Assembly: GCA_003225495.1 (NCBI GenBank)
Contig: QIAJ01000143.1
Coordinates: forward strand, 1-56,365
Source: Acidobacteriota bacterium
GTDB lineage: Bacteria > Acidobacteriota > Terriglobia > Terriglobales > Acidobacteriaceae
Reading direction: 5' to 3'
Length of the DNA: 56,365 bases
The notes under the pieces: model-generated
What the model saw: only the letters and a program-made list of their open reading frames with translations
Database searches by the model: none
Told to the model about the DNA's origin: nothing
Shown: in pieces, positions 1 to 56,365 of the stretch
Layout: each line of letters starts with the position of its first letter
Position numbering within the stretch: the first letter of the stretch is position 1
Position numbers and translations under genes: made by a program

Positions 1-1095
1 CACCTGTGGGCTGAGGAGTATCAGCGGGCCTTGCGGGATGTCCTCACGCTGCAACGCGAGGTGGCGCGTGACGTGGCTCAGGAAGTTCGTGACACTCTGA
101 CGCCTAGCGATCAGAGACGGTTGGCTACTGCCGGCGCCATTGATCCGGCGGCGTACGAAAGCTATTTACGGGGCCGGTCCTATTGGAACCAGCGAAACGA
201 AGCCAGCCTGCATAAAGCCATCGAGCAATTCAGTAAGGCCGTCGAAATTGAGCCCACGTATGCGGCAGCCTATTCGGGAATTGCCGATTGCTACACCACG
301 ATGGGATACCTCAGTTACATGGACCCACTCGACGCGTTCCCCCAGGCTCGCACGGCAGCGATGAAGGCCATTGAACTGGACCCGACACTGGCAGAGGCAC
401 ACGCTTCCCTGGCATATTACAACCTCTATCACGCCTGGGATTGGGAAGAAGCAGAGAAAGAGTTCAAACGAGCGGTTGAGCTCAATCCGAACTATGCTAC
501 GGCGCACGAATGGTACAGCTACTATCTCAGCGCGATGGGACGCTTCGACGAAGCATGGACGGAGATTCAACGTGCCCGCGAATTGGACCCGTTAGCGGTC
601 ATCATCAGCACGGATATTGGTTTCAACTACTTTTACCGGCATGACTACGACGGGGCAATCAGCCAGCTCCGCCAGACGCTGGCGGTAAGCCCAAAGTTTC
701 CCTTGGCACATCTCTGGCTCGGCCGGGCCTATCAGCAGAAAAAACTGTACGCGGAAGCCATTGACGAGTTCAACAAGACAGACGCCGCCTTACCAGAATG
801 GCCCGTAACTATCGCTGGAATAGGAAACGCCTATGGGGAATGGGGAAAGCGAATGGAAGCGAAACAAGTCTTGACTCACCTGAGTGAATTGTCCAGCCAT
901 AAATACGTAACACCCTACGGCGTCGCTCTCGTGTATGCCGGACTCGATGACAAAGACCAGGCCTTTGCCTGGCTCGACAAAGCGTTTGAGGGACGCAACC
1001 ATTGGCTGGTCTGGCTGAACCGCGACCCGCGGTGGGATCGGCTGCGTCCTGACCCCCGATTTGCGGATCTCAAGAGCCGCGTTGGGCTCCCCTAG
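1..1095 (+). CDS. TPR-repeat regulatory protein, 3' part
   Basis: The reading frame is open from base 1, so the gene starts upstream of the window; a TTG at 31 is only an internal codon. The visible 364 residues begin with a segment (HLWAEEYQRAL, then LTLQREVARDVAQEV) that in this family links an N-terminal CadC-type winged-helix, kinase or cyclase module to TPRs. At least five TPR-like helical pairs follow, with typical phrases such as AIEQFSKAVEIEPTYAAAYS and AEKEFKRAVELNPNYATAHE. The family is common in acidobacteria as multi-domain signalling proteins; the output domain lies outside the window and cannot be named. The gene converges on the pseudogene at 1097. Confidence 0.8.
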   Translation, partial: HLWAEEYQRALRDVLTLQREVARDVAQEVRDTLTPSDQRRLATAGAIDPAAYESYLRGRSYWNQRNEASLHKAIEQFSKAVEIEPTYAAAYSGIADCYTTMGYLSYMDPLDAFPQARTAAMKAIELDPTLAEAHASLAYYNLYHAWDWEEAEKEFKRAVELNPNYATAHEWYSYYLSAMGRFDEAWTEIQRARELDPLAVIISTDIGFNYFYRHDYDGAISQLRQTLAVSPKFPLAHLWLGRAYQQKKLYAEAIDEFNKTDAALPEWPVTIAGIGNAYGEWGKRMEAKQVLTHLSELSSHKYVTPYGVALVYAGLDDKDQAFAWLDKAFEGRNHWLVWLNRDPRWDRLRPDPRFADLKSRVGLP

Positions 1096-1096
1096 T

Positions 1097-2046
1097 CTAA
1101 AAGCGCACGCTATAACCCGCCAGAACCAGGGTGTTCGCGAGATCCCCGCCTCCCGCGAAATTGTGCTCCACATCGACTGGGCCGCGCTTGAAATCCTGAT
1201 GCACCCGGAGCGGCACGCTCAACGTAAAGGTGTTCAGGCCGCGACCCATGGCCAACCCCGGTTCCAAGTACAAGGTATATCCCGGTCTGCGAAAGCCGTC
1301 ATTTCCACCAACCAGATCCCTCTCTCGGATGCCGTCGACGCGCGTTCCAAGACTCAAGGAGAATCCTTGCCTTGGCGCTACCATATACGACGCCCCGACT
1401 CGCGCCGAATACACATCCGGAACCGATAGATTCACTCCTGTGATCGGCGAAGGCACGTTGGTCATTTCCTTGGGACTTAGCAAATACCACTCGTAGGTGT
1501 ACCCGAACCACCGGTGATAGATCTGTCGAAACGCCTGCGCTTGCGCGATCACACCCCAGCCGCCATCGCCCAACTGGATCGACTGGTCCACTGGAGGGTC
1601 TAGGACCTGCCTGTTCGCCAAGAAGACTTGCCGTCTTACGGTATTCGACCCTGAAGGCGTTTTTACTCCTAGACCGAAGGCCACGTTTCCGACGGAGGCC
1701 TTCCCTGGATCTAGAAGCCAGTAGTTTCCTACGACGCTGATATCGCCCAAACCGCTGGAGTTTACCTCGTGACGCCCCTGATCTTGATAAAAGCGCGAAT
1801 GTGTACCGTATGTGAAAGGCAGCGTCAGTACCAAGCTCAACTTGGCTACTCGACGCCTAGATCTACGGAATGAATGTTCAGGTACAACGGGTGGTGGAAC
1901 GGCGCGGCATCTTCCCTGAGTTCGGTGCCTACGAACCATTTGTCTGCATACAAATGACGATACGCAACATCCACTTGCCACTGATGTTTCTTAAGCTGCG
2001 TTGAGGTTTGTCCCGCCAGACCGGGGGATGTAAATCGCACAGGCAT
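1097..2046 (-). pseudogene. Outer-membrane beta-barrel protein, frameshifted and lacking a signal peptide
   Basis: Two overlapping minus-strand frames make up one protein. The first 66 codons (from ATG 2046) read HQWQVDVAYRHLYADKW and end NIHSVDLGVE at a TAG at 1846-1848. The sequence then continues naturally in another frame with LSLVLTLPFTYGTHSRF and runs to 1097. The break is near 1840-1850 and probably a single-base loss. The alternating aromatic/polar strands and phrases such as VAFGLGVKTPSG resemble outer-membrane transport barrels of the phenol-degradation (MetA-pathway) type. No signal peptide is encoded: a TGA sits directly before ATG 2046. It is either a decaying gene or a sequencing error. 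Confidence 0.6.
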
Positions 2047-2377
2047 TCAACCTTGAGCGAATGAAGGATGGTCCATCATGACTAGGAAGAGAGTCAGCGA
2101 AGCGAGGATTTCGGGCAATGCACGTCCACGCGTCGTGAATGGCAAGAGCAATGTTAGAGCCCCAAGAGATGACTATGAGTACTCTGCGCCCTTTAGATGG
2201 TCAATGACTCACCCTTGGTATCCCCTTACGACCATCAGCCTAAGAAGCACGGATTCGAACAACGTATGCGGCGCAAGACCCGGTGCTGACTCAACCCTGT
2301 GAATTTCGGTTCGGGCAATATGCCGCGATCTTCCTGCCCAAAATTCTCACAAAATGCGACAATAGAGTTTCCCCGTG

Positions 2378-4828
2378 ATGACCACTTCTGCGATCCCATC
2401 TGTTACGCCGGAGATGATCCGGGAGCACGGCCTTACTCCGGACGAATACGAAAAAATCAAACAGCTGCTGGGCGGACGCGAACCGACGCGGACCGAACTT
2501 GGCATCTTCAGTGTTATGTGGAGCGAACATTGCTCCTACAAGTCCTCGCGCGTCCATCTGAAGCGTCTGCCGACACGCAGCAAGATCGTGTTGCAGGGGC
2601 CGGGCGAAAATGCCGGCATTATTGATATCGGTGATGGATGGGCTTGCGCGTTCAAGATCGAGTCGCATAATCATCCGTCGTTTATTGAGCCGTTTCAGGG
2701 AGCGGCCACCGGCGTGGGTGGCATTTTGCGGGACATTTTCACGATGGGCGCGCGGCCAGTGGCGGTGATGGATTCACTGCGGTTCGGTCCGATCCATGCG
2801 GGAGACACGAGTGAGGGACCGGGTCTTCGACCCGGTCGGACGGGGCAGAGCCCCGTCCCTACACAAGCTGAACTTCACAAGAATCATTCCGTCATGGAGG
2901 GTGTGGTCGCGGGTGTAGCCTCCTATGGGAATTGTTTTGGCGTCCCAAATCTCGGCGGCGAGGTCAAGTTCGAGCCTTGCTATTCCGGCAATCCGCTGGT
3001 GAATGCGTTCGCACTCGGACTGGTCCGGCGCGATGAGATTTTCTATGCGCGGGCGGCGGGCGAGGGAAATCCGGTGATTTACGTTGGAGCCAAGACCGGG
3101 CGCGACGGTATCCATGGCGCCACCATGGCGAGCGAGGAATTCAGCGAAGGGTCGGAGGCGAAACGGCCGAACGTGCAGGTGGGCGATCCGTTCCTGGAGA
3201 AGTTGTTGCTCGAAGCCTGCCTCGAAGCCATGCAAACGGGCGCGATCATTGGGATTCAGGACATGGGCGCCGCCGGGCTCACCTGCTCGACCTGCGAGAT
3301 GGGCGCGCGCGGCGGCACCGGCATCGAGATCGAACTCGATCGTGTTCCACAACGCGAGACCGGCATGACTCCGTACGAGATCATGCTCAGCGAGTCTCAG
3401 GAGCGCATGCTGCTGGTCGCGCAGAAGGGCCGCGAACAGGAAGTTTTTCGTGTCTTCGAAAAGTGGGGACTGGATGCAGTAGAAGTTGGGCGCGTCACAA
3501 GCGATTCAAAGATGCGGGTGCTTGAGCATGGGAGGGTAGTCGCTGAGATTCCGAATGCGGCACTGACCGATGATGCGCCGGTTTACAAGCGGCCGTTGGC
3601 GCGCTGGGAGCCGCCAGTCCCGCGGGAGAAGCCGGATCACATTCGGCTCTCATCGTTCCATGAGAGCAAACCTCAGGGGCTAAAGCCCGCATCGGTAGCG
3701 GCGTTTGGCGGCACGGCTGAAGCCGTGCCCTCCCAAGCCCAACGGGCGATTCTTAAGAGCGGCGACTTCAGTGCGAATTTCAAGCGACTGCTGGCTAGTC
3801 CGAATATTTGTTCGAAGCGCTGGGTGTGGCAGCAGTATGACCACATGGTCCAGACCAATACGGTCGAGGGGCCGGGCGCGGGCGATGCCGGCGTTATCCG
3901 CATTAAGGGTTCCAGGCGCGGGCTTGCAATGGCGCTCGACGGCAACGGGCGCTGGTGCTATCTCGATCCCCGACTGGGCGCGATGCACGCGGTAGCCGAG
4001 GCCGCCCGCAAAGTTGCGTGCTCGGGGGCGACGCCGGTCGGCGCAACTAATTGTCTGAATTTCGGCAATCCCGAGAAGCCGCACATCATGTGGCAATTTT
4101 CGCAGGTAATCGACGGCATCACTAAGGCGTGCGAGGAACTTGAAGTCCCGATCACCGGAGGTAATGTCAGCTTTTACAATGAAACGTTGGGCGAGGGAAT
4201 TTATCCGACGCCGGTTCTGGGCGTTGTCGGCATTCTCGATGACGTTCACAAGGCGGCGAAGATGCACTTCGCTGAGGCTGGCCGAACGATCGTATTGCTA
4301 CGCGCCGGTGAATGTGGAGACGCAGTCGACGCCGAGTCGGAATTTGGATCATCCGAATATGCCAAGGAGATTCTCGGGGCAGTGTGGGGCTATCCGCCGG
4401 AGTTGGACCTCGAAAAAGAAGCGACCTTGCAACGGGCGCTGGTAGCTCTGATTCAGGCGGGCCTAGTCGAGTCCGTGCATGATTGTGCCGATGGAGGATT
4501 AGCAGTGTCGCTCGCCGAATGCGCCCTGCCGAAAGGCATAGGCCTCAAGGTGACTCTGAAGTCGCGCGATCTTCCAGCCGAGTTTGTCCTTTTTGGGGAA
4601 GATGCCAGCCGTGTGGTTATCTCCTGCGACCCCGTGCAGCTGGCACGAATCCAACAGATAGCGCGGGATCACAGTCTGTTCGTGGATGTGTTGGGGCAGA
4701 CGGGTTCGGACCGGGTTGAGATCGTCCTGGACGGGAAGCCCGTTGTCTCCGTCGCGGTGGGCGAATTGAATGAGGTATATGAGGGCGCGCTAGAAAAGGC
4801 ACTGCGAGCGGAACCAGCTGCAATTTAA
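2378..4828 (+). CDS. purL: Phosphoribosylformylglycinamidine synthase subunit PurL
   Basis: PurL makes FGAM from FGAR with ATP and ammonia, the fourth step of purine synthesis. At 816 residues with no glutaminase domain it is the small-type PurL, which needs separate PurQ and PurS, not seen here. Recognisable segments are [12 protein letters not shown] near the N-terminus, [41 protein letters not shown] and, in the second half, [20 protein letters not shown] and [10 protein letters not shown]. Small PurL proteins are usually about 730-760 residues; the excess is explained by two in-frame repeat insertions at about residues 146-161 and 432-453. ATG 2378 is preferred over the adjoining GTG 2375; the RBS is weak. 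purF follows after 38 bases, so they are probably cotranscribed. Confidence 0.95.
2814..2860. repeat. Palindromic repeat element inside purL (first copy)
   Basis: Two perfect hairpins stand side by side: ACCGGGTC-TTC-GACCCGGT (2818-2836) and GGACGGGGC-AGA-GCCCCGTCC (2838-2858). The pair is bounded by the outer inverted repeat AGGGAC / GTCCCT (2814-2819 and 2855-2860). The element is translated in frame as part of PurL, adding roughly residues 146-161 just before the conserved [13 protein letters not shown] segment. Its structure is that of REP-type dispersed repeats. Confidence 0.75.
3671..3735. repeat. Palindromic repeat element inside purL (second copy, different family)
   Basis: The core is two hairpins: GGGCT-AA-AGCCC (3677-3688) and GGCACGGCT-GA-AGCCGTGCC (3710-3729), separated by about 20 bases. 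The pattern of a 'gggctaaagccc' arm next to a 'cggctgaagccg' arm is, from memory, a dispersed repeat of acidobacterial intergenic regions. Here it is read through in frame and encodes about residues 432-453 of PurL, in the linker before [10 protein letters not shown]. Boundaries are approximate. Confidence 0.7.
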
Positions 4829-4866
4829 GACGTGAAAATCGGGGCCAGGAACAGGAGTGGGCTTGA

Positions 4867-6240
4867 ATGCTGCCTTTCGACAAATTTCGTGAAGAGTGCG
4901 GCGTCGTCGCGATTCACGCGCATCCGGAAGCGGAGAAGCTTGCTTATCTTGGACTGCACGCGCTCCAGCACCGCGGGCAGGAATCAGCAGGCATCGTCAC
5001 GTCTGATGGCGAGCGGCTGCATCCGCACAACGGCATTCTGGCGATCGGACATACGCGCTATTCCACTGCGGGCGATTCAGCCCTGCTCAATGCTCAGCCG
5101 ATCATGGTGCAGTCGAACAAAGGTGCGATTGCGATTGCCCACAACGGCAATCTCGTCAACGCACAGGCGATTCGGACGAAGCTGGAGGCTCAGGGCTCCA
5201 TTTTTCAGACAAACAGCGATACCGAGGTGCTGGTTCATCTTATTGCTCTTTCCCGCGAGCAGACGCTGCCCGATGCCATCGCTGATGCTTTGCGTCGGGT
5301 GGAGGGAGCATTCTCGCTGGTCATGATCAGCCGCGACCGCATCTTCGCAGCCCGCGACCCGCGTGGTTTCCGGCCATTGGCGATGGGACGCATCCCGGCG
5401 CTGACTGGAGAGAAAAAAGACACAATCGTGTTCGCTTCGGAGACCTGTGCATTCGATTTACTGGGCGCAAATTACGAGCGCGATGTGAAGCCGGGTGAAC
5501 TAGTCATCGTTGGTCCAGAGGGTGTAAGTTCGCGTTTCTACTCGCCGTCGCCGGCACAGTCGAGTTGCATCTTCGAGCACGTCTATTTTTCGCGTCCCGA
5601 CAGCTTCGTATTCGGGCGTTCGGTGGACCAAAGCCGCGACCTGATGGGCCGCCAGTTGGCGATCGAGTCACCGGTCGATGCCGACATCGTTGTTCCGGTG
5701 CCCGACTCCGGCAACACCGCTGCGATGGGATACTCCGCCGAAAGCGGCATCCCCTTTCGTCTCGCCTTGATTCGCAACCACTACATTGGCAGAACGTTTA
5801 TCGAGCCGAGCCAATCGGTACGGGATTTTGGTGTCAAGCTGAAACTCAATCCAGTGCGCAGCCTGCTCGAAGGCAAGCGCGTTGCGCTGATCGACGACTC
5901 TCTCGTGCGCGGCACTACCAGCAAGAAGATCGTTCGGTTGATCCGCAACGCAGGAGCGAAGGAAGTCCACATGCGGATATCCTGCCCGCCGACGATTTCT
6001 CCGTGTTTTTATGGCGTTGATACTCCTTCCAAGAAGCACTTGATCGCGGCCAACAAAAGCATTGAAGAAATTCGCGCTTACATCGGCGCGGATTCCCTTG
6101 CATATCTTTCACTTGAGGGATTGAAGAAGGCTTGCGGTGAAGGCGAACTCACCACTTACTGCTCGGCCTGCTACACCGGGAACTATCCGACCAATTGGGT
6201 CGATGCCGATGAGATCCAGCCTGCGGAAATATTGGAGTAA
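4867..6240 (+). CDS. purF: Amidophosphoribosyltransferase PurF
   Basis: PurF makes 5-phosphoribosylamine from PRPP and glutamine, the first committed step of purine synthesis. The 457-residue protein begins MLPFDKFREECGVV: Cys11 is the expected N-terminal nucleophile after propeptide removal, as in the Bacillus-type enzyme. The glutaminase domain (HALQHRGQESAGI, SNKGAIAIAHNGNLVN) is followed by a phosphoribosyltransferase domain with VALIDDSLVRGTTSKKI. Four cysteines at the usual places (SSCIFEHVYF, RISCPPTISPC, TYCSACYTG) suggest the 4Fe-4S cluster of this subtype. AGGAGTG lies eight bases before the ATG. It follows purL by 38 bases. Confidence 0.95.
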   Translation: MLPFDKFREECGVVAIHAHPEAEKLAYLGLHALQHRGQESAGIVTSDGERLHPHNGILAIGHTRYSTAGDSALLNAQPIMVQSNKGAIAIAHNGNLVNAQAIRTKLEAQGSIFQTNSDTEVLVHLIALSREQTLPDAIADALRRVEGAFSLVMISRDRIFAARDPRGFRPLAMGRIPALTGEKKDTIVFASETCAFDLLGANYERDVKPGELVIVGPEGVSSRFYSPSPAQSSCIFEHVYFSRPDSFVFGRSVDQSRDLMGRQLAIESPVDADIVVPVPDSGNTAAMGYSAESGIPFRLALIRNHYIGRTFIEPSQSVRDFGVKLKLNPVRSLLEGKRVALIDDSLVRGTTSKKIVRLIRNAGAKEVHMRISCPPTISPCFYGVDTPSKKHLIAANKSIEEIRAYIGADSLAYLSLEGLKKACGEGELTTYCSACYTGNYPTNWVDADEIQPAEILE

Positions 6241-6271
6241 CCCCCGCCAGATAACCCAACGACACGCTAAT

Positions 6272-6293
6272 CATTCAATCGAAAAATTGAATG
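6272..6293 (+). terminator. Possible weak hairpin terminator after purF
   Basis: CATTCAAT and ATTGAATG form a perfect 8-base-pair AT-rich stem around the loop CGAAAA, about 30 bases after the purF stop. There is no clear run of T after it, so termination is only a guess. Confidence 0.25.
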
Positions 6294-6387
6294 GCTTCAA
6301 TAGCAGCTACCAGCTTTTCGCTTGAGATATATCCATGATGCCCGGGGTCTGCTGCATTCGATCTGCGGTAGCAATGGGGTGAGTCGC

Positions 6388-6831
6388 TTAGTGCAAAATC
6401 GGCGTGGCATTGGTGGCTACGCAAACCCAGTTGCCATTTTTCAAAATCCAGGTATCGACGAAGCGCTCGCGGCGAATGTAGGCTTTGCCCTTGCGAGTGC
6501 CTTTCGCGGCAAAGACTCCAACTGCAACCGCGGTTTGACCGTAGACATGCACTGTCATGGATTCGGGCGAAACCTGTTCTTCGTTGGCGGTGGTGGACTT
6601 TACGCTGGCCAGAAATTCAGCCTTGGTTTTGATGCTGCCGTCGTCTTCGATCAAAACGATGGCATCATCCAGCAGCGTACCGAGGGCTTTCGTGTCCCCG
6701 AGTTTGTAAGCCTGGTTCCAGGCTTTCTCGAGGGCCATAACTTTTGCTTTGGCAGCGTTCTCGGGTTCACTCTGAGGAAGCAGAGCGCCCGTGGCCAGCA
6801 AGATGAGCGGAATTATCCATTTCAGTTTCAT
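6388..6831 (-). CDS. Secreted SnoaL/DUF4440-like (NTF2-fold) protein
   Basis: The 147-residue product starts MKLKWIIPLILLATGALLP, a clear signal peptide, so ATG 6831 is preferred over an in-frame start 117 bases upstream that would put 39 hydrophilic residues before it. The mature part has the rhythm of DUF4440/SnoaL-like domains: ALEKAWNQAYKLGDTKAL, then LLDDAIVLIEDDGSIKTKAEF and a C-terminal RFVDTWILKNGNWVCVATNAT. Such domains bind small ligands or act as enzymes of varied function; no specific activity can be assigned. It converges on purF and is followed in the same direction by nothing obvious. Confidence 0.75.
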   Translation of the reverse strand: MKLKWIIPLILLATGALLPQSEPENAAKAKVMALEKAWNQAYKLGDTKALGTLLDDAIVLIEDDGSIKTKAEFLASVKSTTANEEQVSPESMTVHVYGQTAVAVGVFAAKGTRKGKAYIRRERFVDTWILKNGNWVCVATNATPILH

Positions 6832-7021
6832 GGTATGGATGTCCGGGATCGGTTCGTGCTTAACCTGCGCTGCCAGCCGCTGTCGCTTTTCACCACGGAC
6901 GATCAGATTGAGAGCGCCTTCTTCCGGACTATAACAAAGCAAAGGCACTAGCCAGATAGGTTCCTGCTAACGATGTACTGGGAAAGGTACTGGCGGGTTG
7001 AGGGTTGATTTGGCCTGCGCG

Positions 7022-8410
7022 TCAGATTTTGTTGAGGCCATCAAGGGCGGCGACTTTGTAGGCTTCGGCGAGCGTTGGATAGTTGAACACGGTGTCGCGG
7101 AAGTATTCGATGGTCGCGCCCATCGTCAAGACTGCCTGGCCGATGTGAATGATTTCGGCGGCGCGGTCTCCGATAATGTGAACTCCGAGTAACTTGAGAG
7201 TGTCGGGGTCAAAGAGAATTTTCAGGAGGCCGTTCTCGTCACCCAGCATTTGGCCTTTGGCCAGTTCCGAGTAGTGCGCGAGGCCGATTTCGTACGGCGC
7301 TTTGCGGCGGGTGAGCTCTTCTTCAGTGGCGCCGACCATCGAAATTTCAGGAATGGCATAGATTCCATACGGGATGAGATTGGTCGACATGCTGCTGGGT
7401 TTGCCGAACATATGGCTGCTGGCGAGGCGGCCCTGCTCCATGGAAGTGCTGGCGAGAGCCGGAAAGCCGATAACGTCGCCGGCCGCATAGATGTGCGGCA
7501 CGACTGTTTGAAAGTTTTCATTGACGGAAAGCTTGCCACGAGGATCGGGCTGAATACCGGTCACTTCGATGTTGAGCTGGTCGCTGTTAGCCTGGCGCCC
7601 GATGGTGTAGAGGAGTGCTTGCCCGCGAACGATTTTTCCACTTTCCAGCTTGGCGAAGACGCGATCACGCTCCTGGTCAAGGCCGACCTGAACGACCTTT
7701 TCTCCGAGACGAAAGACGGTTCCGAGTTGCCGCAATTGGAATGAGAGGCTCTCGATAATCTCGCGGTCGACGAATTCAAGAAGTGTAGGACGGAGATCGA
7801 GGAGCGTGACTTTGACTCCCAGGGTAGCGAACATGGACGCGAACTCGAGGCCGATAATTCCGGCGCCTACGACGATGAGTTCGCGGGGAACTTCATCGAG
7901 ACAGTGGACCTGATCGGAATCGAAAATACGTTTGCCATCAATGGGAATATCGTCGCTGTGAGCGGGACGGGTGCCGCAGGCGATCAGGATTTTTTCGCCG
8001 TGAATGAGCTGCACTCCATCTTCATTGTGGATCTCGATGGTGTGCGGGTCTTTGAAGCGGGCGTCGCCTTCGAGAGTAGTTACCAAGTTTCGTCGCAGCT
8101 GGGCTTTAATGACTTCCACTTCGCGCGTCATCACCGACTGCGCGCGAAAAACGAGATCTGACATGAGAATGCGGTCTTTCACGACGTAACCGCGCCCATA
8201 AAACGTGCGCTGGCGGAAGCCGCTGAGATAGAGAATCGCTTCGCGCAACATCTTGCTGGGAATGGTGCCGGTATGCACGCAGACCCCGCCGATGGTCCGC
8301 TGGCGGTCAATGATGGCGACTTTCTTGCGGAGTTTGGCGGCGCAAATGGCGCCTTTTTGCCCAGCCGGGCCGCTACCGATTACGACAAGATCGTATTCAT
8401 TAATCTGCAT
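7022..8410 (-). CDS. sthA: Soluble pyridine nucleotide transhydrogenase SthA
   Basis: This 462-residue cytoplasmic flavoprotein of the disulfide reductase family should exchange reducing equivalents between NADPH and NAD+. The N-terminal FAD-binding motif is VVIGSGPAGQKGA (residues 9-21). The segment GGVCVHTGTIPSK keeps one cysteine but has Thr in place of the second redox cysteine; loss of that disulfide separates SthA from lipoamide dehydrogenase and glutathione reductase. The NAD-binding fold has VVGAGIIGLEFASMF and the second FAD motif is HIYAAGDVIGFPALAS. The C-terminal dimerisation domain is complete. It stands alone between convergent and divergent neighbours. Confidence 0.9.
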   Translation of the reverse strand: MQINEYDLVVIGSGPAGQKGAICAAKLRKKVAIIDRQRTIGGVCVHTGTIPSKMLREAILYLSGFRQRTFYGRGYVVKDRILMSDLVFRAQSVMTREVEVIKAQLRRNLVTTLEGDARFKDPHTIEIHNEDGVQLIHGEKILIACGTRPAHSDDIPIDGKRIFDSDQVHCLDEVPRELIVVGAGIIGLEFASMFATLGVKVTLLDLRPTLLEFVDREIIESLSFQLRQLGTVFRLGEKVVQVGLDQERDRVFAKLESGKIVRGQALLYTIGRQANSDQLNIEVTGIQPDPRGKLSVNENFQTVVPHIYAAGDVIGFPALASTSMEQGRLASSHMFGKPSSMSTNLIPYGIYAIPEISMVGATEEELTRRKAPYEIGLAHYSELAKGQMLGDENGLLKILFDPDTLKLLGVHIIGDRAAEIIHIGQAVLTMGATIEYFRDTVFNYPTLAEAYKVAALDGLNKI

Positions 8411-8615
8411 TGGAAATTCGCATCACTACTTTACACCTGTCGAGAACGCAGCTAACATCCTGACTTGTAACGGAAGAACGCGTCTCTTCGCGTGCGACCT
8501 TCCCCGTTGTGAACGGCTGTCCAAAAACTGTTATAGAGTTCTGCCGAAGATTCGTTGCCCTGAAGCCGGTCTTGTCGTCAGGTAGAGCTCAAGACATTAC
8601 TGTTTGGAGGAGCGT

Positions 8616-9194
8616 ATGAGAGAGTCGGCTACAGTGGTTGTGCTGGTTCTGTTTTCACTCATGATAGGGGTATCGGGGGCATTCGCTCAGGATGCTGCGA
8701 AGAAAGATGCTCCGCCCAAGCCGGCGGTAAGTCCGTCGCAGGCTCTGCTCGACTCATGGAACGACATCGGGCGGAAGCTGAACGCGATGGCGGAAGATTT
8801 TCCGGAAGACAAGTACGACTTCAAGCCAACTCCCGCACAGCGCAGCTTTGCTGAACAATTGCTGCATGCGGCAGGCGCAAATTATTTCTTTATCAACCCG
8901 GCTACCGGCAAGAAGATGCCAGCGGGAGAGGACCCCAAGCGCTCCGATTACAAAAGCAAGAGTGACATCGTGACTTTTGTGAAGAAGTCTTTCGAAGATG
9001 GGGCTGCTGCGATTAAAGCAAAAGGGGATAAAGGGATGAGCGATCTGTTAGTGGATCCGTTCGCCAATCAACAGACGCGAATGTCCGACATGGCCTGGGG
9101 CCTGATCGAACATAATGGAGAGCACTACGGGCAGTTAGTCGGTTATTACCGGACGGTGGGTTTGGTGCCGCCGGAATCGCGGCCGAAGAAGTAG
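8616..9194 (+). CDS. Secreted DinB-like protein
   Basis: The start chosen is ATG 8616, which has GGAGGA six bases upstream; an upstream TTG at 8604 would lie across this RBS. The 192-residue product begins with a signal peptide ending near GAFAQ. The mature part resembles the DinB four-helix family: LLDSWNDIGRKLNAMAEDFPEDKYDFKPTPAQRSFAEQLLHAAGANY and, near the end, LIEHNGEHYGQLVGYYR, with histidines at the positions that bind metal in DinB proteins. Secreted DinB proteins are common in acidobacteria; their substrate is unknown. The helix assignments are family inference. Confidence 0.8.
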   Translation: MRESATVVVLVLFSLMIGVSGAFAQDAAKKDAPPKPAVSPSQALLDSWNDIGRKLNAMAEDFPEDKYDFKPTPAQRSFAEQLLHAAGANYFFINPATGKKMPAGEDPKRSDYKSKSDIVTFVKKSFEDGAAAIKAKGDKGMSDLLVDPFANQQTRMSDMAWGLIEHNGEHYGQLVGYYRTVGLVPPESRPKK

Positions 9195-9327
9195 GCGGGG
9201 TACGGGACACCGCGAGGGTTGAATATCGTAAGTGGAATACCGTAGATATGAAGCGATCGATGGTTGATTTCGTCTGCCCTTCCCACTAGACTTTTCGTTC
9301 CGCACAGTAGGGAATGGGGGAGAAGTC

Positions 9328-9729
9328 ATGAGCAGGTACGCGAGTTCACGAAGGATCGTGGCGATTGGGATATTGCTGGCGGGCTTTCTTCTCCCCAGCT
9401 GCGGTTTCAAACGCAAATTGGTATCAATCACGATGATCCCGAGCACCGCCACGCTCACTGGCCCGGGTGTGAACATTCAGTTCCAGGCAATCGGGAACTA
9501 CGAACATCCGCCCGACCATGGCGACATCTCAAATTCCGTAAATTGGGCCTCAGCGGCTCCACAGATTGTCACCATAGACCAGGCAGGACTGGCAACCTCG
9601 ACCACCGGATGCGGTACCGGGATCACGATCACCGCAACCGCGCATAGCGATCCTCACGACAGTGAGAGCGGAGTGGTGATCGGCACGGCTACTGTCGCCG
9701 TGGCTCAGCCGGGTGGCATCTGCCCGTAA
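9328..9729 (+). CDS. Lipoprotein with a bacterial Ig-like (Big2) domain
   Basis: The 133-residue product has a lipoprotein signal peptide with lipobox LPSC (cysteine at about residue 25). The rest resembles a single Big2-type Ig domain: a start ITMIPSTATLTGPG, then NWASAAPQIVTIDQAGLAT and a closing TITATAHSDPH with VVIGTATVAV. Such domains usually mediate surface adhesion or serve as spacers. GGGAGAAGTC precedes the ATG. It converges with the small gene at 9734. Confidence 0.7.
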   Translation: MSRYASSRRIVAIGILLAGFLLPSCGFKRKLVSITMIPSTATLTGPGVNIQFQAIGNYEHPPDHGDISNSVNWASAAPQIVTIDQAGLATSTTGCGTGITITATAHSDPHDSESGVVIGTATVAVAQPGGICP

Positions 9730-9733
9730 TTTC

Positions 9734-9901
9734 TTACTCCTCCCCCAGCAAATCGCCGAGCGTAGGCTTGTACTTTTCAGGTTTCGATTTTTTTGCACGG
9801 ACGAGCTGCGAGGGTTTCGGACTGCCGACGCGCTCGCGGGCCAATTCGCGAACCGCTTTGGCGGCGGTGAAGGTTTTTTTCTTCCTCTTCTTCCCAGGCA
9901 T
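9734..9901 (-). CDS. Small basic conserved-looking protein, 55 residues
   Basis: ATG 9901 opens a 55-codon frame whose N-terminus is strongly basic (MPGKKRKKKTFTAAKAVREL) and whose C-terminus is acidic (TLGDLLGEE). A longer in-frame version from 10063 would add 54 Cys-rich residues of low plausibility. The charge pattern suggests a nucleic-acid- or ribosome-associated small protein, but I do not recognise a family. It lies back to back with the zinc-ribbon gene at 10026, with 124 bases between. Confidence 0.5.
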   Translation of the reverse strand: MPGKKRKKKTFTAAKAVRELARERVGSPKPSQLVRAKKSKPEKYKPTLGDLLGEE

Positions 9902-10025
9902 CACGGCATCTTCGCACTGGAAGGAATAAAAGTGCAATAATCGGGGAGTGTCAGGCTCCGTGGCGCTTGAGAAATGCGTCCTTTGGGTCCGACAACAAAA
10001 ACACTGAAGACCTGAGACCTGCCCC

Positions 10026-10301
10026 ATGGACGAGCGCGAATTTTTTGACGAGAAGCCGGACAAGAAACCGGCGACTTTGAATTGCCCCCATTGCCATCAG
10101 CCAGGAGAATATGAGATCCAATGGCTGGTGCGCACCAAAAAGAGGAATCTGCCGCCCCGTGCTGACGACCGTGACCGAGCTAAGTTCGCCAAAGCGCAGT
10201 CGTACATGCTGCGTCGCGACGACATGATGGTTTGCAAGAATATCCGCTGCCGAAAACGCTTCGAGATCACGGGCGTGCAGAGCGTGGCATTTCTGGGCTA
10301 G
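10026..10301 (+). CDS. Small zinc-ribbon-like protein, 91 residues
   Basis: The protein has two cysteine pairs, CPHC near residue 20 and CKNIRC near residue 70, spaced as in a zinc ribbon, with a His in the first knuckle. Between them is a basic stretch, RTKKRNLPPRADDRDRAKFA. No enzyme domain is visible; the family is unknown to me. A nucleic-acid or protein-binding role is inference only. The start ATG follows a poor RBS (CCTGCCCC). Confidence 0.6.
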   Translation: MDEREFFDEKPDKKPATLNCPHCHQPGEYEIQWLVRTKKRNLPPRADDRDRAKFAKAQSYMLRRDDMMVCKNIRCRKRFEITGVQSVAFLG

Positions 10302-10663
10302 AACAATACACGGTACCCTTCCGGTCCGTACGTCAGCTGGAGCTCCATTTCCGCCCGACATGAGTCGTATCCCTCTCGGCGCGAAATCGAATTTTCAACT
10401 TCCTGCGGTTTCCTCCTGCCTTTGCTATCCACGCATTTGCAGGCTTCAATGAGCTACCAGTGCAGGATTCTCTCTAGGGACGGTCCTGTATAGCGATTTG
10501 GTCTCTCTCCGTGTCGATTTTGCGCCTAATCAGAGCCCACGCTCTTAGAGGCATCGTTGCAAGCCCTTGAGCCTAATCGAGATAAGTCCATGAGGCCCCG
10601 GTTTGGCAGAGTGGGTGCACCCTATCGATGGGGGAATTTTCTCCGCAGGAGGCTTCGTTTGAT
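10302..10663. other. Intergenic stretch without a recognised gene
   Basis: Neither strand holds a convincing coding frame between the zinc-ribbon gene and the repeat protein. The last 25 bases contain the RBS AGGAGG of the next gene. I see no strong promoter, repeat or RNA motif. Confidence 0.5.
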
Positions 10664-11863
10664 ATGCAGAGAAGAAATCAAACACGATTGTACGTTCTTC
10701 GTTCGATGGCTCCTATGACACTTGGCCTGCTGCTCTGGGCCAGTACAGCGGCTTATGGACAGAGCATGCCAGCTACGAGCGGCGTGCCAACCCATGACGA
10801 CCATGACACCAAGGGCTGGCAAATTGCCGATATGGACAGGTTTCTTGACAGCCATCCAGAAGTGGCGGAGCAACTGCGCAAGGATCCTTCGCTGATCCGG
10901 AACGAGGAGTTTGTTGAAAACCATCCCGCGCTTCAGCAATACATGCACGAGCATCCCGGAATTCTGGAGGAGTTCACGGAAAATCCCAATGCTTTTATGC
11001 GGCAGGAACAGCGGTACGAGCGGCGCGAGGACTTCGAAGGAGAAGGCCGCGATCGGGACCGCGACCGCGATATAACCCGGGGACAGCTGGCGAGCATGGA
11101 CCGTTTTATGGACACGCATCCGGAAATTGCGGAACAGCTGCGTAAAGACCCGTCGCTGGTGAAAAACAAAGAATTTGTTGAGAATCATCCGGCGTTACAG
11201 GAGTTTTTGCAGAATCATCCGGAGGTTCGTGAAGAATTCAGGGAAAATCCGAATGCTTTCATGCGCCGGGAAGAACGTTTCGACCGGCGTGAAGGAGATC
11301 GCGACGATCACAGGATCGCAGGCGATCGCGATGTAACTCATCAGGAACTGGCGGCAACCGACCGGTTCATGGATACACATCCGGAAATAGCGGAACAGCT
11401 GCACAAGGATCCGACACTGATCAAGAACAAGGAGTTTGTCGAAAGTCATCCGGCATTGCATGAATTTCTTCAGACCCACCCGGAAGTGCGAGAGGAGTTT
11501 CGTGAAAACCCGAATGGATTCATGCGGCAGGAAGGCCGCTTTGACCGTCGAGAGGATTCCCGCGATCGAGTGGCGACTTTTCATGACCGTGACCGGGCGA
11601 GTTTCCACGATCGGGATGATGTGGCTAGCTTCGGCCAATTCCTGGGTGGACACTCCGGCATTGCCCAACAGCTCTCCAAGGATCCTTCGCTTGCGAATAA
11701 CAAAGAATTCCTGGCGAACCATCGGGAGCTTCAGGACTACTTAAGAACCCATCCTGAAGTGCAGAAGCAGCTGGCGGCGAATCCGCAGAGCGTGATCCCG
11801 CCAGCGACCCAGCCACCGGCCACGATCGCTGATCCGAGATTGCAGCCCAAACACAAACAGTAG
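10664..11863 (+). CDS. Secreted protein of four His-Pro-rich tandem repeats
   Basis: The 399-residue product starts at ATG 10664, with AGGAGG 11 bases upstream and a signal peptide ending near AYGQS; an in-frame ATG at 10628 would only add a hydrophilic lead. The mature part consists of four copies of a unit of about 65 residues. Each reads roughly FxDxHPEIAEQLxKDPSLxx, then NKEFVExHPALxEFLxxHPE and VREEFRENPNxFMRxExRF. Linkers are rich in Arg, Asp and His. The fourth copy is the most divergent and is followed by a Pro-rich tail. I recognise no named domain. The helix-HP-helix-DP pattern suggests a solenoid exported to periplasm or surface. Confidence 0.75.
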   Translation: MQRRNQTRLYVLRSMAPMTLGLLLWASTAAYGQSMPATSGVPTHDDHDTKGWQIADMDRFLDSHPEVAEQLRKDPSLIRNEEFVENHPALQQYMHEHPGILEEFTENPNAFMRQEQRYERREDFEGEGRDRDRDRDITRGQLASMDRFMDTHPEIAEQLRKDPSLVKNKEFVENHPALQEFLQNHPEVREEFRENPNAFMRREERFDRREGDRDDHRIAGDRDVTHQELAATDRFMDTHPEIAEQLHKDPTLIKNKEFVESHPALHEFLQTHPEVREEFRENPNGFMRQEGRFDRREDSRDRVATFHDRDRASFHDRDDVASFGQFLGGHSGIAQQLSKDPSLANNKEFLANHRELQDYLRTHPEVQKQLAANPQSVIPPATQPPATIADPRLQPKHKQ

Positions 11864-11875
11864 GGGAGAGGAAGC

Positions 11876-11918
11876 GGGCAGAATTGGTAGACGCAGGACG
11901 GTCGCTCCAATTCTGCCC
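11876..11918 (+). promoter_or_regulatory. Perfect 12-bp stem-loop between two secreted-protein genes
   Basis: GGGCAGAATTGG (11876-11887) pairs exactly with CCAATTCTGCCC (11907-11918) around a 19-base loop. It starts 13 bases after the stop of the repeat protein and 50 bases before the next ATG. No T run follows, so a simple terminator is unlikely; an mRNA stabiliser, processing site or cis-regulator is possible. Confidence 0.5.
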
Positions 11919-11967
11919 CCCTGGACCATCAAGCGACATGACTACTACGAATCCGAAGGGAGAATCT

Positions 11968-12492
11968 ATGAAGATCGGTACAGCACTGATTGCCGCATTG
12001 GCTTTGGTTATGATGGCTCCATCGAGCGCCGCCGCCAAGGATAAAAAGAAGCACGGGCAAAGAGGCATGCTGGAAAGTATGCAGTCCGTGCCCTGTGGCC
12101 TGAAGGAACGCGGCGTCAGCGGAATCGGCAGCATCTTCGGCTCCATCGGAGTTCAACACGTAAATTCAAACGAGAAATTGTGCACGCAATATCTGTTCCG
12201 CACGGATGAAATGGAATACCACATCCGCCCTCTGGACACGAAGCACGTTGTGCTGTTGCCGGTTGGGCACGAGGGCGAATTCAAGTTGAAAAAAGACCGG
12301 ATGGTTCTGAGAATTCCGGACGAAGACAAGAAAGCCCGCGAGTATCAGGTGATTGCGATGCAACCGGTGAACCACGAGGCGCGCGACGAGAGCGCCACAT
12401 ACCGATCGACCGAAAGACACGACGAAGCCAGAGGGACTGAGAAGCAGGCTGACCGAACCGAGAAAGAAATCGCGAATCGTCCGCCGGAGTGA
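11968..12492 (+). CDS. Secreted hypothetical protein, 174 residues
   Basis: ATG 11968 follows GGGAGAA and starts a signal peptide (MKIGTALIAALALVMMAPSSAAA); an in-frame upstream start at 11884 would bury it behind 28 residues and run through the stem-loop. The mature domain has two cysteines (VPCGLKERG and EKLCTQYLF) that could form a disulfide, and a beta-rich middle (YHIRPLDTKHVVLLPVGHEGEFKL). The last 45 residues are charged and probably disordered. It follows the repeat protein in the same direction, perhaps as one unit. No function is recognised. Confidence 0.65.
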   Translation: MKIGTALIAALALVMMAPSSAAAKDKKKHGQRGMLESMQSVPCGLKERGVSGIGSIFGSIGVQHVNSNEKLCTQYLFRTDEMEYHIRPLDTKHVVLLPVGHEGEFKLKKDRMVLRIPDEDKKAREYQVIAMQPVNHEARDESATYRSTERHDEARGTEKQADRTEKEIANRPPE

Positions 12493-12518
12493 ACTTCCCG
12501 GTACACCGCAGATTAAAT

Positions 12519-12893
12519 TCAGGAACGAGAGGTAGAAAGTGTTGCAGCCAGCCGTCGGACGCTGCGCAGTAGCTGGCCAAGAGGCGCATTGCCTGAGAGA
12601 GGGCTTTTGTTCTGCGAGGCATCGCTGAAGCCCTCTTTTTCCATCTGGCTGGCGGCCGCGTTGAATCTTCTGGAGCTGTCATCGTCCATGGCGAGAAAGC
12701 GGAAAGCCTGCGCCAGCGGGACGCCATCGGCGCCGGTTTGCAGAAATTCTATCTGGGCGCTGACTTTCCCAAACACAGTATTCAGAATCATCTCGCCCAT
12801 CGCGCCGCGCGGGATCGGCCCCTTGGCCAGCACGGCAGATCCGCCAGTGAGCGATAGTCGCTGAATCACACCGACAAACTTGGATTCGTCCAC
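12519..12893 (-). CDS. PilZ-like domain protein, possibly frameshifted at the N-terminus
   Basis: GTG 12893, with GGAAGGG six bases upstream, opens a 124-codon frame. The segment GVIQRLSLTGGSAVLAKGPIP followed by GKVSAQIEFL resembles the core of PilZ domains (c-di-GMP receptors), but the N-terminal RxxxR c-di-GMP motif is not visible. Another frame, from ATG 12934, reads MSSKPPKSPRKG and would join smoothly at RVDESKF if one frameshift were present near 12895-12905. So the gene may be longer but broken, or truly short. The C-terminal 30 residues are Ser/Arg-rich. Function is uncertain. Confidence 0.5.
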   Translation of the reverse strand: MDESKFVGVIQRLSLTGGSAVLAKGPIPRGAMGEMILNTVFGKVSAQIEFLQTGADGVPLAQAFRFLAMDDDSSRRFNAAASQMEKEGFSDASQNKSPLSGNAPLGQLLRSVRRLAATLSTSRS

Positions 12894-13104
12894 GCGCGAC
12901 CCTTCCGGGGCGATTTGGGCGGCTTGGAGGACATAACAGAAGAATCACAGTGGGAGGCATGATGGTCAAGGTTACTTCGGTGACCGAAAATCGGGTCAAA
13001 GGACTTCCGCGTTGGAACTGGCCGATTCGTCTCAAAACTTATGGTCATTTATACTTGCTAGTTTTCCCATGCGCTATTGAAGGCATAGGGTTGGGAGTGT
13101 TTTA

Positions 13105-13875
13105 GTGAAGATCCTGGTGTGCATGAAGCAGGTCCCGCAGAAAGACGCACCACTGAAGTTGAATGAAGCGGGGACGTGGATCCGCGAAGACGTTTCGTAC
13201 GAAGTCAATGAGCCGGACGCGTTTGCGCTGGAAGAAGCGCTGCGCCAGCGCGAAAAGCATTCCGGCGAGGTGGTCGTAGTGACCGCTGGTCCGGCGCGGG
13301 CTCAGCAGGTGTTGCGGGAGGCGCTAGCCAAGGGCGCGGACCGGGCGATTCATCTTGAGGGCGACGGCTTGGTCGCGCTCGATGCCTACAACACGGCGCG
13401 GGCGATCGCGGCGGCGATCAAAGACGAGAAGTTCGATCTGATCTTTACGGGATTGCAGTCCGACGACTACGGGTACGCGCAGACGGGTGTCATCCTGGCG
13501 GAAATTCTCGGCTGGCCTCACGCGACCATCATCATGCAGATCGAAAAGAACGAAGGCGGCATTCGAGTGAAACGGGAGCTCGAGGCGGGATTCTTCCAGT
13601 TCGTGGATGTGCCGCTGCCGGCGGTGCTGACGATTCAGTCAGGAATCAACAAGCTGCGTTACGCAACCTTGATTGGCATCAAGCAGGCAAAGGCGAAGCC
13701 GATGCGTAAAGTGGCCCTCGAGGAAGTGCAGTCGGCGATTGGGAGCAACTTGCAAAAGATCGAGAAGCTTTACATTCCCCAGAAATCGAAGAACACAGAA
13801 TTTCTTGAAGGTGCGCCGGCTGAGGTTGCGAAGAAATTGGTGGATCGACTGAAGAATGAAGTGCGGGTGCTGTAG
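13105..13875 (+). CDS. etfB: Electron transfer flavoprotein beta subunit
   Basis: EtfB (256 residues) forms with EtfA the heterodimer that passes electrons from acyl-CoA and other dehydrogenases to ETF-quinone oxidoreductase. It starts KILVCMKQVPQKDAPLK, has the AMP-binding region around LIFTGLQSDDYGYAQTG and the recognition-loop segment EAGFFQFVDVPLPAVLTIQSGINKLRYATL (positions about 155-185). The start codon is GTG with GGGAG upstream. etfA follows after 123 bases that hold a repeat; the pair is still likely one unit. No dehydrogenase or quinone oxidoreductase gene is in the window. Confidence 0.93.
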   Translation: MKILVCMKQVPQKDAPLKLNEAGTWIREDVSYEVNEPDAFALEEALRQREKHSGEVVVVTAGPARAQQVLREALAKGADRAIHLEGDGLVALDAYNTARAIAAAIKDEKFDLIFTGLQSDDYGYAQTGVILAEILGWPHATIIMQIEKNEGGIRVKRELEAGFFQFVDVPLPAVLTIQSGINKLRYATLIGIKQAKAKPMRKVALEEVQSAIGSNLQKIEKLYIPQKSKNTEFLEGAPAEVAKKLVDRLKNEVRVL

Positions 13876-13891
13876 TTCGCGGGCGGATGTA

Positions 13892-13954
13892 GAGGTCCTT
13901 ACGACTTCGCAAGAACCTCGCTTCGCGGAAATTTTTGCTTCGCTCAGGATGACA
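13892..13954. repeat. Intergenic hairpin and dispersed repeat between etfB and etfA
   Basis: GAGGTCCTT (13892-13900) and AAGAACCTC (13911-13919) form a 9-bp stem with one mismatch. It is followed by CTTCGCTCAGGATGACA, ending at 13954. A related string, CGGTTCGCCCAGGATGACA, occurs at 15124-15142 after etfA, so etfA is flanked by two copies in direct orientation. Confidence 0.45.
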
Positions 13955-13998
13955 CGTGGATGGCTTGCCGAAAACCGAGAACTTGGAACTGAGAAATT

Positions 13999-14985
13999 AT
14001 GGCTGACAGCATTCTGGTAGTCGTCGAACAGCGCGATGGAAAGTTAAACCGGGTTTCGTGGGAGACGATTGCGGCGGGGCAGGCGATTGCTGCGGAAACG
14101 GGATGGCCCCTCGAAGCGGCAGTTGCGGGCGCGGGCGTTGGCGCAATCGCCAGTGAAGTCAAGGGAAAGAAGCTGGTGAAAGTGTATGCCATCGAGTCGG
14201 CCAAGCTTCAGCCCTATACCCCGGACGCATTCGCGCACGCGCTCAAATCGTTTCTCGTGAAATATCCGACTAGGCTTGTGCTCATGCCGCACACCTATCA
14301 GGTGCGCGATTTCGTGCCCAAGCTGGCAACGGCCCTTGGGAGCACCGCGATCACGGATTCGGTCGGCTACAAGTATGAAGGCGGCAAGCTGATGTTCACG
14401 CGGCAGATGTTTCAGGGGAAATTTGTCGCCGACGTGAGTTTTGCGGGGACAGGTCCATGCTTTGTTACGTTTCAGAATGGCGCGTTCCGCGGAGATAAGG
14501 TAGAGGCGGGCGGGTCGGCAGCGGTCGAAACGGTGAATATTGACGTGCCCGATGGCACCGTCCGCAACAAACCTCAGGACGTTTTCAAGGAAGCCAAGCA
14601 GGCAGTCGACCTGACGCAGGCCGAAATTATCGTATCGGTGGGGCGGGGCATCAAGGAGCAGAAGAACATCGAGATTGCCAAGCAGTTGGCGGAAGCCCTG
14701 GGCGGAGAACTGGCGGCATCGCGTCCTATTTGTGACAACGGATGGCTGCCGATGGACCGCCAGATCGGGTCATCGGGGCAGACGGTCGCGCCTAAGTTAT
14801 ATCTGGCGCTTGGGATTTCGGGAGCGATCCAGCACATTGTGGGAATGAAGGGCGCGAAGAGCATCATTGCGATCAACAAGGATTCCGAGGCGCCGATTTT
14901 TGAGATTGCGGATTATGCGGTGGTGGGGAATTTATTCGATATTGTGCCGCCCCTGATTGAGGAAGTGAAGAAGGCCAAGGGCTAG
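13999..14985 (+). CDS. etfA: Electron transfer flavoprotein alpha subunit
   Basis: EtfA (328 residues) carries the FAD of the ETF heterodimer. The N-terminal domain pairs with EtfB (MADSILVVVEQRDGKLNRVSWETIAAG). The C-terminal FAD domain has the expected VSVGRGIKEQKNIEIAKQLAEALGGELAASRPICDNGWLP and SSGQTVAPKLYLALGISGAIQH, ending with AINKDSEAPIFEIADYAVVGNLFDIVP. Length and motif order are those of a complete protein. It follows etfB. Confidence 0.93.
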   Translation: MADSILVVVEQRDGKLNRVSWETIAAGQAIAAETGWPLEAAVAGAGVGAIASEVKGKKLVKVYAIESAKLQPYTPDAFAHALKSFLVKYPTRLVLMPHTYQVRDFVPKLATALGSTAITDSVGYKYEGGKLMFTRQMFQGKFVADVSFAGTGPCFVTFQNGAFRGDKVEAGGSAAVETVNIDVPDGTVRNKPQDVFKEAKQAVDLTQAEIIVSVGRGIKEQKNIEIAKQLAEALGGELAASRPICDNGWLPMDRQIGSSGQTVAPKLYLALGISGAIQHIVGMKGAKSIIAINKDSEAPIFEIADYAVVGNLFDIVPPLIEEVKKAKG

Positions 14986-15174
14986 GGTTCGAAAATCAAG
15001 AACGGACGCTCCCTTTCCTCGGAGTAGCCGATCACGTCCCGGGCGACAGCTTGTCAGCAATCGACACGTGGACGAGTGCGCCCGCTCGAAACATTTCAGC
15101 AATGCACACGACAGCAAGTCCTTCGGTTCGCCCAGGATGACAGTTTGGAATAGAAGAATCCGTGTTGGTGTCCG

Positions 15175-16101
15175 TTACGAACCGGCCGCGAAGCCGCCGA
15201 TGTGGGCCATCGTCATGCGGAGATACTTGTATGGGTTGACGGGGGTTTCGTTGATCCGGACTTCGTAGTGAAGATGCGGGCCGGTAGAGCGTCCACTGAG
15301 GCCGACGTAGCCGAGGACATCGCCGCGGTGCACGAACTGTCCGGCAGCGATAGCGAAGCTTGCCAGGTGACCGTAGCGGGTGGTGATGCCATGCGTGTGA
15401 TCAATCACAACAGCGCGTCCGTAGCCGCCCAGGAAGTCAGCGAAAGTGACGGTGCCGTCAGCCGGGGCTAATACGGGCTGGCCCACTACGGCGGAGATGT
15501 CCACGCCGGAGTGAAAGGCGCCCTCACCGTTGAAGGGATCGATGCGCTCACCAAAAGAGCCGGTAATCTGGCCTTCGACAGGCCAGAGATTCGGGGCGGA
15601 ATTGGCACGCACCCAGTCGGCGGTGGTGGAATTACGGGTCAGTCCGAGCGAAATGCCGACGGTAGCAGCCCCGGACATCGCCGTATGCTTCAAGGCGTAA
15701 AGCTGGTCCATCGAGGAGGTAACCTGTGCGTCCTCGATCTGCACGGTCGAAGTATTCATCAGGACTGGGTCGGACTTGAGCCCATACAGGGCTGAAACCT
15801 CGCTGGCCAGCGATCCGAGAGATGCGACCTGAATGTCGCGTTCTTTTGCTACCTGCTCAAGGCGCGTGTAGCGGTCTTTCAATTCTTCTTTTTCGGTCCG
15901 GAGCTGGTTGAAGGTGGAAACCTTCTGAAGCATGCGGGTATAGGAACTGGCGATGCCGGTCAGGCCGGCGATACCGATGGCTGCCCCGGTCAGAATCACA
16001 TAGAGATAGTGGACCGGAATCGAAATTTTGCGCAGTTGTCCGTGCTCGTCACGGGCCACGAAAAAGATGTAAAAGCGTTTGCGCAATAGAGTATCCGCCA
16101 A
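15175..16101 (-). CDS. Membrane-anchored M23 peptidase with coiled coil
   Basis: This 308-residue protein has a cytoplasmic N-terminus, one membrane segment (about residues 28-50, HYLYVILTGAAIGIAGLTGI), a coiled coil (about 58-95, TFNQLRTEKEELKDRYTRLEQVAKE) and a C-terminal LytM/M23 domain. The zinc ligands are complete: FHSGVDI (HxxxD) and TGPHLHYEV (HxH), so it should be an active peptidoglycan endopeptidase rather than a degenerate EnvC-type activator. It is likely periplasmic and involved in cell-wall remodelling or division. It stands alone, convergent with etfA. Confidence 0.88.
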   Translation of the reverse strand: MADTLLRKRFYIFFVARDEHGQLRKISIPVHYLYVILTGAAIGIAGLTGIASSYTRMLQKVSTFNQLRTEKEELKDRYTRLEQVAKERDIQVASLGSLASEVSALYGLKSDPVLMNTSTVQIEDAQVTSSMDQLYALKHTAMSGAATVGISLGLTRNSTTADWVRANSAPNLWPVEGQITGSFGERIDPFNGEGAFHSGVDISAVVGQPVLAPADGTVTFADFLGGYGRAVVIDHTHGITTRYGHLASFAIAAGQFVHRGDVLGYVGLSGRSTGPHLHYEVRINETPVNPYKYLRMTMAHIGGFAAGS

Positions 16102-16497
16102 TCGAATTAATGTTCGGATCCTGCCGGAGCGGAACAGTCTGCTCAGGACTCAGAATCCTGATTCCACCAGTCTCGTCGGGATCGAGCTGGCTTCCCCTAC
16201 CTACGGAACCAGGCAAGCCAAAATCCAGTTCGCCCGCAACCAATTCAGGATGCGGCACTTGTTTCGGCCAAAGGTATTCTTGAACGTCGGTAAACGGTAA
16301 CAAACCTGATTCACGGTGTCAACGTACTCAGGCTCAAATCTGGGTTACCAAGGCGGGGTCATTTCGCCTGCCCGACCGTACGCGTTACTTTCTGGAGGAC
16401 GGTCAGGGCCGGTAGGTGGTGCCGGAAGTCACCTCTGTCGGTGCCTCTCAGGTATTGGGGGCCGCCCGCACAGCCCCTTGTCCTGCAGGCCAGATGA
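16102..16497. other. Intergenic region between the M23 peptidase and thiL
   Basis: This divergent 396-base region has only short frames with unlikely composition. It should hold the promoters of both flanking genes, but I cannot single out a convincing -35/-10 pair. I looked for a TPP riboswitch before thiL and do not see its conserved core. Confidence 0.5.
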
Positions 16498-17475
16498 TTG
16501 TCGAGAGGTATAGTTAGGGGCTTGGCTCCACTGGGAGAAAAATCGCTGATCGAGCGCATCCGGCGCCGTGTTCGCGCTGGGTCCGCGGTGGTAAACGGTA
16601 TCGGAGACGACTCCGCGGTGCTGCGCGTACCCGCTGGTCACGAGTTGCTGGTTACTACTGACTTCACGCTGGAGAACGTTCATTTCCGGCGCCAGTGGCA
16701 TCCGCCGGAAGTTGTGGGATGGCGTTGCCTGACGCGCGGCCTGAGCGACATTGCCGCCATGGGAGGCGAACCTCGGGCGGCCTTCCTTTCCCTGGCGCTC
16801 GATGGGCGGACTCCGCAGAAATGGGTGAATGGTTTTTTTGACGGGCTCCTGGAAGCGGCGTCCGAGTTCGGCCTTCCACTCGCCGGTGGAGACACAGCAC
16901 AATCGGCAGGGGGAATTCAGGCGGACATCGTAGTCGTTGGCTCGGTGCCGAATGGAAAGGCAGTGTTGCGCTCGGGGGCGCGGACAGCTGACGGAGTGTA
17001 CGTGACCGGGGAGTTAGGAGGATCGGCGGCGGCCCTCGCTCAACTACACACTGGAAAGGCTCGCCCAGCGGATTACCCGCGGCATTTTCATCCCGTCGCG
17101 CGGATTGCAGTTGGACAGTGGCTTCAGCGCCGGGGTCTGGCATCGGGGATGATCGACATCAGCGATGGCCTTTCCACTGACCTGGAACACATCTGCGAGG
17201 AAAGCGGAGTGGGAGCGGAGATTGCAGGCGCGGCAATTCCGCGAGCCCGGGTGGGGCATCGCGCGCAGCAGGTTGGCCTTGACCTCGCGTTGCACGGTGG
17301 GGAGGACTACGAGTTGCTGTTTACGTCGGCGAAGAAGATCCCAGCGCAAGTGGCGGGAGTTCCGGTGACACGGATTGGGCGGATCACCCGAAAGCGGAGG
17401 ATGGTGTTAACGGAGGATGATGGCGCACGCAGGACACTGGAAGTACGAGGTTGGGAACACTTCAAAGGCAATTAA
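16498..17475 (+). CDS. thiL: Thiamine-monophosphate kinase ThiL
   Basis: ThiL phosphorylates thiamine monophosphate to the active diphosphate cofactor. The family motifs are in order: GIGDDSAVLRVPAG, TTDFTLENVHFRRQW (metal and ATP contacts), GLSDIAAMGGEPRAAFLSLAL, LAGGDTAQS, SGMIDISDGLSTDLEHICEE and LALHGGEDYELLFT. The start is uncertain: TTG 16498 gives 325 residues, while TTG 16522 begins nearer the usual LAPLGEKSLIERIRR; AGGGG is only one base before the latter. No other thiamine gene is adjacent. Confidence 0.92.
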   Translation: MSRGIVRGLAPLGEKSLIERIRRRVRAGSAVVNGIGDDSAVLRVPAGHELLVTTDFTLENVHFRRQWHPPEVVGWRCLTRGLSDIAAMGGEPRAAFLSLALDGRTPQKWVNGFFDGLLEAASEFGLPLAGGDTAQSAGGIQADIVVVGSVPNGKAVLRSGARTADGVYVTGELGGSAAALAQLHTGKARPADYPRHFHPVARIAVGQWLQRRGLASGMIDISDGLSTDLEHICEESGVGAEIAGAAIPRARVGHRAQQVGLDLALHGGEDYELLFTSAKKIPAQVAGVPVTRIGRITRKRRMVLTEDDGARRTLEVRGWEHFKGN

Positions 17476-17538
17476 CAACTCTGAGACGGTGACTTTCGTT
17501 ACCTGCCTGGTAACCCGCCGGGGGACTACAGTAAGCCT

Positions 17539-18108
17539 ATGTGGACAAGAAATTTGCTTCTGGCTTTCGTGGTTGCGGCCGTGCTCCCCGCTCTTGCTCA
17601 GGGACAGACCTCGCAGAAAATCGACAATGATTTCGTGCAGCGCACGTTCGGAAAAGATTTCAACATCGTGCAGGAAATCGGCGGGATGGTGGGCGACATG
17701 GACGGCGATGGCATCGAAGATGTTGTAATCGCTGCGCGCTGCAAGAATCCGCTCCTTGATGAAGCCGAGCATAACTACTCCGTGATCGATCCGTATTACA
17801 CCTTCTTTGGCTATGGCGACCCCAAGGTGACCATGAGTTTCGTTGAGGACAGCCCCATGAAGCGCGGGCTCGTCGTGCTCATTATTCATGGCGATGGTCC
17901 GCAGGCATGGCGGTCGGAAACTCCCAAGGCGAAATATGTTGTCATCAATCTTCCCTATCGGACGATCTCGGTGCGCAAGATGAAGCTCAAGAAAAAGACT
18001 CTCCAGGCCATCTACGCCGAGGAAGGGAACGAACTGAGCGAATCGTCGGCCCTGTTCTTCGACGGAAAGAATTACAAGTACGTGCCGATGGGTTCGAGCA
18101 TGGAGTAG
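17539..18108 (+). CDS. Secreted hypothetical protein with a Ca-binding-like loop
   Basis: The 189-residue product has a signal peptide (MWTRNLLLAFVVAAVLPALAQGQ). The mature part contains GDMDGDGIEDVVIAA, a DxDxDG loop as in FG-GAP/EF-hand-like calcium sites, followed by beta-rich sequence (MSFVEDSPMKRGLVVLIIHG and KAKYVVINLPYRTISV). The end, SALFFDGKNYKYVPMG, suggests a VCBS-like or lipocalin-type sheet. I do not recognise a named family. It lies 63 bases after thiL in the same direction. Confidence 0.7.
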   Translation: MWTRNLLLAFVVAAVLPALAQGQTSQKIDNDFVQRTFGKDFNIVQEIGGMVGDMDGDGIEDVVIAARCKNPLLDEAEHNYSVIDPYYTFFGYGDPKVTMSFVEDSPMKRGLVVLIIHGDGPQAWRSETPKAKYVVINLPYRTISVRKMKLKKKTLQAIYAEEGNELSESSALFFDGKNYKYVPMGSSME

Positions 18109-18170
18109 GTGGCCGTTCGCCACTGATTGCTGGTCGTCCGTCGCTAACCGTTGTAGTACCCTCCTGTTGA

Positions 18171-18575
18171 TTGCCTAACCGTTTGAAATTCCGAATTCTC
18201 GCCGAGAGGCTGGCAGTATGTCAGCTGCCAGCGGGAAGCCGAGTGCCTGAGTGGGCAATAGGGTCCGGATTCTTTTGCGTGACCCAGACGGCGGAAGAGC
18301 TCTCGATTGTCTGCGAGCAAAGCCGCGTGCCAAGTGGCGTTCGCTCCGAGACGGATTGGGTCGGGCTGAAGCTGGAGGGCCCATTTCCCTTTGCGATGAC
18401 CGGTGTGCTTGCCTCGTTCCTGCAACCGCTGGCCGAAGCAGGGGTCCCGATTTTCGCGATTGCGACTTTTGATACGGATTACGTGTTGCTAAAACGCGAT
18501 AAGTTGGAGCAGGCACTTAGGGTTCTGGGCGCGGCCGGCCATCAGGAACTCCCATCCGCCGGACCTCTGGGCTGA
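18171..18575 (+). CDS. ACT-domain protein, CASTOR/aspartokinase-like
   Basis: The 134-residue protein resembles short ACT-domain proteins of the CASTOR-like type. It has an N-terminal beta segment (LAVCQLPAGSRVPEW) with FFCVTQTAEELSIVCE, then VGLKLEGPFPFAMTGVLASFL and LAEAGVPIFAIATFDTDYVL, the last two being the typical ACT beta-alpha-beta signature. Proteins of this type probably sense amino acids, but the ligand is unknown. The start is TTG 18171 or TTG 18183; neither has a clear RBS. Confidence 0.75.
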   Translation: MPNRLKFRILAERLAVCQLPAGSRVPEWAIGSGFFCVTQTAEELSIVCEQSRVPSGVRSETDWVGLKLEGPFPFAMTGVLASFLQPLAEAGVPIFAIATFDTDYVLLKRDKLEQALRVLGAAGHQELPSAGPLG

Positions 18576-18705
18576 AGCTACGTTATGGCAAGCTGTAGCG
18601 CTCTCCGCCCGGCAGCGCCGTTTAACCCTCGATTCCCACTGAATACTGCTGGAAATTGTGCACTTCCTGAGGCAGATGTTTAAATAGAAGAGGACTAATT
18701 CTTAC

Positions 18706-19719
18706 ATGCCCTCGACAGCAGTCAGGCTACGCCGGAAGTACAAGGCGGCGAGCCGGAACATTCACGGGTTGTGGCAGGTGCTCAAGGCGGTGGCCTCGAC
18801 GGACCACCCTTTGTTGGCGCATCTGATTCCGATCCGGCGGTGCAATCTCTCCTGCACCTACTGCAACGAGTACGACGATTTTTCAAAGCCCGTGCCGACC
18901 GAGCAGATGTTGCGTCGAGTGGACAAGCTTGGGGAACTCGGGACTTCGGTGGTCACGATCAGCGGGGGCGAGCCGCTGCTGCATCCGGACCTCGATGACA
19001 TCATCCACCGGATGGTGAAGCGCCGGATCGTGTCCGGGCTCATCACGAATGGCTACCTGCTGACAGCGGACAGGATTCAGAAGTTGAACCGCGCCGGGCT
19101 GGAGTGGTTGCAGATTTCTATCGACAACGTGATCCCGGACGAGGTTTCGAAAAAGAGTTTGAAGGTGCTCGGCAAGAAACTCCAATTGCTGGCGGAGCAC
19201 GCCGACTTTCACGTAAATATCAATTCGGTGGTGGGCGGCGGAGTGAGCAATCCGCAGGACGCATTGACGATCGGAAAACGCGCGCTGGAACTGGGATTCA
19301 GTTCTACGGTAGGCATCATCCACGACGGCCAGGGGCAGTTACAGCCGTTGAAAGACGACGAGCGAATCATTTATCACGAGATGAAGCAACTGGAGCGCCG
19401 GAGCTTCACTCGAATCAATTCGTTTCAGGACAACATTGCGGAAGGGCGTCCCAACCAATGGCGATGCCGGGCCGGCGCGCGCTATTTGTATATCTGCGAG
19501 GACGGGCTGGTGCACTATTGCTCGCAGCAACGCGGTTATCCGGCGATCCCGCTGGAGAAATATACAATCGCCGATTTACGGCGGGAATTTTATACGGAGA
19601 AGTCGTGCGCGCCGCATTGCACGGTGTCGTGCGTGCATCAGGTTTCCATTTTCGATTCGTGGCGGGCACCGCAGCATCCGGCGGCGATCTCTTCGGATAG
19701 CTTGGTGCAGATCGAGTAA
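18706..19719 (+). CDS. Radical SAM protein with extra C-terminal cysteines
   Basis: The 337-residue protein has the 4Fe-4S/SAM motif CNLSCTYC at about residues 46-53 (CxxxCxxC), the SAM-binding [13 protein letters not shown], and a TIM-barrel-like core ([29 protein letters not shown]). The C-terminal region has further cysteines: [21 protein letters not shown] and [14 protein letters not shown], consistent with SPASM/twitch-type auxiliary cluster binding. Members of this group modify peptides or small molecules. No peptide precursor or partner is adjacent, so the substrate is unknown. Confidence 0.85.
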
Positions 19720-19762
19720 GTTTCGCTTGTAAAAAACCAGGCATCGTCTTCGCATGTTAGAT

Positions 19763-19784
19763 GAGACGCCGCAGGCCGCGTCTC
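19763..19784. repeat. Intergenic palindrome after the radical SAM gene
   Basis: GAGACGC and GCGTCTC form a perfect 7-bp stem around an 8-base GC-rich loop. It lies between convergent genes (stops at 19719 and 19836). It could end transcription from either side or be a member of a dispersed palindrome family; there is no adjacent T run. Confidence 0.35.
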
Positions 19785-19835
19785 CCTGGGGTTTAATTCC
19801 CTCCCAACAATAATTGGGGCAGATTCCTTTCCTGC

Positions 19836-20384
19836 TTAGAACCTCAGCACGATACCGGCGGAATAGCGGAAATTGTTTTGACTGTCTCCACCGGTGCGGG
19901 TTTGCAGGTAGTCCACTTGAGCTAGTCGAACGCTGATAATGGGAGCGATATTCAAATCAACTCCGCCGCCGACGGCCCAGGCTGCGCTTGTGTCCGTGCC
20001 ATTAATGCCTACCGCATCCGCCGAAGTGTGGATCCCGCCTCCCAGAGCATGAACGAAGGGGGTGAGGTGAGTCGGGTTAGGCAGACGGACGACGGGTCCA
20101 AACATGAAGGTGTGTTGTTTGGTGTGAATGGGAACTCCAAGTACCTCCGGGCTGCCATAAGCGCCGCTGAAGTCGGCGGTAACGCCAATGTAGCGGTTGA
20201 AGTATCCACTCAGTGAGGCGTCCCAGCCGTTCAGATTGAAGTGGTCCAGGTTCGAAACGTCCGTATTGGTGTTGGCTCGGAAATACTGAAAGCCGCCAAA
20301 AACTTCTGCCCGGGGCGCATCCTGCGCCAGGACATGAAGCGGGAGGGTCGCTGCGAAAATCAAGACAGCCAAAAAACGGTACAT
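19836..20384 (-). CDS. Outer-membrane beta-barrel protein, 182 residues
   Basis: The product has a signal peptide (MYRFLAVLIFAATLPLHVLAQ) and a small eight-stranded barrel pattern of OmpA/OmpX-like type: AEVFGGFQYFRANTNT, NGWDASLSGYFNRYIGVTADFSG, HTFMFGPVVRL, TPFVHALGGG and a C-terminal strand NFRYSAGIVLRF ending in Phe, the usual signal for Bam insertion. Acidobacteria carry many such porin-family proteins; no specific function can be given. An AGGAG RBS lies seven bases before the ATG. Confidence 0.8.
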   Translation of the reverse strand: MYRFLAVLIFAATLPLHVLAQDAPRAEVFGGFQYFRANTNTDVSNLDHFNLNGWDASLSGYFNRYIGVTADFSGAYGSPEVLGVPIHTKQHTFMFGPVVRLPNPTHLTPFVHALGGGIHTSADAVGINGTDTSAAWAVGGGVDLNIAPIISVRLAQVDYLQTRTGGDSQNNFRYSAGIVLRF

Positions 20385-20536
20385 AGCTTCTCCTTAGTGT
20401 TCGCTGGCGCGCACACGGATGTACAATCCGCGCGAAGTGCGCGACCAATGAATCCGCCAGCTGTAATCGTGTGTGCTTCGGAATTGGATGCGGCGGAGTT
20501 GGCTGTACGTCGCCTCAGAAAAGGGTCACGGAAGGT

Positions 20537-20932
20537 CTACTGCCGGAGGCCAATCCACCCTTCCGCGATCACCATTGAGTTGCCGGGATTGTGCGGATCG
20601 TACTTGACGGAAGTGTGCAGCCCCAGACGGCAGGAGTGCAGGTTAATCCATTGACGAAGATAGGTCACGTCCTGCGACGCCTCGTAGGAAACGCCCGCCA
20701 CATCGTATTGATAAATCAGCATAGTGGCAGGAGGTCGATTATCCGAGGTGATCTCCTGGACATCAATGACGGTGCCATCGGTGATACGGCCGATCGAGTT
20801 CAGCCAGACACGGCGGGATTTTTCTATCTCGTCAGGTGTCTTGGGCTTGCGCCGAAACATGAGATAGCTGACGGATGCCAGGCCGAGCGCGCCCAGGGCG
20901 AGCGTATAAGTACCAAGCGGAGTCATGGCCAT
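20537..20932 (-). CDS. DUF3592-type membrane protein
   Basis: ATG 20932 (or 20926) starts a 131-residue protein with one N-terminal membrane helix (TYTLALGALGLASVSYLMF) and a soluble domain with the DUF3592 pattern: GRITDGTVIDVQE, then IYQYDVAGVSYEASQDV and LGLHTSVKYDPHNPGNSMV. Upstream in-frame sequence to 21043 is Cys/Arg-rich and is probably not translated. The function of the family is unknown. The region upstream holds direct repeats described separately. Confidence 0.7.
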   Translation of the reverse strand: MAMTPLGTYTLALGALGLASVSYLMFRRKPKTPDEIEKSRRVWLNSIGRITDGTVIDVQEITSDNRPPATMLIYQYDVAGVSYEASQDVTYLRQWINLHSCRLGLHTSVKYDPHNPGNSMVIAEGWIGLRQ

Positions 20933-21038
20933 CAGGCTGGTTCGTCGGTCGTCTTCAGAATAAATGCAAAACTGTCTCACGCAAAGACACCGTGAGTGTG
21001 TAGTCAGGTGCGTGTCCAAGGAATTGTCAGGCGATCGC

Positions 21039-21086
21039 GTCACAGATTTGACAACAAAGTGACATCAGTTTGACAACTGGTCACAG
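21039..21086. promoter_or_regulatory. Interleaved direct repeats, operator-like
   Basis: GTCACAG occurs at 21039-21045 and 21080-21086, and TTTGACAAC at 21047-21055 and 21069-21077, the latter 22 bases apart (two helix turns). The block lies about 110-150 bases upstream of the DUF3592 start. It may be a binding site for a regulator acting on either strand. Confidence 0.4.
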
Positions 21087-21299
21087 TTTGCTGGCCTAGA
21101 GTGGCAGAACTTGCTGGCCTGCGCCGCGCTCGTTTCTGGCCATGACATCTCTCCAGGGGTGTCCGAGGTTCGGGAACGCCAGATCACTCCAAGCATGATC
21201 AGAGCGGCGCAGGCAGTGTCACCGAACGCGGCCGAACGGCGTGTGAGTCGCGGGGGACAAAAAGGGCTAGCGCTGCCGTTGTCCCGTTTTCGGAGAGAA

Positions 21300-21323
21300 G
21301 GGCCGGAGCAATCCGGCCCTTTT
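21300..21323 (+). terminator. Rho-independent terminator
   Basis: GGGCCGGA (21300-21307) and TCCGGCCC (21312-21319) form a perfect 8-bp stem with loop GCAA, followed directly by TTTT. A weaker hairpin, GGGACAA/TTGTCCC with GTTTT after it, precedes it at 21254-21285. No plus-strand protein gene ends here, so the transcript it ends is unknown. Confidence 0.65.
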
Positions 21324-21380
21324 CATATGTTTGGGGAAGCAAGTCCGGGAGAAGTTCGGCCCTGAGAAACCGGCCACCGA

Positions 21381-21941
21381 TTATTTCACATTGACTTTCA
21401 CCCGCATCCAGGGATGGATGCAGCATTCGAAAAGATGTTTACCCTTCTTCAGACCTGTAATTTCTACGTGGCTGCCCTGAAGGAGCCGGGTCCGGGCTAC
21501 CGCCACGTTCGCAAAGCCGCCGGCGCATTCGGGAACCGTGGCCTCTCCGTTGTTAAGTCCATCGATGAACCCACCACCAAACTGGGCGACTTCGGTAAAG
21601 GTATGAGGCTCCCCACCCTGGTCAACGATGCTCAGAGTTGTTCCCTTCTCGATATGGAGGGTATCCGGTTCAAAATCCCAGCCTCGATCGGGGGTTCCGG
21701 CGGCCGCCTTCGCAAATAAGTCCGATAACGTCGTGGCATACCCGAGCGCGGCAAGCGCGACATTCTTGCAGAAATCAGGCCCGAGTGCGGCATTGAAAGT
21801 GGTCGGGTCGCATTCGTCCAGGGCCACGACCTGTGCGAGACCGGGCGGATTGGCTTGCGAAGAACGTCCCTGGCCAAGCGCGAGCGTTGCTGCGAACACG
21901 AAACAGCCAGCGAGTAATGCGAACTTCCCTGCAGTAGTCAT
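21381..21941 (-). CDS. Secreted cupredoxin (plastocyanin-like)
   Basis: The 186-residue product has a signal peptide ending near LALGQ. The C-terminal cupredoxin domain has the type 1 copper ligands in order: His in GGEPHTFTEV, then Cys, His and Met in FECCIHPWMRVKV. The entry segment PDTLHIEKGTTLSIVDQG is the usual first sheet. The N-terminal 70 residues, with two cysteines in ECDPTTFNAALGPDFC, are an extra part not found in simple plastocyanins. A periplasmic electron carrier or copper-binding role is likely; no redox partner is adjacent. Confidence 0.82.
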   Translation of the reverse strand: MTTAGKFALLAGCFVFAATLALGQGRSSQANPPGLAQVVALDECDPTTFNAALGPDFCKNVALAALGYATTLSDLFAKAAAGTPDRGWDFEPDTLHIEKGTTLSIVDQGGEPHTFTEVAQFGGGFIDGLNNGEATVPECAGGFANVAVARTRLLQGSHVEITGLKKGKHLFECCIHPWMRVKVNVK

Positions 21942-22051
21942 TGTCGTATCTCCATTCGAACGAATTTTGTCAGTTCATAACGCATCTTTCTTCGCGTCTA
22001 CCTAAATAGGCGTAATGGGCAGGCCCGAACTATCATTCGTAGGCCGTTTAT

Positions 22052-22079
22052 TTGATGGACTGGCCAATGTGGCTATAAT
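22052..22079 (+). promoter_or_regulatory. Likely promoter of the ECF sigma-kinase operon
   Basis: TTGATG (22052-22057), 16 bases, then TATAAT (22074-22079). Transcription would start about 22086, which argues against the TTG at 22080 as the sigma-factor start and for ATG 22095 or GTG 22113. Confidence 0.55.
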
Positions 22080-22094
22080 TTGGCGAGATTTGGG

Positions 22095-22706
22095 ATGCTT
22101 GGGGTGCGGGGCGTGAAGAATCCGGACAAGACGTCGCCGGAAGGGGATGTCAGCACGTTGCTGCGAGCCTGGAGCAACGGGGACCAGAGCGCCCTCGATC
22201 GGCTGGCGCCGATCGTCTATGGCGAACTGCGGCGGCTCGCCGGACACTATTTGCGCGGGGAAAGAACCGGCCACAGTTTACAAGCCACCGCCCTGGTTAA
22301 CGAAGCTTACCTGCGGCTGGTGGACTACAAGCGCATGCGCTGGGAGAATCGCGCTCACTTCTTCGCCGTGTCGGCGCAATTGATGAGGCGGATTCTGGTT
22401 GACCATGCCCGGCGACACAATCTGAAACGCGGCGGCGGCGTCCAGCACATCGGACTCGAAGATACCGCGGTGGTTGGCGGCGGTAGGACGGAAGATCTGG
22501 TCGTCCTCGACGAGGCCATGGAAGCTCTTGCCCACATCGATCCACGGAAAGCGCAAGTGGTAGAGTTGCGCTTCTTTGGTGGCTTGAGTGTAGAGGAAAC
22601 GGCGGAAGTGCTAAAGGTGTCGCCTGTCACGGTGATGCGCGACTGGAGCACCGCTCGGGCATGGCTTTATCGCGAAATGAGTGGCGGAGCCGGCGATGGA
22701 TGCTGA
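22095..22706 (+). CDS. ECF-family RNA polymerase sigma factor
   Basis: This is a sigma factor of the ECF type (about 200 residues) with region 2 (LAPIVYGELRRLAGHYLRGE, then FFAVSAQLMRRILVDHARRH) and region 4 with a helix-turn-helix (VVELRFFGGLSVEETAEVLKVSPVTVMRDWSTARAWLYREM). It matches the soil-bacterial subfamily that sits beside kinase genes. ATG 22095 is chosen because the promoter's start point is about 22086; GTG 22113 is an alternative. Its last 11 bases overlap the start of the kinase gene, so the two are translationally coupled and the kinase is a likely controller of, or co-responder with, this sigma factor. Confidence 0.85.
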   Translation: MLGVRGVKNPDKTSPEGDVSTLLRAWSNGDQSALDRLAPIVYGELRRLAGHYLRGERTGHSLQATALVNEAYLRLVDYKRMRWENRAHFFAVSAQLMRRILVDHARRHNLKRGGGVQHIGLEDTAVVGGGRTEDLVVLDEAMEALAHIDPRKAQVVELRFFGGLSVEETAEVLKVSPVTVMRDWSTARAWLYREMSGGAGDGC

Positions 22707-25700
22707 ACGGTGGAAGCAGGTCGATCAGTTGCTTGAGTCGGCGCTGGGATTGCCGCCCGAGCGTCGCCAAGAGTTTCTGCGTCAAGCATGTGGAGGCGAT
22801 TCCGCGTTAGAAGAGGAAGTCAGGTCACTCCTCAAATCACATCAGAATCTCGGCAACTTTCTGGAAGGTCCCGCCATTGAGGCGGCCGCGCACATGATCG
22901 CCCTGGCGGAAGCTCGAGAGGCCGGTGATGCAATGCTCGGACAGACCATTGCGCACTATCGAGTACTGAGGAAGCTGGGGAGCGGTGGGATGGGCATAGT
23001 CTACGAAGCGGAAGATATCCGCCTAGGACGCCGCGTCGCCTTGAAACTGTTGCCCGAGAACCTGGCGCAGGACAAGCAAACTCTTCAGCGGTTTGAACGC
23101 GAGGCGCGTGTCGCCTCGTCTTTGAATCACCCGAACATCTGCACCATTTACGAAGTGGAAGAACATCTTCGTCAGCCGGTGATTGTCATGGAGTTGCTCG
23201 AAGGCGAGAGCTTGAAGCGCCGCATCGACGAGCGGCCTCTCACAATCGACGAACTGCTGGATTTCGGAATTCAGGCCGCCGATGCCCTGGAGGCAGCCCA
23301 CAGCAAGGGGATCATCCACCGGGACATCAAACCCGGCAATATTTATGTCGTGGGCCAGGGGCGGGTGAAGATCCTCGACTTCGGATTGGCCAAGATGCAT
23401 CCCACCGTACTTGAAGAAGATGAGTCTGATGAAGAAGCTCTCACCCTGGATGGCATTATCCCGGGCACGACGTCATACATGTCTCCGGAGCAGTTGCGCG
23501 GCGAAGAGATTGACGCACGCAGCGACCTGTTTTCGCTGGGTGTAGTGCTGCATGAGATCGCCACGGGCCGTCGGCCCTTCGTCGCCAAGAATCGCATCAT
23601 GTTGATGAATGCGATCCTGAACGCACAACCTGCGCCGGCCAGCAAGGCGAATCCGTCATTGCCACCCGGGTTCGACGCAATCATCGCCAGGGCGCTGGTA
23701 AAAGACCGCGAGAAACGCTTTCAGCATGCCGCCGAAATTTGCTCGGACCTGAAACGGCTGAAAAGGGAAAAGGCAAAAGCGCACATGGCTGCGGAACCTG
23801 CAAAGGCAAGCCCTCGCCCTGGACGCCCTTTCTCGATTCTCGCCGCCATACGAGACCGCTTTTCGGAAAAATCAGCGGATGAGTTAGAGGCCCGTCCGGT
23901 CCATCTTCCTGTGCAGCGAACCGGGTTTGTGGGGCGTGAGAAAGAAATAACCGCAGCCAAAGAGCTTCTGCTGCGGGATGGTGTGCGCCTGGTCACGGTT
24001 ACAGGTCCGGGAGGGATCGGCAAAACGCGTCTCGCGTTACAAGTGGCGGGCGGCCTGGCAAAGAGCTTTCCGGGAGGCACTCATTTTGTTGCGCTTTCTC
24101 CGGTCAGCGATCCGGAAATGGTCGCGTCGGTGATCGTGCAGACGTTGGGCATCCGGGAAGCCGGAGGTCAGTCGCCGCTCGAAATACTCAAGAAGAATTT
24201 GCGGGAGTCATTGCGCGGACCCACGTTGCTGGTGCTCGACAATTTCGAGCAGCTGCTGCCCGCTGCGCCGACCGTGGCGGAGTTGCTGGCGATCGGTTCC
24301 GATCTCAAGATCCTGGTCACCAGCCGCGCAGCGCTACACGTGTACGGAGAACATGAATATCCGGTACCACCGCTGGAACTCCCGGATACGCGTTCGAAGC
24401 CGCCGATCGAGGTCTTATCACAGTACCCCGCAGTCGCGCTGTTTGTGCAACGCGCGGTCGCCGCCAAACCAGATTTTGAACTGAATCGGGAAAACGCGTC
24501 TGCCATCACGGAGATTTGTGCCCGATTGGATGGTCTGCCGCTCGCGATCGAGCTCGCTGCCGCCCGGGTCAAAGTGCTTTCGCCCGCCTCCATGCGGACG
24601 CGGCTGGCCAGCCGGCTGCAACTATTAACGGGCGGCGCGCGTGATTTGCCGCAGCGTCAGCAGACGCTACGTGGCGCCATGGATTGGAGCTACGACCTTT
24701 TAAGCACGGCCGAGCAGAAACTCTTCCGGAGACTGTCGGTGTTTGTGGGGGGCTGCAATCTGGAAGGGGTGGAAGCGGTCTGCGACACGAGAAGTGATCT
24801 GGATTTGGATTTGCTCGACGGCATGGCATCGATGGTGGACAAAAGCCTGGTCCATCAGGTTGAGCAAGCGAGCGGCGAATCGCGCTTCGTGATGCTGGAA
24901 ACGATCAGCGAGTATGCCCTGGAAAAACTGGAGGCCAGCGGAGAGAATGCCACGACCAAGCGCGCGCATGCCGCCTATTGTCTGGTATTGGCGGAGGAGG
25001 AGGTTCCGGAGCAGAGCGCCGCGGCAGGAGCGGCATGGCTGGAACGCTTGGGGTTGGAGCACGACAATTTTCGCGCGGGTCTGGAGTGGCTGATAGAGGC
25101 GGGAGATGCAGAGTGGGGACTCCGTCTTGGGGCGGCCCTGTTTCGCTTCTGGGAGACACGCGAATATCTCGCCGAGGGCCGGGATAGTCTGGGAAAGCTA
25201 TTGAAACTCGCCCAAGCGGCTGCGCCTACGAAGCAACGCACGCGAGCGCTCTTTGCCGCCGGCGTGCTGGCAGGCGAGCAGGGAGATTATCCCTCGGCAG
25301 ATGCGCTCATCGGAGAGAGTCTGGACATCGCGCGCCTGTTGGGTGACCAACAGGGTGTGGCCGTCTCTCTCAACGCATTGGCGGTCTTGGCCAGAGACCA
25401 AGGGGACGTCGCTGTCGCGCGCGCTTTGTTCGAAGAGAGTTTAGAGCAGTGGCGAGAATTGGGCGACCAAAAGGCGATCGCTCGGTCGCTCAGCAACCTG
25501 GCGAATGCCGTCAAGTTGCAAGGCGACAATGCCCGCGCGCGCGCACTTTACGGGGAGTGTCTCTCCATCTTCCGAGGACTGGGGGATCGGACGGGCGTCG
25601 CGTGGTCCACAAACTATCAAGGGGATGTGGCTCGCGATCAGGGAGACTCCATTGCCGCGCGCGCGCTATACGAACAAGGTTTGGCAATTTTTAGGGAACT

Positions 25701-26115
25701 CAATGACCGCTGGGGCATTGCCGGGACGCTTGCGGATCTGGGGAGCATGGCAAGGGAAGAACGGGATTATCCAACCGCGCACTCTTTCTACCGCGAAAGC
25801 ATAAAACTTTTCCAGGAACTGGACCACAAACGCGGAATTGCGCGTCTGCTTGAGTGCTTCGCATGCTGCGCAGCCTTTCAACTCGAAGCCGTGCGTTCCC
25901 TTCGGCTGGCTGGCGCGGCGGCAGCCTTGCGTCAAAATATTGGCGCTCCGCTCACATCAGCGGAACAAGCGAAACTGGACGCCAGTCTGCACATGGCACG
26001 ACATGCCTTGACCAGTACAGCAAGCGCCGCTGCTTGGGCCGAGGGTTGCGCTTTGCCGGTCGATAAGGCAATTGAAGAGGTGGTGATGTCCGAGACTGCG
26101 ACTCCCTCTTGTTAA
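22696..26115 (+). CDS. Ser/Thr protein kinase fused to STAND ATPase and TPRs
   Basis: The 1139-residue protein combines three modules. A Hanks-type kinase spans about residues 87-355: glycine loop LGSGGMGIVYEA, VALKLL lysine, IIHRDIKPGNI, ILDFGLA and SYMSPEQLRGEEID, all intact. A STAND/NB-ARC-type NTPase follows, with Walker A TGPGGIGKTRLALQ (about 436-449), LLVLDNFEQLLPA (Walker B) and LVTSRAALHVYGEHEY. TPRs occupy about 850-1045, in units such as ALFEESLEQWRELGDQKAIARSL. The first 80 residues are the usual PQRS-like lead (MDAERWKQVDQLLESALGLP). ATG 22696 with GGAG upstream is preferred to GTG 22681. No membrane segment is seen, so the protein should be cytoplasmic. Confidence 0.92.
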   Translation: MDAERWKQVDQLLESALGLPPERRQEFLRQACGGDSALEEEVRSLLKSHQNLGNFLEGPAIEAAAHMIALAEAREAGDAMLGQTIAHYRVLRKLGSGGMGIVYEAEDIRLGRRVALKLLPENLAQDKQTLQRFEREARVASSLNHPNICTIYEVEEHLRQPVIVMELLEGESLKRRIDERPLTIDELLDFGIQAADALEAAHSKGIIHRDIKPGNIYVVGQGRVKILDFGLAKMHPTVLEEDESDEEALTLDGIIPGTTSYMSPEQLRGEEIDARSDLFSLGVVLHEIATGRRPFVAKNRIMLMNAILNAQPAPASKANPSLPPGFDAIIARALVKDREKRFQHAAEICSDLKRLKREKAKAHMAAEPAKASPRPGRPFSILAAIRDRFSEKSADELEARPVHLPVQRTGFVGREKEITAAKELLLRDGVRLVTVTGPGGIGKTRLALQVAGGLAKSFPGGTHFVALSPVSDPEMVASVIVQTLGIREAGGQSPLEILKKNLRESLRGPTLLVLDNFEQLLPAAPTVAELLAIGSDLKILVTSRAALHVYGEHEYPVPPLELPDTRSKPPIEVLSQYPAVALFVQRAVAAKPDFELNRENASAITEICARLDGLPLAIELAAARVKVLSPASMRTRLASRLQLLTGGARDLPQRQQTLRGAMDWSYDLLSTAEQKLFRRLSVFVGGCNLEGVEAVCDTRSDLDLDLLDGMASMVDKSLVHQVEQASGESRFVMLETISEYALEKLEASGENATTKRAHAAYCLVLAEEEVPEQSAAAGAAWLERLGLEHDNFRAGLEWLIEAGDAEWGLRLGAALFRFWETREYLAEGRDSLGKLLKLAQAAAPTKQRTRALFAAGVLAGEQGDYPSADALIGESLDIARLLGDQQGVAVSLNALAVLARDQGDVAVARALFEESLEQWRELGDQKAIARSLSNLANAVKLQGDNARARALYGECLSIFRGLGDRTGVAWSTNYQGDVARDQGDSIAARALYEQGLAIFRELNDRWGIAGTLADLGSMAREERDYPTAHSFYRESIKLFQELDHKRGIARLLECFACCAAFQLEAVRSLRLAGAAAALRQNIGAPLTSAEQAKLDASLHMARHALTSTASAAAWAEGCALPVDKAIEEVVMSETATPSC

Positions 26116-26154
26116 TACGAGAAATGAGAATATCGCGGCAGGGTTTGCAGACGC

Positions 26155-26427
26155 TTACTCCGCAGTTGCGGGATCGATCAGCCTGCGGACCGCGGAGACG
26201 CGATTGGCAGGAAGTCCCACTCGCCGGGCATGATCACGGATGATCGCCTCGTCCGGTGCGAGATATACGCAGTACACCTTGTCGCCGGTAACGTAGCTAT
26301 GGAGCCATTGAATCTCAGGACCAAGCGCCCTTAGAACGGTGATTGACTTTTGCGAGAGTTCGCGCAGCTCGGCGTCGGAAAGATTTCCAGCTCCCGGGAC
26401 TTCGCGTTCAATCACGAACTTTGGCAT
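26155..26427 (-). CDS. DUF4242 family small protein
   Basis: ATG 26427 opens a 90-residue protein, MPKFVIEREVPGAGNLSDAEL, with SITVLRALGPEIQWLHSYVTGDKVYCVYLAPDEAIIRDHARRVGLP. This is the compact ferredoxin-like DUF4242 pattern, of which a Streptomyces member binds nickel. In-frame upstream sequence to 26505 lacks plausible content. It is divergent from the OsmC-family gene at 26540, with 112 bases between that should hold both promoters. Confidence 0.8.
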   Translation of the reverse strand: MPKFVIEREVPGAGNLSDAELRELSQKSITVLRALGPEIQWLHSYVTGDKVYCVYLAPDEAIIRDHARRVGLPANRVSAVRRLIDPATAE

Positions 26428-26539
26428 CGGCTTCTTCCTGACGCGGATATATCGTAGCAAATGGAGCGCCTTCAAGACAGTTTGGCCAAAGCCGCCACTC
26501 AGCAAAAATGTTCAGACAAGAAACAGGAACGAGGTTTTC

Positions 26540-27046
26540 ATGGATCTTCGATCTCTGCAAAAGCCGCTGAAAGACCAATATCGCAATGACCGCAATGCCT
26601 CGCGCATCACAATCCGAGCGAAAGGCGAGCAGACCGGCGCCCCCATAGCATGCTCGGTCGATATCGGCCGTGCCATCTACCAGGCGGAAGCCCACAAGGG
26701 CGTCGGGGGTGCAGGTGTCGCCGCCTGCTCGGGTGACCTTTTGCTTGGAGCTCTGGCAGCGTGCGCCCAAATCACGTGTCAGATGGTGGCCGCAGCCATG
26801 GGCATACCGACTGAGCACATCGAAGTCACTGTGAAGGGGGATCTGGATCTGCGCGGCACGCTTGGCATATCGAAAGAGGTGCCTGTCGGTTTTGAGAGTA
26901 TCCATCTAAATTTTGACGTGGTCGCTCCGCAAGCAACACCAGAACAACTGAGCGGCTTGCGAGAGAAAACCGAACAGTATTGCGTCGTGATGCAAACGTT
27001 AATGCGACCGCCGAAACTGCAGAGCGAGTGGGGTGGTCAAGGCTAG
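26540..27046 (+). CDS. OsmC/Ohr-family protein
   Basis: The 168-residue protein starts at ATG 26540. It has the OsmC fold: an N-terminal sheet (ITIRAKGEQTGAPIACSVDI), then GVAACSGDLLLGALAACAQITCQMVAAAMGI with cysteines on the long central helix, then VTVKGDLDLRGTLGISKEVPVGFESIHLNFDVVAP and a second conserved cysteine in EKTEQYCVV. OsmC proteins reduce organic hydroperoxides using two such cysteines. It may therefore be a peroxidase, though the several cysteines make the exact pair uncertain. It is divergent from the DUF4242 gene. Confidence 0.8.
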   Translation: MDLRSLQKPLKDQYRNDRNASRITIRAKGEQTGAPIACSVDIGRAIYQAEAHKGVGGAGVAACSGDLLLGALAACAQITCQMVAAAMGIPTEHIEVTVKGDLDLRGTLGISKEVPVGFESIHLNFDVVAPQATPEQLSGLREKTEQYCVVMQTLMRPPKLQSEWGGQG

Positions 27047-27166
27047 CGCGCAACACCATCACTTCATCTCGAAATTGGCGTCAGACTGAGCGAAAGCCCT
27101 GTTCCCTATCCCCGCTCCTTCCGGCCTCCTCCTAGCATCTAACCAAGCGAATAACGGAGTACTACC

Positions 27167-28432
27167 CTGATCCTTGTAAGAGTTCTTTTCCTGGCACTTT
27201 TTCTCGCGCTTATCTATGCAGTCCAGCGTTTCTGGTTTGTCCGCGCGTGGTCGTGGATTGCTACGCTGGCAAATCCTAGCTGGCGGATGGGTCTGCATGC
27301 CGGGCTGATCGTTCTCGCGCTCGCTCTGGCGAGCGCGATGCTCGATCCTCTACTGGGCCGCGTCGTCTCGCGGCTCACTTTTGGGAAGAGTCTGATCACG
27401 TTTGCCAGCCTGTGGCTGATTGCGTCGTTCTTTGGATTTCTGGCGGTTCAGTCGGTGGGCGCAATTGAGTGGGTGACAAATGCCGCGTCCCGACTTCGAC
27501 TTCCGGCGGGGGCGGTGGCAGAGTTTAATCCGTCGCGGCGCACTTTCTTTCAGTACGCTGCGATTCTCGCCGGCAGCGCTCCATTTCTTGCCGCGACCTA
27601 CGGATTCGCGGCGGGGCGTCTGCGTTACCGCATCGAGCGCGTGGATCTGCCGATTGCGAATCTTCCGCCTGCGCTTGACGGCTTGCGAATCGCGCAGCTC
27701 AGCGACATCCACATTGGCAACTACATGCCGCCTGCGGAAATTGCCCGCGCCGTCGACATGGCGAATGAGTTGAATCCCGACATCGCGTTTGTCACGGGAG
27801 ACTTCGTGAGCCGCGAGGGCGACCCGCTGGAAACCTGCATCAGCGAACTGAGCCGTTTGCGCGCGCCGCTGGGCGTCTGGGGATGCAATGGGAACCACGA
27901 AATTTATGCCGGGGTCGAAGACGAAGCGCAGCGACTTTTCGAGAAGAAAGGCATGCGGCTGCTACGGGCAGAAAGCACGGTGATCGAACACAAGGGCGCG
28001 AGATTCAATCTGCTGGGCGTCGACTACCAGCGCGACCACATGGTCAGCGGCGAGCGCACGGGACCGATGCTGCAGGAGATTGAGCATCTGGTCCGTCGCG
28101 ACATGCCGAACATTTTACTCTCGCACAATCCGAATTCATTCCGGCGCGCCGCGGAACTCGGCGTCGAACTCAGCCTCGCTGGGCATACACATGGCGGACA
28201 GATCAAGTTCGAGATTGTGGATCACAGCGTAAGCCCGGCGCGGTTGATTACGCCGTTTGTGGCCGGACATTACACGCTGCCGATGACGAACGGGCACGCC
28301 ACCGATGCGCCGTCGACTAACGGCGTACACAGAGCCGCTTTGTACGTGAATCGCGGCCTCGGGACATTTGGATTTCCCGTGCGAATTGGAGTACCGCCAG
28401 AGATCACGCTGTTGACGTTGCGCAAGGCGTAG
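27167..28432 (+). CDS. Membrane metallophosphoesterase with probable CTG start
   Basis: The calcineurin-like domain is complete: RIAQLSDIHIGNYM, AFVTGDFVSREGD, GCNGNHEIYAG, NILLSHNPNSF and LSLAGHTHGGQIKFE, supplying the two-metal site (YaeI-like family). The first ATG in frame is 27287, but the frame is open from 27155 and encodes a first membrane helix (ILVRVLFLALFLALIYAVQRFWF) typical of this family. No ATG, GTG or TTG exists there. GGAG at 27156-27159 lies seven bases before CTG 27167, which I take as the start (421 residues, about four N-terminal membrane segments). The active site should face outward. Substrate unknown. Confidence 0.8.
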   Translation: MILVRVLFLALFLALIYAVQRFWFVRAWSWIATLANPSWRMGLHAGLIVLALALASAMLDPLLGRVVSRLTFGKSLITFASLWLIASFFGFLAVQSVGAIEWVTNAASRLRLPAGAVAEFNPSRRTFFQYAAILAGSAPFLAATYGFAAGRLRYRIERVDLPIANLPPALDGLRIAQLSDIHIGNYMPPAEIARAVDMANELNPDIAFVTGDFVSREGDPLETCISELSRLRAPLGVWGCNGNHEIYAGVEDEAQRLFEKKGMRLLRAESTVIEHKGARFNLLGVDYQRDHMVSGERTGPMLQEIEHLVRRDMPNILLSHNPNSFRRAAELGVELSLAGHTHGGQIKFEIVDHSVSPARLITPFVAGHYTLPMTNGHATDAPSTNGVHRAALYVNRGLGTFGFPVRIGVPPEITLLTLRKA

Positions 28433-28474
28433 AACCCAGTTCAAATTCTCACGAGAGGGACAGAGTAGTTGGTG

Positions 28475-29281
28475 TTAATGCCTGATTTCTATAGTTGACT
28501 TAGGGTCCACGGCTAGCCCGGGCTCTCCGCGGTAGGAATCCGCCAACACCCAGGCGCCCGCCGTCAGCGCCGCCGAGAGGACGGTCTCGCTCCATACGAA
28601 GGCGTTTTTGGAGCCTGCAGCCACGATGGGTATCCACACCAGCAGCGTGAACATGCCTATCTGCAACGCCGAGAGCGCGGCTGCCAGCCGTGCATACACC
28701 CCGATGAGCACCGCCACGCCAGCCGCGAGGAAGGTACAGCCGAAGAAATAGGCCCAGGCCATATGCCACGGTAGCCAGCGAGGCACCAGCGCGGCGGTCT
28801 CTTTGACATAGTTGAAATGGGCCACGCCGAAGGGGATCATGGCCAGTCCGTAGAGCACCCTCGCGATGCGCAGACCCTTTTCGCCGGTGGCGAAACCGAG
28901 GCGCTGCATGTCCCAGTCAGCGGCGAACCAGGCATACAGTACCCAGGCACCCGCCACCATCACCGAGGTCTCACCGCACCCTGACCAGGTATCTTGTGCG
29001 GCGGGAGCGTGGAAAATGTCGCGTACTCTGAACAGCAGGAACCAAAGCAGGAGAGAGGCAAGCAGGACGCGTGCAGCCGGGGTGGCTGCACGCTGCCAGA
29101 GCAGACCTATTCCACACGACAACGAGACGAAGGCGCAGAGATAGACCAGTACCTCGCGTGCGGGCAAACCCTTGGGTACCGGCTGCCATACCGCGGTGAA
29201 ATCGCCTTTTATGAGGCCCAGGATTCCGAGGCCGATCATGGTCGCCGCAAAGACCGCATGACCCACACTCGCGACGCGCAT
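28475..29281 (-). CDS. DoxX-like multi-pass membrane protein
   Basis: The 268-residue protein has seven to eight hydrophobic segments, starting [19 protein letters not shown] and including [31 protein letters not shown], a phrase typical of DoxX/DoxD-related proteins, then [38 protein letters not shown]. These proteins are linked to quinone or thiol redox in some bacteria, but the role here is unknown. It converges with the metallophosphoesterase and is divergent from gyrA. Confidence 0.75.
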
Positions 29282-29488
29282 CGCCCTATTCTCCGGTGGG
29301 GTATTAGTTCATCGGGTACAGGCATCCTTGTATGCCAGATACCAGGCATTGCACAAGGAAATTGGCACGATAAATTTCAGGGCCGCCGCTGCTGCGATTT
29401 GGTCAGTATCGATCTCGCAACGCTCAACAAACGCGCCAAGTTGGTCATCCTCTGCCCCTCGGATCGCACTCACAAACCGCGTTTCTCG

Positions 29489-29497
29489 TGGTATAAT
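29489..29497 (+). promoter_or_regulatory. Extended -10 promoter of gyrA
   Basis: TGGTATAAT is a perfect extended -10 element (TGnTATAAT). CTCACA, 17 bases upstream, is a fair -35. The start point would be about 29504, giving a leader of about 100 bases before gyrA. The rest of the 29282-29606 stretch holds no gene that I can see. Confidence 0.6.
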
Positions 29498-29606
29498 TTG
29501 CTATAGTCATAGATTGGTTAAACTACTGTAAAATGAACCGGTTAGCAGCAACCGAAAGGCGTGAAATCCATGCCTTTGTTATACCTGTCACTGAGACCTA
29601 ACTTAC

Positions 29607-32270
29607 ATGCCTGACGATCCTAAAAACCCTGAACTCCCCTTGACGCCTCCTCCCGGCGACGGCGGTCCCGGCGCCCTCAATATTCAGCCCGTCAATATTG
29701 AAGAGGAGATGAAGCGGTCGTACCTCGACTATTCGTTGTCGGTGATCATTGGCCGCGCTCTGCCGGATGTTCGCGACGGACTGAAGCCCGTCCATCGCCG
29801 CATTCTCTACACCATGCAGCAGATGGGCCTCAGGCCCGGCGGCGCCACCCGTAAGTGCGCCCGCATCGTCGGCGAAGTCATGGGTAAATACCATCCGCAC
29901 GGAAACCTTGCTGTGTACGACGCGTTGGTTCGCCTCGCGCAGCCGTTTGCCATGCGCGCGCCGCTGGTCGATGGACAAGGAAACTTTGGCTCGGTCGATG
30001 GCGACCCTCCCGCAGCCGACCGCTACACCGAAGCTCGTTTGACGCGGGTTTCCACCGCGCTGCTCGAAGATCTCGACAAGGAAGCGGTTGATTTTTATCC
30101 CAACTACGATGGCACCGAAACACAGCCCGCGGTTCTGCCCGCGCGTTATCCAAATTTGCTGGTCAATGGCTCAGACGGAATCGCCGTCGGCATGGCTACC
30201 AAAATTCCGCCGCACAACCTCACCGAGATTGTCGATGCCACCATCACACTGGTGAACAATCCCAATGCGCAGTTGCCGGAAATTTTGAAATTCGTACAAG
30301 GACCGGATTTTCCGACGGCTGGAATCATTCATGGCCGGGCTGGAATTTTTGAGGCTTACCGAACAGGCCGCGGCCGCTTCATGATGCGTGCGCGCGCGGC
30401 CATTGAGACCTTCAACAAGGATCGCCAAGCCATCATTGTCACCGAGATTCCCTATCAGGTGAACAAAGCCCGCCTCATCGAGCGCATGGCCGACCTGGTT
30501 AACGAGAAGACGATCGAAGACATCTCCGACATCCGCGATGAAAGCGATCGCGACGGGATGCGCATCGTGATCGAACTCAAGCGCGGAGCTGAGCCTCAGA
30601 TTGTTCTCAACCAGCTCTACAAGCACACCTCCATGCAGGAAGGCTTCAGCATGATTCTGCTGGCTGTGGTCAACAACCAGCCGAAGGAGATGGGGCTGAT
30701 CCAGGCGATCAAGCATTTCATTGATCACCGGGTCGACGTGGTGCGGAGGCGCACGTCCTACCTGCTGGCAAAGGCGCAGGATCGGGAACACATTCTCGAA
30801 GGCTACCTAACTGCGCTCGATCACCTCGACAACGTGATCACGATTATCCGCGCCAGCGCGAACCGTGCCGATGCGCGCGAAAACCTGGTCGCATATTTTG
30901 GCGGTAAGAAAATCGACATCAATGTCGCCGGACGCGCGCCCAAGCTCAGTCCAGAGAAGCCCTTCACATCGAAGCAGGCGGACGCGATCCTCGAACTGCA
31001 ACTGCACCGACTCACGAAACTTTCGATCGACGAAATTTCGAACGAGTTGAAGCAGATCCGGGAGGCGATCGCTGAGTTCCAGTCGATCCTTGCATCTGAG
31101 AAAAAACTGCGCGGCGTGATCATCAAGGAATTGGAAGAAGTTAAAAAACAGTTCGGCGACGCTCGCCGGACCGTGATCGAAGACGAAGCGGCTGAGATCA
31201 TGCTGGAAGACCTGATCGCCGACGAGCAAGTCGCCGTGACGGTAAGCCATGGCGGCTACATGAAGCGGACGCCGATCTCGACGTACCGCATGCAGCGGCG
31301 CGGCGGTACGGGGCGCACCGGCATGAAGACGCGCGACGAGGATTTCGTCGAGCATCTGTTCATTGCGTCGACGCACGCTTATATCCTGATCTTCACCAAC
31401 ACCGGGCGGGTTTACTGGCTGAAGGTCTATGAGATTCCTGACATCGCTGCCGCCGGTAAGGGGAAGCACGTCAGCAATCTGGTTTCTCTCCAGCCAGGAG
31501 AGACTGTTCGCACCATGCTGGCTGTGCGCAACCTGGAAGAAGAAGGGCGATTCATCCTCTTCGCGACGCGCAACGGCACTGTGAAGAAAACGGAACTGAA
31601 AGACTTCTCGCACGTGATGTCTCGCGGCATCATCGCGATCGGCATCGACAAAGGAGATGAACTGGTTGGCGTCACCCTGACCGACGGCAGCCAGATCGTA
31701 TTCCTGGCCTCGCATGACGGGCAGGCGATTCGCTTCGACGAGGCGGATGTGCGTCCGATGGGACGTCCGGCGTATGGCGTGCGTGGCATGAATCTTGGCG
31801 AGAAGGACTACATCGTCGGCATGGCGACAACCGCGAAAGATGCCAAGAAGGCCGAGGCCACGGCCGAAAAAATAAAAGCCGAAGCGGGCGTCGAAGCTAC
31901 TGCGACCGACGAAACCTTGCCCATCAAAGGCAGTCTGATTCTTTCCGTGACTGAAAACGGCTACGGCAAGCGCACCCCCGCGGACGAATATCGTCTGCAA
32001 GGCCGCGGCGGCTCGGGAGTCATCAATGTGAAGACTACTGAACGCAACGGAAAAGTAGTCGGCATCGCGCAAGTCACCGAGGTTTCGGAAGTCATGCTGA
32101 TCAGTCAGTACGGCAAGATCATCCGCATGGACTCGAGTACGATTCGCGAATCGGGGCGGGCGGCACAGGGCGTCCGGTTGCTATCACTCGAGGCTGGAGA
32201 CCGCGTTGCAGCAGCGGTCGTGTTGGCGCCGGTGGCGGAAGACAGTGCAAATGGCGGGCTGATTCAGTAG
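29607..32270 (+). CDS. gyrA: DNA gyrase subunit A
   Basis: GyrA (887 residues) is the breakage-reunion subunit that introduces negative supercoils with GyrB. The winged-helix and tower region contains KYHPHGNLAVYD and the active-site tyrosine at residue 140 in ADRYTEARL. The C-terminal pinwheel has the GyrA box QRRGGTGRTG, which separates it from ParC. An Ala/Lys/Glu-rich insert (about residues 738-765) lies in the C-terminal domain. At the positions equivalent to E. coli Asp82-Ser83 it has Asn100-Leu101, and keeps the Asp87 equivalent (Asp105). A strong terminator follows after 18 bases; gyrB is not in the window. Confidence 0.96.
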   Translation: MPDDPKNPELPLTPPPGDGGPGALNIQPVNIEEEMKRSYLDYSLSVIIGRALPDVRDGLKPVHRRILYTMQQMGLRPGGATRKCARIVGEVMGKYHPHGNLAVYDALVRLAQPFAMRAPLVDGQGNFGSVDGDPPAADRYTEARLTRVSTALLEDLDKEAVDFYPNYDGTETQPAVLPARYPNLLVNGSDGIAVGMATKIPPHNLTEIVDATITLVNNPNAQLPEILKFVQGPDFPTAGIIHGRAGIFEAYRTGRGRFMMRARAAIETFNKDRQAIIVTEIPYQVNKARLIERMADLVNEKTIEDISDIRDESDRDGMRIVIELKRGAEPQIVLNQLYKHTSMQEGFSMILLAVVNNQPKEMGLIQAIKHFIDHRVDVVRRRTSYLLAKAQDREHILEGYLTALDHLDNVITIIRASANRADARENLVAYFGGKKIDINVAGRAPKLSPEKPFTSKQADAILELQLHRLTKLSIDEISNELKQIREAIAEFQSILASEKKLRGVIIKELEEVKKQFGDARRTVIEDEAAEIMLEDLIADEQVAVTVSHGGYMKRTPISTYRMQRRGGTGRTGMKTRDEDFVEHLFIASTHAYILIFTNTGRVYWLKVYEIPDIAAAGKGKHVSNLVSLQPGETVRTMLAVRNLEEEGRFILFATRNGTVKKTELKDFSHVMSRGIIAIGIDKGDELVGVTLTDGSQIVFLASHDGQAIRFDEADVRPMGRPAYGVRGMNLGEKDYIVGMATTAKDAKKAEATAEKIKAEAGVEATATDETLPIKGSLILSVTENGYGKRTPADEYRLQGRGGSGVINVKTTERNGKVVGIAQVTEVSEVMLISQYGKIIRMDSSTIRESGRAAQGVRLLSLEAGDRVAAAVVLAPVAEDSANGGLIQ

Positions 32271-32288
32271 GTACGAGCGGAAATAACG

Positions 32289-32318
32289 AGGCGCCTCCGA
32301 AATGGAGGCGCCTTTTTT
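32289..32318 (+). terminator. Strong rho-independent terminator of gyrA
   Basis: AGGCGCCTCC and GGAGGCGCCT form a perfect 10-bp stem with loop GAAAT, and the 3' arm runs into TTTTTT. It begins 18 bases after the gyrA stop. Confidence 0.92.
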
Positions 32319-32401
32319 CGTTAGACTCGCGCAAAAGCTTTCGGCCAAAAAAATGCGCGACGTCCCGCGTCGCCCAAGGTCGGCGTTGACAAGACCACCC
32401 C

Positions 32402-32430
32402 TTGACATTCTGGGTCAGTTAAAATAACTT
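32402..32430 (+). promoter_or_regulatory. Promoter of the ArsR-AHSA1 operon
   Basis: TTGACA (32402-32407), 17 bases, then TAACTT (32425-32430). The -35 is perfect and the -10 weak, as in many regulated promoters. The direct repeats over the start codon, just downstream, could be the repressor's own site. Confidence 0.55.
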
Positions 32431-32433
32431 ATT

Positions 32434-32460
32434 GGTTATGGAACTATTCGGTTATGGAAC
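32434..32460 (+). repeat. Direct repeat spanning the ArsR start codon
   Basis: GGTTATGGAAC occurs at 32434-32444 and again at 32450-32460, 16 bases apart. Each copy contains an ATG. The second (32454) opens the ArsR-type gene; the first (32438) opens a nine-codon frame that ends at a TAA overlapping the real gene. Confidence 0.6.
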
Positions 32461-32852
32461 CCGATAACCTGAACGCGACCTTCGCGGCCCTGGCGGATCC
32501 TACGCGGCGTGCCATCCTGGCGCGGCTGGCGTCGGGAGAGGCTTCGGTGAATGAACTGGCAGAGCCGTTTTCGATGAGCCAGCCGGCAATTTCCAAACAC
32601 CTCAAGGTGCTGGAGCGGGCGGGCCTGATTTCGCGCGGCCGCGATGCGCAACGGCGTCCGCGGCAACTTGAGGCGAGGCCGCTCGCGGAGGCTACGAAGT
32701 GGCTGGAAGGCTATCGGCAGTTCTGGGAGGGACAATTTCAGCGCCTCGATGCATTGCTGCAGGAGATGAAAAGCTTCGATGCGAAGGGCGAGAAGTCGAA
32801 AGCCAAGCATAAGACTCATCGGCACAAGAGACATTCCGCACGAACTCATTAA
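32454..32852 (+). CDS. ArsR-family (SdpR-like) transcriptional regulator
   Basis: The 132-residue protein is a winged-helix repressor: FAALADPTRRAILARLASGEASVNELAEPFSMSQPAISKHLKVLERAGLISRGRDAQRRP is the whole DNA-binding domain. No metal-binding cysteines are present, as in the non-metal-sensing members paired with AHSA1-type proteins. The C-terminus is very basic (Lys/His/Arg-rich). The AHSA1-domain gene follows after 11 bases, a common pairing in which the regulator controls its own operon. Confidence 0.9.
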   Translation: MEPDNLNATFAALADPTRRAILARLASGEASVNELAEPFSMSQPAISKHLKVLERAGLISRGRDAQRRPRQLEARPLAEATKWLEGYRQFWEGQFQRLDALLQEMKSFDAKGEKSKAKHKTHRHKRHSARTH

Positions 32853-32863
32853 GGAGATCAGTG

Positions 32864-33364
32864 ATGATGGACAGTGGAGCTTTGAAAGTTACGACCCGCG
32901 GCGACCGCGAGATTGTGATGACGCGCGTCCTGAACGCGCCGCGCAGCATGGTCTTTGACGCATTCACCAAACCGGAACTGGTCCGGCGGTGGCTGCTCGG
33001 ACCGGAGGGATGGTCGATGCCGGTGTGCGAGATCGATCTTAGAGTGGGCGGCAAGTATCGCTACGTGTGGCGCCACGCCAAGGGACAAGAAATGGGAATG
33101 GGCGGCGAATTTCGCGAGATCGTGCCGCCGGAGCGGATCGTTTCGACTGAGAAGTTTGACGAGTCATGGTATCCCGGCGAGGCCGTGGGCACGCTCGTCC
33201 TCGCCGAGCAGGACGGAAAGACTACAGTCACGCAAACCGTGCTCTACCAGTCGCGCGAGGCGCGCGAAGCTGTCTTGAAGTCGCCGATGGAGTCGGGCGT
33301 TGCTGCGGGATACAACCGGTTGGCGGAGTTGCTTGCGTCGACGACCTCAGGAGAAGGCAGATGA
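32864..33364 (+). CDS. SRPBCC (AHSA1-like) domain protein
   Basis: ATG 32864 has AAGGAG seven bases upstream and is chosen over GTG 32861. The 166-residue protein has the AHSA1/START-like pattern: IVMTRVLNAPRSMVFDAFTKPELVRRWLLGPEGW, then VGGKYRYVWR, FREIVPPERIVSTEKFDE and TVTQTVLYQSREAREAVL, ending with YNRLAELLA. Members bind hydrophobic ligands in a deep cavity; the ligand is unknown. Its TGA overlaps the next ATG by four bases (ATGA). Confidence 0.88.
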   Translation: MMDSGALKVTTRGDREIVMTRVLNAPRSMVFDAFTKPELVRRWLLGPEGWSMPVCEIDLRVGGKYRYVWRHAKGQEMGMGGEFREIVPPERIVSTEKFDESWYPGEAVGTLVLAEQDGKTTVTQTVLYQSREAREAVLKSPMESGVAAGYNRLAELLASTTSGEGR

Positions 33365-33789
33365 CAATTTCAGCTACCGCAACGGCGGCGCCTTCCCGAC
33401 ATTTGGGGCGAAGCGTAGCCGCACTCATCTCCGGATTTGTAGCGGTCGTGGTTCTTTCGCTCGGCACCGACGAAGTACTGCATGTGCTGAACGTCTATCC
33501 GCCGTGGAACCAGTCGATGTATGACTCAGGTTTGTCTCTGCTGGCGCTGTCTTACCGGATCGTTTACACCATTCTCGGGAGCTACATTGCCGCGAAATAT
33601 GCTCCTCGTAATCCGATGCGGCATGCTTGGATCCTAGGGGCGGTTGGAACTGTAATAGGTACAGCGGGCGCAATCGCTACCATCCCGATGCACCTAGGGC
33701 CTTCATGGTATCCAATCGCGATTGCGGCGACGGCTCTGCCTTGTGCATGGCTGGGCGGCGTTTTGTACGAGACACGGCATCCAGGATAA
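33361..33789 (+). CDS. Small integral membrane protein of the ArsR-AHSA1 operon
   Basis: ATG 33361 overlaps the stop of the AHSA1 gene (ATGA), so translation is coupled; earlier codons in the frame are a shadow of that gene. The 142-residue protein has four hydrophobic segments (SVAALISGFVAVVVLSLGTD, SLLALSYRIVYTILGSYIAA, WILGAVGTVIGTAGAIATI and WYPIAIAATALPCAWLGGVL). I do not recognise a family. The three genes probably act together, perhaps in a membrane or lipid response. Confidence 0.75.
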   Translation: MTISATATAAPSRHLGRSVAALISGFVAVVVLSLGTDEVLHVLNVYPPWNQSMYDSGLSLLALSYRIVYTILGSYIAAKYAPRNPMRHAWILGAVGTVIGTAGAIATIPMHLGPSWYPIAIAATALPCAWLGGVLYETRHPG

Positions 33790-33814
33790 AAGACAGGGCC
33801 CGTCGAAATCCCGC

Positions 33815-33843
33815 TTGACAGACCAATCGGTCGGTTTTAGTAT
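33815..33843 (+). promoter_or_regulatory. Promoter of the riboswitch-controlled sulfur operon
   Basis: TTGACA (33815-33820), 17 bases, then TAGTAT (33838-33843); transcription should start about 33850, some 25 bases before the SAM aptamer. The spacer holds the palindrome GACC-AATC-GGTC, a possible operator. Confidence 0.65.
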
Positions 33844-33873
33844 TTAGTTCAAGTACGCTCTTCGGAGCGGACT

Positions 33874-34052
33874 CGAATTTCATGCAGAGTGGCTGAGGGA
33901 CGAGCCCATAGACGCCACGGCAACCGAAACGGGATCATCTATCCCGCTTGACAGGTGCCAACTCTCGCCCGGTAACGGGGACCATGAGATTTGGGATACG
34001 CGAATTTGGTCGCATTTCCCAAGCCTCTTTTCCCATTTGGAAAAGGGGTTTT
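33874..34052 (+). promoter_or_regulatory. SAM-I-type riboswitch with transcription terminator
   Basis: The aptamer is 33874-33993. P1 is CGAATTTCAT (33874-33883) with ATGAGATTTG (33984-33993), including two wobble pairs. P2 is closed by GTGGC / GCCAC with a kink-turn-like TGA...AGAC. CGGCAACC, the P3 hairpin CGGGAT-CATCT-ATCCCG and GGTGCCAACTCTCGCC match the conserved SAM-I core. The terminator is CCTCTTTTCC (34024-34033) with GGAAAAGGGG (34039-34048) and TTTT. An antiterminator can form between 33986-33996 and 34017-34027 (10 of 11 pairs), using both the P1 3' arm and the terminator 5' arm. SAM should therefore switch transcription off. Confidence 0.88.
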
Positions 34053-34110
34053 GTCGTAACTGGGGTATTTTTTCCCGGCTCGTCCCGCAGTCACAGAAAG
34101 CAGTTGCGGA

Positions 34111-35397
34111 ATGTCGACGAGCCAATACCACCTTCGCTGCCGCGAATGCGGCAAGATCTTCGGCAATCAGCCACGCAGCCTTTGTGAAGATTGCTTCTCC
34201 CCTCTCGAAGTCACCTACGACTACGATTCGATTCGGCCGTTGGTTTCGCGCGAGCTGTTCGCTTCGCGCGCGCCCAATCTGTGGCGCTATCGCGAGTTGC
34301 TGCCGCTGCCGGAAGGCTTCCGGTCGTCGCTGCCCACCGGATACACGCCTCTTCTGAAAGCGCCGCAACTGGGACTGAAGATCGGATCGTCCAATCTCTA
34401 TGTCAAGAATGACGCCGTCTGCCTGCCGACCTTGAGCTTCAAAGATCGGGTGGTAGCGGTCGCGCTCGCCAATGCGCGCGAGTTTGGTTTCGACACGGTT
34501 GCGTGCTCTTCGACCGGTAACCTGGCCAATGCAGTCGCAGCGCAGGCGGCACGCGAAGGTTTCAAGGCATGGATTTTCATCCCGTCCGACCTCGAGCCGG
34601 CGAAGGTTCTGGGCACGCAGATTTTCGGCGCGCAACTGGTGCGGATCAACGGCAATTACGATCAGGTAAACCGGTTGTGCTCGCAGATTGCCGACGAACA
34701 TCGCTGGGGATTCGTCAATGTGAACTTGCGACCGTATTACGCCGAGGGGTCGAAGACGGTGGGCTTCGAAATCGCCGAACAGCTGGGCTGGCGGTTGCCG
34801 GACAACATCGTGGTGCCGATGGCTGGGGGATCGCTGATCACCAAGATCAAGAAAGCGTTCGACGAGTTGACCCAGCTTGGATTAGTCGAGCCGAAGCTGG
34901 TGAAGTTTTTTGGCGCGCAAGCGACTGGGTGCTCTCCGATTTCGACTGCGATCAAACAGTACAGCAATGAAATTGAACCGCAGCGGCCCGCAACCATCGC
35001 GCGGTCGCTCGCGATCGGTAATCCTGCCGATGGGCACTATGCGGTGAAGGCGATTACGGCGAGCGGCGGCTGGTCAGAGGATGTTTCGGATGCCGAAGTT
35101 GTTAACTCCATCAAGCTGCTGGCGGAAAGTGAAGGCATTTTCACCGAGACGGCGGGCGGGGTAACGGTGGGATCGGCTAGCAAGCTGATCCGTCAGGATC
35201 GCATTCTTCCTGAGGAGACGACTGTGCTCTGCATTACGGGCAATGGCCTCAAGACGACTGACGTGCTCGCCGGACAATATGAAGTCGAAGTGCCGATCGC
35301 GCCGAAACTGCGCGAATTCGAAGTACTTCTTGAAAACAAACTAAGTGGCGTTCCAACTTTTGCCGGCGAGAGGCCGGCGCTGACTGTGGAGGTCTAG
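34111..35397 (+). CDS. thrC: Threonine-synthase-like PLP enzyme under a SAM riboswitch
   Basis: The 428-residue fold-type II PLP enzyme is related to threonine synthase, which converts O-phosphohomoserine to threonine. It has an N-terminal zinc ribbon (Cys10, Cys13, Cys25, Cys28) and the PLP lysine Lys111 in LPTLSFKDRVVAVAL, where ordinary threonine synthases have PTGSFKDRG. Phosphate- and PLP-binding segments SSTGNLANAVAAQAA and VPMAGGSLITKI are intact. It is controlled by a SAM riboswitch and is followed without a gap by a CysO-like sulfur carrier. This context fits sulfur-amino-acid synthesis better than threonine synthesis: the enzyme may use a protein thiocarboxylate as sulfur donor. That role is inference; plain threonine synthase is the alternative. 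Confidence 0.85.
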   Translation: MSTSQYHLRCRECGKIFGNQPRSLCEDCFSPLEVTYDYDSIRPLVSRELFASRAPNLWRYRELLPLPEGFRSSLPTGYTPLLKAPQLGLKIGSSNLYVKNDAVCLPTLSFKDRVVAVALANAREFGFDTVACSSTGNLANAVAAQAAREGFKAWIFIPSDLEPAKVLGTQIFGAQLVRINGNYDQVNRLCSQIADEHRWGFVNVNLRPYYAEGSKTVGFEIAEQLGWRLPDNIVVPMAGGSLITKIKKAFDELTQLGLVEPKLVKFFGAQATGCSPISTAIKQYSNEIEPQRPATIARSLAIGNPADGHYAVKAITASGGWSEDVSDAEVVNSIKLLAESEGIFTETAGGVTVGSASKLIRQDRILPEETTVLCITGNGLKTTDVLAGQYEVEVPIAPKLREFEVLLENKLSGVPTFAGERPALTVEV

Positions 35398-35679
35398 ATG
35401 AGCATCACTGTACAGATTCCAACCGCGCTCCGCCGGCTGACAGCCGGTACGCCGAGCATTCATTGTGCCGCCTCGAACTTGCCGGAATTGTTTTCCGTGC
35501 TCGACACGGAGTTTCCGGACCTCAAGCCGCATCTCCGCGATGAGGCGGGACAAACGCGGCGCTTCCTGAATGTATACGTGAACGAAGAGGACATCCGCTT
35601 TCTCGGCGGGAATACATACGCGTTCCAGGATGGCGACGAGGTTCTGTTGGTACCTTCGATTGCGGGCGGATCTCGCTAA
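35398..35679 (+). CDS. CysO/MoaD-like sulfur carrier protein
   Basis: The 93-residue ubiquitin-like protein closely recalls CysO of mycobacteria from memory: ITVQIPTALRRLTAGTPSIH at the start and RRFLNVYVNEEDIRFLGG, then DGDEVLLVPSIAGGSR at the end. In CysO and MoaD the C-terminal Gly-Gly is made into a thiocarboxylate that donates sulfur. Here Gly90-Gly91 is followed by Ser-Arg, so a protease would have to remove two residues first, as a JAMM-type protease does for HcyS and QbsE. The ATG directly follows the stop of the thrC-like gene, so the two are surely cotranscribed. No activating (MoeB-like) or protease gene is in the window. Confidence 0.88.
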   Translation: MSITVQIPTALRRLTAGTPSIHCAASNLPELFSVLDTEFPDLKPHLRDEAGQTRRFLNVYVNEEDIRFLGGNTYAFQDGDEVLLVPSIAGGSR

Positions 35680-35774
35680 GCAACAGCCGGACAAGGAGTT
35701 GCGAGGCATCGCGACCAGCCAGATCCCTGCAGCAATAAATATTGTGCGGTGGCGGGGATTGGTTTACTATCTAT

Positions 35775-35794
35775 CTAACTAACCGGTTAATTAG
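35775..35794 (+). promoter_or_regulatory. TetR operator over the efflux-operon start
   Basis: CTAACTAACC and GGTTAATTAG make a 20-base palindrome with one mismatched pair, with a perfect core TAACCGGTTA (35780-35789). It ends two bases before the ATG of the TetR gene and lies just after a likely -10 TACTAT (35765-35770; TTGTGC 17 bases upstream). It is very probably the autoregulatory site of the repressor. Confidence 0.65.
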
Positions 35795-35796
35795 GT

Positions 35797-36471
35797 ATGC
35801 CTGCCTCCATTCGCACACGCCTCGGTACGCGCGGAAAGCCGGAAGAGAGCCGAGCCGCCATCCTGAAAGCGGCGATCAATGAATTCTCCGAGCACGGCAT
35901 CGCCGGCGCTCGGACCGATGCGATCGCCGCAGCGGCCCGCGTCAACAAGGCTCTGCTTTACTACTACTTCAAAGACAAGGAAGCAATCTATCAAGCGGTG
36001 CTCGATCAGGTCTTCAGTGGCCTGCGCGACACGGTTGTGCCGACCCTGCATGGAAATCTCGCGCCGCGACAAAAGGTACTCAACTATCTCGGCGCTTACT
36101 TCGACTACATTGCGGCCAATCCGCGCTTCCCACGAGTGGTGCAGGGGGAATGGATTCGCACTGGCAGCGACCGCGTCGGGCAGATGAAGCGCGTAGCGAA
36201 AAACTACTTTCAGCCGATTTACCAGAAGCTCGGCGAAGTACTGAGAGAAGGAATTGCGGCGGGAGAATTCCGGCCCATCGATCCTGCGCAGTTCATTCCG
36301 TCCATGGTCGCAATCATTGTTTTTTATTTCAGTGCGGCTCCGGTCATAAAGACGCTGATGAAAGTCGATCCGCTCGCGCCGGAGCGTATCGCAGAACGGC
36401 GGGCGTTCGTTCTTGACTTCATCTCGACTGGGCTGTTCACGCGCACAGGTCCGCTGGGAGGCCGCTCATGA
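35797..36471 (+). CDS. TetR-family transcriptional repressor
   Basis: The 224-residue protein has the TetR helix-turn-helix at about residues 18-66 (ESRAAILKAAINEFSEHGIAGARTDAIAAAARVNKALLYYYFKDKEAIYQAV) and a C-terminal ligand-binding domain of the AcrR/CerR-like type (PIYQKLGEVLREGIAAGEFRPIDPAQFIPSMVAIIVFYF). It is the first gene of an efflux operon and probably responds to a substrate of that pump. The palindrome at 35775-35794 is its likely operator. Its stop overlaps the HlyD gene (ATGA). Confidence 0.92.
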   Translation: MPASIRTRLGTRGKPEESRAAILKAAINEFSEHGIAGARTDAIAAAARVNKALLYYYFKDKEAIYQAVLDQVFSGLRDTVVPTLHGNLAPRQKVLNYLGAYFDYIAANPRFPRVVQGEWIRTGSDRVGQMKRVAKNYFQPIYQKLGEVLREGIAAGEFRPIDPAQFIPSMVAIIVFYFSAAPVIKTLMKVDPLAPERIAERRAFVLDFISTGLFTRTGPLGGRS

Positions 36472-37568
36472 GTGTGCGCAACAAATTTCTGATCTTGCTT
36501 AGCGTGATTGTTCTCATCGCTTCCGCGTATTACTTCTTCTCAACGCCCAGCGGGAACGACCTTGTGCTGGTCGGCACTGTCGACTCGAATCAGGTCGTAG
36601 TCAGCCCACAGGTCGGCGGACGAATCGCAAAGTTGCTGGTGGAAGAAGGCTCTTCAGTAAAGCAGGGGGATCTGATCGCGGTGCTCGATCCCGCCGAGCT
36701 CGAGGCGCAGGAACGGGCCGCCGCGGCGACCATCGCCAGCCTTCGCTCGAAGGTCAGCGAGAGCCAGTACACGCAGCGTTCGACGAAGGGCGCGACTTCC
36801 AGCGACGTGGAGAATGCGCAGGCGCGGCTGCAGGCCGCCCGGGCGCAACTCGCGCAGGCAGAAGCGACCCTGACGCGAGTCGAAAGTGACACCCGGCGGA
36901 TCGTCGGACTCGCGCAGGCCGGAGTCGCCTCTGACATGGAGAAGGTGCAGGCCGAGCAGAATTTGAAAGCCCAGCAGGCGAGCGTGCAGGCGCTGAAAGA
37001 TCAGGTTCACGCGGCACAGGCCGATCTCGATTCCGCAATCGCGCGTACGAACCAGGCAGGAGCGGCGCAGAGTACAGTGGCGTCCACCCGGGCCCAGGTC
37101 GCAAATGCCCAGGCACAGTTGAAAGAGGCGGAAGTACGACTCGGTTACACAAAGATTTATGCCCCGGTAACCGGAACCGTACTGGTGCGTGCTGCTCGCG
37201 AGGGCGAAGTCCTGATGGCGGGGCAAGCGATCGTCACCCTGGTTGACCTTAGCGACACATGGGTGCGCGCCGCTATTCCAGAGACGGATGCCGATCACAT
37301 CGGACTCGGAGACACCCTGCGCGTCCGCCTCCCCGGGGGCACGGTCACCCAGGGCAAAGTGTTTTTCAAAGCGGCTGAGGCGGATTTCGCCACGCAACGC
37401 GATGTGGGCCGCCGCAAGCGGGATATTCGAACGCTGGTACTGAAGGTGCGCCTCGATAATCCGAAAGGCGCGTACGTGCCCGGCATGACCGCGGAAGTGC
37501 TGGTAGCGAGTGACCAACTGAAAGGCGCGGCAGCGTCGAAGAGCGCGGAAGCAGCGGGTAAACCGTGA
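36468..37568 (+). CDS. HlyD-family membrane fusion protein
   Basis: The 366-residue periplasmic adaptor has an N-terminal membrane anchor (about residues 6-24, KFLILLSVIVLIASAYYFF). The first half of the lipoyl domain is VVVSPQVGGRIAKLLVEEGSSVKQGDLIAVLDP. A coiled-coil hairpin (about 70-205) is rich in Ala, Gln and Glu. The second lipoyl half is TKIYAPVTGTVLVRAAREGEV, followed by the beta-barrel domain (TWVRAAIPETDADHIGLGD). It links the ABC transporter to an outer-membrane channel not present in the window. It overlaps both neighbours by four bases. Confidence 0.92.
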   Translation: MSVRNKFLILLSVIVLIASAYYFFSTPSGNDLVLVGTVDSNQVVVSPQVGGRIAKLLVEEGSSVKQGDLIAVLDPAELEAQERAAAATIASLRSKVSESQYTQRSTKGATSSDVENAQARLQAARAQLAQAEATLTRVESDTRRIVGLAQAGVASDMEKVQAEQNLKAQQASVQALKDQVHAAQADLDSAIARTNQAGAAQSTVASTRAQVANAQAQLKEAEVRLGYTKIYAPVTGTVLVRAAREGEVLMAGQAIVTLVDLSDTWVRAAIPETDADHIGLGDTLRVRLPGGTVTQGKVFFKAAEADFATQRDVGRRKRDIRTLVLKVRLDNPKGAYVPGMTAEVLVASDQLKGAAASKSAEAAGKP

Positions 37569-38644
37569 GTGCAGAATTGAGCAAGAATAATAATGCTGCG
37601 CTTCCGGTATTGGATTTTAACGGAAAGAGTGACATTCCCACTGATGCGCCGAACGCGATTGAGGTCTCGCACATCGTGAAAAAGTATGGCGACTTCACCG
37701 CCGTGGACGATGTTTCATTCCAGGTGAAGGAGGGCGAGATTTTCGGCCTGCTGGGTCCGAATGGCGCGGGTAAATCGACGCTGATCCGCATGATGACGAC
37801 ACTCATCCCGATCACTGCGGGGTCGGCGCACATCGCCGGACACAACGTAAGCAAAGAACCCGACGAAGCGCGACGAGCTATTGGCGTGATCCCGCAGGCG
37901 TTGACCAGCGATCTCGATCTGACGATTGAAGAGAATCTCAATATCTACGCCAAGCTTTATGACGTTCCGGCGAAAAGACGGAAAGAGGCGATCGATGAAC
38001 TGCTGGAGACTGTCGACCTGACGAAATGGCGACATGCGCAAACCAAGACTCTATCCGGCGGCATGCGTAGACGCTTAGAGATTGCCCGGGGGCTGGTTCA
38101 CAGTCCGAAAATTTTCTTTCTCGATGAACCCACCACGGGCCTCGACCCGGTTTCTCGCGTGGCAGTTTGGGAGATGCTTACCAGCATCAAATCCAAACGC
38201 AAGCTCACCGTGCTGATTACTACCCATTACATGGATGAAGCTGATCGTCTCTGCAACCGCATTGCGATTGTCGATCACGGCAAACTTGCGGCGCTTGATA
38301 CCCCAGAGGCGTTAAAGGCCAGCGTACCCGGATCGACTGTCATCGAGGTCCAGTTTGATAATCCGCCGGCCGACTGGGAACAACGGCTGCGCGGTTTGTC
38401 TGAAGTCACTTCCGTCCAGCATCAGGCAGCGGGCATGTACCGCGTCTTGACTGCGAATGGTTCTCGTACGACGACTGCGCTGGTCGAGATCGCCGTCGAT
38501 GCCGGGGTGCCAGTGCGAACTTTGACCGTGCAAAACACGACACTCGACGACGTTTTTGTCCATTACACCGGCCGTCAGTTACGCGACGAACTGGTAAAGG
38601 CTCATCAGTTTGAGATGCCGCAGAGACCCGGGATGCGCCCATGA
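37565..38644 (+). CDS. ABC transporter ATP-binding protein (ABC-2 exporter)
   Basis: The 359-residue ATPase (GTG start, overlapping the HlyD stop by four bases) has Walker A GPNGAGKST, a Q-loop in IGVIPQALTSDLDLTIEENL, signature LSGGMRRRLE, Walker B FFLDEPTTGLD and the H-loop in TTHYMDEADRL. The C-terminal 100 residues (VIEVQFDNPPADWEQRL, then TLDDVFVHYTGRQLRD) are those of the drug and lantibiotic export class (YhhJ/YbhF-like). It has a 30-residue N-terminal lead before the domain. It powers the permease encoded next. Confidence 0.94.
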   Translation: MSAELSKNNNAALPVLDFNGKSDIPTDAPNAIEVSHIVKKYGDFTAVDDVSFQVKEGEIFGLLGPNGAGKSTLIRMMTTLIPITAGSAHIAGHNVSKEPDEARRAIGVIPQALTSDLDLTIEENLNIYAKLYDVPAKRRKEAIDELLETVDLTKWRHAQTKTLSGGMRRRLEIARGLVHSPKIFFLDEPTTGLDPVSRVAVWEMLTSIKSKRKLTVLITTHYMDEADRLCNRIAIVDHGKLAALDTPEALKASVPGSTVIEVQFDNPPADWEQRLRGLSEVTSVQHQAAGMYRVLTANGSRTTTALVEIAVDAGVPVRTLTVQNTTLDDVFVHYTGRQLRDELVKAHQFEMPQRPGMRP

Positions 38645-39753
38645 ACCGGATGATGGCGATTATCGAACGCGAGATGCGGAAGTTCTTCCGTTCGCCCGCG
38701 CTGATGATGGTCTCGATGATTTTTCCGTTGGTGCAATTGATTGTGCTGGGGAACGCCTTTGGCGGCAAAATTCGCGATGCCAAGCTGGGTATCGTCGATG
38801 AAGATCACGGCACGCAGGCAATCCGAATCAAGGAAGCCTTCGATTCGGTACGCGCGAATTCGAGGACCTTCCTTCCGGTCGAGTACGGCAATGAGGTGCA
38901 GGCACGAGAAGACGTCCGGAATGGCAAAATTCAGGGAGCAGTGATCATCCCGCCTCAGTACTCGGCGAGGGTGTATGAGAAGAATCGGCCGCGCATTGCT
39001 CTCATCGTCGACAACAGCGACAACTTCATGAGTTCCACCATGGAGGAAAAGCTGACCGGAATCACCGCCGCATTGAATGAGCCCGACGTCGAGCCACGAT
39101 TACTGCAGCAGACCGCGCTCGATGTCGTGGAGCTCTATCCCTATATCGAGTACATGAAGTACCTGCTGCCGGGGTCTATTGCGCTCGCGATGTTCGTATC
39201 GGTGATGATCGGCGGCGGCATGTTGTACATCGACGATAAGGCGCGAGGAATCCACGAAGGTTATCTGGTCACGCCCATCACGAAAGCTGAGTTGGTATTT
39301 GGATTGACCGGCGCGGGCGCGATCAAGGCTGTGCTGACAGGAGTGGTCATCACTGTGATCGGTTCCCTGATCGCCGGCGTCGGAACGATTTTAAATTTCC
39401 CGACAATCATTGGACTGGTGTTGCTGATAGCGAGCGTTTCGATGGCATTCAACGGGATGATGTTCCTGATGATGGTGCGCGTTGAAGATCCGCTGGTGCC
39501 GCGCGCGGTCTTTGGAATTCTGAATACTCTGCTTTTCTTCCCCAGCGGTTCGATCTACCCCGTACAAGCGTTTCCGGCATGGCTCCGAGCTATCGCAAAG
39601 GTCGATCCGTTTACCTACGCAGTGCACGGATTTAAGGCGCTGCTATTGAAGGAAAGCGGGCTGGTGGCGATTGTCCCAGACGTGTTTTACTTGTCGATTT
39701 TCGCAGTCGTAACTCTGTCGTTCGCTGTGCCGTTGTTCAAGCGTACGCTATGA
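38641..39753 (+). CDS. ABC-2 family transporter permease
   Basis: The 370-residue permease has one N-terminal membrane helix (MMVSMIFPLVQLIVLGNAF), a large outside domain (about residues 45-175) and five C-terminal helices, including LPGSIALAMFVSVMIGGGMLYIDD, IIGLVLLIASVSMAFNGMMFLM and a re-entrant-like segment LFFPSGSIYPVQAFPAWLRAIAKVDPFTYAVHGFKALL, typical of ABC-2 drug exporters. Its ATG overlaps the ATPase stop by four bases. With HlyD and the ATPase it forms a YbhGFSR-like efflux system. Confidence 0.93.
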   Translation: MNRMMAIIEREMRKFFRSPALMMVSMIFPLVQLIVLGNAFGGKIRDAKLGIVDEDHGTQAIRIKEAFDSVRANSRTFLPVEYGNEVQAREDVRNGKIQGAVIIPPQYSARVYEKNRPRIALIVDNSDNFMSSTMEEKLTGITAALNEPDVEPRLLQQTALDVVELYPYIEYMKYLLPGSIALAMFVSVMIGGGMLYIDDKARGIHEGYLVTPITKAELVFGLTGAGAIKAVLTGVVITVIGSLIAGVGTILNFPTIIGLVLLIASVSMAFNGMMFLMMVRVEDPLVPRAVFGILNTLLFFPSGSIYPVQAFPAWLRAIAKVDPFTYAVHGFKALLLKESGLVAIVPDVFYLSIFAVVTLSFAVPLFKRTL

Positions 39754-39838
39754 ACGGCTGGTGATGAGTTACGTAGAGCTGTAATCCGCATCTTCCTTTG
39801 GGCCACGCAGCGTCTCTACGAACATGCTCGAGAGAATG

Positions 39839-40786
39839 TCATCGCTGGAAGGCAGATAGCGAGACGTCCGAGCTCACGGGCAGCATCGGCGTCCTCGGCG
39901 TTCTCAACACATTCGGACGAATCGGATCCTCACTCGCGAGACGAAAGAGCAGGTCGGTGTGCGAGGTGCCGGTTTTCAAGCGGAGCCACACGTACTTTCC
40001 GATGCGGCCCAGGCGCGTGTCATCCGCGCCAAGGCGTGAGACGTAACTCGCGCTGACGCGCCCAATCTCTGCACAGTCGTGCATCGGTCCAAATTCGACT
40101 TCCTGCGTGCGCGGTTGCTGCCGCATCTGTTCTAACTCATAGGCAACGGTTTTGCGTTCCCGGACGCAGGGTCTGGTACGGCAGTTGAGAACCTTGTCGA
40201 TGGTGAACAGTGCGGCATGATCAACGCGCTCACCGAATGCGATATACAGCGTGTTCGTAGCGGGTACGAAGTGCAGCGGAATCATCTGAAAGGCATCCAT
40301 GATCGCGAGCGGAAGCCAGCCGAAAGGCGCATTAACCGTGGTATCCAGAGACGACACGACCGGGCATCCCCATTGCAGTCCGAGGGCGGAGGGGACCTGT
40401 TGTTCGGAGGCGAAGCCAAGTTTCTCGAACCAATCTCCGATTTTTCCTGTTTGGGCGGATTGTTGTGCCGCGAGCGCAGTAACTACTTGCTCATGAGTCA
40501 GCCATCCTCGAGCGACCATGAGCAGGCCGAGAGGAATGCGGTTGGACGGCGGGGCGGGCGGAGTCAACTGGTAGAGCTGCGCCACCTGTGCTTTCAGTGC
40601 CGTTTCCTGGCATTTCGGCTGGCAATAGAAGACGCCTTGCAACAGGGTTCCGGTTCTGGGAGTAAGGAGGCGAGACCAGGGCGATTTTGGACTGGGACAC
40701 GACAAGAGTCCGCACGGAAGGTGGGCTTGTTGCCAACGTCTGGTCCAGCGGTTTTGCCACGTAAGTGTTTTGAGCATTTTGTGCAT
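39839..40786 (-). CDS. GspE N-terminal-domain-like protein, last gene of the flagellar cluster
   Basis: ATG 40786 has AAGGA six bases upstream and is preferred to ATG 40792. The 315-residue protein contains a segment like the N-terminal domain of type II secretion ATPase GspE/MshE: RIPLGLLMVARGWLTHEQVVTALAAQQSAQTGKIGDWFEKLGFASEQQVPSALGLQWGCPVV, followed by IPLHFVPATNTLYIAFGERVDHAAL. No ATPase domain follows. Such stand-alone domains can bind c-di-GMP (MshEN). Three cysteine-containing spots (PCGLLSC, YCQPKC) sit in the first 60 residues. It begins ten bases after the fliN stop, so it belongs to that operon. Confidence 0.7.
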   Translation of the reverse strand: MHKMLKTLTWQNRWTRRWQQAHLPCGLLSCPSPKSPWSRLLTPRTGTLLQGVFYCQPKCQETALKAQVAQLYQLTPPAPPSNRIPLGLLMVARGWLTHEQVVTALAAQQSAQTGKIGDWFEKLGFASEQQVPSALGLQWGCPVVSSLDTTVNAPFGWLPLAIMDAFQMIPLHFVPATNTLYIAFGERVDHAALFTIDKVLNCRTRPCVRERKTVAYELEQMRQQPRTQEVEFGPMHDCAEIGRVSASYVSRLGADDTRLGRIGKYVWLRLKTGTSHTDLLFRLASEDPIRPNVLRTPRTPMLPVSSDVSLSAFQR

Positions 40787-40796
40787 GTGCATTCCT

Positions 40797-41624
40797 TTAG
40801 GAAGGAGGCGCTGAATCTAGGACCTGAGTAACGCGGAGTCCGTAGTTACCATCGACAACCACTACTTCGCCTTGCGCAACCACGCGGCCGTCGAGTAGCA
40901 AATCAACGGGCGAATTAAGCTGGTTGTCGAGCTCCACAACCACTCCGGCGCTGAGAGCGAGGACATCGCGCAGAAGCATGCGACGGCTTCCAAAACGAAT
41001 CTTGACCTCCAGAAGCACGTCACGCAGGCGCTCGTAACTGGCGGCGGTAGCGGGAGGTGGCGGAGCCACGGAATCGACTGGCGCAGCCGCTGCTGCCGCA
41101 GGCACTTCTGGGCGCGGTTGCAGCGCCGCAGCGAGTGCCGCGCTGATCTGGATTTCGATGGTCACCGGATTCCCTGCCTCGTCCCGAGTAAAAAGAGATG
41201 TGGCGGCCGAAGGAGACCACGTAGGCGCGGTCGATGTCGCGAGATTGAGTTTTACTTCTCCGCCCGCAGCTGCACCGACGGCAGTGGCGGCTTGTCCGGC
41301 GATCTGGCGGAGTAGTTCTTCGAGTGCTTCTTTGTGTTCGGCCGACAGTTCAGCCGGTGCCGGTTCTGCCTCCTGGAGAAATTTCTGCGCGAGACGCAAA
41401 CTAGAGGCGACGGGCAAACGCAGCGTCATTTCGCCGCGCAACACTCCGCCCGCGACCACTATGTACCACAAGTCGGACTCGGTTATTGGCAGGGCTTCCG
41501 CCGGAGTCTCGAATGTAACCGGGCCGCCGAAGATCTGGGACAGCACCTTTTGCGTGCAGGTTGACCAGGCGTCAAACCATGCCTTCATTTCGGGATTGAT
41601 TTGTTTGTCGGGTGAGTCGGTCAT
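40797..41624 (-). CDS. fliN: Flagellar motor switch protein FliN/FliY-like
   Basis: The 275-residue protein is longer than simple FliN. The C-terminal 75 residues are a SpoA domain (LRDVLLEVKIRFGSRRMLLRDVLALSAGVVVELDNQLNSPVDLLLDGRVVAQGEVVVVDGNYGLRV), the part that builds the C-ring. A Pro/Ala-rich linker (about residues 172-198) joins it to an N-terminal region of about 170 residues with a weak CheC/FliY-like pattern (GEMTLRLPVASSLRLAQKFLQ). No CheY-P phosphatase motif is evident. The ATG overlaps the fliM stop (ATGA). Confidence 0.85.
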   Translation of the reverse strand: MTDSPDKQINPEMKAWFDAWSTCTQKVLSQIFGGPVTFETPAEALPITESDLWYIVVAGGVLRGEMTLRLPVASSLRLAQKFLQEAEPAPAELSAEHKEALEELLRQIAGQAATAVGAAAGGEVKLNLATSTAPTWSPSAATSLFTRDEAGNPVTIEIQISAALAAALQPRPEVPAAAAAAPVDSVAPPPPATAASYERLRDVLLEVKIRFGSRRMLLRDVLALSAGVVVELDNQLNSPVDLLLDGRVVAQGEVVVVDGNYGLRVTQVLDSAPPS

Positions 41625-42595
41625 GACTTACCTGCCTGCGCAAGCTGGGATTCCCAAGCAATCACGCGAGCGCCGCGGCGCTCATTCACGCGGACCGGCA
41701 TCGCGGTACACAAGTGCACTCCATCGACCAACATTGCAGCCGGAGCGAATGGGCTTCTTGGAAACGTCAGAACGGTTTCAGGCGTCAGGCCGGCTAAATC
41801 CTGCAAGAAGAGAGGCAAGTGAGGAGTTGAAAGCTCAACGTCGAAAGAGGCTTCCAGCAGCCGTTTTTCGAGCGTCCGGCGGGCCTCGATCGGACCGCGA
41901 GGACGCTGATAACTCAGGTCGGCGGAGATTTTCCGCAGAAGCGCGTTCGACACCACGGCCGGAAAGGCCAGGTTCAGCGTGCCGCGAGTTTCCTCCATTT
42001 TGACTTCGAGGCTGAGGCACAGATTTTTTTCTTCCGGGGCCATCAGACGTTCCGCGTGCGCAACCGTCTGGCGCTCCCCAAACTTGAATTCCAACGCGAT
42101 CGCCTGCCAGGTCACTTGCAGTTCGCGGCAGATGATGCGCATGATGCTCTCGAGAATCTGCTCTTCAATTTCGGTGATCTGTCGGCCCAGATCGCCGCCC
42201 TTGCCCTCGCCTCCAAGGAGCAGATCGATCACCGGAAATGCGACTGCCAGATCCAGTTGCAAGACCGCCGACGCGCCCGCGGGGAGAAGGTCACAGAATG
42301 CAGCGTAAGGAGTTTCCGGCAAGCGCTGAAGGAATTCCTGATAGGTCAAGTGTTCGGCTGAAACAAGGCTACAGTCAAAAGCAATGCCGAGATATGCTCC
42401 GACCGAGTTGGTCAGATTGCGCGCAAAAACTTCATGCAATTGGTTAATGGCGCGCATTTGCTCGCTGCCGATTTGGCCAGCCTGGCGGATGTCCCACGGG
42501 CGCACCACCTGAGTCGGTTGCGACGCGGCAGACTGGCCGCCGCGAGCAATCCGCACCATTGCATCAATTTCTTCCTGATTGAGTACCTTATCCAT
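41621..42595 (-). CDS. fliM: Flagellar motor switch protein FliM
   Basis: FliM (324 residues) forms the middle of the switch complex and normally binds CheY-P through its extreme N-terminus. Here that end is MDKVLNQEEIDAMVRIARGG, which keeps the family's LNQEEIDAM core. The middle domain has YLGIAFDCSLVSAEHLTYQEFL, LDLAVAFPVIDLLLGGEG and TEIEEQILESIMRIICRELQ. The C-terminal SpoA domain is at about 245-320. It follows fliA by nine bases and overlaps fliN by four. Confidence 0.93.
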   Translation of the reverse strand: MDKVLNQEEIDAMVRIARGGQSAASQPTQVVRPWDIRQAGQIGSEQMRAINQLHEVFARNLTNSVGAYLGIAFDCSLVSAEHLTYQEFLQRLPETPYAAFCDLLPAGASAVLQLDLAVAFPVIDLLLGGEGKGGDLGRQITEIEEQILESIMRIICRELQVTWQAIALEFKFGERQTVAHAERLMAPEEKNLCLSLEVKMEETRGTLNLAFPAVVSNALLRKISADLSYQRPRGPIEARRTLEKRLLEASFDVELSTPHLPLFLQDLAGLTPETVLTFPRSPFAPAAMLVDGVHLCTAMPVRVNERRGARVIAWESQLAQAGKS

Positions 42596-42604
42596 CTCAC
42601 CCTC

Positions 42605-43393
42605 TTATAGAGTTCCTGCAGCTTTGGCCCGAGCCGCGGGTGAAGTGCCCGCGAGCAGCGCAGTCAGACGAGTGCGCAGACGCACCATCGCAAGCGAGTG
42701 AATCTGCGAAACGCGTGACTCTCCAATGCCCAGCACCTCTCCAACTTCTTTCATGGTTAGTTCTTCGTAGTAATAGAGCGACAGGAGACGTTGTTCCTTT
42801 TCCGGAAGTTCGCCGATTGCCTGCGCAAGCAGGTGCTTCATCTCGGATCGCAGGCAGAAAAAGAAAGGAGTCTCATCGGGCGCGCCAGAGACGCGATCGG
42901 TCAAATCTTCTTCTTTTCCGTCCCGCGGAGACTCGACACGCAGGCTCCCTAGTTCGAGTCCATCCAGCTCCGCCAGTAGCGATTGCAATTCGCGCAACTC
43001 GATTCCAAGCTCATGGGCAATCTCGGTCTCGTTGGGGGCACGGCCGAGTTTGCCCGATAGAGCCCCGTACGTTTCCTCGACCATGCGGCCTTTGCGGCGC
43101 AGTTCGCGCGGGCTCCAATCGAGCTCACGTAAGCTGTCAAGGATCGCACCGCGAATACGGAACTTGGCGTAGGAACTGAACTGCACGTGCTTGGACTGAT
43201 CGAATTTACCGAGGGCGTCGATGAGACCGACGACTCCAGCGTGGATCAAAGCCTCAAGGGGCACATGGCGGGGCAGGCGTTCGTGTATCCGGCGGGCGAG
43301 ATAACGTACCTGAGGTAGCTGTTCCATCAGGACGCGCTCCCGTTCGGCCTCAGCCTGCAGGCCGCCATAGGCATGCACGGGGTGCTTGCTCAT
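42605..43393 (-). CDS. fliA: Flagellar RNA polymerase sigma factor FliA (sigma-28)
   Basis: The 262-residue sigma factor has region 2 (QVRYLARRIHERLPRHVPLEALIHAGVVGLIDALGKFDQSKHVQFSSYAKFRIRGAILDSLRELDWSPRELRRKGR, the FliA/WhiG signature), region 3 (LGRAPNETEIAHELGI) and region 4 with LLSLYYYEELTMKEVGEVLGIGESRVSQIHSLAMVRLRTRL. It should transcribe late flagellar and chemotaxis genes. It is the first gene downstream of the sigma-54 promoter at 43550-43565, placing it in the middle of a sigma-54 to sigma-28 cascade. No FlgM anti-sigma gene is adjacent. Confidence 0.93.
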   Translation of the reverse strand: MSKHPVHAYGGLQAEAERERVLMEQLPQVRYLARRIHERLPRHVPLEALIHAGVVGLIDALGKFDQSKHVQFSSYAKFRIRGAILDSLRELDWSPRELRRKGRMVEETYGALSGKLGRAPNETEIAHELGIELRELQSLLAELDGLELGSLRVESPRDGKEEDLTDRVSGAPDETPFFFCLRSEMKHLLAQAIGELPEKEQRLLSLYYYEELTMKEVGEVLGIGESRVSQIHSLAMVRLRTRLTALLAGTSPAARAKAAGTL

Positions 43394-43549
43394 GAAGCTG
43401 TACCTTCTTGCTGAGCGCCGCTTTCAGTCCAGGCTCAACGAACCGGAACTCGCCGCTTCTGTAAATGAAGCAAAAGCGCGCGCCAGGGGATGATCCGGTT
43501 CAGAACCCGGTTGTCGAGGAACCGAAGACGATGCCATGAGATCGCTTCT

Positions 43550-43565
43550 TGCAAGAGAAGTGCCA
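43550..43565 (-). promoter_or_regulatory. Consensus sigma-54 promoter of fliA-fliM-fliN
   Basis: On the minus strand the sequence is TGGCAC-TTCTC-TTGCA, a perfect match to the -24/-12 consensus (TGGCAC, five bases, TTGCA). Transcription would start about 43538, giving a leader of about 145 bases before fliA. It lies 55 bases after the stop of the sigma-54 activator gene. Confidence 0.88.
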
Positions 43566-43620
43566 GCCCAGCACAAATCGGCTTAGAAGACTCTTATCGG
43601 GGGAGGTTTTGCGCAAACGG

Positions 43621-44790
43621 TTACGGTTGTAGATGACCCGCTTCTAACTTCGCTCCGGTCGCCGGCATCAGCATGTGTTCCGGCAGGATCAGCATTTCAT
43701 CTTCGGCAAGTATGAGCGCCCGCTCGATGACATTCTGCAATTCCCGCACGTTGCCGCCCCACGAATGGGACGTCAGCAGTTTCGCGCCTTCTGGCGACAG
43801 TTCTGGTGCGGGCGGTCGGAGAGAAAATTTGTCCATGAAATGCCGCGCTAATTGGAGGATGTCTTCGGGACGCTCACGTAACGGAGGAATCTCGATCGGA
43901 AACGCACAGAGGCGATAATAGAGATCTTCTCGAAATCTTCCCTGCTTAACCAACGCCGGCAATCGCGCATTGGTGGCGGCGATCACGCGCACATCCACGT
44001 GCACAACTTCGCAGCTGCCAATCCGTTGCAGTTCTTTTTGTTCCAGAAAGCGCAGCAGCTTCGGCTGGAGGCTCAGCGGCATATCGCCGATCTCATCGAG
44101 AAAGAGGGTGCCTCCCTGGGCACTCTGAATTCGACCGCCATAGGATTGCATCGCGCCTGTGAAAGCTCCGCGGGTGTGGCCGAATAGTTCGGATTCGAGG
44201 AGAGCTTCTGGAATCGCTGCGCAGTTGATCACGACAAACGGGCGGGACGCGCGAGGACTCAAATTGTGGATTGCTCGTGCGACCAGTTCTTTGCCGGATC
44301 CCGTGGGACCGATCACCAACACAGTCGTGTCACGGCGGGCTAACAGCCGAGCTGACCGGTAGACCGGTTGCATGTTCCACGAACCACCAATCATCCCCGG
44401 CAAGGGCGCTTGCAGGATCGAGTTGACCGCTGCGGCCCGCGCAGGAAGCGGGGATTCGTCAATCAGCGCCTTCCAACCCGGCATTGCCATCCGTTCCTCT
44501 TCACTCCCGGCAGTTTCCGATTCGAGCAGCACAATTTCCACCGCAGGAAACCGCTGCCGGATGATCTGGCTGAGTTCTTCCGCATTCAGGTCGGGCAGCG
44601 AGCGATCCAAAAAAAGCACCTGCCAAAGTCCGTGCTCAAGGTGGTCGAGTGCTTCCGCTCCTCCGCTGGCCTGCTCCACCCGGCGGACCGGAGACCGCAG
44701 ACTATCGAGGACGCGTTGACGAACCGCACTACTGGGGCTGGCCACCAGTACGTGATCCGCATAATTCGGCATGAGAGGCAGGCTGGTCAT
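43621..44790 (-). CDS. Sigma-54-dependent activator without a DNA-binding domain
   Basis: The 389-residue protein has a receiver-like N-terminus (about 10-120; phosphorylatable Asp in VLFLDRSLPDLNAEE, but the usual acidic pair is replaced by HVLVASPSS). A complete AAA+ sigma-54 domain follows (about 135-365): Walker A GPTGSGKELVARAIH, the sigma-54 contact GAFTGA, Walker B TLFLDEIGD and arginine fingers in RFREDLYYRL. The chain ends 20 residues after ILAEDEMLILPEHML, where FIS-type activators begin their helix-turn-helix; none is present. In this it resembles FlgR of Helicobacter. Its location makes it the activator of the flagellar promoter at 43550. Confidence 0.9.
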   Translation of the reverse strand: MTSLPLMPNYADHVLVASPSSAVRQRVLDSLRSPVRRVEQASGGAEALDHLEHGLWQVLFLDRSLPDLNAEELSQIIRQRFPAVEIVLLESETAGSEEERMAMPGWKALIDESPLPARAAAVNSILQAPLPGMIGGSWNMQPVYRSARLLARRDTTVLVIGPTGSGKELVARAIHNLSPRASRPFVVINCAAIPEALLESELFGHTRGAFTGAMQSYGGRIQSAQGGTLFLDEIGDMPLSLQPKLLRFLEQKELQRIGSCEVVHVDVRVIAATNARLPALVKQGRFREDLYYRLCAFPIEIPPLRERPEDILQLARHFMDKFSLRPPAPELSPEGAKLLTSHSWGGNVRELQNVIERALILAEDEMLILPEHMLMPATGAKLEAGHLQP

Positions 44791-44949
44791 GAATACCGAT
44801 TAGAAGCTGCTTCTCTTAGAAAGAGATTAGACGAAGATTAGAAGTCTCTACGCGAACGAAACGTTCGTGCGGCCGTGAGCGGAGATTGATCTTTACAAGA
44901 TGACTTGTTTCTGCAGGTCGTTGTCAGTTCCCGGAGAAAAGTCTCATCG

Positions 44950-45585
44950 CTATTTCTCCACAAACACAAGCTCACCATTTTCAACCTTAAGGTCTTTAAC
45001 GTTGTTCGGCAACTTTAGCTGATCGTGTTGCTCGGCCAATTTTTTCTGCAGGGCATCGTTGACCAGCGACACCGGCACGTTCAGGTCGCCAAGTTTTACC
45101 TCGGTGGCGTCGAAAGTGGCATAGCCATCCTTGGCGCCAAGATGCCCGGCAAGTGTAAGGTAGACATCCTTGCCTGCGATGTTTGTGAGGAACTGGCCGC
45201 GCACGACGTCGCCATCCATCGAAACCTGGTAGTCCTTGATGTTGGGAACGGCGCCGGGAAATTGCGGACCCGAGCTAGACGCGGGTGCAGCCGATGAAGC
45301 CGGCGCGGCACTGGCAGGTGTACCGGCGGCGGTTGGCATTAAGCCCGTAGCTTGGGCGATAGCGGCCGTTAGTTCACCGCCTGTCAGACGAACTTCGCTT
45401 CCGCTTTCTGCGGCAGCCGACGACTGCTCCAGGCGGTTGACTTTCTCTTGAAAAGATTGCGCATTGGCCGCGGTCGCCGCCGGAGAAACGGGCGCTGCTA
45501 CCGGGGCCGGCTTACGCACCACTAGAAACAGCGTAAAAACAGAGATCGCCAGCGTTGCCAAGCTGATGATACGTTGCCATTTCAA
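44950..45585 (-). CDS. Membrane-anchored hypothetical protein, 211 residues
   Basis: TTG 45585 has GGAGGT five bases upstream and gives MKWQRIISLATLAISVFTLFLVV, a basic start and one membrane helix; a TTG at 45609 would place the RBS inside the gene. A Pro/Ala-rich linker and a short coiled coil (SFQEKVNRLEQSSAAAES) lead to a C-terminal domain of about 100 residues: DYQVSMDGDVVRGQFLTNIAGKDVYLTLAGHLGAKDGYATF, then VKLGDLNVPVSLVNDALQKKLAE. The latter recalls LmeA/DUF2993-like lipid-binding folds by its strand pattern, but this is weak. Function unknown. Confidence 0.65.
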   Translation of the reverse strand: MKWQRIISLATLAISVFTLFLVVRKPAPVAAPVSPAATAANAQSFQEKVNRLEQSSAAAESGSEVRLTGGELTAAIAQATGLMPTAAGTPASAAPASSAAPASSSGPQFPGAVPNIKDYQVSMDGDVVRGQFLTNIAGKDVYLTLAGHLGAKDGYATFDATEVKLGDLNVPVSLVNDALQKKLAEQHDQLKLPNNVKDLKVENGELVFVEK

Positions 45586-45690
45586 GAGACACCTCCAGCG
45601 CTGGCTCAATGTTATCCGGACAGGCGAGGGCAGGCTTAGATGACGGAGGTATCGGGACCGGAGACCGCTGCGGGTCGATTTTGGAGCGTT

Positions 45691-46188
45691 TCACTCTACG
45701 ATTGCCAGTACATCCCCCGCATTCACGGTGGCGCCCTGCACAGCCAAAATCCTCTGGACTACGCCATTCTTCGGCGACTTGATTTCGTTCTGCATCTTCA
45801 TGGCTTCCACGACCACGATACCCTGGCCGGCCTCGACTTCGGATTTCTCCGCCACTAACACTCGAACGATCTTTCCCGGCATAGGAGCGATCAACCTGCG
45901 GGGGCCGCCAGCGGATGCTCCTCCATCCCTCCTAGATCGTAAGGAGCGCGGATCACGCAGTTCCACGTCAAAGCGCGCGCTGCCCACCCACAGATGAAGA
46001 TCAGTCGCGGTTTGCTCGCGTTTGATTTCGTAGGAGCGGCCATCGACAAGGAGAGAAAGCACGTCGGGGCGCAGCATGACTGCGTCCACGGTGATCTTCC
46101 GGCCATCGAGAAGGCACTTCCATTTGCCTTCGTCGCGCTCCAATTCCAACCGATGCGGCTGGCCGTCGACTGTGACGTCGTAAACCAT
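45691..46188 (-). CDS. Biotin carrier (BCCP) domain protein of an acyl-CoA carboxylase
   Basis: The 165-residue protein ends in a biotinyl domain: APMPGKIVRVLVAEKSEVEAGQGIVVVEAMKMQNEIKSPKNGVV, with the biotin lysine in EAMKM. The first 85 residues (YDVTVDGQPHRLELER, ITVDAVMLRPDVLSLLVDGRSYEI) are a beta-barrel like the BT domain that lies between carboxylase and carrier in propionyl- and methylcrotonyl-CoA carboxylase alpha chains. It begins nine bases after the biotin carboxylase stop. Together they look like a split alpha chain. Confidence 0.88.
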   Translation of the reverse strand: MVYDVTVDGQPHRLELERDEGKWKCLLDGRKITVDAVMLRPDVLSLLVDGRSYEIKREQTATDLHLWVGSARFDVELRDPRSLRSRRDGGASAGGPRRLIAPMPGKIVRVLVAEKSEVEAGQGIVVVEAMKMQNEIKSPKNGVVQRILAVQGATVNAGDVLAIVE

Positions 46189-46197
46189 AAAATGAGA

Positions 46198-47712
46198 TTA
46201 GCGCAGTGCTTCGGAACGTCCTTTCAGTTTCCATTTGGAAGGTTGCGCAGCAGTCGCCCCCGGGCTTCCATTTTTATTGCAACTCGAGGCCGGATCGAGC
46301 GTCGCGAATAATCCGGCGGCGATGGCGGCGATCCTTGTCCCCGCTTCATTGTCAGAGGAAGGCTTTTTTTCTTTTGCCAACAGACGGTCAAGGTAGCCGG
46401 TATCGAGTTTGCCATTCTGAAAATCGGGGTCCTGCAGGATTCGTTGAAAGAGAGAAATATTCGTCTTAATGCCTGCCACGAAATATTCATGCAGCGCGCG
46501 CTGCAGCCGCATGATCGCTTGCTGCCGATCAGTTCCATAGCCGATCAACTTGGCGAGCAGCGGATCGTAGTCGATCGGCACGCTCCAGCCTTCGTACATG
46601 CCACTGTCCCGCCGGATGCCTGGTCCAGAGGGCGCCAGCAGCAGATTGATCTTCCCGGGACTCGGGAAATAATTGTTGTCGGGGTCTTCCGCATAGATGC
46701 GGCATTCGATGGCGTGCCCGCGAATCTCTATTTCATTCTGTGTGAAAGGCAGTTTTTCCCCATTTGCAATCCGGATCTGCAGGTGCACCAGGTCGAGGCC
46801 GGTGATCAGTTCGGTGACTGGATGTTCCACCTGTAACCGCGTGTTCATTTCCAAGAAGTAGAAATTTTTCTGCTCATCTACCAGGAATTCAATGGTTCCC
46901 GCATTGGAATAGTTCGCAACCTGCGCGACTCGTACCGCGGTTTCACCCATGCGGCGGCGCATATCGGCGTTGACAACTGGCGATGGCGCTTCTTCCAGCA
47001 CTTTTTGGTGGCGACGTTGAATTGAACATTCACGTTCACCCAACCAGACTGTATTTCCGTGCTCGTCGGCCAGCACCTGCATCTCGATGTGCCGCGGATT
47101 GATGATCACCTTTTCGACGTAGACTTCGCTGTCACCGAATGACCCTTGCGCTTCGCTCTGGGCGCCTTCCAGAGCGGAGCGCAATTGGTCCCGCTGCTGA
47201 ACGAGCCGCATGCCTTTGCCGCCGCCGCCGGCAGCGGCTTTCAGCATGACTGGATATCCGATGCGCTCAACCACCTGCTCCGCCTCTTCGGCTGACGCGA
47301 GTCCTCGCGACGTTCCGGGCACCGTCGGCACGCCTGCCTTTTCCATCTGCTGGCGGGCGCGCGTTTTCGAGCCCATCATTTCCATGGAAGCAGGAGTTGG
47401 TCCGATGAACTTTACTCCGGCATCCGCGCAGGCCTGCGCGAAGGCCGCATTCTCGGAGAGAAATCCGTATCCCGGATGGATAGCTTCCGCACGCGAACGT
47501 TTGGCGACATCAACAATCTTGTCGATCCGCAAATATGACTCAGAAGCTTGTGCCGGTCCAATTGGATAGGCCTCATCTGCTTTTCGTACGTGCAGCGACG
47601 CGCGGTCCACATCCGAATAGACCGCCACCGTCGCGATGCCCATTTCGCGGCAGGCGCGTATCACGCGCACCGCGATCTCTCCCCGGTTGGCAACCAGTAT
47701 TTTCTTGAACAT
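46198..47712 (-). CDS. accC: Biotin carboxylase subunit of an acyl-CoA carboxylase
   Basis: The enzyme carboxylates biotin on the carrier protein using ATP and bicarbonate. ATG 47712 has AGAGG five bases upstream and starts the family's usual MFKKILVANRGEIAVRVIRAC. The ATP-grasp core has MLKAAAGGGGKGMRLV, HIEMQVLADEHGNTVWLGERECSIQRRHQKVLEEAPS and FLEMNTRLQVEHPVTE. At 504 residues it exceeds plain AccC (about 450): an extra C-terminal 55 residues after KLDTGYLDRLLAKE match the linker of propionyl/methylcrotonyl-CoA carboxylases in position. The carboxyltransferase subunit is not in the window. Confidence 0.93.
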   Translation of the reverse strand: MFKKILVANRGEIAVRVIRACREMGIATVAVYSDVDRASLHVRKADEAYPIGPAQASESYLRIDKIVDVAKRSRAEAIHPGYGFLSENAAFAQACADAGVKFIGPTPASMEMMGSKTRARQQMEKAGVPTVPGTSRGLASAEEAEQVVERIGYPVMLKAAAGGGGKGMRLVQQRDQLRSALEGAQSEAQGSFGDSEVYVEKVIINPRHIEMQVLADEHGNTVWLGERECSIQRRHQKVLEEAPSPVVNADMRRRMGETAVRVAQVANYSNAGTIEFLVDEQKNFYFLEMNTRLQVEHPVTELITGLDLVHLQIRIANGEKLPFTQNEIEIRGHAIECRIYAEDPDNNYFPSPGKINLLLAPSGPGIRRDSGMYEGWSVPIDYDPLLAKLIGYGTDRQQAIMRLQRALHEYFVAGIKTNISLFQRILQDPDFQNGKLDTGYLDRLLAKEKKPSSDNEAGTRIAAIAAGLFATLDPASSCNKNGSPGATAAQPSKWKLKGRSEALR

Positions 47713-47737
47713 GCCGACCTCTGATTCTACGTCGATC

Positions 47738-47774
47738 AATAAAAAAGGCCCCATCGCAGGTAGCGTGGGGCCTT
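47738..47774 (-). terminator. Rho-independent terminator of the tonB-exbBD-TPR cluster
   Basis: On the minus strand AAGGCCCCA (47774-47766) pairs with TGGGGCCTT (47753-47745) around a 12-base loop, followed by TTTTTTATT. It lies about 20 bases after the TPR lipoprotein stop and 25 bases before the accC start. Confidence 0.88.
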
Positions 47775-47792
47775 CGTCCAATCCTGTAACGT

Positions 47793-48611
47793 TTACTTAT
47801 TTTGGTCCATGACGATGCCGCCTGCGCCTGGCTGTTTCTCAGCCTTTGCTTTCTTGGTGGCCATGGTCTTATCTACCCATTCGTCAGCGGTCTTGAGATC
47901 TGTGGCTCGGGCTGACGGGTCGTCACACTCTACGTCGGCACGCTCGCGATACATCAGGTTCAGATACGCCATAGCGTCATCGTAATCAGGACGCAACTGA
48001 ATCGCCTTGTTCAGGTTGTCGATGCCTTCCTGAATGTTGGTCGTATTTTTCTCCCGGATCTCCGCGCATAGTTTCTTGTTCTTGGCGGCCAGCGAGTCTT
48101 CTGTCTTCATGCCTTCTCTGGCGCGTGCTTCCATGCGGGGCTGATAAGTCTGGGTCCAATCGATAACGGCGATCGAGTAGTACGGTTCGGGGTCGTTGGG
48201 ATCGAGTTCCGAAGCCTTCTTGTAGAATTCTTTGGCCAAGTCGAACTTCTTCATCTGCAAGTACAGGTACGCGATGCCTTTCACGCTGTTGATATTCTTC
48301 GGATCGGCTTGCAGCACCAGCTTGTATTGCTCGATGGCTTGCTCTGCCATGCGCAGGTTGTCGGGAGTATCGACGCCGCCGACATATTGCTGGGCATAGG
48401 CGGTCGCAAGATAAAGGCGGGCATTGATCAGCGTCGGGTCGAGCGTGACCGCCTGCTGGAAGTGATCAATGGCCTGCTCGAACTTATTGTTCTTGAAAGA
48501 TTGCACGCCCTTGTTGAGCTGGTCGCGCGCCTTCAACTTGTTGCAGCCGGTGCCGAGCAGCAGCACCAGACCAGCTGCCAGTACCACTAGCAACTTCGCA
48601 GTATTTTTCAT
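47793..48611 (-). CDS. TPR lipoprotein
   Basis: The 272-residue protein has a lipoprotein signal peptide with lipobox LGTGC (cysteine at about 23). Four to five TPR units follow (LNKGVQSFKNNKFEQAIDHFQQAVTLDPTLINARLYLATAY, IEQYKLVLQADPKNINSVKGIAYLYL, DLAKEFYKKASELDPNDPEPYYSIAV, GIDNLNKAIQLRPDYDDAMAYLNLMYRERADVEC). It should be a periplasmic, membrane-anchored scaffold. It is the last gene of the tonB-exbB-exbD-exbD cluster, so it may assist TonB-dependent uptake or cell-envelope assembly. Confidence 0.85.
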   Translation of the reverse strand: MKNTAKLLVVLAAGLVLLLGTGCNKLKARDQLNKGVQSFKNNKFEQAIDHFQQAVTLDPTLINARLYLATAYAQQYVGGVDTPDNLRMAEQAIEQYKLVLQADPKNINSVKGIAYLYLQMKKFDLAKEFYKKASELDPNDPEPYYSIAVIDWTQTYQPRMEARAREGMKTEDSLAAKNKKLCAEIREKNTTNIQEGIDNLNKAIQLRPDYDDAMAYLNLMYRERADVECDDPSARATDLKTADEWVDKTMATKKAKAEKQPGAGGIVMDQNK

Positions 48612-48727
48612 CAGCTTTATGAATCTCCCTTGCCACGAAGTAGAAGAACGAGGGCAACCGCGGAACTGGCAAGGCGCGTAACGCGACAGGGTCGCGCTTG
48701 CTCTCCCGCTTTAACCGCGGTACGGGT

Positions 48728-49171
48728 CTAACCGCCCGCTTCAATCTTGGCCGTAATCAGGCCGACTTTATCCACGCCCGCCGAGTGTGCGATGTCGATC
48801 ACACTGGCCACGTCAGCGAAGGGAATATTGTCATCGCCCTTCACGAACATAACCTTTTCTGCACGCGTCTTGAATACGTCCGTGAGGCGGCCCTGGAGGT
48901 TCTCCCAGGTCGCTTCGTCCTGATTGATCTTGAGCCCCGGCGTCTGCCCCGGGCCGCGATCGATTAACTGCACTACGATCGTACGATCCGGCGTTGGCGG
49001 TGGTTGCTTCTGGTTAGGGGGAGGCGGCTGCGGCACCAGCGCATCCAGACCTTTGGGCGTCAGCGGCGTGATCACCATGAAGATGATCAGCAGCACCAGC
49101 AACACGTCGATGAGCGGAGTCACGTTGATATTCGCGTTTTGACCGCCACCCGAACCAAGTGCCATTGCCAT
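48728..49171 (-). CDS. exbD: ExbD/TolR biopolymer transport protein (second copy)
   Basis: The 147-residue protein has one membrane segment with the conserved acidic residue: NINVTPLIDVLLVLLIIFMVITPL. The Asp in PLID is needed for proton-driven work. A Pro/Gln linker (QPPPPNQKQPPPTP) precedes the periplasmic domain (VDKVGLITAKIEAGG at the end). AAGGAG lies six bases before the ATG. It differs enough from the other ExbD to suggest distinct roles, such as TolR-like versus ExbD-like. Confidence 0.9.
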   Translation of the reverse strand: MAMALGSGGGQNANINVTPLIDVLLVLLIIFMVITPLTPKGLDALVPQPPPPNQKQPPPTPDRTIVVQLIDRGPGQTPGLKINQDEATWENLQGRLTDVFKTRAEKVMFVKGDDNIPFADVASVIDIAHSAGVDKVGLITAKIEAGG

Positions 49172-49199
49172 AATTGATCTCCTTGATTACTGCCCGCGA

Positions 49200-49661
49200 C
49201 TACTGTCCGCCTGTAGGTGGCGGTGGCGTCAAATTGCCAGGAGTTTTCTTCTGATCGGTCAAGAGGCCTAGTTGGTCCACGCCGGCGGCGCGAACGTTGT
49301 CCACGACCTCAACTACCCAGCCGAACTTTGCTCGCGCATCGGCCTTGATAAAAACTCGTTTGTCGGGCTTGTTGGCGAGCCGATCTTTGATTTTTTGGGT
49401 CAGGTCCGCGGGCTGAATCGGATCGGTACCGAAGAAAACCTTGTTTTCGCGGGTTACCGCCACCAGCAGCGCATCTTCCTTGTCGGCATCCGGCATGGGA
49501 GCCGGATTGTTCACCTGCGCCATGTCTACTGGCTGGCCGTGCTGCAACATGGGCGTGACCACCATGAAGATGATCAGCAACACCAACATCACGTCTACCA
49601 TGGGTGTGACGTTGATGTCGGAGTTGACCTTCGCGCCTTCGTTTCGTACTGAGATTGCCAT
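49200..49661 (-). CDS. exbD: ExbD/TolR biopolymer transport protein (first copy)
   Basis: The 153-residue protein has the membrane segment DINVTPMVDVMLVLLIIFMVVTPM with the conserved Asp, then a periplasmic domain with VTRENKVFFGTDPIQPADLTQKIKDRLANKPDKRVFIKADARAKFGWVVEVVDNVRAAGVDQLGLLT. The C-terminal tail is Pro-rich. AAAGGA is five bases before the ATG. It is separated from exbB by a structured 119-base interval. Confidence 0.92.
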   Translation of the reverse strand: MAISVRNEGAKVNSDINVTPMVDVMLVLLIIFMVVTPMLQHGQPVDMAQVNNPAPMPDADKEDALLVAVTRENKVFFGTDPIQPADLTQKIKDRLANKPDKRVFIKADARAKFGWVVEVVDNVRAAGVDQLGLLTDQKKTPGNLTPPPPTGGQ

Positions 49662-49687
49662 GGAAGTTCCTTTCCAGTATTGCGGCT

Positions 49688-49788
49688 GCGCTTAACCGGT
49701 CGCCCTGGTGTGGAGGAGCAGGCGCCCCTTCTTGGGGCGCCCGTCCAGCAACTCATGTTGGCGACCGCCGTCTCTGCGGCTTAAGTGC
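49688..49788. other. Structured exbB-exbD intergenic element
   Basis: Nested inverted repeats fold the whole interval. GCGCTTAA (49688-49695) pairs with TTAAGTGC (49781-49788), the latter holding the exbB stop. CGGTCGCC (49697-49704) pairs with GGCGACCG (49760-49767). Inside, GGCGCCCC (49721-49728) pairs with GGGGCGCC (49734-49741), and GCCG (49767-49770) with CGGC (49777-49780). No T run follows on the minus strand, so processing or partial termination setting the ExbB:ExbD ratio is more likely than full termination. Confidence 0.5.
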
Positions 49789-50539
49789 GGCGCATGCTCC
49801 TGCGCTTCAGGAAGTAGTCGATCAGTTCGCTGGAGGAGTTATCCATCTCCACGTCGAACGCTTCCACGCGGCCGGTCAAATAGTTAAACATCATAACCGC
49901 CGGAATCGCCACGAACAATCCGACTGCGGTGGTAACGAGCGCTTCCGAAATGCCGCCCGCGACCGCTGCCAAGCCGGTTGCCTTCTCTTTGGCGATACCG
50001 TTAAAGGCGTTCAGAATGCCGACCACCGTTCCGAACAGTCCCACGAAGGGAGCGGTCGAACCGATCGTCGCCAGGCCACCGAGCCCGCGCTTCAATTCCG
50101 CGTGGACAATCGCTTCGGTGCGCTCCAGAGCGCGCTTGGAAGCTTCGATGGTCTCGCCAGGGATTTCGCCTGGGCTATCCTGGTGCGCTTTGAATTCCAT
50201 CAGGCCGGCCGTGACAACCTTGGCCAGGTGGCTCTTCTTGTTGCGCTCGGCGACCTTGATGGCTTCATCAATCTTGCCTTCGCGCAATGCGCCGGCAACG
50301 GCCGGAGCGAACGAGCGCGACTGGTTGCGAGCGGCGTTGAAAGCCATCCAGCGATCGATCATAACGCCGATCGACCAGCCCGACATGATGAACAGAATGA
50401 TGACCACGGCCTTCGCCAGAAGCCCCATCTGCTTCCATAGCGAAATCGGGTCCCAACCAACCGAGCCCTCTCCTTGCAAGAGCATGGTGGCGAAAATGTG
50501 CATGTTGCAGAGTGCGACTGCTGCCAGGTTAACTAACAT
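49781..50539 (-). CDS. exbB: ExbB/TolQ/MotA-family proton channel protein
   Basis: The 252-residue protein has three membrane segments: about 43-62 (AVVIILFIMSGWSIGVMID), then the pair GLATIGSTAPFVGLFGTVVGILNAF and SEALVTTAVGLFVAIPAVMMFNYL, the ExbB/TolQ signature with the pore Thr. The cytoplasmic loop carries ERTEAIVHAELKRG. With ExbD it forms the proton-driven motor that energises TonB. GGAGG and AAAGG lie 12 and 7 bases before the ATG. Confidence 0.94.
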   Translation of the reverse strand: MLVNLAAVALCNMHIFATMLLQGEGSVGWDPISLWKQMGLLAKAVVIILFIMSGWSIGVMIDRWMAFNAARNQSRSFAPAVAGALREGKIDEAIKVAERNKKSHLAKVVTAGLMEFKAHQDSPGEIPGETIEASKRALERTEAIVHAELKRGLGGLATIGSTAPFVGLFGTVVGILNAFNGIAKEKATGLAAVAGGISEALVTTAVGLFVAIPAVMMFNYLTGRVEAFDVEMDNSSSELIDYFLKRRSMRRT

Positions 50540-50790
50540 GAGTTGCCTTTCCTCCTCGGACCTTATTCTGAACTCGCTTCTGAATGCTTCTCCCGTATTC
50601 GCGGGAAACCAGTTGCCCAGACGCGACGCACCGCTTACTGCCGGAACCTCGGTCCGAGCCGATCTTTACCGCTCTGCTGCCATGAAAATGCTCGGGCGGA
50701 AACGGCGTTCCGGTGTCACGGGTTCCCGTCGATGGGATTGCGTCGGACGGGGAGTGCCGACTAACCACCTGAGATGCGCTCTGCAGCGGT

Positions 50791-51519
50791 TTAGCCGCCG
50801 GAGAGAGTGAAATTGACTTGCACCTGTGTGTCAACAGCCACCGGTTCGCCGTTAAGCAAGTACGGCTTGTAGCGCCACTGCTTCACTGCTTCAATCGCAG
50901 CCGGTGCCAGCATGGGGTGTCCGCTGATCAATTGCAGGTTCTGGATCGTGCCTTCCTTGCTGATTTCGGCCTGCAAAACCACCGTTCCCTGAATCCGAGC
51001 CTGTCGTGCCAGAGGCGGATAGTTAGGCTGAACTCGCTTGATCAAAAGACCCTGCGAGACGCCTGACGATACCCGAACCCGTTGCGGTGTCGCGACCTTG
51101 GGAATGTTAGCGGTGGAGTTGATCATGCCACCGATAACGCCGCCCATCGATCCGCCCGGAACTCCACCCGGGACGCCGCCCATAACTCCGCCTGCCATGG
51201 CGGGGGGCGCTTCTTCTTCCTTGATCATCTGGACTTTCTCAGGAATTTTTGTGGGCGTCCGGAGCTGGCCGTTCACGAGATCGCTCTGAATCTTGACCAC
51301 CTTAACGACCGCGGCCGGCGGTGGAGGCGGTGGTGGTGGCGGCGGAGGCGCAACCAGGAACGTCATGAGCTGCGTTTTAGGAAGTGCTTCGGTGTAAATC
51401 AGCGGGATAAGGATCAGAATTCCAAGCAGCAGGAACTGACCGAAAAATGAAACGATGGATGTGGTCAGCCGCTTGGTTTTGAGCTTGTTTCCCGATTCGA
51501 TAAGGCTATCTTCAAACAT
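50791..51519 (-). CDS. tonB: TonB energy-transducing protein
   Basis: The 242-residue protein has one N-terminal membrane helix (about 25-43, FFGQFLLLGILILIPLIYT) and a run of 11 prolines (PPPPPPPPPPP, about 58-68) in the periplasmic spacer. A Gly/Met-rich repeat follows (GGVMGGVPGGVPGGSMGGV). The C-terminal TonB domain has VQPNYPPLARQARIQGTVVLQAEISKEGTIQNLQLISGHPML and AAIEAVKQWRYKPYLLNGEPVAV. It should span the periplasm and open TonB-dependent receptors with ExbB-ExbD. A 251-base gap with no gene I can support separates it from exbB. Confidence 0.93.
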   Translation of the reverse strand: MFEDSLIESGNKLKTKRLTTSIVSFFGQFLLLGILILIPLIYTEALPKTQLMTFLVAPPPPPPPPPPPAAVVKVVKIQSDLVNGQLRTPTKIPEKVQMIKEEEAPPAMAGGVMGGVPGGVPGGSMGGVIGGMINSTANIPKVATPQRVRVSSGVSQGLLIKRVQPNYPPLARQARIQGTVVLQAEISKEGTIQNLQLISGHPMLAPAAIEAVKQWRYKPYLLNGEPVAVDTQVQVNFTLSGG

Positions 51520-51641
51520 AGGCTTCTCCCTACATCAGACCCTACGTAACCTTAGACACCACCCGCATCCGCTTTGCTCCCGTTATTTCGCAAGGCCGCC
51601 TCTCCGGGCAGGTCCTTGATTACAAAACAGTTAACAGCTAC

Positions 51642-52853
51642 TCAAGCCTTCACTTTTTCCTTCGGCTTATCCTGCCCGCCGCTCGTTCGGACCGGCATGG
51701 CGATGGGCCGCTTTCCACGTTCCGAGCGCCATTCCTGGTAAGCAACCAGAATCGGCGCGGCAATCGCGATCGACGAATAAGTCCCGATCAGGATTCCGAC
51801 AACCAGAGCGAAGCTGAAGCCACGTAGCACTTCGCCGCCAAACAAGAACAGAGCAAGCACGGTAAGGAAAGTCAGGCCCGCTGTCAAGATAGTTCGACTT
51901 AAAGTCTGATTAATGCTCTTGTTGACGATGTCGGCCAGTCTCTCCCGTCGCAAAAGCTTGATGTTTTCCCGGATGCGATCGAAGACCACAATCGTGTCGT
52001 TATTCGAGTATCCGATCAGGGTCAGGATCGCCGCGATTACGGTCAGCGAAATCTCCCAGTTCAGCAGAGAGAATGCCCCAACTGTGATCAAAGTGTCGTG
52101 AAACACTGTGAGGACAGCCGCTACACCGTAAATCCATTCGAAACGGAAACCCAGGTAAACCAGCATGCCCGCCAATGAATAGGCGGTTGCCAGAAAAGCC
52201 TGATTCCGAAGCTGGCTTCCAACTTGCGGACCAACGATTTCAACGTTGCGAACGCCGAAGTCGGAAGTGAAAAAGCCATCCTGGAGCGACGCTACAACCG
52301 CCGGATCTGCAACCGCCCTCAACTCGTCGATCGAGGAAAGCACGCCGCCCTTCTGCTTATCGCGATAGTCAACGATGGCACGAGCAATGGCGGTGTACCG
52401 CTGGTTGGCCTCCCCGCCCGCGTGCAACGGGTCTTTTTCCAGCAGATAGTTCAAGATTGTCAAAGAGCTGGCGTTATTCAGATCCTGTTTGCCTGCCGGG
52501 GCGTTGCTTTGCAGCGCTTGAATAATCTGGGTTTTACCCTTGTCGAGAGCCTGTTCGCTGGTTTCCTGTATGTCGAGCGCAACCAAGACTTCGTTGTTGG
52601 CGGCGGGTCCGTAGGCCTGGACGCGGGCGTTTTTGAGTCCCGCGCGAATCAGTTCGTCATGGATTGCGGCTGGATTGGGGGTATGCGCGTACTTCACATA
52701 CACAAGCGTCCCGCCCCGGAAGTCGACGCCCAGGGGAATGCCGTGCCAGAAGATCATCGAAAACAGACCCGCCAGACTGAAGAGCAAAGAAAACGCGAGA
52801 AAATACCACTTCTTGCCGAGGAAATCGATGTCGGTATTGCGAAATAATTCCAC
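51642..52853 (-). CDS. secF: Protein translocase subunit SecF
   Basis: SecF (403 residues) works with SecD to pull exported proteins across the membrane using the proton gradient. The N-terminal helix and start of the periplasmic domain are FLAFSLLFSLAGLFSMIFWHGIPLGVDFRGGTLV, with the SecF signature GVDFRGG. The other five helices include LTVIAAILTLIGYSNNDTIVVFDRIRENI, which carries the conserved Asp, and TILTAGLTFLTVLALFLFGGEVLRGFSFALVVGILIGTYSSI. It starts 25 bases after the secD stop. Confidence 0.95.
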   Translation of the reverse strand: MELFRNTDIDFLGKKWYFLAFSLLFSLAGLFSMIFWHGIPLGVDFRGGTLVYVKYAHTPNPAAIHDELIRAGLKNARVQAYGPAANNEVLVALDIQETSEQALDKGKTQIIQALQSNAPAGKQDLNNASSLTILNYLLEKDPLHAGGEANQRYTAIARAIVDYRDKQKGGVLSSIDELRAVADPAVVASLQDGFFTSDFGVRNVEIVGPQVGSQLRNQAFLATAYSLAGMLVYLGFRFEWIYGVAAVLTVFHDTLITVGAFSLLNWEISLTVIAAILTLIGYSNNDTIVVFDRIRENIKLLRRERLADIVNKSINQTLSRTILTAGLTFLTVLALFLFGGEVLRGFSFALVVGILIGTYSSIAIAAPILVAYQEWRSERGKRPIAMPVRTSGGQDKPKEKVKA

Positions 52854-52878
52854 GCTGCTTTTAACCCCTTGAGTCGTT

Positions 52879-54495
52879 CTAAATGCTTAGCGCTTCGCCG
52901 CGCTGCTTCCGGCTCAGCACCCAATCAAAAATCGCGCGCGAAACAAATACCGCGGTAAACAGGTTCGCGGCCAAACCGAACACCAGCGTTGTGGCAAACC
53001 CGCGGACCGGACCGGTGCCAAAAATAAAGAGAATGGCCGCCGACACGATGGTGGTGACGTGCGTGTCGACGATGGTGATCCAGGCATGACTGAAACCCTG
53101 CTCGACCGCCGAAGGCGGCGTCTTGCCGTTCCTCAATTCTTCTCGAATGCGTTCGAAGATCAGGACGTTCGAGTCCACGCCCATGCCGACGGTCAGAATC
53201 ACTCCCGCAATTCCCGGCAGGGTCAGCACGGCTCCGAAGTAGCCCATGAATCCCAAAAGAATAATGAGGTTCAGGATGAGCGCGATGTCAGCATTGATGC
53301 CCGCGCCACGGTAGTAGATCAGCATGAAGATGAGCACTGCGAGCATGCCGACGATGGCTGCGCGAACACCCGAGCGGATCGAGTCCGCACCCAGAGACGG
53401 GCCAACGGTGCGCTCCTCGAGATACTTGATGCTCGCCGGAAGGGCACCCGAGCGCAGAACCATCGATAGATCGCGCGTCTGCTGCTCGGTAAACTTTCCA
53501 TTGATCACGCCATTGTCGCGGATCGCATCCCGAATGACTGCGACCTCCTGCACTTTGTTGTCGAGAACCACAGCCAGGTTGTCGCCTACGTGAGCCGATG
53601 TGAAGGAATAGAATTTACGGCCACCTTCGCCACTCAAAGTGAACTTGACGGCCGGCTGGCCGTTTTCATCGCGACTGGCCTGCGCATCGCGAAGATCGCG
53701 CCCAGTCACCGCGGACGCTCTGGAAATCAAGTACCAGGTCTCGCCGTTCTCGTCGCGGGTCGATCCAATGCTACGGCCCGGCATCAGGACGGCATCCGGG
53801 GGTAGCACTCCCCCCTTGTCCTGTAACGCCTGCTGCTGGCTTGAATAGGGTCCGCCCAGCGATTGCTTGATTTCAAGCATCGCCGTGGACTGCATAATCT
53901 CTTTCACCCGCGCGGGATCGTCGACGCCCGGTAACTGCACGAGAATCTGGTATTGTCCGAGACCGTGCTCCTGGATTACAGGCTCGCTCACTCCCAGCGA
54001 GTCGATGCGGTTCCGGATGGTTTCGATAGCCTGCGCGACCGCGCGATTCTTCAGATCGGCCAGGCTCTGGGGCTTCATCGTTATCGTGTAGGAATTCTCC
54101 GCACCCGACGAGATGTTGTACTCGGGCAACCGGTCACTGACGATGCTCTGCAGGTCTGACCGCTGCTCCGGCGCCACGCCCTTGATCACCACCATATCCG
54201 GACGGTTCACAGGATCGGGCTTGGTGATCTCGACATAGTTGATCTTGCGGGCACGCATATCTTCTTTCAGGCGCGCCACAACATTGTCCGAATCCACGTT
54301 GACGGCATCGTTGACCTGCACCTGCAGGATCAGGTGAGTGCCGCCCTTCAGATCGAGGCCCAGATGAATACGATCGGTGATCGCCGCTAATGGCCCGCGC
54401 CCACCCCAACTCCACGGGGCGCCGAAGATTCCCAGCGTGAATACCAGCATGATCGCGAGAATCAGGACCAACTTCCAGGTAAGGTTCTTATTCAT
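52879..54495 (-). CDS. secD: Protein translocase subunit SecD
   Basis: SecD (538 residues) has the entry signature IHLGLDLKGGTHLILQVQV after its first helix, a large periplasmic region with the P1 domain (LGQYQILVQLPGVDDPARVKEIMQSTAMLEIK and FTSAHVGDNLAVVLDNKVQEVAVIRD), and five C-terminal helices with GMGVDSNVLIFERIREELRNGKTPPSAVEQGFSHAWITIVDTHVTTI. The order yajC-secD-secF is the standard one and all are in the same direction. Confidence 0.95.
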   Translation of the reverse strand: MNKNLTWKLVLILAIMLVFTLGIFGAPWSWGGRGPLAAITDRIHLGLDLKGGTHLILQVQVNDAVNVDSDNVVARLKEDMRARKINYVEITKPDPVNRPDMVVIKGVAPEQRSDLQSIVSDRLPEYNISSGAENSYTITMKPQSLADLKNRAVAQAIETIRNRIDSLGVSEPVIQEHGLGQYQILVQLPGVDDPARVKEIMQSTAMLEIKQSLGGPYSSQQQALQDKGGVLPPDAVLMPGRSIGSTRDENGETWYLISRASAVTGRDLRDAQASRDENGQPAVKFTLSGEGGRKFYSFTSAHVGDNLAVVLDNKVQEVAVIRDAIRDNGVINGKFTEQQTRDLSMVLRSGALPASIKYLEERTVGPSLGADSIRSGVRAAIVGMLAVLIFMLIYYRGAGINADIALILNLIILLGFMGYFGAVLTLPGIAGVILTVGMGVDSNVLIFERIREELRNGKTPPSAVEQGFSHAWITIVDTHVTTIVSAAILFIFGTGPVRGFATTLVFGLAANLFTAVFVSRAIFDWVLSRKQRGEALSI

Positions 54496-54608
54496 ATAAA
54501 AAGTCGTTTGTCGCTAGTCATTGGTCGTAATCGTTCGCAACCAGCGCCGTCCATTAGCCACGGAGAATTGGTGAGCCAACGACCAGCGACTATTGACTAA
54601 CGACCCTA

Positions 54609-54950
54609 CTACTTTCCTTCTTCCGCCGTGGTCACCGAAACCACTGAGCCACGGCTGACTTCCAACTTCAAATTATCGGGCGGCACGCGAAGCGTAAGCG
54701 CATCCTCTTTCAGGCTGATGATGGTCCCGCGCAAGCCGCCGCTGGTCGTGATCTTGTCGCCGGTCTTGAGCGCACTCAGCATCGCCTGCCATTTCTTTTG
54801 CTTGCGCTGCTGCGGCATGATCAACAGGAAGTAAAAAATAGCGAAGATGAACACCAGCATCGCTATTGATGGGATGCCGGAACCGAGAGAACCCTGCAAC
54901 CACACCGCCAATCCGTGGAAGCCGCCTATCAAAATTGAGCTGCCTGCCAA
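54609..54950 (-). CDS. yajC: Preprotein translocase subunit YajC
   Basis: YajC (113 residues) is a single-pass protein of the SecDF-YajC complex. The helix IAMLVFIFAIFYFLLIMPQQRKQKKWQAMLSALKTGDKITTSGGLRGTI contains the family signature LLIMPQQRKQKK and a following soluble domain. The start is TTG 54950, with GAGGGG about six bases before it; no ATG exists upstream in frame. It precedes secD, separated by 113 bases that hold imperfect repeats. Confidence 0.92.
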   Translation of the reverse strand: MAGSSILIGGFHGLAVWLQGSLGSGIPSIAMLVFIFAIFYFLLIMPQQRKQKKWQAMLSALKTGDKITTSGGLRGTIISLKEDALTLRVPPDNLKLEVSRGSVVSVTTAEEGK

Positions 54951-55179
54951 GTTGATCCCCTCAAACGAAATTCTAGTAAAACACCGTCTTCGGCCGTAGC
55001 AGTCTGAAGCGCTCCGTTTGGGCGCCGAGCAAAACTCGGCACTAATTTGCTTCTATCGCTGCTTGCCTGCGGGAATTCTCTTCTTACTTTAGGCCGGAAA
55101 CCCTTAAGGCTTGGACCTGGGGCGCCGACTACGGTTTCGGCCCAGAGTACTCAGAAAGAAAACGGGCCCTTTCCCCAAG

Positions 55180-56283
55180 CTAAATAGCATGCCGGACGGC
55201 CCGCATAGTGTCAAGGTAGTAGGTCAAATTGTGGATTGTATTCAAGACTTGGGCCAGCACTTCGTTCGATGCATAAAGATGCCGCAAATAAGCCCGCGAA
55301 TACCTTGCGCAAACCCGGCAACCGCATTTTGGGTCCAGTGGACTGGCGTCCTGCGCATATCGTGCCTGCTTGATCGAGACTTTACCCTCGGAGGTAAACA
55401 GCAGCCCATGCCGCGCCGCCCGCGTCGGAAGCACGCAGTCCATCATGTCGACACCCATCCGCGCATATTCGGCGATCTCTTCAGGAGTGCCAACCCCCAT
55501 CACATAGCGGGGCTTGTCGGCGGGGAGATGCTCCAACGTGGATTCGATGATTTCGCGCGTCATCTCACGGGGTTCGCCGACACTCAGTCCGCCGATCGCA
55601 TAGCCGGGAAATCCGATTTCGACCGTCCGCAAAGCCGACTCCCGACGAAGTTCCCGATCCATGCCGCCTTGCACGATGCCGAAGAGAGACTGGGTTTGCT
55701 GCGAGCCGCGGGCTGCGAGCTGCGAGCTTGCCCACGGCACTTCCCTCGTATGCTCCTCAAAATATTTCTTGCTTCGCTCTGCCCACCGCAATGTCATTTC
55801 CATCGAAGCGCGAGCCCGCTCCCGCTCCGCGGGATACTCCGTGCACTCGTCGAACGCCATGATGATGTCGGCGCCCAGTCCTATTTGGGCGGCCATCGCG
55901 CTCTCGGGACTAAAAAAGTGTGAGGATCCGTCAAGGTGCGATCGAAACGTAACGCCCTCTTCGCTGACTTTGCGCAGCTCGTTCAGACTGAAAACCTGAA
56001 AACCGCCGGAATCCGTAAGGATCGCCCGATCCCACGACATGAACTTGTGGAGCCCGCCCATCGTTCGAACGGTCTCGACGCCGGGCCGCAGATAGAGGTG
56101 ATAAGTATTGCCGAGCAGTATCTGAATGCCGAGTTCTTCAAGCACATCCTGCGGGACTCCCTTGACGGATGCCAGCGTGCCAACCGGCATAAATACCGGG
56201 GTCTCGATTTCGCCATGCGGAGTGGTGAGTTTCGCTAACCGGACGGCCCCCGCCGACGTTTCAATCTGAAAGTGGATGGACAC
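55180..56283 (-). CDS. tgt: tRNA-guanine transglycosylase Tgt
   Basis: Tgt (367 residues) exchanges guanine 34 of certain tRNAs for preQ1 in queuosine synthesis. The key features are present: PVFMPVGTLASVKGVPQDVLEELGIQILLGNTYHLYLRPG, DRAILTDSGGFQVFSLNELRKVSEEGVTFRSHLDGS with the base-binding Asp, FGIVQGGMDRELRRESALRTVEIGFPGYAIGGLSVGEP, VGVGTPEEI, and a zinc site near the C-terminus (CGCRVCARYSRAYLRHL with later His). About 12 extra residues (SSQLAARGSQQTQS, about 183-196) before LFGIVQGG come from a small in-frame repeat. yajC follows in the same direction after 229 bases with no gene. Confidence 0.95.
   Translation of the reverse strand: MSIHFQIETSAGAVRLAKLTTPHGEIETPVFMPVGTLASVKGVPQDVLEELGIQILLGNTYHLYLRPGVETVRTMGGLHKFMSWDRAILTDSGGFQVFSLNELRKVSEEGVTFRSHLDGSSHFFSPESAMAAQIGLGADIIMAFDECTEYPAERERARASMEMTLRWAERSKKYFEEHTREVPWASSQLAARGSQQTQSLFGIVQGGMDRELRRESALRTVEIGFPGYAIGGLSVGEPREMTREIIESTLEHLPADKPRYVMGVGTPEEIAEYARMGVDMMDCVLPTRAARHGLLFTSEGKVSIKQARYAQDASPLDPKCGCRVCARYSRAYLRHLYASNEVLAQVLNTIHNLTYYLDTMRAVRHAI
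55698..55727. repeat. Short tandem repeat inside tgt
   Basis: GCTGCGAGC occurs at 55698-55706, 55712-55720 and 55719-55727 (the last two share two bases). It encodes part of the additional residues before the conserved LFGIVQGG segment of Tgt, and so appears to be an in-frame insertion or expansion. Confidence 0.55.
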
Positions 56284-56365
56284 TGGGGAGAATTCTAAAG
56301 GAATTGCGGCGGCAGGCCGCAGTTCAATCAGTAGCGCCGGTTATTGGAGATAGGCTTGCGCGACT

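Follow-up and report, generated by a model that had tools for sequence, protein, structure and literature searches.

A SAM-riboswitch-associated MetM/MetO-like gene pair from Acidobacteriota with a predicted role in homocysteine synthesis

MetM of Streptomyces, a homologue of threonine synthase (ThrC), converts O-phosphohomoserine to homocysteine, and in S. albulus the carrier gene metO lies beside metM with a SAM riboswitch upstream, as these findings are summarized in a later paper (Hasebe, Adachi, Maruyama and Hamano 2024, Appl Environ Microbiol 90:e01247-24, cited in PMC12172450). A homologue from Microcystis shares 51.6% identity with S. albulus MetM and likewise adjoins a metO-like gene; in 2025 it was reported to form threonine from O-phosphohomoserine in vitro; threonine was also deaminated, and homocysteine formation was not clear (PMC12172450). 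Methionine synthesis through a protein thiocarboxylate is also on record for HcyS and MetY of Wolinella (Krishnamoorthy and Begley 2011, as cited in PMC5764234), which in that account resembles the route proposed below in making homocysteine from an activated homoserine and carrier thiocarboxylate sulfur. A further relative is the CysM/CysO/Mec/MoeZ system of Mycobacterium tuberculosis, which pairs a CysO-like carrier with a fold-type II pyridoxal phosphate (PLP) enzyme. MetO reportedly works as a thiocarboxylate, and canonical homocysteine genes are said to be missing from Streptomyces that have MetM/MetO; the Wolinella route reportedly uses O-acetylhomoserine and MetY, a fold-type I enzyme and not a ThrC-type one.

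Here we describe a gene pair of the MetM/MetO kind from a different phylum. The window, the whole stretch of 56,365 nucleotides that was analysed, belongs to an acidobacterial draft genome of 4.54 Mb (completeness 91.6%) and contains the following features.

33815-33843, forward strand: sigma-70-like promoter, TTGACA-17-TAGTAT, matching the consensus at 10 of 12 positions
33877-33990, forward strand: SAM-I riboswitch aptamer, RF00162 (66.7 bits, gathering score 44.4, E 2.1e-13)
33991-34053, forward strand: probable expression platform with putative hairpin(s), the second being CCUCUUUUCC-loop-GGAAAAGGGG, then UUUUGU
34111-35397, forward strand: MetM-like enzyme, a predicted homocysteine synthase (fold-type II PLP enzyme of the ThrC family), 428 amino acids, with PLP lysine K111 in PTLSFKDR
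35398-35679, forward strand: MetO-like sulfur carrier (ThiS/MoaD/CysO fold), 93 amino acids, C terminus AGG-SR

We consider it highly likely, from comparative sequence evidence, that this pair is an acidobacterial MetM/MetO and would make homocysteine from O-phosphohomoserine and carrier sulfur. It shares with the Streptomyces system, so far as PMC12172450 describes the latter, a ThrC-family enzyme, an adjoining sulfur-carrier gene and an upstream SAM riboswitch, and is a well-supported addition to the known MetM/MetO pathway, not a new pathway. The original prediction for this DNA had held that no homocysteine route of this kind was described; this was mistaken, MetM/MetO having been published in 2024 (Hasebe et al., cited in PMC12172450). 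Our literature search retrieved no paper tying a ThrC-riboswitch pair to Acidobacteria.

The leader is hairpin-rich. Two sigma-70-like sites were observed in the locus region against 0.2 expected. The SAM-I aptamer is the only one in the genome and has counterparts at the same position upstream of the homologue in 49 other genomes, one of these presumed across a contig break. On the 3′ side of the aptamer, folding placed a stable hairpin (z -2.9) that carries a short run of U; a terminator scan of the leader did not call it as a terminator, and it is a plausible expression platform of the aptamer.

The enzyme would ordinarily be annotated as threonine synthase because its score against TIGR00260 (thrC), 272.9 bits, exceeds the curated cut-off of 167.1. 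It shares with ThrC the fold, the PLP lysine region, the C-terminal TGNGLK motif and probably the substrate. The lysine motif PTLSFKDR, correctly noted as altered in the original prediction, was kept in the 20 relatives first aligned, whereas an actinobacterial relative from Nonomuraea has PTHSFKDR. That relative is 53.5% identical with the same architecture, and its locus has the order riboswitch-metM-metO found in the window; this order, together with the published MetM/MetO, identifies the window pair as a member of the MetM/MetO kind in another phylum.

The carrier frame begins on the very next base after the enzyme stop codon (TAG|ATG), leaving no gap. Its product matches PF02597 (41.6 bits, ThiS/MoaD fold), and among solved proteins M. 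tuberculosis CysO is closest to it (3dwg, E 6e-18); the riboswitch, the ThrC-annotated enzyme and the gapless CysO/MoaD-like carrier that had been read from the DNA alone are thus all present. What that reading did not list is that the carrier does not end at GG but continues with two residues, SR, unlike the Streptomyces carrier, so that trimming is probably needed. Across the loci, the residues past GG number none in 31, two in 34 and up to about 27 in others, a free variation that would fit their removal before the carrier is used. All 71 good genomes encode Mec-type JAB proteins, and we infer that Mec trims the carrier. A carrier gene directly follows metM in 114 of 131 loci: 46 of the 53 from Acidobacteriota and 68 of the 78 taken from the genome collection. 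The remaining 17 have none adjoining metM. One frame 3′ of metM (L051, genome G022) stops after about 19 residues, through either a broken gene or a sequencing error.

Some carriers have more elaborate ends. In three loci (L158:6268-6783, L160:6263-6778 and L172:6257-6772) the GG of a MetO-like carrier is followed, in the same polypeptide, by a NIL domain (PF09383), of the type known from MetN, the ATPase of the methionine transporter. With the GG thus internal, either the fusion has to be cleaved or its NIL part acts as a sensor; no paper connecting MoaD with NIL domains was found in our literature search. Some carriers of L066, L067 and L083 have cysteine-rich tails past GG, such as CCSYCGQEECICGD, which are possibly metal-binding.

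To place the enzyme, we built a maximum-likelihood tree of 68 proteins, comprising 43 metM-like sequences and 25 ThrC (three of them solved), with S. albulus MetM not among them. A branch with 100/100 support parts the two sets, and the window enzyme groups apart from the solved and the thrB-linked threonine synthases. The metM-like clade spans Acidobacteriota, Nitrospinota, Nitrospirota, Cyanobacteria, Planctomycetota, Actinomycetota and others, with the Nonomuraea and cyanobacterial homologues inside it. Its members invariantly carry N205, R207 and Y210 (window numbering) where Thermus thermophilus ThrC has S155, N157 and R160, and nearly all carry T347 in place of P288. The N157/R160 region of ThrC is presumably where the substrate phosphate binds.

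These features bear on the simplest alternative, an ordinary threonine synthase that stands behind a SAM riboswitch by chance, its neighbouring carrier serving other enzymes. The TIGR00260 score and the threonine synthase activity reported in vitro for the Microcystis member (PMC12172450) speak for it; against it stand the separate clade with its changed conserved residues, R207/Y210 for the conserved N157/R160, the SAM regulation, the adjoining carrier and the replacement of MetX described below. Moreover, a second, ordinary threonine synthase is encoded elsewhere in the same genome (C14; NF006050, 570.7 bits, cut-off 303), and congeners retain a thrC adjoining thrB. Clade, regulation and co-existing ThrC led us to reject this reading as very unlikely. 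The separate ThrC also answers the suggestion made with the original prediction that a canonical thrC be sought in the genome; ThrB was not over its cut-off in a profile search, probably owing to draft incompleteness, as nearly all congeners have ThrB. Two further PLP gene fragments of the genome were considered as a second MetM or ThrC and rejected, being CysK-like and IlvA-like.

The retained TGNGLK motif and the reported Microcystis activity (PMC12172450) would also suit a bifunctional enzyme at a branch point, which would make homocysteine when the thiocarboxylated carrier is present and threonine when it is absent and water enters. The original prediction had named homologues with the LSFKDR motif that are proven threonine synthases as evidence against itself, and the Microcystis report supplies this in part. 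The residue changes lie near the substrate region, however, and SAM-controlled expression beside a co-existing ThrC would make a threonine role unnecessary here; we judge such a switch quite improbable for the window enzyme. Extended to the whole clade, with thiocarboxylated MetO directing the product to homocysteine and water to threonine, the idea is unlikely, but if true it would explain the cyanobacterial threonine synthase activity, and carrier charging, besides the riboswitch, would switch between methionine and threonine.

The predicted homocysteine function draws good support from how the pair is regulated, from its gene order and phylogeny, and from the replacement of MetX. For regulation, we surveyed SAM-I riboswitch matches over cut-off in 101 related genomes. 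Exactly one was found in each of 52 genomes, and 50 of the 52 belong to a metM-like gene: 49 lie 88-272 bases upstream on the same strand, and in the fiftieth (G072) a contig end divides the pair, the link being presumed across the break. metM is thus nearly the only SAM-I target in Acidobacteriota (Terriglobia and relatives), and SAM-I regulation in this group marks the homocysteine step. Both exceptions belong to one family (f7). In G087, a genome without metM, the riboswitch is on a cystathionine gamma-synthase-like gene (L243:4668-6197); in G094 the sole SAM-I riboswitch precedes a NifS-type cysteine desulfurase (L244:2357-3750), with metM elsewhere and without a riboswitch. This desulfurase is a possible sulfur source for the carrier thiocarboxylate.

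The replacement of MetX was assessed in genomes at least 90% complete, 54 with metM and 21 without. MetX is present in 3 of the former and 15 of the latter (Fisher 1.4e-8, ignoring shared ancestry). The same pattern holds for any acyltransferase, MetX or MetA (8/54 versus 15/21; 5e-6, again ignoring shared ancestry), and for true MetY (6/54 versus 13/21; 2e-5, with the same disregard of ancestry). In the window's genus, 13 of 14 metM-bearing genomes of this completeness have no acyltransferase, and thrB is over cut-off in 51 of the 54 metM-bearing genomes. In Acidobacteriota (Terriglobia and relatives), then, the metM route for the most part takes the place of MetX. Four nearly complete relatives (G024, G033, G046 and G048) have no metM, MetX, MetA or recognisable ThrB and are either auxotrophic or rely on some further route.

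Gene neighbourhoods point the same way on substrate: metM adjoins thrB in three loci (L069, L070 and L230), which indicates O-phosphohomoserine. Part of metH lies near metM in L084. Two loci of one family (L073:4206-6576 and L077:4945-7285) have a SAM riboswitch and metM followed by a MoeB/ThiF-type adenylyltransferase gene, with no carrier; in L077, asd comes next. An array in G099 (L221:3362-9236) runs SAM riboswitch-metM-metY-metX-thrB with no carrier gene, placing two homocysteine routes together.

A carrier whose closest solved relative is CysO could instead suggest cysteine formation from O-phosphoserine in the fashion of CysM/CysO, the other chemistry offered in the original prediction. 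Here the enzyme is ThrC-like and not CysM-like, with O-phosphohomoserine as predicted substrate and homocysteine as predicted product, and thrB adjoins metM in several genomes. The window locus has no Mec gene and no CysM-type enzyme beside the carrier; the genome instead encodes a complete CysM-Mec-CysO-MoeZ cluster at another locus (C7), and on this ground we rejected the cysteine reading, to which we give next to no weight. Of the chemistry first proposed, the conversion of phosphohomoserine to homocysteine is thus strongly supported by comparative genomics and that of phosphoserine to cysteine is unlikely.

The window's genome also resembles the MetM/MetO-bearing Streptomyces in that a profile search found no MetX, MetA or MetY over cut-off, and it encodes two further PLP enzymes of cysteine and methionine metabolism (C40 and C243). 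Either might be a plant-type cystathionine gamma-synthase that forms homocysteine by way of O-phosphohomoserine and cysteine, the riboswitch pair serving something else, and congeners do have a C40 homologue within a few kilobases of thrC-thrB. The C40 gene, however, best fits models of methionine gamma-lyase and cystathionine gamma-lyase, below their cut-offs; a CysK-like gene precedes that of C243, an arrangement as in reverse transsulfuration; and a scan of both loci found no SAM riboswitch at either. We regard this explanation as vanishingly improbable.

For the favoured MetM/MetO function we propose the following mechanism. At low SAM, transcription of the leader would continue into metM-metO. 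A JAMM (Mec-type) peptidase would cut the carrier back to GG, after which a MoeZ/MoeB-type enzyme would adenylate it and sulfur would be loaded to form the C-terminal thiocarboxylate; both the trimming and the activation proteins are encoded in the genome, as in the M. tuberculosis system, and Mec and MoeZ may serve this carrier. MetM would bind O-phospho-L-homoserine, supplied by homoserine kinase, as a PLP aldimine, eliminate the phosphate and add the carrier sulfur at the gamma carbon, where ThrC adds water. Hydrolysis would release homocysteine for methylation to methionine by MetH, part of which is present at a contig end of the genome.

The implications reach beyond this genome. The standard model scores clade proteins as threonine synthase, and their genomes would look like methionine auxotrophs; homologous loci occur in Nitrospinota, Nitrospirota, Planctomycetota, Cyanobacteria, Omnitrophota and others. 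Among cultured relatives, Edaphobacter has the pair. Many proteins now labelled 'ThrC' are accordingly candidates for re-annotation, recognizable by a ThrC-like gene with a downstream carrier, often an upstream SAM riboswitch, and R207/Y210 (window numbering).

A phage search gave no match to the metM-metO locus. Downstream of the pair, at 35797-39753, lie genes for a TetR regulator, an HlyD-type membrane fusion protein, an ABC ATPase and an ABC-2 permease, which likely form an efflux operon. The palindrome TAACTAACCGGTTAATTA stands upstream of the TetR gene, and several congeners (L089, L090 and L091) keep the efflux-type gene set beside metM.
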